A stretch of DNA of 33,157 bases from Plectonema cf. radiosum LEGE 06105 (GTDB lineage Bacteria; Cyanobacteriota; Cyanobacteriia; Cyanobacteriales; Nostocaceae), in NCBI RefSeq assembly GCF_015207665.1, contig NZ_JADEWL010000074.1, positions 1-33,157 on the forward strand. The letters are read 5' to 3'. The notes below the pieces were generated by a model. It made no database searches. It was not told the origin of the DNA and was given only the letters and a program-made list of their open reading frames with translations. Numbering within the stretch: position 1 is the first letter of the stretch; every line of letters begins with the position of its first letter. This document shows, in pieces, positions 1 through 33,157 of the stretch. A program made the translations under genes and the position numbers.

Positions 1-123
1 TTGAAATGGTAATTGTCCCATTGAAAGTGCATTACAAAAGCACCCCGATTCAAGCAACCCCAAGGCAGTAGTGAAAACTATAAAGCCGTCCTTATAGGAC
101 GGGGTTTCACACCCATCTTTCTG
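1..123 (+). ncRNA. 3' portion of HEARO/IscB-type omega RNA (copy 1, truncated by window edge)
   Basis: The first 127 bases are identical to 14623-14749, counting the ATGA that follows. The segment is structured: AATGG/CCATT and GTGC/GCAC hairpins, then a 6-bp CCGTCC/GGACGG hairpin at 86-102 close to the 3' end. I recognise the arrangement (CACCCCGATTCAAG, then AAGGCAGT, then a GCCGTCC hairpin and GGGGTTTCA) as the 3' part of HEARO RNA, the guide-scaffold RNA of IscB nucleases. HEARO elements are known to insert next to ATGA or GTGA. Here ATGA is at 124-127 and supplies the start codon of the next gene. No iscB gene follows. The family name is from memory; the repeat itself is certain. Confidence 0.6.
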
Positions 124-1371
124 ATGAACCAAGACGAAACCTATAACCAAGAAGAGTTACAAGAAAGCGATACAGTTGAACAAACGGAAAATTCTATACA
201 GGATTCCTTGGTAGCGCGATCGCAAATACCAAGTTCTACAAAAGAAAATTTATTACCAGTTAACCCAATTATGGCGAATTCAAATGAAAATAATATTCCA
301 GACAAATTACAAATAAACTCGGAATCGGCGGCTAATAATTCCCCAGAATACAATCTTGTCGCTCAGCGAGTAGCGCAGTTACAAAGTACCGAAGAGTCGT
401 TAAAACAGGAAATTGCTGATCTACAAGCGTCTTACAAAACTCTTCAAACTGAAGTGGGTAATACTCAAAAAGCTCTCTCTAAAATGACTCAAGAAGCGCT
501 TTCTGATTTAGAACACCGTAAACAAACTCTATTAATTTCTGTTGAACAACTCGAACGTCGTCAAGAACGTATTCGCAATGAAATGCGGACGACTTTCGCA
601 GGTGCTTCTCAAGAATTAGCAATTCGAGTCCAAGGTTTTAAAGATTATCTAACTGGTAGCTTAGTAGATTTAGCCGCAGCCGCAGAACAGTTAGAATTAG
701 TTCCAGCAATGAAGCCGGAACCCCCCCAACCCGTCACGCAAAAAAATCAGCCGGATGACGACGAATTCGACTCGGAATTCGAGGATGATTATGACGATCG
801 CGATACTTCGCAATTTAGCCGGGGGCAGTTCCAAGACACGACAAAAAAAATTCGCACTTTAATAGATCAATATCGCACTAAACCAGATTACTACGGACCA
901 CCGTGGCAGTTGCGTCGTACATTTGAACCAGTTCACGCGGAACGAGTTTCATCCTGGTTTTTCAAACAAGGTGGACGCGGTGCTTTACGAACTATGGGCA
1001 GTAGGTTGCAAAATACACTCGTCTCTTCAGCAATTATATCGATACTGTATTCTTTATATGGTAATCGCGTTCGTACTTTGGTATTAGCTAATTCGCCGGA
1101 ACGTTTGGGAGAATGGCGACGTGGCTTACAAGATTGTTTGGGAATTGGTCGTCCCGATTTTGGACCAGATAGAGGTTTAGCATTATTTGAAACACCATCA
1201 GCAGTCGCACAAAAAGCGGAACGTTTAGTAAAAGCTAATTTACAACCTTTTATTATTGTTGATGATTCGGAAGAACAAATTAATGTCGGGCTGTTGCAAT
1301 TTCCATTATGGTTAGCTTTTGCCCCCGACCCCAAAATGATGAGAAACTCTTACGAAGATGAATATTTATAA
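124..1371 (+). CDS. DUF3086 domain-containing protein
   Basis: This 415-residue protein has an acidic, low-complexity N-terminus (residues 1-80), a coiled coil at about 80-175 rich in Leu, Glu and Gln, an Asp/Glu-rich linker at about 205-230, and a conserved C-terminal domain from about 240 that opens with a YYGPPWQLRRTFEP segment. The C-terminal domain matches what I know of cyanobacterial DUF3086, whose function is unknown. The coiled coil suggests self-association. The next gene is plsY, about 90 bp downstream on the same strand, with tandem heptamers between. The ATG overlaps the ATGA that ends the upstream HEARO-like RNA, and no Shine-Dalgarno sequence precedes it. The insertion has therefore probably replaced the native leader. 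A start at the in-frame ATG at 271 is possible but would remove only low-complexity sequence. Confidence 0.85.
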   Translation: MNQDETYNQEELQESDTVEQTENSIQDSLVARSQIPSSTKENLLPVNPIMANSNENNIPDKLQINSESAANNSPEYNLVAQRVAQLQSTEESLKQEIADLQASYKTLQTEVGNTQKALSKMTQEALSDLEHRKQTLLISVEQLERRQERIRNEMRTTFAGASQELAIRVQGFKDYLTGSLVDLAAAAEQLELVPAMKPEPPQPVTQKNQPDDDEFDSEFEDDYDDRDTSQFSRGQFQDTTKKIRTLIDQYRTKPDYYGPPWQLRRTFEPVHAERVSSWFFKQGGRGALRTMGSRLQNTLVSSAIISILYSLYGNRVRTLVLANSPERLGEWRRGLQDCLGIGRPDFGPDRGLALFETPSAVAQKAERLVKANLQPFIIVDDSEEQINVGLLQFPLWLAFAPDPKMMRNSYEDEYL

Positions 1372-1387
1372 GATTAGTTATTCAATT

Positions 1388-1455
1388 AAAGGTTAAAGGT
1401 CAAAGGTTAAAGGTCAAAGGTCAAAGGTCAACTGTCAACTGTCAACTGTCAACTA
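1388..1455. repeat. Short tandem heptamer repeats
   Basis: About five AGGTYAA-type heptamers are followed by four CTGTCAA heptamers. They fill the gap between the DUF3086 gene and plsY and end a few bases before the plsY start. Short tandemly repeated heptamers of this kind are characteristic of intergenic DNA in filamentous cyanobacteria. The last units may lie in the plsY leader. Confidence 0.85.
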
Positions 1456-1460
1456 AAAAT

Positions 1461-2153
1461 ATGGCTATTTGGTTAAGTTTGTGTGGAGCAATTTTAGTCG
1501 CAGCTTACCTTTTAGGTTCTACACCTACAGGTTACACTGTGGTCAAGTTGTTGAAAGGAATTGATATTCGAGAAATTGGTTCTGGTTCTACTGGTGCCAC
1601 TAATGTCTTAAGAACTTTGGGTAAAGGACCTGGTGCATTTGTTTTATTTATTGATTGTTTAAAGGGAGTATTGTCAATATTTCTTGTTTATTGGTTGTTT
1701 GAGTTTGCATCCAATAATAATTTTATTCCAGCAACAGTTAATCCCGAACTTTGGCAGCCGATTATGGTAACTTTAGCTGGTTTAACTGCCATACTTGGAC
1801 ATAGTAAATCAATATTTTTAGGATTTCGCGGTGGTAAATCCGTAGCTACAAGTTTAGGTATTTTGTTAGCAATGAATTGGCAGGTTGGTTTAGCAACATT
1901 CGGTGTATTTGCCGTAGTTATCGCCATATCACGAATTGTATCACTAAGTTCAATTTGCGGCGCGATCGCAGTTTCGATTTTCATGGTTTTACTGCATCAA
2001 CCGTTACCTTATATACTATTTGGTGTTGCGGGTGGTTTGTATGTCATTCTCCGCCATCGTAGCAATATTGAGCGGTTACTTGCTGGTACCGAACCCAAAT
2101 TAGGACAAAATTTACCAGCAGAAGCAGAACAAACTGTTAGTTCGGCTAGTTGA
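1461..2153 (+). CDS. plsY: Acyl-phosphate:glycerol-3-phosphate acyltransferase PlsY
   Basis: PlsY is a polytopic inner-membrane enzyme that transfers an acyl group from acyl-phosphate to sn-glycerol-3-phosphate, giving lysophosphatidic acid, the first step of phospholipid synthesis. The family signatures are visible: GSTPTGY near residue 14, IREIGSGSTGATNVLR near residue 32 (the usual Asn after GSG is Ser here), and FRGGKSVATSLG near residue 120, corresponding to the GGKGVAT motif. Hydrophobic segments fit the family's membrane topology. The 230-residue length is at the upper end for PlsY. The ATG at 1461 places the N-terminal membrane helix correctly. The gene follows a DUF3086 gene on the same strand, so co-transcription is possible. 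Confidence 0.95.
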   Translation: MAIWLSLCGAILVAAYLLGSTPTGYTVVKLLKGIDIREIGSGSTGATNVLRTLGKGPGAFVLFIDCLKGVLSIFLVYWLFEFASNNNFIPATVNPELWQPIMVTLAGLTAILGHSKSIFLGFRGGKSVATSLGILLAMNWQVGLATFGVFAVVIAISRIVSLSSICGAIAVSIFMVLLHQPLPYILFGVAGGLYVILRHRSNIERLLAGTEPKLGQNLPAEAEQTVSSAS

Positions 2154-2205
2154 ATTTTCGGATTCTTATAGAAAAAGTAAATTATTCGGTGTGAATCGAA
2201 GTTAT

Positions 2206-2232
2206 GGAGACGGGGCGTATTGCTACGTCTCT
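2206..2232 (+). terminator. Imperfect palindrome downstream of plsY, possible terminator
   Basis: GAGACG (2207-2212) and CGTCTC (2226-2231) form a 6-bp stem 53 nt after the plsY stop codon, followed by an AT-rich stretch rather than a pure T run. The right arm, with GCTACGTCTCTA, matches the perfect palindrome at 4549-4577. This is therefore a diverged copy of a dispersed palindrome and only possibly a transcription terminator. Confidence 0.4.
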
Positions 2233-2355
2233 ATATTATTTATATTAAAAACCACCCCATCTTGTGTAAAGTAAACTTGACATTTAGTAAAACTAGATTT
2301 ACCATAAGAGCATGGTGGTAAAAATAGGCTATGCAAGTATATTAATTTGCAACTA

Positions 2356-3573
2356 ATGGAAAACCGCCTAAAAATTTTCAGGACACAACGTAATTTCTCG
2401 CAAGCAGCGCTAGCAGAACGCTTGGGAGTAAGTCGTCAAACGATTAACGCCATCGAAAAAGGCAAATATGACCCTAGTCTGACTTTAGCGATGAAAATTG
2501 CCCAGATGTTCGATTGTGCAATTGAAACAATATTTTTGTTTGAAGCCGATTCTCAAAAAAATTCTACGGGAGTTTCTATGCTTGATAGATTGACTGCTAA
2601 AGCATCAAAGGTAATAGCACTTGCTCAAGGACACTTTACATTTGACAAATGGACTTTACAATCAGTACGGGTGATTCAGTTAGCTCAACAAGAAGCTCGT
2701 CATTTAAGACATAATTTTGTCGGTACGGAACAGATTTTATTAGGATTAATTGCTATTGAGAATGGGATTGCAGCGAAAGTTCTCAAATCTACAGGTATAA
2801 CCCTTGATGAAGCTCGTGTCGAAGTAGAAAAAATTATCGGTAGGGGTTCCAGCTTTTTAGATTTAAAAATACCGTTTACACCCAGAGTAAAGCAGGTTAT
2901 TGAATTAGCTGGAGAACAAGCACATCAACTAGGACACAATTACATTGATACCGAGCATCTTTTACTAGGTTTGTTGCTTGAAGGAGGAGGAGTAGGAGTT
3001 CAAGTATTGAAAATATTGGGTGTAGATACTAATAATCTTTTTCACAAAGTTTTAGAAGAAATTAGACTAAGGGAAGTTAAGATACCACAAATTACACCTA
3101 CTGATAAAAAATATCCGACTCCCATAGATTTTACTTCTGGTTTAATCAGCGCTCGTTTTTGCAGTATATTGTCTTCTTGGGTTGAGTCGCATCAATTGGG
3201 ATATATAGTTAGTTCAAATACAGGGTTTCAGCTATTTAATGGAGATATAATAGCTCCACATATTTCTTTTTATTCCAAAGAAAAACTCAAACAAGTACCG
3301 CGAATTTACCCAGAATTACCACCAGATTTAGTGGTAGAAATAAAATCAGCATTTGACCAACTTAGTACCGTTCAAAACAAGATATTTCAGTTTTTAGAAA
3401 TAGGTATCGGTTCAGTTGTGCTGATTAATCCTGATGAACGTACTGTTACTGTTTATATTTATGAGCGGGATAAAAAGCACATAGTTAATATTTTACAAGA
3501 TGGAGATAAACTCAGTTTTGCTGAATTGTTTCCCAATTGGGAATTAGAAGTATCACAATTGTGGGTTACATAA
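2356..3573 (+). CDS. HTH (XRE) - Clp N-terminal repeat - Uma2-like nuclease fusion protein
   Basis: I choose the ATG at 2356 (405 residues) over an in-frame TTG nine bases upstream, because XRE proteins of this type begin MENRLK. Residues 1-65 are an XRE helix-turn-helix closest to short YgzD-like regulators; the recognition region is [19 protein letters not shown]. Residues about 97-160 and 175-237 are two Clp N-terminal repeats, each with a [13 protein letters not shown] or [13 protein letters not shown] motif. This is the domain ClpA/ClpC use to bind adaptors and substrates, but no AAA+ module follows. Residues about 257-400 resemble Uma2 (DUF820), a PD-(D/E)XK-fold family very abundant in cyanobacteria. 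The usual Asp of the APD motif is His302 (APHISF), while the VVEIK (Glu328, Lys330) segment is kept. Function is unknown; DNA binding is likely and nuclease activity is doubtful. Confidence 0.85.
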
Positions 3574-3642
3574 TATTCTTGGTTTGTTATAACGGATTGG
3601 AAGAAAACACCAATTACTCGTATAACGTAAAGAAAATTAACA

Positions 3643-4515
3643 ATGAAATATTCGGTTGCTGGAATTGCTTTGTTAAGCAGCTTATTTTTATCTCAGGGTT
3701 GCTTGTCTACCACCAAAACTGAAGATACATCCGATAATCAACAATCTCAGGTAGAATCTGTTCCCGAACAAACTTCTCGAAGTAAGCAACCTTCAGCAAA
3801 TCCGCAAAATTCACAAGCTACCAAAGGAAAATTAACTATTCCAGAAAAAATTACACCAAATCAACCCATTCCGATAAAGGTTGAGATTCCAGCAACTGTA
3901 GCAAAAGCTAATAATAGTAATGACGCTTCTAAACCGAAGCAAATAAATATGGTTGTGGTAAGCAACGACTTGAGGTATTTTGATTTGGCTCAAGCTAGTT
4001 ATAAAAATAATCAAAATATTGAAGTCAAGCCAAAATTCCCGGCTCCCGGAGATTATACCGTTTTTAGTGATTACAATCCATCGGGTGAAAAAGAACAAGT
4101 TTTTGTAGAAAAAGTATCTATTCCCGGTGAAGTTCCATTTCCTACAGAATTAGAAAGTTTTAGTAAAACGAAAATATTATCTGACACCAAAATAGATTTA
4201 AATTTGTCTCAATCTGATATTAAAGCCGGTAAAAAAGTTACTTTAAAATTCGATATCAAGCAAGCAAGTAACAATAAACCAGTGCAAGATTTAAACCCAT
4301 ATTTAGGTCAAAAAGCAAATCTAGTAGTTATTAAAAGTTCCTCTCCTTTAGTAGAATCAGATTATATTAATATTGAAAATATCAAGAATTCATCTAATAA
4401 TCAGGTACATTTTACAACTAAATTTCCTCAACCAGGAACCTACAAACTTTGGCTACAATTCAAACGTAATGCTCAAGTTAAAACCGCCGATTTTTGGGTA
4501 ACGGTTAATAGTTAG
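3643..4515 (+). CDS. Predicted lipoprotein with two YtkA-like beta-sandwich repeats
   Basis: The N-terminus is a lipoprotein signal peptide with an LSQGC lipobox and Cys20 as the expected lipidated residue, so the protein should be membrane-anchored on the periplasmic side. A Ser/Gln/Asn-rich linker follows (residues about 21-65). Two related segments then appear at about 65-165 and 185-290. Each has a V(V)SxDLRYFD or VVIKSSSPLVESDY strand followed by a FPAPGDY or FPQPGTY turn, a pattern I associate with YtkA/FixH-like domains. The His residues those domains often carry in the corresponding position (HxHP type) are absent, so metal binding is unlikely. It starts 69 bp after the fusion gene on the same strand, but no functional link is evident. 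Confidence 0.65.
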   Translation: MKYSVAGIALLSSLFLSQGCLSTTKTEDTSDNQQSQVESVPEQTSRSKQPSANPQNSQATKGKLTIPEKITPNQPIPIKVEIPATVAKANNSNDASKPKQINMVVVSNDLRYFDLAQASYKNNQNIEVKPKFPAPGDYTVFSDYNPSGEKEQVFVEKVSIPGEVPFPTELESFSKTKILSDTKIDLNLSQSDIKAGKKVTLKFDIKQASNNKPVQDLNPYLGQKANLVVIKSSSPLVESDYINIENIKNSSNNQVHFTTKFPQPGTYKLWLQFKRNAQVKTADFWVTVNS

Positions 4516-4606
4516 GAGTTAGGAGTTAGGAGTTTTGAGTTAGGAATTGTAGAGACGTAGCAATGCTACGTCTCTACGGGAGTTTTGAGTTAGGAGTTTT
4601 GAGTTA
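4510..4606. repeat. GTTAGGA heptamer repeats around a perfect palindrome
   Basis: GTTAGGA and GTTTTGA heptamers flank the palindrome GTAGAGACGTAGCA-A-TGCTACGTCTCTAC (4549-4577), which has 14-bp arms and a single central base. The palindrome lies between the lipoprotein gene (+) and the epimerase gene (-), which converge. It could therefore act as a bidirectional terminator, but it is better described as a dispersed cyanobacterial palindrome, with a diverged relative at 2206-2232. Confidence 0.85.
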
Positions 4607-4637
4607 TTACTTACCATCCCCTTGTCCCCTTATCCCC

Positions 4638-5591
4638 TCACTTCTTCTCTACACCGCTAGTTTTTAAAACATCACTCATAGTGGTACAGTAATTTGATAA
4701 ATTAAATGTTGTAGGGTTAACTATTTCTTCATAGGTAAAATGGCGATATTTCATGCAAAATCTATCCCATGCAGCCATTTGAATTTTGAAGGTTTTAATT
4801 ATTAAATCTGCTAAAGATGAAGATAAAGGAATGCGGAAGTAAATCGGTTTACCAAAATATGCACAAATTTCTTCTATTGCTTCGTTAGCTGTAGTTTTTT
4901 CTTGTCCTAAAACGTATTTTCTCGGTTCTTCTGCTTTGGGAGGATTATCAATCAGATGCTTTACAACGGTAGCAATATCTTTTCCGTGAATAAAGTGAAA
5001 GCTACCATCTGCTTTCAAAAATCGAATTATATCAATATATTTCGTTACTTCGGGAATACCGGACGTTACAGCAGAAAGTGGTTTATTTTCGTCACCACCG
5101 ATCACTAATGTAGGAAAAACTTTTGTAATTTTGGATTGAATAGGTAGTTTTGAAAATTTCTGCAAACAGTCGAATTTGGAACGAATATAATCTGTACCCA
5201 GTTCCCCTGCTTCTTTAAGAGGTTGATTTTTACTATCTAAAACACTAGCTGTAGAAAAATAAATTACCTGTTCACATTTTTCCACATCTAACAGGTTGAG
5301 TAATTCAATTGTTTTAACTACATTAATATCAAAAGTTCCCGTACCACCCCAAGCTGTTGCTGTTAACACTGCGACATCTATAGTTTTGAGCAATTCAGCA
5401 AAATCAAAGATTTTTTGCATATCACCTTGCAAAACATGAATACCAGCACGAGCTTGAGTATCAACTTTCAATTTGTCTGGATTTCTCACCAACAAATACA
5501 GTTCGTGTTCGGTTTCTTTGATCAATAATTCACTGATGTAATGACCAATACAGCCACTTGCACCTGTGACTAAAATCCGCTTCTGACTCAT
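4638..5591 (-). CDS. NAD(P)-dependent epimerase/dehydratase family protein (extended SDR)
   Basis: The protein (317 residues) starts with a Rossmann nucleotide-binding motif, LVTGASGCIG (residues 7-16). The SDR catalytic pair is present as Tyr135 and Lys139 in YIRSK, with a FSTAS segment at 112-116 supplying the catalytic Ser/Thr. The acidic residue in LQGDMQK (about residue 57) fits the adenine-binding loop of extended SDRs. Substrate is not predictable: the C-terminal half, which sets specificity, is generic. It stands alone on the minus strand between a lipoprotein gene and a tandem-repeat region. It may be a nucleoside-diphosphate-sugar epimerase or another NAD(P)-dependent reductase. Confidence 0.85.
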   Translation of the reverse strand: MSQKRILVTGASGCIGHYISELLIKETEHELYLLVRNPDKLKVDTQARAGIHVLQGDMQKIFDFAELLKTIDVAVLTATAWGGTGTFDINVVKTIELLNLLDVEKCEQVIYFSTASVLDSKNQPLKEAGELGTDYIRSKFDCLQKFSKLPIQSKITKVFPTLVIGGDENKPLSAVTSGIPEVTKYIDIIRFLKADGSFHFIHGKDIATVVKHLIDNPPKAEEPRKYVLGQEKTTANEAIEEICAYFGKPIYFRIPLSSSLADLIIKTFKIQMAAWDRFCMKYRHFTYEEIVNPTTFNLSNYCTTMSDVLKTSGVEKK

Positions 5592-5943
5592 AAAATTATT
5601 CTAAGTTTTTATTGTTAGATGTTTGTAATTATTTTTAACTTTTATACTCACAACTAACAACTACAACCAGATACCAAAAGTGTCGGGATGAAAAAGAGAT
5701 GGGGGGATGGGGGGACTAGGGGAAATAAATAAGAACTAACCACCATCAACTAACCACTATCAACTAACAACCATCAACTAACCACCAAGAACTAACCACC
5801 ATCAACTAACAACCATCAACTAACCACCATCAACTAACCACCATCAACTAACCACCATCAACTAACCACCATCAACCAACTCCTCTTAAATAAAAACGGG
5901 TTGCAAATCAAGGCAACCCAAAAATAGAGAAAAAAAATTTTAA
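5592..5943. other. Gene-free region, largely repeats
   Basis: No coding sequence is supported. The stretch holds a G-rich segment (5699-5722), the 14-nt tandem repeat described separately, and AT-rich DNA upstream of the epimerase and downstream of the DUF1830 gene. Confidence 0.7.
5731..5880. repeat. 14-nt tandem repeat (AACTAACCACCATC), about 10 units
   Basis: The unit AACTAACCACCATC and near variants (AACTAACAACCATC, GAACTAACCACCAA) run head to tail without spacers. The last five units are almost identical, suggesting recent expansion by slippage. It is not a CRISPR: there are no unique spacers and the unit is only 14 nt. Confidence 0.9.
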
Positions 5944-6339
5944 TTATATAGATGTCAAGCCAACGATTGTTAATGGTTTTGTTGTATCTCCGATTTTGGA
6001 ATTAATTGAGGACACAAAGGAATTTTTATCGATGGAATCACTATTGGGATTATCTGAATTTACTTGTAAATCAGAATTATTTGCTTCGTCAATTACAAGG
6101 CGATCGCACGGAATAGTATCCGATAAAATTGCACTTGCCATCATCCCTGTATGAATTTCTAATTGAGCTAATTGGGGTGCTTCAAAAACCAATCTTTGTC
6201 CTGGAAAAACAACCCGTTCAAAGTACCAATTAGAAATGTTGGAGATGCGAGCCACCTGTATTTTACTTGTGGCATTAACGTAGCAGCAGAGAAATTTTCC
6301 CTGTGGATTGGGTGGTAACGGATCTATTATTTGAGCCAT
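5944..6339 (-). CDS. DUF1830 domain-containing protein
   Basis: A small soluble protein of 131 residues whose core (CCYVNATSKIQVARI, then NWYFERVVFPGQRLVFEA, then QLEIHTGMMASA) is the DUF1830 signature found in cyanobacteria. The function is unknown. I place the start at the ATG at 6339 rather than the in-frame GTG at 6363, because the family starts close to MAQIIDPLP and the likely NtcA-dependent promoter just upstream would put the GTG almost on the transcription start. The C-terminal 45 residues are Asn/Asp/Ser-rich and not part of the domain. It stands alone on the minus strand, divergent from the radical SAM gene. Confidence 0.85.
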   Translation of the reverse strand: MAQIIDPLPPNPQGKFLCCYVNATSKIQVARISNISNWYFERVVFPGQRLVFEAPQLAQLEIHTGMMASAILSDTIPCDRLVIDEANNSDLQVNSDNPNSDSIDKNSFVSSINSKIGDTTKPLTIVGLTSI

Positions 6340-6383
6340 AACTGCTGACGAGCTTGTCGCCACAATTCTATCCTACATTAGCA

Positions 6384-6425
6384 AAATTAGCACGGTCGAT
6401 CCCCACCTACTGTAACCTTCAATAC
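6384..6425 (-). promoter_or_regulatory. Candidate NtcA-activated promoter of the DUF1830 gene
   Basis: On the minus strand there is GTA-N8-TAC (6412-6425), exactly 22 nt, then TAATTT (6384-6389). This matches the canonical NtcA class II promoter of cyanobacteria, GTAN8TAC-N22/23-TAN3T. The -10 element is about 45 nt upstream of the ATG at 6339, giving a leader of roughly 35-40 nt. NtcA is the global nitrogen regulator, so nitrogen-dependent expression is inferred. Confidence 0.55.
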
Positions 6426-7037
6426 CAACTGGGTATTTGTATGCTATTTCTACCTTAAGATATATTCTAGATATGAAATTTTTGTAAAATTTTATGCGTT
6501 TTTTGCGATTATACATTATGTAGTATTCATGAGAATATTTTTATGAAATTTATAGAATTATTTAATGCAGTTTGACTCGAATCAGTTAACAGTTAACAGC
6601 TTTGTATAATTGATTAACTATCATAAATACTACAGAAAAAATCAGTAATTATTATTTGGCAAGTGGTTAGGAGCAAGGAATTTAGTTATAAATTGAGAGT
6701 TTGAAATTACTTCCTTCGTCTTGTTATACCTAAGTTTGTCCAGCGAATTGCAGTCACTTGTGCAACAATCCCCGACTATAAATATAAGAGCGGTTTCCTC
6801 GATAGCTTTTTTTATGTTTAGCGATCCGTCAATAGCAAGCCACTTTAAGGGGGAAATCGGTTTAAAAAACGAAGTGGATGTTATCGTAAAGCTATATGAA
6901 GTGAATTTTCATAATAGTATGTATATAAAATGAATGGGCTTTGCGCCGTTCGACTTTGGCAATAAAAAGCGACAATTTATTTAAATACGTATTTTTAATG
7001 CGGGTATTAACTCTCTTTTTTCTTTGAAAACAGCAAG
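6426..7037. other. Gene-free region upstream of the radical SAM gene
   Basis: About 610 bp of AT-rich DNA between divergent genes. It contains a short heptamer repeat (AGTTAACAGTTAACAG near 6585) and one 70-codon TTG-started frame at 6721-6933 that has no recognisable similarity and is not called. The promoter of the downstream radical SAM gene must lie here, but I cannot place it. Confidence 0.5.
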
Positions 7038-7058
7038 ATGGAAGTTGAAACACTAGCT

Positions 7059-8630
7059 ATGGAAAACAAAATTCTCTACGTTCGTCTTCCTTGTAATCCC
7101 ATTTTTCCGATTGGGGTAGTTTACCTTGCAGATCATGTCCACAAGGTGTTTCCGAACGTCGAACAGCGGATTCTTGATTTGGGAACGGTACCACCTTTAG
7201 ACTATAAATCGGCTCTGGATGCCTGTATTGATGAATTTAAACCGACGCTATTGATTTATTCTTGGCGAGATATTCACATTTTTGCTCCAGTCGGTGGAAG
7301 AGGTGGGAATCCCCTACAATATTCTTTTGAAATTTTCTATGCTAAAAATCCCTTTGTGAAGTTACACGGTGCTTTGGGCGGTTTTCAAATGCTCAAGGGC
7401 TTTTATACGGAACTTTGGCGGAATTCGGCACTAATTAAACGTGGATTAAAACGCGCTCTTAAATACAATAAAGATGTTCGCGTAGTTATCGGTGGTGGTG
7501 CGGTTAGCGTTTATTACGAGCAGTTGAGCAGCAGCTTACCCAAAGGTTCTATTGTTTCCGTTGGTGAAGGAGAAACTTTATTAGAAAAACTTTTGAGCGG
7601 TAAGGATTTCCGAGATGAACGCTGTTATGTGGTGGGAGAAACTCAACCCCGTCAGCGATTGATTCATGAACAACCCTCACCAGTGGAAAAATCTGCCTGT
7701 AATTACGATTATATTGAAAGTATATGGTCGGAATTTAGCTATTATCTCCAAGAAGAAGACTTTTATATCGGGGTACAAACTAAACGCGGTTGTCCTCATA
7801 ATTGCTGCTACTGTGTTTACACGGTTGTGGAAGGAAAACAGGTACGGATTAATCCGGCTGAGGAAGTAGTTGCGGAGATGCGACAACTTTACGATCGAGG
7901 TATTCGTAAATTCTGGTTTACTGATGCTCAATTTATTCCAGCGCGGAAATTTATGGATGATGCTGTGGAACTATTGGAGAAAATTGTTGATTCCGGAATG
8001 ACGGATATCAACTGGGCTGCTTATATCCGTGCCGATAACCTCACTCCCAAGCTGTGCGATTTAATGGTGAAAACCGGCATGAACTATTTTGAAATCGGTA
8101 TTACCAGCGGTTCTCAAGAACTGGTGCGAAAAATGCGAATGGGTTATAATTTGCGAACTGTTCTGGAAAACTGCCGAGATTTGAAAGCAGCTGGTTTCAA
8201 TGATTTGGTTTCCGTCAACTATTCTTTTAATGTAATAGATGAACGTCCCGAAACTATCCGTCAAACCATCGCTTACCATCGCGAATTAGAACGAATTTTC
8301 GGAGTAGATAAAGTTGAACCGGCAATATTCTTTATTGGATTGCAACCCCATACTCATTTAGAAGAATACGCTTTTAAAGAAGGTATTCTTAATCAAGGTT
8401 ACAATCCCATGCTCTTAGCGCCGTGGAATGCGAGAAAGCTATTATGGAATCCCGAACCCCTAGGTTCTTTTTTTGGTCAAGTTTGTTTGCAAGCGATGAA
8501 ACAAAATCCCAATGATTTCGGACGGGAAGTCATGAAAATTTTGGAAGAAAAACTTGGTTGTGCTGACTTAGAAGAAGCACTTTCCGCCCCAATTGAAACA
8601 AAATCAAAGCAATTAGCGGGTGTATCATAG
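7059..8630 (+). CDS. B12-binding-type radical SAM protein, photosystem II high-light acclimation family
   Basis: The chosen start gives 523 residues beginning MENKILYVRLPCNPIFPIG, which I recall as the conserved start of a cyanobacterial family annotated as photosystem II high-light acclimation radical SAM protein. An in-frame ATG at 7038 would add seven residues. The N-terminal part (residues about 1-190) has the layout of a cobalamin-binding domain, with VVIGGGAVSV and SVGEGETLLEKLL segments. The radical SAM cluster motif is CPHNCCYC (Cys245, Cys249, Cys252), and the TIM-barrel segment FWFTDAQFIP follows. The exact substrate is not known. A hairpin terminator follows at 8637. The photosynthesis link rests on the family name, not on anything in the window. 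Confidence 0.85.
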   Translation: MENKILYVRLPCNPIFPIGVVYLADHVHKVFPNVEQRILDLGTVPPLDYKSALDACIDEFKPTLLIYSWRDIHIFAPVGGRGGNPLQYSFEIFYAKNPFVKLHGALGGFQMLKGFYTELWRNSALIKRGLKRALKYNKDVRVVIGGGAVSVYYEQLSSSLPKGSIVSVGEGETLLEKLLSGKDFRDERCYVVGETQPRQRLIHEQPSPVEKSACNYDYIESIWSEFSYYLQEEDFYIGVQTKRGCPHNCCYCVYTVVEGKQVRINPAEEVVAEMRQLYDRGIRKFWFTDAQFIPARKFMDDAVELLEKIVDSGMTDINWAAYIRADNLTPKLCDLMVKTGMNYFEIGITSGSQELVRKMRMGYNLRTVLENCRDLKAAGFNDLVSVNYSFNVIDERPETIRQTIAYHRELERIFGVDKVEPAIFFIGLQPHTHLEEYAFKEGILNQGYNPMLLAPWNARKLLWNPEPLGSFFGQVCLQAMKQNPNDFGREVMKILEEKLGCADLEEALSAPIETKSKQLAGVS

Positions 8631-8636
8631 AAAACT

Positions 8637-8662
8637 AGTAGGACGTTGTATTTCGTCCTACT
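8637..8662 (+). terminator. Hairpin terminator after the radical SAM gene
   Basis: AGTAGGACG (8637-8645) and CGTCCTACT (8654-8662) form a perfect 9-bp stem with an 8-nt loop, starting 7 nt after the stop codon. The downstream sequence is pyrimidine-rich but lacks a long T run, so intrinsic termination is probable rather than certain. Confidence 0.6.
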
Positions 8663-8747
8663 CTATTCAACCAATTACTCTATAGCTGTAGCTACGGGGT
8701 ATTAAAATATTCTCGCAATCCACTGGCGATTACTTTAATAAAATCAA

Positions 8748-10151
8748 ATGTTAGAAGGCTCAATACTCCAAAGGCTACAACAAGCCCATCAAGATAGCAA
8801 AAAACCGATTAGATACGGCGTTTATTATAAGAATACTTTGGTCGCTCTTTGCCATGCTTTAGAAGACCATATATTAAATGATAATAGTAAGCCTTTAGTT
8901 ATTACGGCTTTTCAACAAGGCAAATGGTATCTAGAAGAAGCGAAACGTTACGAAGATATTGCCAAATGTTCGCAACAAATTGCCATCATGGCAGCCGCTG
9001 ATAGTGCTTGGCTGGAACATCCCACCAGCAAACTTTCTAACGTGGATTTGGTTGCTATAGATTCAACTGATTCGGTGGCTGAAGAATGGCATTTAATTAT
9101 TCTATCGCCAAATTACACAGCGATGGTAATTTGTCAAGAGCTATCAGCAGCAGATTACGGTTTGTCAGGACAGCCAGCATCGGATTTAGAGCGGAAATTC
9201 TACGGTTTGTGGACATTTGAGCCAGATTTGGTCAGGGAAACGGCTCAGATTGCGATCGCGCACATTGAAAGTTACAATCCGGAATTAGGGAAAAAGTTGC
9301 GCCAATATCAACAAGCAATTAAGCCAGCAGTTGTCACATCGGAAGATTTAGCGACTGTAGTTTCTAGGGTAGTAGATTATTTACAGACGGGGCAGATAAA
9401 TATTTCCGTTCCCGCAGGTAATCGCTATCAAATTTTGGATAGAAACTTAGTTTCTAATGAAATTCAGGCATTTTTGCGGATGGCAGAACTTCTTGATGCT
9501 GCTGACATTACTAACCCAATGGCTGCAACAGAAGTTGTCGCTTTATCAGAAACCATGGGGCAGCTTTTAGATTTGCCTGCCTGGCAGATGAAAAGATTGC
9601 GGCTTGCAGGCTTTCTACATCGCATACATCCCCTACAAACGGCTCAAAGCGTTTTGGTTCCAGGAACATCCACGCGCTATCAAGAAGATGCTCCTAGTTG
9701 CCCTTTAACTTGTCCTTTAGTACCGGGGACACAAGTTTTACGTACTATGCCCAGACTACGGGCTATAGCACAAATTATTACCCATCAATCCGAGTGGTGG
9801 GATGGTACTGGAGAACCAGCAGCCTTAGCAGGAGACGAAATTCCTTTAGAATCAAGAATTTTAGCTTTAGTAGCAGACTTTCAATGTCGAGTCAACCAAA
9901 AATTTTCTTCCGGCTTAACCAAGGAAGAAATACTTACTCAAGCTTTAGAAGAGTGCAGACAACAGCAATCGCGCCATTTTGATCCTAAATTAGTAGAAAC
10001 TTTGACTTTATTAGTCATGGGTTTGCATCAAGGGATGGAATTACCCGTAATTACACCAAAATTGAGCGCCGGAATGTGGTTGCTTGACAATAAACAACAA
10101 GAGACAAGCAAATTTAGTGAAATAACCACTTACGGTAGTTTTGACCGATAA
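8748..10151 (+). CDS. DICT sensory domain protein with degenerate HD-GYP-like output domain
   Basis: Residues about 1-200 resemble the DICT domain, a sensory module found with diguanylate cyclases and two-component proteins and common in cyanobacteria; the IRYGVYYKNTLVALCHALED opening and LWTFEPDLVRETAQIA segment are typical. Residues about 225-430 align with HD-GYP/HD_5 phosphodiesterases, but the metal ligands are altered. The expected HD of the HDxGK motif reads FLHRIH. The GYP motif reads WWDGTGEP inside an otherwise good ITHQSEWWDGTGEPAALAGDEIPLESRILALVADF segment (quoted in parts: HQSEWW, DGTGEP, PLESRIL). Catalytic c-di-GMP hydrolysis is therefore doubtful and a binding or scaffolding role is more likely. 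It is monocistronic with its own terminator. Confidence 0.8.
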   Translation: MLEGSILQRLQQAHQDSKKPIRYGVYYKNTLVALCHALEDHILNDNSKPLVITAFQQGKWYLEEAKRYEDIAKCSQQIAIMAAADSAWLEHPTSKLSNVDLVAIDSTDSVAEEWHLIILSPNYTAMVICQELSAADYGLSGQPASDLERKFYGLWTFEPDLVRETAQIAIAHIESYNPELGKKLRQYQQAIKPAVVTSEDLATVVSRVVDYLQTGQINISVPAGNRYQILDRNLVSNEIQAFLRMAELLDAADITNPMAATEVVALSETMGQLLDLPAWQMKRLRLAGFLHRIHPLQTAQSVLVPGTSTRYQEDAPSCPLTCPLVPGTQVLRTMPRLRAIAQIITHQSEWWDGTGEPAALAGDEIPLESRILALVADFQCRVNQKFSSGLTKEEILTQALEECRQQQSRHFDPKLVETLTLLVMGLHQGMELPVITPKLSAGMWLLDNKQQETSKFSEITTYGSFDR

Positions 10152-10169
10152 GATAATAATTTCATTGAT

Positions 10170-10209
10170 AGACGTAAAGAGCGACTTTTGCTTATGTCTC
10201 TTTGCGTCT
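10170..10209 (+). terminator. Hairpin terminator after the DICT gene
   Basis: AGACGTAAAGAG (10170-10181) pairs with CTCTTTGCGTCT (10198-10209), 12 bp with one G-T wobble, starting 18 nt after the stop codon and followed by a T-rich AGTTGTTTTTA. This is a good intrinsic terminator candidate. Confidence 0.65.
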
Positions 10210-10267
10210 AGTTGTTTTTAATTTAAATATATTTAAATATAATATTTAAAATATATATTCTATTATA

Positions 10268-10530
10268 TATACAGCATTTTGCATATAAGTAGGTAAGTCT
10301 TCATTAATTGTATATTTACTACTCAGTCATATCGCTGTTCCCTGTTAAAAGTTCCCCCCAACCCTATCCAAACGTTCGCGCCAGCGTCTCCTCCGGAGAC
10401 AGGAGAAATGTTAAATTAGAAGGCACGGGTAGTTAAATGACGTACAGCATTATATGATAAAGCTCTTGTGGGATGGGTATCCCTGCCCGTCCGAATCTGC
10501 CTCATAAAGAACAAATATGCTGTATTAATT
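10268..10530. repeat. Cluster of dispersed intergenic repeats
   Basis: This gene-free stretch holds several pieces of repeat DNA. TACAGCATTTTGCATATAAG at 10270 has a related TACAGCAT at 10443, whose inverse ATGCTGTA is at 10517-10524. A TTCCCTGTTAAAAGTTCCC element lies at 10338. A GTCTCC/GGAGAC hairpin lies near 10385. GATGGGTATCCCTGCCCGTC, a degenerate GACGGGCA-type palindrome, lies at about 10474. Such elements recur in Nostocales intergenic DNA. No open reading frame is supported. Confidence 0.6.
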
Positions 10531-10558
10531 ATTACTGATACAAAAAAGATATAAATAT

Positions 10559-11200
10559 ATGAATATTGAAGCTATTAAATCGGGTGAATTAAAGCAGTTA
10601 GCTGGAGTTAATTTAGAAGACGAAGATTTATCCCAAACTGATTTAAGCCGAGTCAATTTTGCTGGTGCTTCTCTTGTTGGAACAAATTTTGCTAATGCCA
10701 AATTTGAAGGCGCTCATTTGGAAGGAGCAAATCTAATGGGTGCAAATCTCCAACAAGCGGATTTGCGAGCAAACTTGATGGGAGCTAATTTGATGCAAGC
10801 AGATTTAACTGGTGCCGATTTACGAGGTAGCAATTTGCGCGGCGCGAACTTCATGGGTGCTAGACTTAGTGAAGTTTCTTTTGCAGGCGCTTTTTTAAGC
10901 GGTACTAATTTAATTAACGTTAACTTACAAGGTGTTGACTTACGCGGTGCCGATTTAAGAGGTGCTAATCTTACGGGTGCTAACCTTAAAGGTGCAGATT
11001 TAAGTCGTGCAGATTTACAGGGGGCGTTATTTAGCGAAGCCAACTTAGAGGAAGCCGATTTACGTAAAGCCAATCTTTCCGGGGCAAATTTAAATGGTGC
11101 AAATTTACTTTGTGCGGAATTAGACGGGGCAAATTTAAGTGGTGCAAATTTTGATAACGCTTGTTTAATCGGAACTATAGTGGAAAAAGTTGTCAAATAA
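10559..11200 (+). CDS. Pentapeptide repeat protein
   Basis: After a short leader (residues 1-25) almost the entire 213-residue protein consists of A(D/N)LXX pentapeptides, about 36 in tandem, which fold as a right-handed quadrilateral beta-helix. No signal peptide or membrane segment is visible, so it is probably cytosolic. Family members range from gyrase-mimicking to carotenoid- or thylakoid-associated proteins; nothing here selects among them. One unit is short by a residue (ADLR directly followed by ANLMG, near residue 70), shifting the helix register and probably forming a bulge. The start follows an AT-rich leader with no clear ribosome-binding site. It is monocistronic. Confidence 0.9.
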   Translation: MNIEAIKSGELKQLAGVNLEDEDLSQTDLSRVNFAGASLVGTNFANAKFEGAHLEGANLMGANLQQADLRANLMGANLMQADLTGADLRGSNLRGANFMGARLSEVSFAGAFLSGTNLINVNLQGVDLRGADLRGANLTGANLKGADLSRADLQGALFSEANLEEADLRKANLSGANLNGANLLCAELDGANLSGANFDNACLIGTIVEKVVK

Positions 11201-11433
11201 ACTGCAAATTTAGCGTTTATTATGTCAAGCTTTGACAGTGCGATCGCCACATATCCACAGACTGAGCTTGATATTACTTATACAGGAACATTTAAGCAAA
11301 ATTAGACGTTATCGAAACAGGTTGAGTAAATTTATCTGAAAACAGAAAAATTTATGAACCTTTATATGACTGGGGAATACCAGTATTAAAATCTAGAGAA
11401 ATTTGACACAATTGACACGATTGACATAATTTT

Positions 11434-12585
11434 ATGGTTGTATCACAAAAGGCGACTTTTGCAGTAGCTCGCAACCGATTAGTAGTAATTTCTGCTTTAG
11501 CGGTAACTCTAACTTGCTTAATATCTGTATCACCAGCGTTTTCTAAGGTTAAAAATTCATTATCCAAAAGTTTAAAAAGTAGTAAAAATCACAATTTTAC
11601 TTTTATAATTCAGCCACAATTTACATCTGTAAGCGAGTTTTCCGAAGGTCTGGCTCCAGTATACATTGGCTACCGTGAAGGATATATCGATCGCACTGGT
11701 AGAGTTATTATCCCAGCAGTTTTTGATGGTGCTGGAGAGTTTTCCGAAGGGTTAGCATGGGTGAATATCAGCGGTAAATGGGGTTATATCAATAAAAAAG
11801 GTCTTTTAGCCATTAAAACCGAATTTGATATCGCTAAAGATTTTTCTCAAGGATTAGCACTGGTAAAGTTAGGTAATAAATTTGGTTATATCAACAAAAC
11901 TGGTAAGTTTGTCATCAAGCCCCAATTTGATAATGCGATGTCTTTTGTCATAGATAAGCAAAGTAAGGTTGCTGACAAGATAGCCCTAGCACCTGTGAAA
12001 GTGGGCGACAAATGGGGTTATATTGATAAAACTGGAAAATTTGTCATTAAGCCGCAATTTAACGATGCTGGTTCTTTCAATGAAGATATGGCACCAATTA
12101 AAATTGATAAAAAGTGGGGTTACATTAATCTTCAAGGAAAATTAATTATCCAGCCTCAATTTGAACAAGCATGGAATTTTTCTGAAGGATTGGCATTAGC
12201 AAGTAACAATAACCAGTGGGGATATATAAATAGCACGGGTAAATTTCAGATTAAACCATCTTTTTTAGAAGCTAGCAGTTTTTCTGACGGACTTGCATCA
12301 GTATGGATAGATGGCAAGTATGGCTATATAAATAAGAACGGTAAACTTGTTATCAAGCCACAATTTGACGATGCGGGTGTATTTTCCCAAGGTTTAGCGA
12401 AAGTAAGTGTTGAAAATAAATGGGGCTATATCGATCAAAGTGGTAATATAATAATTCCGCCGCAATTTGACCATGCAGGTGATTTATTGTCATACCAAAA
12501 AAGTGCAGTTGATCCGAAATTAGGTCAGGCATGGGTTAAAGTTGGCAACAAATGGGGTTTTATCAGTTTACCTTTGAGTCAATAA
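11434..12585 (+). CDS. WG (beta-leucine-rich-like) repeat protein, secreted or periplasmic
   Basis: The N-terminus (residues 1-38) is a signal peptide: basic start, hydrophobic core VVISALAVTLTCLI, and a likely cleavage after SPAFS. The rest holds nine copies of the WG repeat, spaced about 35-47 residues, with cores such as GKWGYINKKG, DKWGYIDKTG and NKWGYIDQSG, each followed by KPQFD-type strands and FSEGLA loops. The last copy is partial. WG repeats act in binding or scaffolding in other bacteria; no catalytic residues are evident. An inverted repeat starts at its stop codon. It converges with the CPBP protease gene. Confidence 0.9.
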   Translation: MVVSQKATFAVARNRLVVISALAVTLTCLISVSPAFSKVKNSLSKSLKSSKNHNFTFIIQPQFTSVSEFSEGLAPVYIGYREGYIDRTGRVIIPAVFDGAGEFSEGLAWVNISGKWGYINKKGLLAIKTEFDIAKDFSQGLALVKLGNKFGYINKTGKFVIKPQFDNAMSFVIDKQSKVADKIALAPVKVGDKWGYIDKTGKFVIKPQFNDAGSFNEDMAPIKIDKKWGYINLQGKLIIQPQFEQAWNFSEGLALASNNNQWGYINSTGKFQIKPSFLEASSFSDGLASVWIDGKYGYINKNGKLVIKPQFDDAGVFSQGLAKVSVENKWGYIDQSGNIIIPPQFDHAGDLLSYQKSAVDPKLGQAWVKVGNKWGFISLPLSQ

Positions 12586-12750
12586 TCAGTTATCAGTGAA
12601 CAGTTATCAGTTAACAGTTAATATTATCGGCAATTAAACACAAAATATGGGGAATAGATAATCCGTTGAGATATTAAAACTGTATTTCTTTTCTTGTATG
12701 TCATGTTTAACCGAGAAATCATAATTGCTTACTGTTCACTGATAACTGAT
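12585..12750. repeat. Inverted repeat pair between convergent genes
   Basis: The 20-nt sequence ATCAGTTATCAGTGAACAGT (12585-12604) recurs in perfect inverse at 12731-12750. Heptamer-like CAGTTATCAG and CAGTTAACAG units surround the left copy. The pair brackets a 126-bp AT-rich segment between the WG-repeat gene (+) and the CPBP gene (-). It may be two oppositely oriented tandem-repeat copies, or a non-autonomous element. Transcription read-through could form a long hairpin. Confidence 0.75.
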
Positions 12751-12771
12751 ATTGTGTGATGGATATTTATC

Positions 12772-13629
12772 TTAAAAACCCGACTTATTTTCTACAGGAA
12801 TCTTCAATAGTTTCAACTGTTTTTGGCGCGTCCACAATGCTAATAATGTTAAACCTAATAATCCCATTATTCCAACTAAGGGATTATTATCGATGCCAGT
12901 AATCCATTGAGGAACTGTGCCGGTATATTTGATCAGTTTTCCGACTTCGATAATATAAACACCCCAAACTAAACCTCCATGAATTCCGATGGGTAAACCT
13001 AAACGTCCTCTACAACTACGTTTAGCCCAGACGCAAGCCAAACCTAACAGTAATAATCCCAAAAATTGCGGCGATGTACGAATAATTTCTGGTAGTGGTT
13101 TGATAAAATGCAATAGGGCGAAAATCATTGCAACACCCCAAATTACTGTTTTTGCATCGTAATCTCGCTGCAATTCATCGTATATGAACCCCCGGAAAAA
13201 TAATTCTTCAGCAAAAGCTATACCCAAAGCACTAATTAATCCTTCCAAAACTAATTGCACCATCGAAAAACTGGGTTGCTGCCAAATTAACCAACCGAAT
13301 ATTCCTTGTAAACCGTATAAAATTAAAATACTTATCAGTCCAATTGCTACACCACGCAGCAACTCGACGAACCAAAGCCGAGTAAATTCTAAACCATAAT
13401 GACTAAATGTTTGGGATTGCTGATGGATGTATTTACTCCACCAAGGTAGTAAAAATAAAAACTCAACCGCCAAAATACCCATTGTTAAAATAGTCCGGGT
13501 ATTTTCATCCTTGACTAAGATATATATCGCTGCTGCATAAGGCAACCAAGGTAACAGTAAACATAAAACAAAACAGCCCAACCTGATGGGGGCAGGGCGT
13601 TGAGCTAAACTAACTAAGTTAATTTTCAT
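12772..13629 (-). CDS. CPBP family intramembrane metalloprotease
   Basis: This polytopic membrane protein (285 residues from the ATG at 13629, with 7-8 hydrophobic segments) belongs to the CAAX protease/bacteriocin-processing (ABI) family. The family motifs are present: EELFFRGF with the two Glu and Arg near residue 155, the H of LLHF about 35 residues later, and GIHGGLVWG near the C-terminus with the second His. Upstream in-frame ATGs (to 13668) would add 13 residues of unlikely sequence. The last residues, KSGF-stop, are encoded by a copy of the dispersed AAGTCGGGTTTTTAA repeat. Substrate is unknown; it converges with the WG-repeat gene. Confidence 0.88.
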   Translation of the reverse strand: MKINLVSLAQRPAPIRLGCFVLCLLLPWLPYAAAIYILVKDENTRTILTMGILAVEFLFLLPWWSKYIHQQSQTFSHYGLEFTRLWFVELLRGVAIGLISILILYGLQGIFGWLIWQQPSFSMVQLVLEGLISALGIAFAEELFFRGFIYDELQRDYDAKTVIWGVAMIFALLHFIKPLPEIIRTSPQFLGLLLLGLACVWAKRSCRGRLGLPIGIHGGLVWGVYIIEVGKLIKYTGTVPQWITGIDNNPLVGIMGLLGLTLLALWTRQKQLKLLKIPVENKSGF

Positions 13630-13692
13630 ACCCAGTGATTTATATCGGTAAAGATTTAGACAACACAAAATATACTTTACCTGGATTTCTCA

Positions 13693-13757
13693 CAAGTAAG
13701 TGGTAAGCGTTGAGTGAGGGATTGATTTTCCCACTACTCACTACTTACTACTCACTC
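13693..13757. repeat. AGTGRGTAG-type short repeats
   Basis: Imperfect direct and inverted heptamer-like units (AAGTGGTAAGCGTTGAGTGA, then CCACTACTCACTACTTACTA) lie between the clpS and CPBP genes. They look like decayed tandem repeats of the type seen elsewhere in the window. Confidence 0.55.
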
Positions 13758-13855
13758 CAACTTCCTTCTTGTTTGTCAGAAATGCGGGTTTAGTTATTGT
13801 CTCCTTACCATGCTTTCAAGGCAGATGGCAACTTGATATGAACAGTTCGTTAATT

Positions 13856-14137
13856 TTATTCCTCTGGTTCGATTGTACTGCTTAACCCATGATTTTTTAG
13901 AGTTTCGCAATAAAATTCGGCGTGTTCTTGAGCGCAAGTAATAACTAAACCGAATCCATTTGTATGGGCTTCCATCATAATACTTACAGCCTGGGGTTGG
14001 CTGAGACTCGGCACTGTGGTAATTAGTGTCTGCACCACATACTCCATAGTGTTGTAGTCATCGTTATGGAGCAAAACACGATACCGAGGGGCGTGTTTAC
14101 GGGTTGTTGAGGGCTTCTCTAATATTTCGACTGACAC
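13856..14137 (-). CDS. clpS: ATP-dependent Clp protease adaptor ClpS
   Basis: ClpS (93 residues) binds substrates with destabilising N-terminal residues and delivers them to the ClpC/ClpP protease. The substrate-pocket motif LHNDDYNTMEYVV (residues 22-34) is intact. VSIMMEAHTNGFGLVITC (residues 52-69) supplies the Met and His that shape the pocket and the adaptor surface. The length is typical. Cyanobacteria often carry two ClpS paralogues; this one conserves the canonical pocket and so fits the classical type. It is transcribed away from the HEARO-like RNA, which lies just upstream in the opposite orientation. Confidence 0.95.
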   Translation of the reverse strand: MSVEILEKPSTTRKHAPRYRVLLHNDDYNTMEYVVQTLITTVPSLSQPQAVSIMMEAHTNGFGLVITCAQEHAEFYCETLKNHGLSSTIEPEE

Positions 14138-14305
14138 GGTTATTATGGTAAGAACATTTTTTGTTTACTACAACAGACCTATTATCTCAACTTTACTTAA
14201 TAGTTGATTATTTTTAATATTGTATAGCACTAATTGCCATAGTGCGATCGCTCAACAGTTTTCTACGGTCGATTAATTATCGGACTTACGCACTCGCTAC
14301 AATAA

Positions 14306-14745
14306 GGTCAGGTTTTATGTTAACATATCCTGCTGGTAAGGCTTAGTTTGTCAGGAACCTCAGCCTAAAGGCATGAGGCTTGAAAGAGTAATCGACAAGC
14401 CATCCTGACCAGCCTAAGTACTTCGAGTACTACGTTTTTTGAGTCACGACACCAAAGAATGCGAAGCTAGTTCCTTGCTCTGTCGCTGAAGGTTAAACAG
14501 TTCTAAGGTCACTGGAATAGTGCTTTCAGCCGAACAAGCTCTTAAAACATTGGCGAAGCTAACATTACCCCGCAAGGGAGGCTATGAAGGAGCAAAACAC
14601 TATGTGTACAGGGTTGCAAGATTTGAAATGGTAATTGTCCCATTGAAAGTGCATTACAAAAGCACCCCGATTCAAGCAACCCCAAGGCAGTAGTGAAAAC
14701 TATAAAGCCGTCCTTATAGGACGGGGTTTCACACCCATCTTTCTG
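14306..14745 (+). ncRNA. HEARO/IscB-type omega RNA, stand-alone copy 2
   Basis: A highly structured non-coding segment. GGTCAGG (14306-14312) pairs with CCTGACC (14404-14410), enclosing GGCTT/AAGCC and a CCTCA/TGAGG hairpin (14358-14378). AGTACT-TCG-AGTACT follows at 14417-14431. Near the 3' end are AATGG/CCATT, GTGC/GCAC and CCGTCC/GGACGG (14708-14724). The last part is identical to 1-127. The RNA ends directly before ATGA (14746-14749), the insertion and target-adjacent motif known for HEARO/IscB elements. No iscB reading frame exists on either side, so this is a nuclease-less copy needing a partner in trans. The 5' end is estimated from the outermost helix. The family is recognised from memory; the structure is visible. 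Confidence 0.6.
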
Positions 14746-14786
14746 ATGAGTATTTTTTACTGAATTGCTTCAAACCCGCATTTCTT

Positions 14787-15146
14787 ATGGAGATCAAAGC
14801 AAATTTTCAAGTTGGACAAATAGTTTTTCTCGAATATGGCGATCGCAGGTTATATACAGAGGTTATTCAAGTAGTTACCGAACGTGATTTGTGTTGGGTG
14901 CGTCCTTTATTGCTTATTACCCAGGAGTACGAACCACCACAAGTAACCGATTTGCGTTCTAGTTCGGATTTGTTGTGGTCAATAAATTTGTTTCAACCAG
15001 CTTTAGATACCCAAGTCATTGGGCTATACAGTCAAATTATCGCAAAAGAACCAAAACCTGAATTATCTCAAACGCGATCGCAACAGCTTTATGAATTTAT
15101 TCAGCAATTTTGGCAAGGGAATCAAAATGAGGAGATATCACGTTAA
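14787..15146 (+). CDS. Conserved cyanobacterial hypothetical protein
   Basis: This 119-residue protein has no signal peptide or membrane segment. It starts MEIKANFQVGQIVFLEYGDRRLYTEVIQVV, which reads like a small beta-barrel (FxxGQxVFLEYGDxRLYxEVIQ), and ends with a helical, Gln-rich tail. I have an impression of similar proteins in other Nostocales but cannot name a family. A HIP1 site inside the gene and codon use like its neighbours argue for a native gene. It sits 37 bp after the ATGA that ends the HEARO-like RNA, so the RNA may have displaced its original promoter. No clear ribosome-binding site precedes the ATG. Confidence 0.7.
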   Translation: MEIKANFQVGQIVFLEYGDRRLYTEVIQVVTERDLCWVRPLLLITQEYEPPQVTDLRSSSDLLWSINLFQPALDTQVIGLYSQIIAKEPKPELSQTRSQQLYEFIQQFWQGNQNEEISR

Positions 15147-15284
15147 TTTAGGCTGAATCAAGTTTGGGAAATAAGTAGGTTTTTTACAATAATTATAATT
15201 GTGTTAGAGGTATTTATACTCACAAATCCGACTTCTAAGGAGTGGCATTGAAAATTGAAGCGCCATCGCACCCAGTACCATCTC

Positions 15285-15337
15285 TTATAAGTACCTGTGC
15301 CAACATTTAATTTAACATTTCGTTTAGGCAGTAGGGA
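15285..15337 (+). repeat. Dispersed repeat, copy A
   Basis: TTATAAGTACCTGTGCCAAC, then ATTTAATTTAACATTTCGTTTAG and AGTAGGGA, recurs with few changes at 16657-16706. Its first 15 bases also resemble the termini of the inverted-repeat element at 15361-15492. Confidence 0.75.
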
Positions 15338-15360
15338 AGGATTATACAACCCAAGAGTAA

Positions 15361-15492
15361 TTATAAGTACTCGTGCAAAATTAATTTAACATTCTGAAAA
15401 CTTCAAGTCCCTGCGATGAACCGCACCCTACGGGTGATTGCTTCGTTCCTCGCAATGACAATACACAATTAATTTTGCGTAGGTACTTATAA
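15361..15492. mobile_element. MITE-like inverted-repeat element
   Basis: Left terminus TTATAAGTAC-TCGT-GCAAAATTAATT (15361-15386) and the inverse of the right terminus (15467-15492) agree at 22 of 26 positions; all four mismatches fall in one central block. The 80-bp interior includes GATTGCTTCGTTCCTCGCAATGAC, a palindrome common in cyanobacterial repeats. No open reading frame is present. A non-autonomous element is the likeliest explanation; no clear target duplication is seen. Confidence 0.5.
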
Positions 15493-15661
15493 ATAATTTT
15501 GCTTAACTAATTATTATTTATTATCTCAATAAAAATTATCGCGATGGTAAACTCTTCTATACCCGCGCCATTTATAATACTATGCAGTATTTTGTATAAT
15601 CAGCTTTAATCAAAATAGCTTAGTCTGTTAGCTTTAATACTCTATATTAATCATAATAGTA

Positions 15662-15856
15662 TTAAAGACTGGGAACCAGCTGAACTCTACCAGCGTCCAT
15701 TTCTGCCATTAAAAGCTCTAAGGCTTCATAATCAACGTCAGAAATGTAACCCATTTGAGTAAGCTCGGAATTGATTTGATTTTCTATCTCAGGAGTTAAT
15801 TTTTTAATAAACAAAGCTCTTTCAACTAATTGACGAATAGCGTACTTAGTTCTCAT
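15662..15856 (-). CDS. Small conserved hypothetical protein
   Basis: This 64-residue protein starts from the ATG at 15856; a TTG at 15865 would add three residues. It starts MRTKYAIRQLVERALF and ends EMDAGRVQLVPSL, with a helical, acidic centre (LTPEIENQINSEL, then ISDVDYEALELLMAEMD). Its composition is typical of a real small soluble protein, and I believe similar short proteins occur in other filamentous cyanobacteria, though I cannot name a family or function. It stands alone on the minus strand, with gene-free DNA on both sides. Confidence 0.65.
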   Translation of the reverse strand: MRTKYAIRQLVERALFIKKLTPEIENQINSELTQMGYISDVDYEALELLMAEMDAGRVQLVPSL

Positions 15857-15865
15857 GGTCAGCAA

Positions 15866-16328
15866 CCGTTATGTATTTAATACCAATTATCCCAGATGTT
15901 TTTAAGTATAAAACGTGATCCAAACACTACTTAATCAGTGATTCGGATCATAGATATAGCAGACAAGTTACTTGTCATCTCCAGAAGATACAAGCCAATG
16001 ATTAAGGAAAAAATAAGGATTCTTTATGTTTAATTAGCAGGTGGGAAAATTAGCCCCAATGCTTAATAGTTAAGATTTACAGATATTTTTTGACCTAACC
16101 CAGCAAGCAGTCATGCTGGTTATATAGATTATTTTTGAACTTTAATTATAAAAAAGTATATTTAGCTACGGTTGCCTTGAGTATTATGACAATCTTTAAA
16201 CAGAAGTAGTAGGGCAATAAAGATTCTACAAAGAAAGCTAATACAAATGGTCGATGCGATAAAAAAGAGATTATGGTCGAATACATCTATACCCTTAAGA
16301 AAGAATATTTAAATGGGATCTAATTATT
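15866..16328. other. Gene-free region upstream of the STAS gene
   Basis: About 460 bp without a supported gene. A hairpin AACC-CAGCA/TGCTG-GTT at 16097-16121 is the only structure I noted. Promoters for the divergent small gene and the STAS gene should lie here but are not recognisable. Confidence 0.45.
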
Positions 16329-16655
16329 ATGCAAGCAATACTTAATAGTCCTAAAATCACAATTATTCGACCCCAAGAGTCTTTAAATGCCGTAAATGCC
16401 CTAAAACTTGAGCAAGAATTGGATGCGGCACTGAAACAATTTGGCAATACAATTGTATTACTAGACCTGGAAAAAGTTGATTTGATAGACAGTGCGGGTT
16501 TAATGGCATTAGTATCTGGAGTCAAGAAAGCGAAGCAATTACAACAACGTCTTTGCTTTTGCTCTGTTTCCCCTGCTCACAGAATACTTTTTCAACTGAC
16601 TCAATTAGATAGAGTGTTTGAAATATTTGATCCAGGAATGATTTTTAGCAAATAA
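16329..16655 (+). CDS. STAS domain protein, anti-sigma factor antagonist type
   Basis: At 108 residues it is a single STAS domain, as in SpoIIAA/RsbV, which bind anti-sigma factor kinases and are switched off by phosphorylation of a conserved Ser. The segment LDLEKVDLIDSAGLMALVSG (about residues 45-65) contains the DSAGL motif with the candidate phosphorylated Ser (DSSGL in SpoIIAA). The N-terminal QESLNAVNALKLEQEL fits the substrate-binding edge. No kinase or phosphatase partner lies beside it, so the partner must be encoded elsewhere. Cyanobacteria use such proteins in stress and carbon signalling, but nothing here specifies which. Confidence 0.9.
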   Translation: MQAILNSPKITIIRPQESLNAVNALKLEQELDAALKQFGNTIVLLDLEKVDLIDSAGLMALVSGVKKAKQLQQRLCFCSVSPAHRILFQLTQLDRVFEIFDPGMIFSK

Positions 16656-16656
16656 G

Positions 16657-16706
16657 TATAAGTACTTGTGAAAAATTTAATTTAACATTTCGTTTAGATA
16701 GGGAGT
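16657..16706 (+). repeat. Dispersed repeat, copy B
   Basis: TATAAGTACTTGTG, then AATTTAATTTAACATTTCGTTTAG and AGGGAGTA, begins 2 bp after the STAS stop codon. It matches copy A at 15285-15337 apart from a few substitutions. Confidence 0.75.
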
Positions 16707-16734
16707 AATTTTTTGGTAAGTGGTAATGTAACTG

Positions 16735-16878
16735 ATGAGTAATTATTTCTCCAAGCAAAATTCTGTTTTGGCTGGCTTGAAAAAGATTCAGGAGCGTTTA
16801 AGAAAATTTGAATCACAAAGCAATCCAGTTTTAGTGGTCTCCCAATTACAAATCAATGCTAATCTTAGAAATGAGTAG
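16735..16878 (+). CDS. Possible small protein, 47 residues
   Basis: An ATG-started frame of 47 codons between the STAS gene and the radical SAM gene. It encodes MSNYFSKQNSVLAGLKKIQE, then RLRKFESQSNPVLVVSQLQINANLRNE. The codon use resembles that of neighbouring genes, and it ends 36 bp before the GTG of the next gene. No strong ribosome-binding site is visible and I recognise no family. It could be a real leader-proximal small protein or chance. Confidence 0.35.
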   Translation: MSNYFSKQNSVLAGLKKIQERLRKFESQSNPVLVVSQLQINANLRNE

Positions 16879-16913
16879 CTGTAATTACTTAAAAGTAGCT
16901 AGAAAATAGCATA

Positions 16914-19508
16914 GTGGCTGTTACAGTAGATAAATTAATCACGTCGGATATTGCAAAACCATCCCGTTACCTAGGTAATGAGCTTTTAGCAAAACACAAA
17001 CCTTGGGATACGGCGACGATACGCTGGGTGTTAACTTACCCAGAAGTATATGAAGTTGGTGCTTCTAATTTAGGGCATATCATTCTTTACAATATATTGA
17101 ATGTTCAGCCCCGTCAGTTGTGCGATCGCGCTTATTTACCAGGTGCGGATTTAACGGCAAAACTCAGAGCAACTCAAACACCTTTGTTTGCGGTAGAGTC
17201 GAAGCGAAGTCTGGTTGATTTCGATATTTTGGGTTTTAGCCTGAGTTATGAATTAGGGGCTACCAACATTTTGGAAATGTTGGATTTGGCGGGTATTCCC
17301 TTAACTTGGGAAGAAAGGAGACGCGGCAATTATCCCTTGATTTTTGCGGGGGGACAAACTGCAACATCTAATCCCGAACCTTATGCTAACTTCTTCGATT
17401 TTATCGCTCTGGGAGATGGTGAAGAACTATTGCCAGAAATTGGTTTAGTTTTAGAAGAAGGTAAAAAAGCGGATTTAAGCCGTCAAGAATTATTGCTGGA
17501 TTTGGCACAAATTCCCGGTGTATACGTACCCCAGTTTTACGATATGGCTGGGGATGGTTCCGTTCATCCCAACCATCCGGATGTACCCGAACGGATTATA
17601 CGACGGGTTGCTAGTCCCATACCGGCTTATTCTATCGGGTTGGTTCCTGTTACAGAAACCGTACACGACCGTTTGACAATTGAAATTCGGCGCGGGTGTA
17701 CCAGAGGTTGTCGATTTTGTCAACCGGGAATGTTAACTCGTCCGGCGCGGGATGTGGAACCTGATATGGTTGTAGAAACAATCACAGAAGGGATGCGTCA
17801 AACTGGTTACAATGAATTTTCTTTATTGTCACTTTCCTGTTCTGATTATTTAGCTTTAAGTTCAGTAGGGATGGAAATCAAAAATCGTCTTAAAGATGAA
17901 AATATTTCCCTTTCCCTACCCAGCCAGCGAGTAGATAGATTTGATCAAAATATTGCCAATATTTTGGGTGGAAGGCGACAAAGTGGATTGACTTTTGCTC
18001 CAGAAGCTGGTACGCAAAGGATGCGGGACATAATAAATAAGGGTTTGACTAATGAAGAATTACTTAGGGGGGTAAAAACAGCTTGGGAACAAGGATGGGA
18101 TAAGGTAAAGCTATACTTTATGATTGGCTTGCCCGGTGAAACAGATGTTGATGTATTGGGCATCGCTCAAACTGTCAACTGGTTAAAGCGGGAATGTTGG
18201 GCAAAAGGTAGAAGACCTTTGAACTTTAACTTAACAATTTCCAACTTTACACCCAAACCTCATACACCATTTCAATGGCACTCAGTTTCCACCACCGAGT
18301 TTAAACGCAAGCAAGAATTGCTGCGGCAAGAATTTCGGAGGATGCGGGGAGTCAAAGTGAATTTCACCGACGTGCGGATTTCGGCAATGGAAGATTTCGT
18401 CGGCAGGGGAGACAGAAGCTTAGGGACTGTACTGCGTCGTGCTTGGGAATTGGGTGCGGGGATGGATTCGTGGTTTGACAATCTAGATAAAGCTTTTAAT
18501 GCTTGGGAACAAGCAATATCCGAAGCTGGTTTAGAATGGAAATATCGCCAAGTGCTTTGTGGTGAGTGGAATGTAATGCAAGGAAGTAGTGTAGACGAAC
18601 GCCTCGATCGCCCCCTACCTTGGGACCACATAAACACGGGAATCGAGAAAAAATGGCTCAAAGAAGATTTGCAACAGGCTTTATTATCCGCCACTGTTCC
18701 CGATTGTTCCTTTGAGAGTTGCTCCCATTGTGGGGTTTGTGGCACCGATTTTGGTCATAATATTGTAGTTCCACCGCCGCCCATTCCCGAATTTGCAGGA
18801 GATTTTGTTCCCAATACAACCAAAGCTCAAAGATTGCGAGTACGGTTTGGTAAACAGGATGATATGGCATTAGTCGGTCATTTAGATTTGATGAGAATTT
18901 TTGACCGAGCTGTGCGACGAGCAGGATTACCAGTATCATTTAGCGGTGGGTATAATCCACAACCGAGAATATCCATAGCAAATGCATTAACCTTGGGAGC
19001 TACTAGCAGTAATGAAATTGTAGATTTTGAACTAACGCGCATAATTGATGTTGATACTTTCCGAAACAATTTAAGTTGTTGCTTACCCCAAGGCATACCT
19101 ATATATGATGTAGTGCAGGTGGATGCAACTTCGGGTAGCGCATCTCAACTTCTTGAAGCCGCCCAGTATTTAATTACTGTAAGTTGTAGTAAACAAGCAA
19201 ATTCATCTCAATGGCGAGATTGGGTTGATGCCGTAAAAGCCAAAGAGGAAATTTGGATACAGCACAAAACCAAAAAAGGTAAAATGAAAACGGTAAATCT
19301 GCGCGAACGTTTGTTTGAGTTAGAATTTATCGAAACAAACAAAGAACTAATTTCGAGTAATGCTGCTCAATTGCAGTATCTAGGAGCTTGCCGCAATGAT
19401 GGTACATTGTTGCGTCCAGAACAAATTGCATTTATGCTTGAACTTGTAACGACAACAGAATTCAATCTGCTGCACATACATCGGAGCAAGCTAATTTTGG
19501 CAGTTTAA
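16914..19508 (+). CDS. B12-binding radical SAM protein (TIGR03960-like) fused to DUF2344
   Basis: This 864-residue protein begins at GTG 16914 and combines two modules that are separate proteins in many bacteria. Residues about 1-240 are a cobalamin-binding-like domain (FDILGFSLSYELGATNILEML, PLIFAGGQTATSNPEP). The radical SAM motif CTRGCRFC gives Cys262, Cys266 and Cys269. The C-terminal quarter (from about residue 640, after a CSHCGVC cysteine cluster) is DUF2344, recognised by RLRVRFGKQDDMALVGHLDL and SFSGGYNPQPRIS. The family is often encoded next to RNase E/G, as here (rne starts 682 bp downstream), but its reaction is not established. No frameshift or missing cluster Cys is seen. Confidence 0.92.
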   Translation: MAVTVDKLITSDIAKPSRYLGNELLAKHKPWDTATIRWVLTYPEVYEVGASNLGHIILYNILNVQPRQLCDRAYLPGADLTAKLRATQTPLFAVESKRSLVDFDILGFSLSYELGATNILEMLDLAGIPLTWEERRRGNYPLIFAGGQTATSNPEPYANFFDFIALGDGEELLPEIGLVLEEGKKADLSRQELLLDLAQIPGVYVPQFYDMAGDGSVHPNHPDVPERIIRRVASPIPAYSIGLVPVTETVHDRLTIEIRRGCTRGCRFCQPGMLTRPARDVEPDMVVETITEGMRQTGYNEFSLLSLSCSDYLALSSVGMEIKNRLKDENISLSLPSQRVDRFDQNIANILGGRRQSGLTFAPEAGTQRMRDIINKGLTNEELLRGVKTAWEQGWDKVKLYFMIGLPGETDVDVLGIAQTVNWLKRECWAKGRRPLNFNLTISNFTPKPHTPFQWHSVSTTEFKRKQELLRQEFRRMRGVKVNFTDVRISAMEDFVGRGDRSLGTVLRRAWELGAGMDSWFDNLDKAFNAWEQAISEAGLEWKYRQVLCGEWNVMQGSSVDERLDRPLPWDHINTGIEKKWLKEDLQQALLSATVPDCSFESCSHCGVCGTDFGHNIVVPPPPIPEFAGDFVPNTTKAQRLRVRFGKQDDMALVGHLDLMRIFDRAVRRAGLPVSFSGGYNPQPRISIANALTLGATSSNEIVDFELTRIIDVDTFRNNLSCCLPQGIPIYDVVQVDATSGSASQLLEAAQYLITVSCSKQANSSQWRDWVDAVKAKEEIWIQHKTKKGKMKTVNLRERLFELEFIETNKELISSNAAQLQYLGACRNDGTLLRPEQIAFMLELVTTTEFNLLHIHRSKLILAV

Positions 19509-20189
19509 TAATTAGAAGGCAATTGTAAGTAGTTGGACAAAATTAAGTTCATTCATTGAGATAGGGAACTCTTAACAGGGTTGGGGGAACATCCAATCTT
19601 GGTATGTAATTAATACTGTCTGAGTACTTAGCTATCATGCCGTCTAATTTAAGATCAACTCGGAATTGATTTTTTATGACCTTGCGTTAGAATTAGATGA
19701 AGAGAATTTTTCTGGCGCTGCAACGGAACGAGCTGATTCATTACCCCGATGTACGGGGTGCAAAAGCTTTCTATATTAGTGTGCAAGACCCTGGGATATT
19801 ATCCCAGATAAAGCATCGGTAGATAAAAGAACGCTGTCTCTAACTTGTTTATGGCTACGAACTTGAATCAGTCCCGATTTGTAAGTGCTTGGTTGAATCT
19901 CTTCTCGCGCATTTGATGATTTATAAAGTAACTACCTTTAACTAACACCTTCAATGGTCAGGGGAAAGGTATCACGAATTAACCACGAACGGGCGATTTA
20001 ATTTATAATATGCAACCGTTCTGGAATTCCTAGGTTGCGTAAACGCAATGACAATGTGAATAGCTCGTGTTTATTTGAGCGAAAGTAAGTGCAATTTTAT
20101 TACAGCAGCGCCTTGCAAGGGGAAGGCAGGGTAGATTGAATAACAACCCCTCCCCGAATATTTGAGCTGCCAATTTTTGAGGAAATTGA
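19509..20189 (+). promoter_or_regulatory. Long non-coding region upstream of rne, probable structured leader
   Basis: About 680 bp with no supported gene. It contains hairpins ACCCCG/CGGGGT near 19745 and CTGGGAT/ATCCCAG near 19792. An inverted copy of the TTCCCTGTTAAGAGTTCCC repeat sits at 19564-19587. Bacterial rne genes, including cyanobacterial ones, are known to have long leaders through which RNase E represses its own mRNA, so an autoregulatory leader is a reasonable inference. Transcription start is not identified. Confidence 0.45.
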
Positions 20190-22268
20190 ATGCCGAAACA
20201 AATTATTATCGCCGAACAGCATCAAATTGCTGCGGTGTTCTCTGAAGACCAAATACAAGAACTTGTCGTAGCTACTGGTCACCACCAAATTGGTGACATT
20301 TATTTAGGAGTAGTAGAAAATGTATTGCCTGGGATAGATGCAGCTTTCGTAAATATTGGTGACCCAGAACGGAATGGTTTTATTCATGTAACCGACCTTG
20401 GACCATTAAGATTAAGACGCTCTTCTGCGGCAATTACGGAATTATTGGCACCACAACAAAAAGTGATGGTGCAAGTAATGAAAGAGCCTACTGGTACTAA
20501 AGGACCAAGGCTTACTGGTAACATTACCTTACCGGGACGCTACGTAGTCCTGATGCCTTACGGACGAGGTGTTAACTTATCCCGTCGGATCAGGAACGAA
20601 AATGAACGCAACCGTTTGCGAGCCTTAGCAATCTTGATCAAACCCGCAGGAATGGGCTTATTAATCCGTACCGAAGCGGAAGGAAAGCCAGAAGAAGCAA
20701 TTATTGAAGATTTAGAATTGCTGCAAAAACAATGGGAGTCAGTCGGCGAGCAAGCCCAATCTTGCCGCGCTCCAGCCTTGCTTAACCGTGACGATGACTT
20801 TATCCAGCGGGTTTTGCGGGATATGTACGGCGCTGATGTCAACCGCATTGTAGTAGACTCCAGTACCGGATTAAAGCGGGTCAAACAGTATTTACAAAAC
20901 TGGAGTGGGGGACAAGTACCCCAAGGCTTATTAATTGACCATCACCGCGATCGCACTGCGATATTAGAATATTTCCGGATTAATGCCGCCGTTAAGGAAG
21001 CTCTGAAACCAAGAGTAGATTTACCTTCTGGTGGTTATATTATTATTCAACCGACAGAAGCATTAACGGTGATAGATGTCAACTCCGGTTCATTTACCCG
21101 TTCGGCAACCGCAAGAGAAACGGTATTGTGGACAAACTGCGAGGCAGCGACAGAAATAGCCCGTCAGTTGCGTTTGCGTAATATTGCGGGAGTGATTGTC
21201 GTTGATTTTATAGATATGGAATCGCGACGAGACCAACTACAGGTTCTGGAACACTTTAATAAAGCCTTAAAAGCAGACAAAGCTCGTCCTCAAATTGCTC
21301 AATTAACCGAATTGGGTTTGGTAGAACTAACCCGCAAACGTCAAGGTCAAAATATTTACGAGCTTTTTGGAGAAACTTGCCCTACCTGCGGTGGTTTAGG
21401 ACATATTGTACATCTACCTGGGGAAAACGAATCCCGAATTGCACCACCATCAGCAGAATTACCAGAGCGTGTAGTACCTTTACCCCAAAGAGAACCGCGT
21501 TTGTCTGCTCCTCGTTTAAACGAGCCAAGAGAAGTAGTCGATGAATACGCAGATTCAGGGGAGGAAGGAGAAGCAGAATTTGCCAACCTAAACTTGCTCA
21601 ATCATCCCAGTTATCAAGAATTAGGTGATAACACCAAACGTCGTCGTCGTCGTCGCGTCGTCGAGATTAATGGAGGAAATGACAAAGATGAGCCACGGAT
21701 TAATGGAAATCCGTTGACACTAGTTAATGATGAATTGGACATCGATTCCGAACCAGAATTAACAAGAAGAACTGATAGTTCTCCATCAGGTTTGAGTAAA
21801 GGATGGAGCGAAAGACCCGAACGCACCAGAACCAGAGTAGAATCGGTTAAAGGAGTACTTGAACCACCAGAAATTATTTCGGTGGAAATGACACCCGAAG
21901 AACAAGATGTTTATGCTTTAATGGGCGTTACACCTTTAAAGAAATTTGACAAAGAGTTCAAAAACGAAAAATCCGTAATCATTAATATTGTTCCGCCAGG
22001 TGAAGATGAAGTAAGCATAGAGGAAGAATCACACTCCCTTACTCCAACACCGAAAAGAGTAAAAATAAGTAATCAAATTACAGTAAAAGAGGAAATAGAA
22101 GAACAAGAGCAAGAACAAGAACAAGAACAAGAGCAAGAACAAGAACAAGAGCAAGAGCAAGAGCAAGAGCAAATAGAATCGAATCAAACGATGGACGATA
22201 ATGAAAATGAAACAGAAGCCAAAACAGCAGATGGCCGTCGCCGTCGCCGTCGTTCTTCTGTCAGCTAG
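20190..22268 (+). CDS. rne: Ribonuclease E/G
   Basis: RNase E cleaves single-stranded AU-rich RNA and is central to mRNA decay and rRNA processing. The catalytic half shows an S1-like domain (residues about 35-100, GDIYLGVVENVLPGIDAAFVNIG), the DNase-I-like catalytic core with VIDVNSGSFT and VVDFIDMESR (the metal-binding Asp residues), and the Zn-link CPTCGG near residue 395. As in other cyanobacteria, the non-catalytic tail is short. It carries an Arg run (KRRRRRRVVEI, about residue 484), a long Glu-Gln tract (about 638-662) and a terminal GRRRRRRSS, the nonapeptide reported to bind polynucleotide phosphorylase. rnhB begins 18 bp downstream, so the two are likely co-transcribed. Confidence 0.96.
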   Translation: MPKQIIIAEQHQIAAVFSEDQIQELVVATGHHQIGDIYLGVVENVLPGIDAAFVNIGDPERNGFIHVTDLGPLRLRRSSAAITELLAPQQKVMVQVMKEPTGTKGPRLTGNITLPGRYVVLMPYGRGVNLSRRIRNENERNRLRALAILIKPAGMGLLIRTEAEGKPEEAIIEDLELLQKQWESVGEQAQSCRAPALLNRDDDFIQRVLRDMYGADVNRIVVDSSTGLKRVKQYLQNWSGGQVPQGLLIDHHRDRTAILEYFRINAAVKEALKPRVDLPSGGYIIIQPTEALTVIDVNSGSFTRSATARETVLWTNCEAATEIARQLRLRNIAGVIVVDFIDMESRRDQLQVLEHFNKALKADKARPQIAQLTELGLVELTRKRQGQNIYELFGETCPTCGGLGHIVHLPGENESRIAPPSAELPERVVPLPQREPRLSAPRLNEPREVVDEYADSGEEGEAEFANLNLLNHPSYQELGDNTKRRRRRRVVEINGGNDKDEPRINGNPLTLVNDELDIDSEPELTRRTDSSPSGLSKGWSERPERTRTRVESVKGVLEPPEIISVEMTPEEQDVYALMGVTPLKKFDKEFKNEKSVIINIVPPGEDEVSIEEESHSLTPTPKRVKISNQITVKEEIEEQEQEQEQEQEQEQEQEQEQEQEQIESNQTMDDNENETEAKTADGRRRRRRSSVS
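22101..22172 (+). repeat. Hexanucleotide microsatellite (GARCAA) within rne
   Basis: Twelve GAACAA or GAGCAA units encode a Glu-Gln dipeptide run in the RNase E tail. Such tracts expand and contract by slippage in steps that keep the reading frame, so length should vary among strains. Confidence 0.9.
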
Positions 22269-22286
22269 GATTTAATCGCCAATATT

Positions 22287-22961
22287 ATGGCAGAAATTAG
22301 GCAAGCTATCACTGCGATCGACAAGTCAACAATCCCCCCGGAACAAAATTGGCTGGAATTTTCTACGTATTCCAATACGAAAGGACTAATTGCAGGTGTA
22401 GATGAAGTGGGGAGAGGTGCTTTGTTTGGTCCTGTGGTAGCAGCAGCCGTGATTCTACCAGATAGTAATAGTTTGCCCCAACTCTTCACAACCAAGATTA
22501 AAGATAGTAAAAAGCTATCAGCTCATCGAAGAAATCAGTTAGTTAGGCAGATTTTTGATATTGCAATAGACTGGAAAATTGGTTTTGCAACTACGGCTGA
22601 AATAGACTCTTTTAATATCCTCCAAGCATCACTTTTAGCAATGAAGCGGGCTGTTCTCAAATTGAAGGTACAGCCTGCACTTTGTTTAATTGATGGGAAT
22701 CAGCGGGTAAAAGACTTATTACTACCGCAAGAAACAATAATTAAAGGAGATTCTCGCTTACTGACGATAGCTTCTGCTAGTATCGTCGCTAAAGTTTGGC
22801 GCGATCAACTCATAACTCGCCTTGCTGAAAAATATCCAATGTACGATTTAGAAAGAAACAAGGGTTATGGTAGTCAAAAACATCTATTAGCACTGCAAAA
22901 TTATGGTATCTCACCCTTGCATCGTAAATCTTTTCGTCCCTGTCAAATCGATCAAAAATGA
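22287..22961 (+). CDS. rnhB: Ribonuclease HII
   Basis: RNase HII cleaves RNA in RNA-DNA hybrids and removes misincorporated ribonucleotides. The signature IAGVDEVGRGALFGPVV (about residues 35-51) carries the catalytic Asp-Glu pair and the GRG motif that recognises the ribonucleotide. KDSKKLS near residue 74 and the ASIVAKVWRD helix near residue 165 supply the remaining active-site elements. About 30 extra residues precede the catalytic domain; an internal start is possible but none is better placed. It follows rne on the same strand with an 18-bp gap and faces the DUF1997 gene across a likely bidirectional terminator. Confidence 0.95.
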   Translation: MAEIRQAITAIDKSTIPPEQNWLEFSTYSNTKGLIAGVDEVGRGALFGPVVAAAVILPDSNSLPQLFTTKIKDSKKLSAHRRNQLVRQIFDIAIDWKIGFATTAEIDSFNILQASLLAMKRAVLKLKVQPALCLIDGNQRVKDLLLPQETIIKGDSRLLTIASASIVAKVWRDQLITRLAEKYPMYDLERNKGYGSQKHLLALQNYGISPLHRKSFRPCQIDQK

Positions 22962-23030
22962 AATTTTTCTTCAAATGTCTTGTTTATCTTATTCTTCTCA
23001 ATTGCTTCCTCTAGTTATACGTTGGGTGAG

Positions 23031-23091
23031 AAGTCGGGTTTTTATACTGATTATGTAGTTTTAGGAATATTTAAGCTGAAAAACCCGACTT
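23031..23091. terminator. Inverted repeat between rnhB and the DUF1997 gene, likely bidirectional terminator
   Basis: AAGTCGGGTTTTT (23031-23043) and AAAAACCCGACTT (23079-23091) are perfect 13-bp inverses separated by 35 nt. They lie between convergent genes, and each arm brings a T run for one direction. The arm is also a dispersed repeat found near 12775, 26072 and 32260. Confidence 0.6.
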
Positions 23092-23108
23092 ATTAAAGGT
23101 CAAAACAA

Positions 23109-23699
23109 TTATTCGGGTTTAAAAACCGTAAAATCATTACCATCGGAGTCAAGATAGCTCTTATCTATAGAATGTAATTCTACCCAATGCCGATAATCAA
23201 TCAGCAGTTGATGTAGCAATCTTTGCTTGATTGTGAGTAATACACTTTTAAGCAGGCTATTACCAGCAGCTTCTAATATTGATTTAGGAGTAAAAGACAA
23301 AGGTGGTGGAAATTCTACTTTAACCTCTAAATTTGCTATACCTTTAAGGTAAGTATTTCCGTCTTTTTCGTAACTCGATAAATAACCTTTTAAATCGAGT
23401 TGAAAACGTTGGTTAATATATTCTATTCCACGAATTTCACTGTTTACTGATTCCAAACGAATTGTTCCATCTGCTAAAGCCCACACTCTCATGTCTACAA
23501 TTGGTTGAATACTCAGTGACAGAAAACTTAAAGGGCGCATTTTTAAACGAAAAACTTCTGTACTTAACTGTTCAATCCGACTAGAATCAACTAATGCATT
23601 AACCAAGCGTTGGGGTTGACGTAAGTAATGCTTAATTGGAATAGGCTCGTATGGAACGGGGATTTCTACAGATTGACAGGCTTTAAATTTAGTAGCCAT
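23109..23699 (-). CDS. DUF1997 domain-containing protein
   Basis: A soluble protein of 196 residues from the ATG at 23699, where MATKFKACQSVEIPVP gives a better start than the upstream ATG at 23723. The body matches my recollection of DUF1997, a family of cyanobacteria and chloroplasts with a START-like or beta-rich fold: HYLRQPQRLVNALVDSSRIE, VFRLKMRPLSFLSLSIQP, then a long C-terminal helix LLKSVLLTIKQRLLHQLLIDY. The function is unknown. It is monocistronic on the minus strand, divergent from pheA, with about 240 bp of AT-rich DNA between them. Confidence 0.8.
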   Translation of the reverse strand: MATKFKACQSVEIPVPYEPIPIKHYLRQPQRLVNALVDSSRIEQLSTEVFRLKMRPLSFLSLSIQPIVDMRVWALADGTIRLESVNSEIRGIEYINQRFQLDLKGYLSSYEKDGNTYLKGIANLEVKVEFPPPLSFTPKSILEAAGNSLLKSVLLTIKQRLLHQLLIDYRHWVELHSIDKSYLDSDGNDFTVFKPE

Positions 23700-23943
23700 A
23701 GTTAAGCGACAACAATTTGTCAATAATTAGATTTTTTTTACAAGAATAGAGGTTTTTGTTTTTGTGAAAACTCGATACTCTGTACTGATTATAAAAATTT
23801 TGGTTAATTATAGTATCTATTTAAGGTTATAAATTTGGTATTTTATTTGCTATTTGAAGTCTTAAAAACAGATTGGAACTCAAAATACTCCAGTTTTAAG
23901 TCAACATAAGTAATAAAATATAAAAACTAACGGTTTTATCAAT

Positions 23944-24843
23944 ATGATATCAATTGCACATTTGGGACCTCTGGGTACTTATGCAGAACAAGCAGCCTTG
24001 TATTACGTCAGTTGGCTAACTAAAACTACCAATACCGAAGCTTATTTGCGTCCTTATCCGAGCATTTTCCAAACACTTGATTCTGTAGCTAATGGTCAAG
24101 CAGATTTAGCAGTAGTACCTGTAGAAAATTCTATTCAAGGCGGGGTTACTCTCACCTTAGATACACTGTGGCAGTTAGAAAATCTGCAAATTCAGTTAGC
24201 TTTAGTTATGCCTATAACTCACGCATTAATCTCCTGTTCTCAAGACTTAGATAGTATCGAAACCGTTTATTCTCATCCACAAGCATTGGCTCAATGTCAA
24301 AAATGGTTGGATAAGTTTCTCCCGAATGTACAATTAATTCCTAGTAACTCTACAACAGAAGCGCTACAACAATTAAAAAATGTTAAAGCTGCGGCAGCTA
24401 TTTCATCCCGCAGAGCCGCGCAACTATACAATCTACCTGTGCTTGCAAACAGTATTAATGATTACCCAGAAAATTGTACCCGTTTTTGGGTAATTAGTCA
24501 GTGCGATAACCAAAGCTTAAGCAAAATGGTATATAGCGATCTAAATATTCAAATGTCAGTAAGCTCCGCTTTTTATACTTCACTCGCATTTAGTGTACCG
24601 GCAAATTTACCCGGTGCATTAGTTCAAGCTTTGCAAGTTTTCGTCAAGCAAAATATCAACCTTAGCAGAATTGAATCGCGTCCAACAAAACGTTCTCTAG
24701 GAGAATACTTGTTTTTCATCGATTTGGAAGCAAATGCTGCTTCCATAGAAATGCAATCTGCTTTAGCTGAATTGTCCAATCACACAGAAATTTTAAAAAT
24801 TTTTGGTAGTTACAATGTTTTACCAACAGAATCGTTGTTTTAA
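23944..24843 (+). CDS. pheA: Prephenate dehydratase
   Basis: Prephenate dehydratase converts prephenate to phenylpyruvate in phenylalanine synthesis. The 299-residue protein has the two-lobed catalytic domain (residues about 1-185), opening with HLGPLGTYAEQAA and carrying VPVENSIQGGV, and the catalytic Thr-Arg-Phe in NCTRFWVI near residue 180. A C-terminal ACT regulatory domain (about 215-290) includes NLSRIESRPTK, the ESRP motif that mediates phenylalanine feedback inhibition. No chorismate mutase domain is fused, as usual in cyanobacteria. It is monocistronic; a MITE-like element follows 147 bp downstream. Confidence 0.95.
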   Translation: MISIAHLGPLGTYAEQAALYYVSWLTKTTNTEAYLRPYPSIFQTLDSVANGQADLAVVPVENSIQGGVTLTLDTLWQLENLQIQLALVMPITHALISCSQDLDSIETVYSHPQALAQCQKWLDKFLPNVQLIPSNSTTEALQQLKNVKAAAAISSRRAAQLYNLPVLANSINDYPENCTRFWVISQCDNQSLSKMVYSDLNIQMSVSSAFYTSLAFSVPANLPGALVQALQVFVKQNINLSRIESRPTKRSLGEYLFFIDLEANAASIEMQSALAELSNHTEILKIFGSYNVLPTESLF

Positions 24844-24990
24844 ATTAAAAATTAAGACCAATAGTTAATATGTTTTTACTCGTAATTTAACTCCTATACT
24901 TTCAGGTTAAATATTACTAGAGTTCTTAAAATACAAATTTTACCTTTGATCAACTCTATTTAATTACTAATTAATAACCCATCCTTAATT

Positions 24991-25201
24991 AGGGCTTACT
25001 GAATAACCTTAACATTCTTATACTGTGATTTTTTCAGGGTATTTTTGTCGCAAAAGTGCAAGATAAGAGGGATATAAAGCTTAAAAACTTTGCATTTGCA
25101 ATTTTTTCGAGTCCAAAAATTGGGAAAATATGGGTAAAACTGTTGCCTATTCCTTGTTAAGAGTTCCCTACCCCCACAAGAAGACTTTTTCAGCAAACCC
25201 T
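24991..25201. mobile_element. MITE-like element, 211 bp, with terminal inverted repeats and AATT duplication
   Basis: The left end AGGGCTTACTGAATAA and the inverse of the right end AGGGTTTGCTGAAAAA match at 13 of 16 positions. AATT flanks both sides (24987-24990 and 25202-25205), consistent with a 4-bp target duplication. The interior has no convincing reading frame; the 66-codon reverse frame is inside it. Ends of the AGGGYTTRCTGAA type are familiar from IS-derived elements in Nostocales, so it is probably mobilised by a transposase elsewhere. Confidence 0.55.
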
Positions 25202-25210
25202 AATTATTAA

Positions 25211-25861
25211 TTACAAAGTTTGATTTAATGTATCTTTAAGAACAGTACGAGCGGCTAAATGATTGCGAGTTGAAGTTAAAATTTCTGCTTCTCGTTGTAA
25301 GCGATCGGCGGTATTTTGCATTTCCAAAAGTAATTGTTGCTCTGGAGCAACACGGTAAAGATTGCTGGCTACCCAATAAGATAATTCTTTAGGTAAAGCG
25401 GGCAAATCTTCTGGTAGTTCGATATTTTGCTCTGTTAACTTAGCACTAAGCCTTACAACGTCACGTAATAACTGTTCTACCTCGGATGCTTCATGTCGTA
25501 AATCTAATTTCGACTCTTCGTCATCAATCCACTCAACTAACCCAACAAAATAAGGTTTTTCGCGAACGTACTCTAAAACTCGAAATCTTTGTTGTCCTAC
25601 AGTTAGCATTTTCATTCGATCATCTTTTAATCGTTGATGATGAATGATTTCTGCACAGCAACCAACATTAGCAACAGTCCCTTTAGCTGGATCTACCATT
25701 AATACCCCGAATCTGCGATCGCTATCCAAAATCGTGTTCATCATGATTCGGTAGCGAAATTCAAAAATATGTAGAGGTAATGGTCTGGTAGGGAACAGAA
25801 CTACATCTGGTAATGGGAACAGAGGTAGTTCGCGAACTGCGATTTTAGAAGAGGAAGTCAT
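25211..25861 (-). CDS. Lon substrate-binding-domain protein
   Basis: At 216 residues this is a stand-alone Lon N-terminal (LAN/LON) domain without the AAA+ ATPase or protease parts. The signature PLFPLPDVVLFPTRPLPLHIFEFRYRIMM near the N-terminus (residues about 14-42) and the FGVLMVD, VGCCAEIIHH and LTVGQQRFRVLEY strands are typical of the family, while the C-terminal half is helical. Such proteins occur in most cyanobacteria; a role in protein quality control is inferred, not shown. The two adjacent Cys residues in VGCCAEI are conserved in cyanobacterial members, as I recall. It lies just downstream of the str operon on the same strand, but beyond a terminator. Confidence 0.92.
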   Translation of the reverse strand: MTSSSKIAVRELPLFPLPDVVLFPTRPLPLHIFEFRYRIMMNTILDSDRRFGVLMVDPAKGTVANVGCCAEIIHHQRLKDDRMKMLTVGQQRFRVLEYVREKPYFVGLVEWIDDEESKLDLRHEASEVEQLLRDVVRLSAKLTEQNIELPEDLPALPKELSYWVASNLYRVAPEQQLLLEMQNTADRLQREAEILTSTRNHLAARTVLKDTLNQTL

Positions 25862-25972
25862 ATTTACAATTATTTATATTTTTACTATACATAAAAGTAT
25901 TTCTTTGTGGAAAAAACTCTATTTTCTTTATATTTTACCCTAAACTCGTTCCACCCTGTTGAACTCACGTTA

Positions 25973-26002
25973 ATAAAAAGCCCTTAGAAAAATTTCCAAG
26001 GG
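25973..26002 (-). terminator. Intrinsic terminator at the end of the str operon
   Basis: Read on the minus strand, CCCTTGGAAATTTTTCTAAGGG is a hairpin with a 5-6 bp stem (arms at 25998-26002 and 25981-25985) followed directly by CTTTTTATT. It lies about 170 nt after rpsJ and is the probable operon terminator. Confidence 0.65.
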
Positions 26003-26071
26003 TAACAAATATCTATTGACACGATGTATATTTTATGGATTATGATTTATCGATTAACAGCCAAGTATATA

Positions 26072-26083
26072 AGTCGGGTTTTG
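26072..26083. repeat. AAGTCGGGTTTT dispersed repeat copy
   Basis: A lone copy of the short repeat that forms both arms of the inverted repeat at 23031-23091 and the tail of the CPBP gene at about 12772-12786. Confidence 0.6.
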
Positions 26084-26175
26084 AGCAAAATTTGTAAGCG
26101 TGTTAGAGATACTCATTGTGAAAACCCAAGGAATGATCATTGGACTAGTTTCATCGAAATAACGTTGAATTGAAA

Positions 26176-26493
26176 TTAAAGTTTGACTTCAATATCCACA
26201 CCCGAAGGTAAATCCAGTTTCATCAAAGCGTCAATGGTTTTGGAGGAAGGTTGATAGATATCGATAATCCGGCGATGGGTACGGGTTTCAAAGTGTTCTC
26301 GCGAATCTTTATCTACGTGAGGAGAACGAAGTACGCAGTAAATGCGGCGTTTTGTAGGTAAAGGTATCGGACCAATGGCTGTTGCATTAGTACGATTTGC
26401 GGTATCAACTATTTTTTCGCAAGATGTATCGAGTAAGCGACGGTCAAAAGCTTTTAAACGAATTCTAATTTTCTGCTGCTGTAAAGTAGCCAT
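26176..26493 (-). CDS. rpsJ: Small-subunit ribosomal protein S10
   Basis: S10 (105 residues) belongs to the 30S head and also, as NusE, partners in antitermination. The sequence opens [25 protein letters not shown] and contains [31 protein letters not shown], both diagnostic; the loop insert between is intact. In cyanobacteria rpsJ sits at the end of the str operon, after tuf, as here. A hairpin with a T run lies between tuf and rpsJ, so rpsJ may be expressed from read-through or from its own promoter in the 199-bp gap. Confidence 0.98.
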
Positions 26494-26631
26494 TATTTCA
26501 GTTTTCCTGGTTCTGATTGTTTGTACGAGAAAGAAATGGAAATGTATATGAAATATATACGAACGCCGGCCAAAATCAAAAAATTACTTTCCGGATTCTG
26601 ATTGTTTCTGTTTCCAATTTATTAAAACAGG

Positions 26632-26666
26632 TAAAAAAGCAGAGATGCATTATACCATCCCTGCTT
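26632..26666 (-). terminator. Intrinsic terminator downstream of tuf
   Basis: On the minus strand AAGCAGGGATG-GTATAATG-CATCTCTGCTT (26637-26666) has an 11-bp stem with one mismatch and is followed by TTTTTT. It starts 27 nt after the tuf stop codon, so it would end or attenuate transcription before rpsJ. Confidence 0.75.
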
Positions 26667-26692
26667 GTTGTTCAATTAAAATTTATCATCAA

Positions 26693-27922
26693 CTACTTGA
26701 CGATTTTAGAAACTACCCCAGCACCGATAGTACGACCACCTTCGCGGATTGCAAAGCGCATTCCTTGTTCGATCGCGATCGGGCTGATTAATTCTACGTT
26801 CATTTTGATGCGGTCTCCAGGCATTACCATTTCCGCTTCACTACCATCATCGGCGGTAAAGGATTTGATTGAGCCTGTTACATCAGTGGTACGCACGTAG
26901 AATTGAGGACGATAACCGGAAAAGAATGGGGTTTTACGACCGCCTTCTTTTTCTGTTAAAACGTATACTTCGCCTTCAAATTCAGTATGAGGAGTAATGC
27001 TACCAGGCTTTGCTATTACCATGCCACGTTCGATATCCTCTTTCTGCATACCGCGTAGCAAAACTCCTGCATTATCTCCAGCCATACCTTCATCGAGACT
27101 CTTCTTAAACATCTCGATCCCAGTTACGGTGGTGGCGCGAGTATTTCTGATACCAACCAGTTCAACTTGGTCGCCAACTTTAACTTTTCCGCGTTCGATT
27201 CTACCAGTTGCGACAGTACCGCGACCTGTAATCGAAAATACATCTTCCACCGCCATCAAGAAGGGCTTATCTACAGCACGTTCGGGAGTAGGAATATAAG
27301 CATCTACTTGTTCCATTAATTCGTAGATTTTATCTACCCACGGATCTTCACCTTTCTTGGTGGTGGGGTTAGCAATCATTTTTTCCAACGCTTGCAAACC
27401 AGAACCTGAAACTACGGGAATTTCGTCGCCGGGGAAGTCGTAATCACTAAGAAGTTCGCGGACTTCCAACTCCACCAACTCCAATAATTCGTCATCATCC
27501 ACCATGTCTTGTTTGTTCAAGAACACCACAAGGCTAGGTACACCAACCTGCTTTGCGAGCAGAATGTGTTCGCGGGTTTGAGGCATCGGACCGTCAGCAG
27601 CAGACACTACAAGAATTGCACCGTCCATTTGGGCTGCACCAGTGATCATGTTTTTCACGTAGTCAGCGTGTCCGGGACAGTCCACATGGGCGTAGTGACG
27701 ACCTTCAGTCTCATACTCAACGTGAGCGGTATTAATGGTAATACCCCGTGCCTTTTCTTCAGGCGCGTTGTCAATATCATCATATTTCTTAGCCGTAGCC
27801 TGACCCAAGGCAGATAAAGTCACGGTGATAGCTGCTGTCAACGTGGTTTTACCGTGGTCAACGTGGCCAATAGTACCGATATTAACGTGTGGTTTATTTC
27901 TTTCAAATTTTGCGCGTGCCAT
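26693..27922 (-). CDS. tuf: Elongation factor Tu
   Basis: EF-Tu delivers aminoacyl-tRNA to the ribosome in a GTP-dependent way. All G-box motifs are present: GHVDHGKT (residues 19-26), the effector loop with [20 protein letters not shown] near residue 80, and NKQD near residue 136. Domains 2 and 3 follow, with [20 protein letters not shown] and a C-terminal [16 protein letters not shown]. Length 409 matches cyanobacterial EF-Tu. It begins 22 bp after fusA stops and is surely co-transcribed with it. A strong hairpin follows the stop codon. Confidence 0.99.
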
Positions 27923-27944
27923 GTATGCTCGTTTCCTTTTCTAA

Positions 27945-30023
27945 CTATGCGTTCCCTTTGTTTTTCGCGATGATTGCCTCAGCCACGTTGCGAGGCACTT
28001 CTTCGTAGTTACTAAACTGCATCGAGAAGATACCCCGACCTTGGGTTTTTGACCGAATGTCAGTTGCGTAACCAAACATTTCTGCCAATGGCACTTTAGA
28101 AGTTACCTTGGCTAAGCTATCTTCGGACTCCATGCCTTCAATTTGACCACGACGAGAGTTGAGGTCGCCGATGACATCCCCAAGAAAATCTTCGGGTACT
28201 TCTACCTCAACTTTCATCATAGGTTCTAATAGCACTGGTGAAGCTTTGATTACAGCTTCTTTCATTGCTATTGAACCGGCAATTTTGAAAGCCATTTCCG
28301 AAGAATCTACATCATGATAAGACCCATCAACTAACGTTGCTTTAACGTCAATTAATGGATACCCAGCTATAATACCGGATTCGCAGGTTTCTTTCATTCC
28401 TTGTTCGGCAGGTCCAACATATTCTTTTGGTATCGAACCACCGACAATCTTAGAAACAAATTCAAAACCGCTTCCGGGTTCTCCTGGTTCCAAGTTGATC
28501 ACTACGTGACCGTATTGACCTTTACCACCACTCTGACGGATGAATTTACCTTCAATTCCGTTAATGGATTTGCGGATTGTTTCCCGATAGGCAACCTGCG
28601 GCGCACCAACGTTAGCTTCCACCTTAAATTCTCGTAGCATCCGATCTACTAAAATTTCCAGGTGTAGTTCCCCCATCCCCGCAATCACTGTTTGATTGGT
28701 TTCAGGGTTAACGCTAACTCGGAAGGTTGGGTCTTCTTCCGAAAGTGATTGCAGTGCTTTGCCTAATTTCTCCATATCGTTTTGGGTTTTGGGTTCAACC
28801 GCTACAGATATTACTGATTCAGGAATATAAAGCGATTCCAGAATCACTGGAGAATCTTCATCACAAAGCGTGTCACCTGTCAAGGTATACTTCAAACCCA
28901 CCGCAGCCCCCAAGTCTCCCGCAGATAGTTGTTCGACATCTTGTCGGTCATCTGCTTTCATCAACACCAAACGGGAAAGTCGTTCTTTTTTATCTTTGGT
29001 GGAGTTGTACACATAGCTGCCTTTTTTTAGCACGCCAGAGTAAACTCGAATAAACGTCAGACGACCGTAGGGGTCAGCCATAACTTTGAAAGCCAGAGCC
29101 GATAACGGAGCATGATCGTCAGCGTGCCTTTCAACGGTTTCACCGTTTGGTAGGGTGCCTTGAATTGGAGGTACTTCTAGTGGGGATGGCAGATAATCTA
29201 CCACTGCATCAAGTAACAATTGTACGCCTTTATTTTTGAATGCCGAACCGCAAAGCATCGGCACCATAGTTCCAGCGATTGTACCTTTACGCAAGGCAAG
29301 ACGAACTTCCTCTTCGGTCAAATCCTCACCCTCGAAATACTTGGTCATCAAGCTATCCGAGGTTTCTGCTACTGCTTCAATCAGTTTAGTTCGATATTCC
29401 GAAGCCAATTCCTGCATTTCGCCAGGAATATCCTGTTCCTCGATATCAGTGCCTTGGTCGTTGTTATAAACAAAAGCACGCATTTTTACCAAGTCAATAA
29501 TGCCGCTAAATTCCCCTTCGTTACCAATTGGCAATTGTATGGGAATAGCATTAGCCCGCAGGCGATCGCGTGCTTGCTCGTAAACTCGATAAAAGTTTGC
29601 GCCCGTGCGATCCATCTTATTGACAAAAATGATTCTTGGCACCCGATAGCGGTCTGCTTGCCGCCAAACTGTCTCTGTCTGAGGCTGCACGCCGCCTACA
29701 GAACATAAAACCGTGATGACACCATCCAATACCCGCATCGAACGTTCAACTTCAATGGTGAAATCCACGTGACCAGGGGTATCAATAATGTTAATTTGAT
29801 GTTCTTTCCAACTGGTACTAATTGCAGCAGCAGTAATCGTAATTCCCCGTTCCCGTTCTTGTGCCATCCAGTCGGTGACGGCAGTTCCCTCGTGAACTTC
29901 ACCTATTTTGTGAATGATGCCGGAGTAAAACAGTATTCTTTCTGTTGTTGTTGTTTTACCCGCATCAATATGCGCTGCAATACCCATATTGCGCACTCTT
30001 TCTAGCGGGATGGTACGTGCCAC
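27945..30023 (-). CDS. fusA: Elongation factor G
   Basis: EF-G drives ribosomal translocation and, with ribosome recycling factor, subunit splitting. The 692-residue protein has the P-loop [10 protein letters not shown] (residues 17-26), the switch I segment with [17 protein letters not shown] near residue 84 and NKMDR near residue 138. Domains II to V follow in normal order, including [19 protein letters not shown] and the RRGQIEGM segment in domain V. Length and motifs are those of a canonical housekeeping EF-G rather than a paralogue. It sits between rpsG (155-bp gap) and tuf (22-bp gap). Confidence 0.99.
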
Positions 30024-30178
30024 GACTGCCTCCTATGATTTTCAACCTACAGATATTTTGATATATTACCAAAACGAGAAGTTTCTATACTATTAACCTA
30101 ACTAAAACCGTTATATTTATAGCAATAAAGATGATATATTGCCGACCTAGGAAAGCAATATATCTATCTTCCTTCAAC

Positions 30179-30649
30179 TTAGTAACGATAATGTGCAAAA
30201 GCTTTGTTTGCTTCTGCCATTCGGTGTGTTTCTTCCCGTTTGCGAATTGCGCTACCCGTTTCGTTTGACGCATCCATTAATTCGTTTGCTAGCTTGCTTG
30301 CCATTGTTCGACCCGGACGCTGACGGGAATACTGTACCAACCAACGCAGTGCGAGGGTTGTTCCTCTTTCCGAACGAACTTCCATTGGCACTTGGTAAGT
30401 GGCTCCACCAACTCGCCGAGCTTTTACTTCCACTAATGGAGTCAGATTGCGTATCGCTCTCTCAAACACTTCTGTAGGGTCGTTACCAGTTCTTTCTTCA
30501 ATGATTTTCATTGCATCATAAACTATCCGCGCCGCAAGAGATTTCTTGCCATGACGCATGATTCGCCTGATTGTCATACTGATCAAGCGACTGTTGTAAA
30601 CGGAATCAGGCGGGACTGCACGCCTTTGAATTACACCACGACGAGACAT
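30179..30649 (-). CDS. rpsG: Small-subunit ribosomal protein S7
   Basis: S7 nucleates assembly of the 30S head and contacts the tRNA exit site. The 156-residue protein begins [20 protein letters not shown] and contains [20 protein letters not shown] (with SLA before it) and [19 protein letters not shown], both highly conserved, ending [17 protein letters not shown]. In other bacteria S7 represses the str operon post-transcriptionally by binding between rpsL and rpsG; in this genome that interval is enlarged by a structured insertion (about 30930-31200). Confidence 0.98.
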
Positions 30650-30929
30650 ACTTAACCTTTAATTCAATTAGGGCAACTACACAGAAATACTTGGAATACT
30701 CCGGGCATTATATGGGATGTATTCCGATTTTTTTGACACCTGACTCTTTATTTCGCGACTTTTGTATGAAAGTGCTTTTATTATGGTCGTAGATCATCTA
30801 GAAATCGAGAAATACTAACTTCCTCATTCTAAGCAAACAATTGCGAAGAATCTAAAAACCGGAACTAATCAAAGTTAAACTCGCTGTTGCCGTGGACTTT
30901 CTCAACTTTATCAGTATACTGAGAACGCT

Positions 30930-31200
30930 TGTGAACTACCCTACCCCATGGCGGATGGGTCTTCCTGTCTCATTGGCAGATGCCATGTAATGTACTTACA
31001 TTACTGCAAGTCCGACACTCAAGTCGGTGATGGTCTTACTCTCCCTCTCTGGTCTTGCGACCTTTATCTAGCAGGCTAGAACCCAGGCAGCCGCCTTACT
31101 TCGATACGGCAGTTTGATTGTTTTCTCGTACATTCCTGCGTGGCTGATCTTTTACCGCAGAGCGTAATCATGGGAACTGTAGTTAGACCGCGACCGATAT
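30930..31200 (-). mobile_element. Structured remnant resembling the 3' end of an IS605/TnpB element (omega RNA), inside the str operon
   Basis: On the minus strand this insert is dense in hairpins: TCTAGC/GCTAGA (31067-31080), GGTC-GCAA-GACC (31051-31062), CCGAC/GTCGG (31012-31027), GTAATGTA/TACATTAC (30987-31004), GGCA/TGCC (30975-30984) and CCCAT/ATGGG (30945-30959). It ends GGTAGTTCACA, which I associate with the right end of cyanobacterial IS200/IS605 TnpB elements, where the guide RNA is encoded. Only a short degraded frame precedes it and no tnpB gene is present. The str operon normally has a short rpsL-rpsG gap, so the 585-bp gap supports insertion. Exact borders are unknown. Confidence 0.5.
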
Positions 31201-31234
31201 AAATAATATGTATTCTGCGGTAATTGAACCACAA

Positions 31235-31612
31235 TCACGATTCTTTCGGGCGCTTCGTTCCATACTTTGAACGACCTTGTTTGCGGTCTTTGACTCCGGC
31301 GGTATCTAAGGTTCCACGGATGATGTGGTATCTCACGCCCGGTAAGTCCTTTACCCTACCGCCACGAATCATTACAACTGAGTGTTCTTGCAAGTTATGA
31401 CCAATTCCTGGAATATAGGCTGTTACCTCAAATCCAGAAGTCAATCTGACCCTTGCGACTTTTCTCAAAGCTGAGTTGGGTTTCTTAGGAGTTGTTGTGT
31501 AAACCCTGGTACAAACGCCCCGCCTTTGAGGGCATTGTTTCAGAGCCGGGGACTTTGTTTTCTGACGCGCTTTAAAGCGTTCGTTACGAATTAATTGCTG
31601 TATTGTTGGCAT
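31235..31612 (-). CDS. rpsL: Small-subunit ribosomal protein S12
   Basis: S12 lies at the decoding centre and sets translational accuracy; it is the site of streptomycin-resistance mutations. The 125-residue protein starts [20 protein letters not shown] and has the invariant [16 protein letters not shown] (the Lys42-equivalent region) and [20 protein letters not shown]. It is the first gene of the str operon; the promoter should lie between it and the IscA-like gene 170 bp upstream. The C-terminus is slightly variable, as in other cyanobacteria. Confidence 0.98.
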
Positions 31613-31785
31613 GAGTTACAGCACATCAAGCTGTTGTATTGTCTAACTTTTAACAAATCCTAATTATATCTCTTTTTCTAAAAGATTATGTAAATTTTTT
31701 TTGATATTTTTAGGTTTTTTTAATATATGGTGTTTTGGACATTAGGCATTGTGAACAAGAAAGTAGAAATTTTTACTGCTTAGTG

Positions 31786-32121
31786 TTAACTGTCCACTGA
31801 AAAAGAATTCCCGCAGCTGCAAACAGTACTTGCTAGGGAGTTGTAAAAGCGAAAACCTCCACCCATCAGGTCTTCTGAATATTCTATAGTTAAATCTTGA
31901 ATATGTTCTAAGGTTTCGATCGAAACGACTATTTGAATATTGTGACTGATGAAAATGCGATCGCCATCTGTTAATGTGTGTCCGTCTTTGAAAGTCATAT
32001 TGTAAAACCAACCGGAACAACCACCGGGTTTGACAGCCAAGCTAAATAGAAGGTTAGGCTGTTTCTGTTTTGATTTTAATCGCTGTATCTCGTCTGCTGC
32101 TGCTTGAGAAAGTTTAATCAT
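31786..32121 (-). CDS. IscA/SufA-like iron-sulfur cluster assembly protein (HesB family)
   Basis: A-type carrier proteins accept Fe-S clusters or iron and pass them to apo-proteins. From the ATG at 32121 the protein is 111 residues starting MIKLSQAAADEIQRLK; an upstream ATG at 32136 would add five residues with no better context. The three cluster-ligand Cys are present: GGCSGW near residue 35 and VCSCGNSF near the C-terminus (CxCG). The Trp after GGCSG and the SEDLMGGGFRFYN segment suggest the cyanobacterial IscA branch rather than SufA, but that is tentative. It lies upstream of rpsL on the same strand. Confidence 0.9.
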   Translation of the reverse strand: MIKLSQAAADEIQRLKSKQKQPNLLFSLAVKPGGCSGWFYNMTFKDGHTLTDGDRIFISHNIQIVVSIETLEHIQDLTIEYSEDLMGGGFRFYNSLASTVCSCGNSFSVDS

Positions 32122-32423
32122 GGAAAAACACAACAAAAAATTTAGGATTTTAAAGCCACAATTGATTATTTTAACGTGATTACACTGTCAAACATTTTTC
32201 ATCAGCTCATTCGTCGAATTTTGACAATAAATATCCGTAAAATCACAAAACAATCATCAAAACCCGACTTCTTACCCCACGAAAAAGTACCGCACGGAAA
32301 ATCTTAAGCCAAGAAGGGTAAGAAGTTTCCATGCGGGATTTAAAGGAAGAACACAATATATTTTTAAAATGAAAGTTATGACTCTGTTAAGAGTTGTTGG
32401 CTTTTAACAAGCTATCCCCGATT
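32122..32423. other. Gene-free region with inverted repeats
   Basis: No gene is supported. An AAAACCCGACTT repeat copy lies at about 32259-32270. A hairpin CCGCACGGAAAATCTTA (32290-32306) / TAAGAAGTTTCCATGCGG (32319-32336) lies downstream of the cupin gene and may terminate its transcript. Confidence 0.55.
32290..32336 (-). terminator. Imperfect hairpin downstream of the cupin gene, possible terminator
   Basis: CCGCACGGAAAATCTTA and the inverse TAAGAAGTTTCCATGCGG pair over about 17 bp with a few mismatches, separated by 12 nt. It lies 88 bp after the stop codon of the cupin gene. There is no adjacent T run on the minus strand apart from a short TACTTTTTC. Confidence 0.35.
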
Positions 32424-32843
32424 TTATTTTTCAGCGCGAGCATAATCGTCTTGATAACGCACAATATCGTCTTCTCCTAAATATTCCCCGTTTTGTACTT
32501 CAATTAATACTAAAGGAATTACACCAGGGTTTTCTAAGCGGTGCGTGGTGCATTGTGGAACGTAGGTGGACTGATTATTGCTCAACACTATTTCTTGTTC
32601 GCCACAGGTAACTTTAGCAGTTCCAGATACGACAATCCAGTGTTCGCTACGGTGATGGTGCATTTGTAAGCTCAAGCGATGTCCCGGCTTAACTTCAATA
32701 CGCTTGATTTTATAGCCCCGTGCTTCTTCCAAAACCGTAAAAGAACCCCAAGGACGTAACTCAGTTGCAGCAACGCCTCTAGGAGTAACAGATGGGGGCC
32801 GTGTAAGCGCGCTTGATTCTACTGTTTCTTGGTATTGAGCCAT
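32424..32843 (-). CDS. Mannose-6-phosphate isomerase type II C-terminal cupin protein
   Basis: A 139-residue single-domain cupin matching the MannoseP_isomer domain that is usually the C-terminal half of bifunctional mannose-1-phosphate guanylyltransferase/mannose-6-phosphate isomerase. The metal-binding motif SLQMHHHRSEHWIVVSGTA (about residues 59-77) and the final IEVQNGEYLGEDDIVRYQDDY are characteristic. I prefer the ATG at 32843 (MAQYQE) over one at 32864, because a GAGG ribosome-binding site lies just upstream of it, inside the longer frame. It probably isomerises mannose-6-phosphate and fructose-6-phosphate for GDP-mannose and polysaccharide synthesis; the nucleotidyl transferase must be elsewhere. 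Confidence 0.92.
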   Translation of the reverse strand: MAQYQETVESSALTRPPSVTPRGVAATELRPWGSFTVLEEARGYKIKRIEVKPGHRLSLQMHHHRSEHWIVVSGTAKVTCGEQEIVLSNNQSTYVPQCTTHRLENPGVIPLVLIEVQNGEYLGEDDIVRYQDDYARAEK

Positions 32844-33157
32844 AATTACCTCGTTTGAAGACATAAAAAAAATCCGCTAGTACTCTTAACTATTGTTGGA
32901 AAAAAGTAGCGTAATATTGCAACCGTAATTGTCTGCAATTGAGTCCACCTTAGCCAAACATACCAAAGTCAATTGTTACGGTGTAATCAACAAGTCGCAA
33001 TAATGGTATGTTCACACAAAGTCTTCATCAATCATCAAGCTAGCTTTTCACAAGCTTTAAAAAGTTTTTAATTATTAGTCATTTATTTTGACTCATAAGT
33101 AAAAATACTAAACAACTAATACACGAAGTATTACTAAGTAGTTAAAGCGCATGGCAT
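32844..33157. other. Gene-free region at the window end
   Basis: AT-rich DNA upstream of the cupin gene with no supported gene or clear regulatory motif. The promoter of the cupin gene should lie here. Confidence 0.4.

Follow-up and report, generated by a model that had tools for sequence, protein, structure and literature searches.

The nearest published mechanism for the locus analyzed here appears to be that of mycobacterial ClpC2. ClpC2 was reported to repress its own gene through pseudopalindromes overlapping the −35 and −10 elements, and cyclomarin bound to its ClpC1-like domain was reported to release this repression (PMC10030653). The same report describes, by experiment, ClpC2 as a sponge for cyclomarin that protects ClpC1; it also mentions a mild induction by heat, and its authors assigned the DNA binding of ClpC2 to the ClpN-like domain rather than to an HTH. 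According to a later report, three cyclic peptides were tested and all bound ClpC2, with induction by cyclomarin only (PMC12913811).

The window analyzed here is a stretch of 33,157 nucleotides from Plectonema cf. radiosum LEGE 06105 (contig NZ_JADEWL010000074.1). On its forward strand, an open reading frame at 2356..3573 begins with ATG and encodes a 405-aa protein in which an XRE-type helix-turn-helix (HTH), a ClpC-type N-domain and a Uma2 domain are fused. An in-frame TTG at 2347, upstream of the ATG, would lengthen the protein by 3 aa. In the open-access literature, we found no published account of a ClpN-HTH or ClpN-regulator protein in cyanobacteria, of ClpN-ArsR, or of Clp_N-Uma2.

Like ClpC2, the fusion protein is a homologue of the ClpC N-domain without AAA modules: no AAA domain is among its Pfam matches, where two would be expected for a ClpC chaperone. 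Self-operators over the −35/−10 promoter region are also common to both, those of the fusion being predicted from sequence. Of the four cyclomarin contacts, three are kept in most fusions and the fourth, E89, in few. However, the N-terminus of ClpC2 is a four-helix dimer domain, whereas that of the fusion is HTH_3 by its Pfam assignment, the two folds not having been compared directly. The ClpC2 operator is CGTCAAC-n5-GTTGACG, whereas the fusion has a GTAAA-N6-TTTAC type with another half-site and spacing, and the C-terminal Uma2 domain is a feature of the fusion and not of ClpC2. Because the N-terminal domain and the operator differ, the fusion is not a ClpC2; it probably works like ClpC2 without being a member of that family. 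Since the DNA binding of ClpC2 is ascribed to its ClpN-like domain, the fusion would need another way of passing on the switch.

Domain architecture and distribution of the fusion

Pfam placed an XRE/HTH_3 DNA-binding domain at residues 5-57 (2368..2526, + strand; E 3.5e-16, 59.4 bits against a cut-off of 23), a double Clp_N repeat in two stretches at residues 96-236 (2641..3063, +; E 1.1e-29, 102.8 bits, above the curated cut-off), and a Uma2 domain of the PD-(D/E)XK fold at residues 256-399 (3121..3552, +; E 2.1e-21, 76.6 bits against a cut-off of 27). This is the order proposed in the preliminary description, and all three domains scored above their cut-offs. Compact XRE regulators of the CylR2/PbsX type (1utx, 9k3w) have an HTH of about 65 aa, as in the fusion, but their chains end at 65-66 aa, so that the fusion is longer by two domains. 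In the linker between HTH and ClpN, residues 75-91 (2578..2628, +) look by eye like a duplicate of the first ClpN helix, and in alignment A1 of the fusions this extra copy is confined to three members from the window's genus.

The domain assignments were also obtained by other routes. In a phmmer search of PDB sequences, residues 96-234 aligned to a plant ClpC1 N-domain (its residues 2-140; E 1.8e-50). The Uma2 structure 1wdj was matched by the C-terminus (E 4.5e-9). An AlphaFold2 model built from a 25-sequence alignment had a mean pLDDT of 77 and a pTM of 0.41; at this pTM, the relative placement of the domains is not readable from the model. Foldseek matched the model to the ClpC N-domain 5gui (target TM 0.95) and to the Uma2 structures 1wdj_B (target TM 0.83, E 1.4e-10) and 9y1l_A (target TM 0.84). 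The C-terminal region thus models as a Uma2 fold, as had been anticipated.

Full-length fusions were found in 25 genomes, one in each, belonging to several families of one cyanobacterial order and including the window genome. The presence of the architecture in 24 other genomes, among them the relative Calothrix parasitica NIES-267, rules out a one-off fusion. By sample, the fusion occurred in 7 of 60 relatives, 11 of 388 genomes of the order (E 1e-60), 17 of 217 of the window's family (1e-56), 3 of 61 of a second family and 3 of 386 of the phylum, the last three lying within the same order; these sets overlap, and divergent members may have escaped the E cut-offs. L006 and some further members were aligned by the search from about residue 91-95 onward, and their HTH became apparent on reading the frame. 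Alignment A1 of the 25 fusions has a mean column identity of 62%. Invariant in it are S26, R27, Q28, T29 and N31 of the HTH, T124, T199-E200, and E328, K330 and S331.

We compared six stretches of 10-14 kb around the fusion gene, four of them from outside the genus, leaving out the G002 member on its short contig. No neighbour gene was common outside the genus in these six stretches, which gives no indication of a fixed partner gene. The plasmid and phage collections held no record covering 80% of the fusion query in one place, and a scan of viral contigs gave three loci (L164, L165 and L166), all of which are relatives of the HTH only.

A promoter with two predicted operators

The fusion gene is preceded on the + strand by a −35 box TTGACA (2277..2282) and a −10 box TACCAT (2300..2305), separated by a 17-bp spacer. 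Two dyads, here treated as predicted operators without strand, lie on this promoter. O1 (TGTAAA-N6-TTGACA, 2265..2282) overlaps the −35 box, and O2 (AGTAAA-N6-TTTACC, 2286..2303), which starts 21 bp after O1, lies between the −35 and −10 boxes.

We compared the promoters of all 25 fusion genes. The −35 box is exact in 22 of them and reads TTCACA, TTGACG or TTTACT in the other three; a TAC-type −10, as picked by script, is present in 24, at 26 to 111 bp before the ATG. In all 25 promoters, the O1-type dyad over the −35 is symmetric at 4 or more of its 6 positions, and in 18 of them at 5 or more, with a mean symmetry of 4.76/6 against 1.65 over all offsets. O2 in the spacer is mostly of the AGTAAA-, AGACAA- or AGTCAA-N6-TTTAC type, and the gap between the dyads is 3 bp in 20 promoters and 4 bp in 5. 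The mean symmetry of O2 is 4.08/6 when both gaps are allowed (a fixed register undercounts it at 3.52), and in 11 of the 25 promoters it reaches only 3/6.

Single dyads are not rare: the window itself has another one at 1227 that matches at 11 of 12 positions. The composite of O1 and O2 matched exactly once in the window genome, at the gene's own promoter, and twice more with 3 mismatches, against none for a reversed-pattern control. A degenerate composite pattern was then scanned over 15 of the 25 fusion genomes, all with the 3-bp gap; left out were the five with a 4-bp gap and five with a 3-bp gap and more divergent half-sites or −35 (L004, L005, L068, L069 and L079). In 14 of the 15 genomes there was a single 0-mismatch site, located by its coordinates before the fusion gene, and in the fifteenth, G126, the gene's own site had 2 mismatches. 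Since the pattern was derived from these promoters, the informative part is the lack of other exact sites. Further matches at 2 mismatches numbered 10 at 8 places in the 15 genomes, compared with a single match of the reversed control. G735 and G737, two related genomes with the fusion, have such a site about 17 bp upstream of the presumed start Met of a sigma-70-family gene (L170 at 1852, identified by Pfam, and L171 at 1865). Targets besides the own promoter are thus possible.

The viral relatives of the HTH bear on the operator type. On one viral contig (L164:4909-5213), a compact XRE gene encodes an HTH core near-identical to that of the fusion, as read from 19 residues of the HTH helix in each protein. 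Upstream of it are TGTAAA-N6-TTGACA at 92 bp and TGTAAA-N6-TTTACA at 46 bp, whereas 200 shuffles gave no perfect match. These sites appear to be independent support for the predicted operator type. At another viral XRE locus, L165, two sites matching at 11 of 12 positions lie some 340-380 bp upstream, and the third, L166, has no such operator site upstream. Taken together, autoregulation of the fusion gene is well supported by sequence comparison. The preliminary description had linked transcription control with ClpC-type docking, a link that we judge supported; it did not extend to the promoter with its predicted self-operators, to the resemblance to mycobacterial ClpC2 or to the ArsR-ClpN proteins described below.

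A ClpC N-domain without an ATPase, a predicted self-operator and no other exact site are features that recall ClpC2. On these grounds we propose, with moderate confidence, that the fusion is an autorepressed ClpC-N-domain sensor and decoy that is itself the main or only target, similar to ClpC2 and with an additional degenerate Uma2 domain. At rest, a dimer or a pair of dimers would sit on O1 and O2 and keep its own expression low. The trigger would be the build-up of a ligand whose usual docking site is the ClpC N-domain, possibly a cyclic peptide or protein that poisons ClpC, exposed unfolded segments, a surplus adaptor or a phage factor. Binding of this ligand to the ClpN domain would take the repressor off the DNA, and the resulting pulse of free ClpN domain would soak up the ligand and spare ClpC. 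The Uma2 domain would then be a non-catalytic module, most likely for oligomerization across both operators or as a second binding surface; a sponge as such has no need of a Uma2 domain, which counts against this proposal. Should the proposal be correct, cyanobacteria would share with mycobacteria a self-inducing ClpC decoy, built with other DNA-binding domains, and toxins, peptides or phage proteins directed against ClpC would be common outside actinobacteria. One member of the greatly expanded and poorly understood Uma2 family would also gain a role that can be tested, and the gene as it stands would be a one-gene biosensor for compounds that bind ClpC.

The same promoter data can be read in another way, with the fusion as a transcription factor under the control of proteostasis. 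Its ClpN would dock adaptors or ClpC, and its activity or lifetime would track the load on ClpC, making it a feedback reporter rather than a sponge. The sigma-70-family site in the two fusion genomes would suit such a factor, as would a ClpS gene in the window (13856-14137), and ClpS1, ClpS2 and NblA are described as ClpC adaptors in cyanobacteria (PMC7966870). However, the own promoter holds the only exact operator in 14 of the 15 genomes, so the fusion protein itself is probably the main output. We regard the transcription factor as the leading alternative and yet as unlikely.

The fused ClpC-type N-domain and its ArsR counterpart

The N-domain of ClpC itself is extremely constant in these organisms: of 25 ClpC rows from many families of the order (L008-L032), 22 have the same residue at each of 141 positions. 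The fused copies retain on average 60% of these residues. Their GTE motifs are kept almost without exception, with T30 in 25, E31 in 24, T105 in 25 and E106 in 25 of the 25 fusions; the two glutamates are, we assume, the phospho-arginine sites of Bacillus subtilis ClpC. The positions that contact cyclomarin in the ClpC N-domain are given as F2, F80, K85 and E89 (PMC5347014). F2 is present in 22, F80 in 23, K85 in 21 and E89 in 5 of the 25 fusions, with Asp at the E89 position in 13 and other residues in 7. With E89 kept in so few, the pocket differs from that of ClpC in most fusions, which speaks against the sensor/decoy proposal; the window protein has all four contacts. The fused ClpN appears to be a copy of the ClpC domain under other constraints.

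A constant ClpC domain beside diverging fused copies would also be expected of an anti-phage or anti-toxin trap. Here the ClpN would bait factors that hijack ClpC, and the dead Uma2 would either serve as another bait or counteract Uma2 nucleases. The patchy distribution (17 of 217 genomes of the family) would agree with this, and phage SPO1 Gp53 was reported to interact with ClpC and to modulate ClpCP (PMC6873191). On the other side, the six neighbourhoods have no genes in common outside the genus, and the PADLOC matches of the fusion protein lie in its N-terminal 101 residues, save for PDC-S03 on the Uma2 part (E 1.6e-5). We know of no cyanophage protein that binds ClpC, which also counts against the trap. 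We consider it doubtful, and less probable than the transcription factor.

The sensor/decoy reading has a counterpart in the same family. In 32 of 208 genomes of the window's family, there are proteins that join an ArsR-type HTH (HTH_20/HTH_5 by Pfam) to a ClpC-type N-domain (L134-L163, L046-L052, L055 and L056); the window's genome has none. We parsed 29 of the 32 rows, the pattern having missed L137, L152 and L161, and the start of L056 being doubtful. In most of the 29, a predicted operator of the ATTTC...GAAAT type abuts the start codon, and a strict operator expression fits 22. In the one genome scanned (G018), there was one exact site, at the gene, and two sites at 3 mismatches against 3 for the control. 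At the cyclomarin contacts of these 29, F or Y is present at the F2 position in 27, F80 in 25, K85 in 29 and E89 in 27. With no more than one Cys among their first 95 residues, these proteins are unlikely to have a classical metal site.

ArsR-ClpN thus resembles the XRE fusion in having an HTH, a ClpC-type N-domain and a predicted self-operator, which in the single genome scanned occurs once in exact form. In contrast, its HTH is of the ArsR type, it has no Uma2, and its operator is another one that directly abuts the ATG. The family seems to follow a logic similar to that of XRE-ClpN-Uma2. As for the origin of the XRE-type ClpN, the tree needs two changes, but a single clade was not rejected (AU test, p 0.397), nor was a grouping of the XRE and ArsR ClpN domains together (p 0.33). 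We discarded mutual exclusion of the two types, because at least five genomes hold both (G018, G701, G710, G731 and G738).

ClpC-type N-domains were also seen elsewhere. L045:2250-2978 encodes a short protein whose one Pfam match is Clp_N, and a 361-aa open frame in L054 is another short protein with this domain. Among phages, genes with a ClpC-type N-domain occur in Mycobacterium phages Myrna and Phabba (H27-H29), and phrog_35667, a phage family of unassigned function, matches residues 93-225 of the fusion (6.6e-38).

The degenerate Uma2 domain

The preliminary description gave residue 302 as His, at the position of the canonical Asp, and residues 328 and 330 as Glu and Lys, and the translation agrees. 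The His302 codon lies at 3259..3261, Glu328-x-Lys330, invariant in the 25 members, at 3337..3345, and the codon for Lys342, the Uma2 helix lysine, at 3379..3381, all on the + strand. We aligned the fusions with a standalone Uma2 set of 47 rows (39 distinct sequences), made up of near standalone relatives and copies from the window's own genome. The input was 20 near standalone loci and 37 own-genome loci, and the own-genome rows recovered were 26 (18 distinct domains in the tree) of 69 Pfam matches.

The fusions share the fold and Glu328 with Uma2/DUF820/COG4636 (PF05685; 1wdj, 9y1l and 6okh), the Glu being present in 25 of 25 fusions and in all 39 distinct standalone sequences. They differ from it in their joining to HTH and ClpN and in their active site. 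The Asp is found in none of the 25 fusions but in 39 of 39 standalone sequences, and Lys342 in 14 of the 25 (lost in 11) against 39 of 39. Uma2 domains do not in general have a Lys at the position of Lys330, where R, M, L or A is commoner in the own-genome copies, so that this residue says little about catalysis; an E-I/V-K-S stretch is common to the fusions and their nearest standalone relatives. In the tree, the fusion Uma2 domains lie on one side of a branch (93/90), beside the near standalone ones.

The preliminary description had suggested either a loss of cleavage or an altered use of metal at His302. The loss of the Asp was borne out. Altered metal use is unsupported because no single replacement is kept at this position (R in 14, H in 5, Q in 3, and K, C and L in 1 each) and Lys342 is lost in 11 fusions, and we set aside a metal rescue by His302. 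By these residues, the protein appears to be a Uma2 by fold and not an intact nuclease. Values of omega in ten close pairs were at most 0.2 in 9 for the HTH, in 7 for ClpN and in 8 for Uma2. The eight Uma2 values ranged from 0 to 0.20; the others, 0.29 and 0.57, come from few changes, and high ClpN values in two pairs, 0.81 and 0.91, also come from few substitutions. Because omega is mostly low, the simplest reading suggested by the sequences is a pseudo-nuclease retained for another role.

Such a retained domain also allows a bolder form of the sensor/decoy proposal, in which the ClpC N-domain and the dead Uma2 are two baits on a repressor that mainly controls itself. Agents that attack ClpC or act through Uma2 would then induce their own trap, and the XRE and ArsR builds, apart from ClpC2, would point to a general bacterial device of immunity or proteostasis. 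We hold this double decoy to be speculative and place its probability between those of the transcription factor and the trap discussed above.

Still less can be said for a fused toxin-antitoxin, in which an active Uma2 nuclease toxin would be checked by the XRE part as antitoxin and targeted for proteolysis by ClpN. XRE antitoxins usually autoregulate, which would fit the promoter. A comparative study called Uma2 (COG4636) a likely solo toxin (PMC2701414). However, the counts of the Asp and of Lys342 given above speak against a toxin that cuts, and with the Asp gone in 25 of 25 we rejected an active nuclease. For a two-gene type II module with an intact toxin, the six stretches offered no common neighbour outside the genus, and the active site is degenerate. 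We consider a toxin-antitoxin very improbable. A junk fusion or an assembly artefact, which the patchy distribution might bring to mind, has a negligible probability, given that the 25 members come from several families of the order, that omega is mostly at or below 0.2 and that the promoter is conserved.

The window genome, of 7.6 Mb, has 69 Uma2 matches, and all but the fusion lie in open frames of at most 280 aa. Elsewhere in the window, the ORF at 20190-22268 (692 aa), presumably a ribonuclease E/G, has a long stretch of repeated Glu-Gln dipeptides toward its end.
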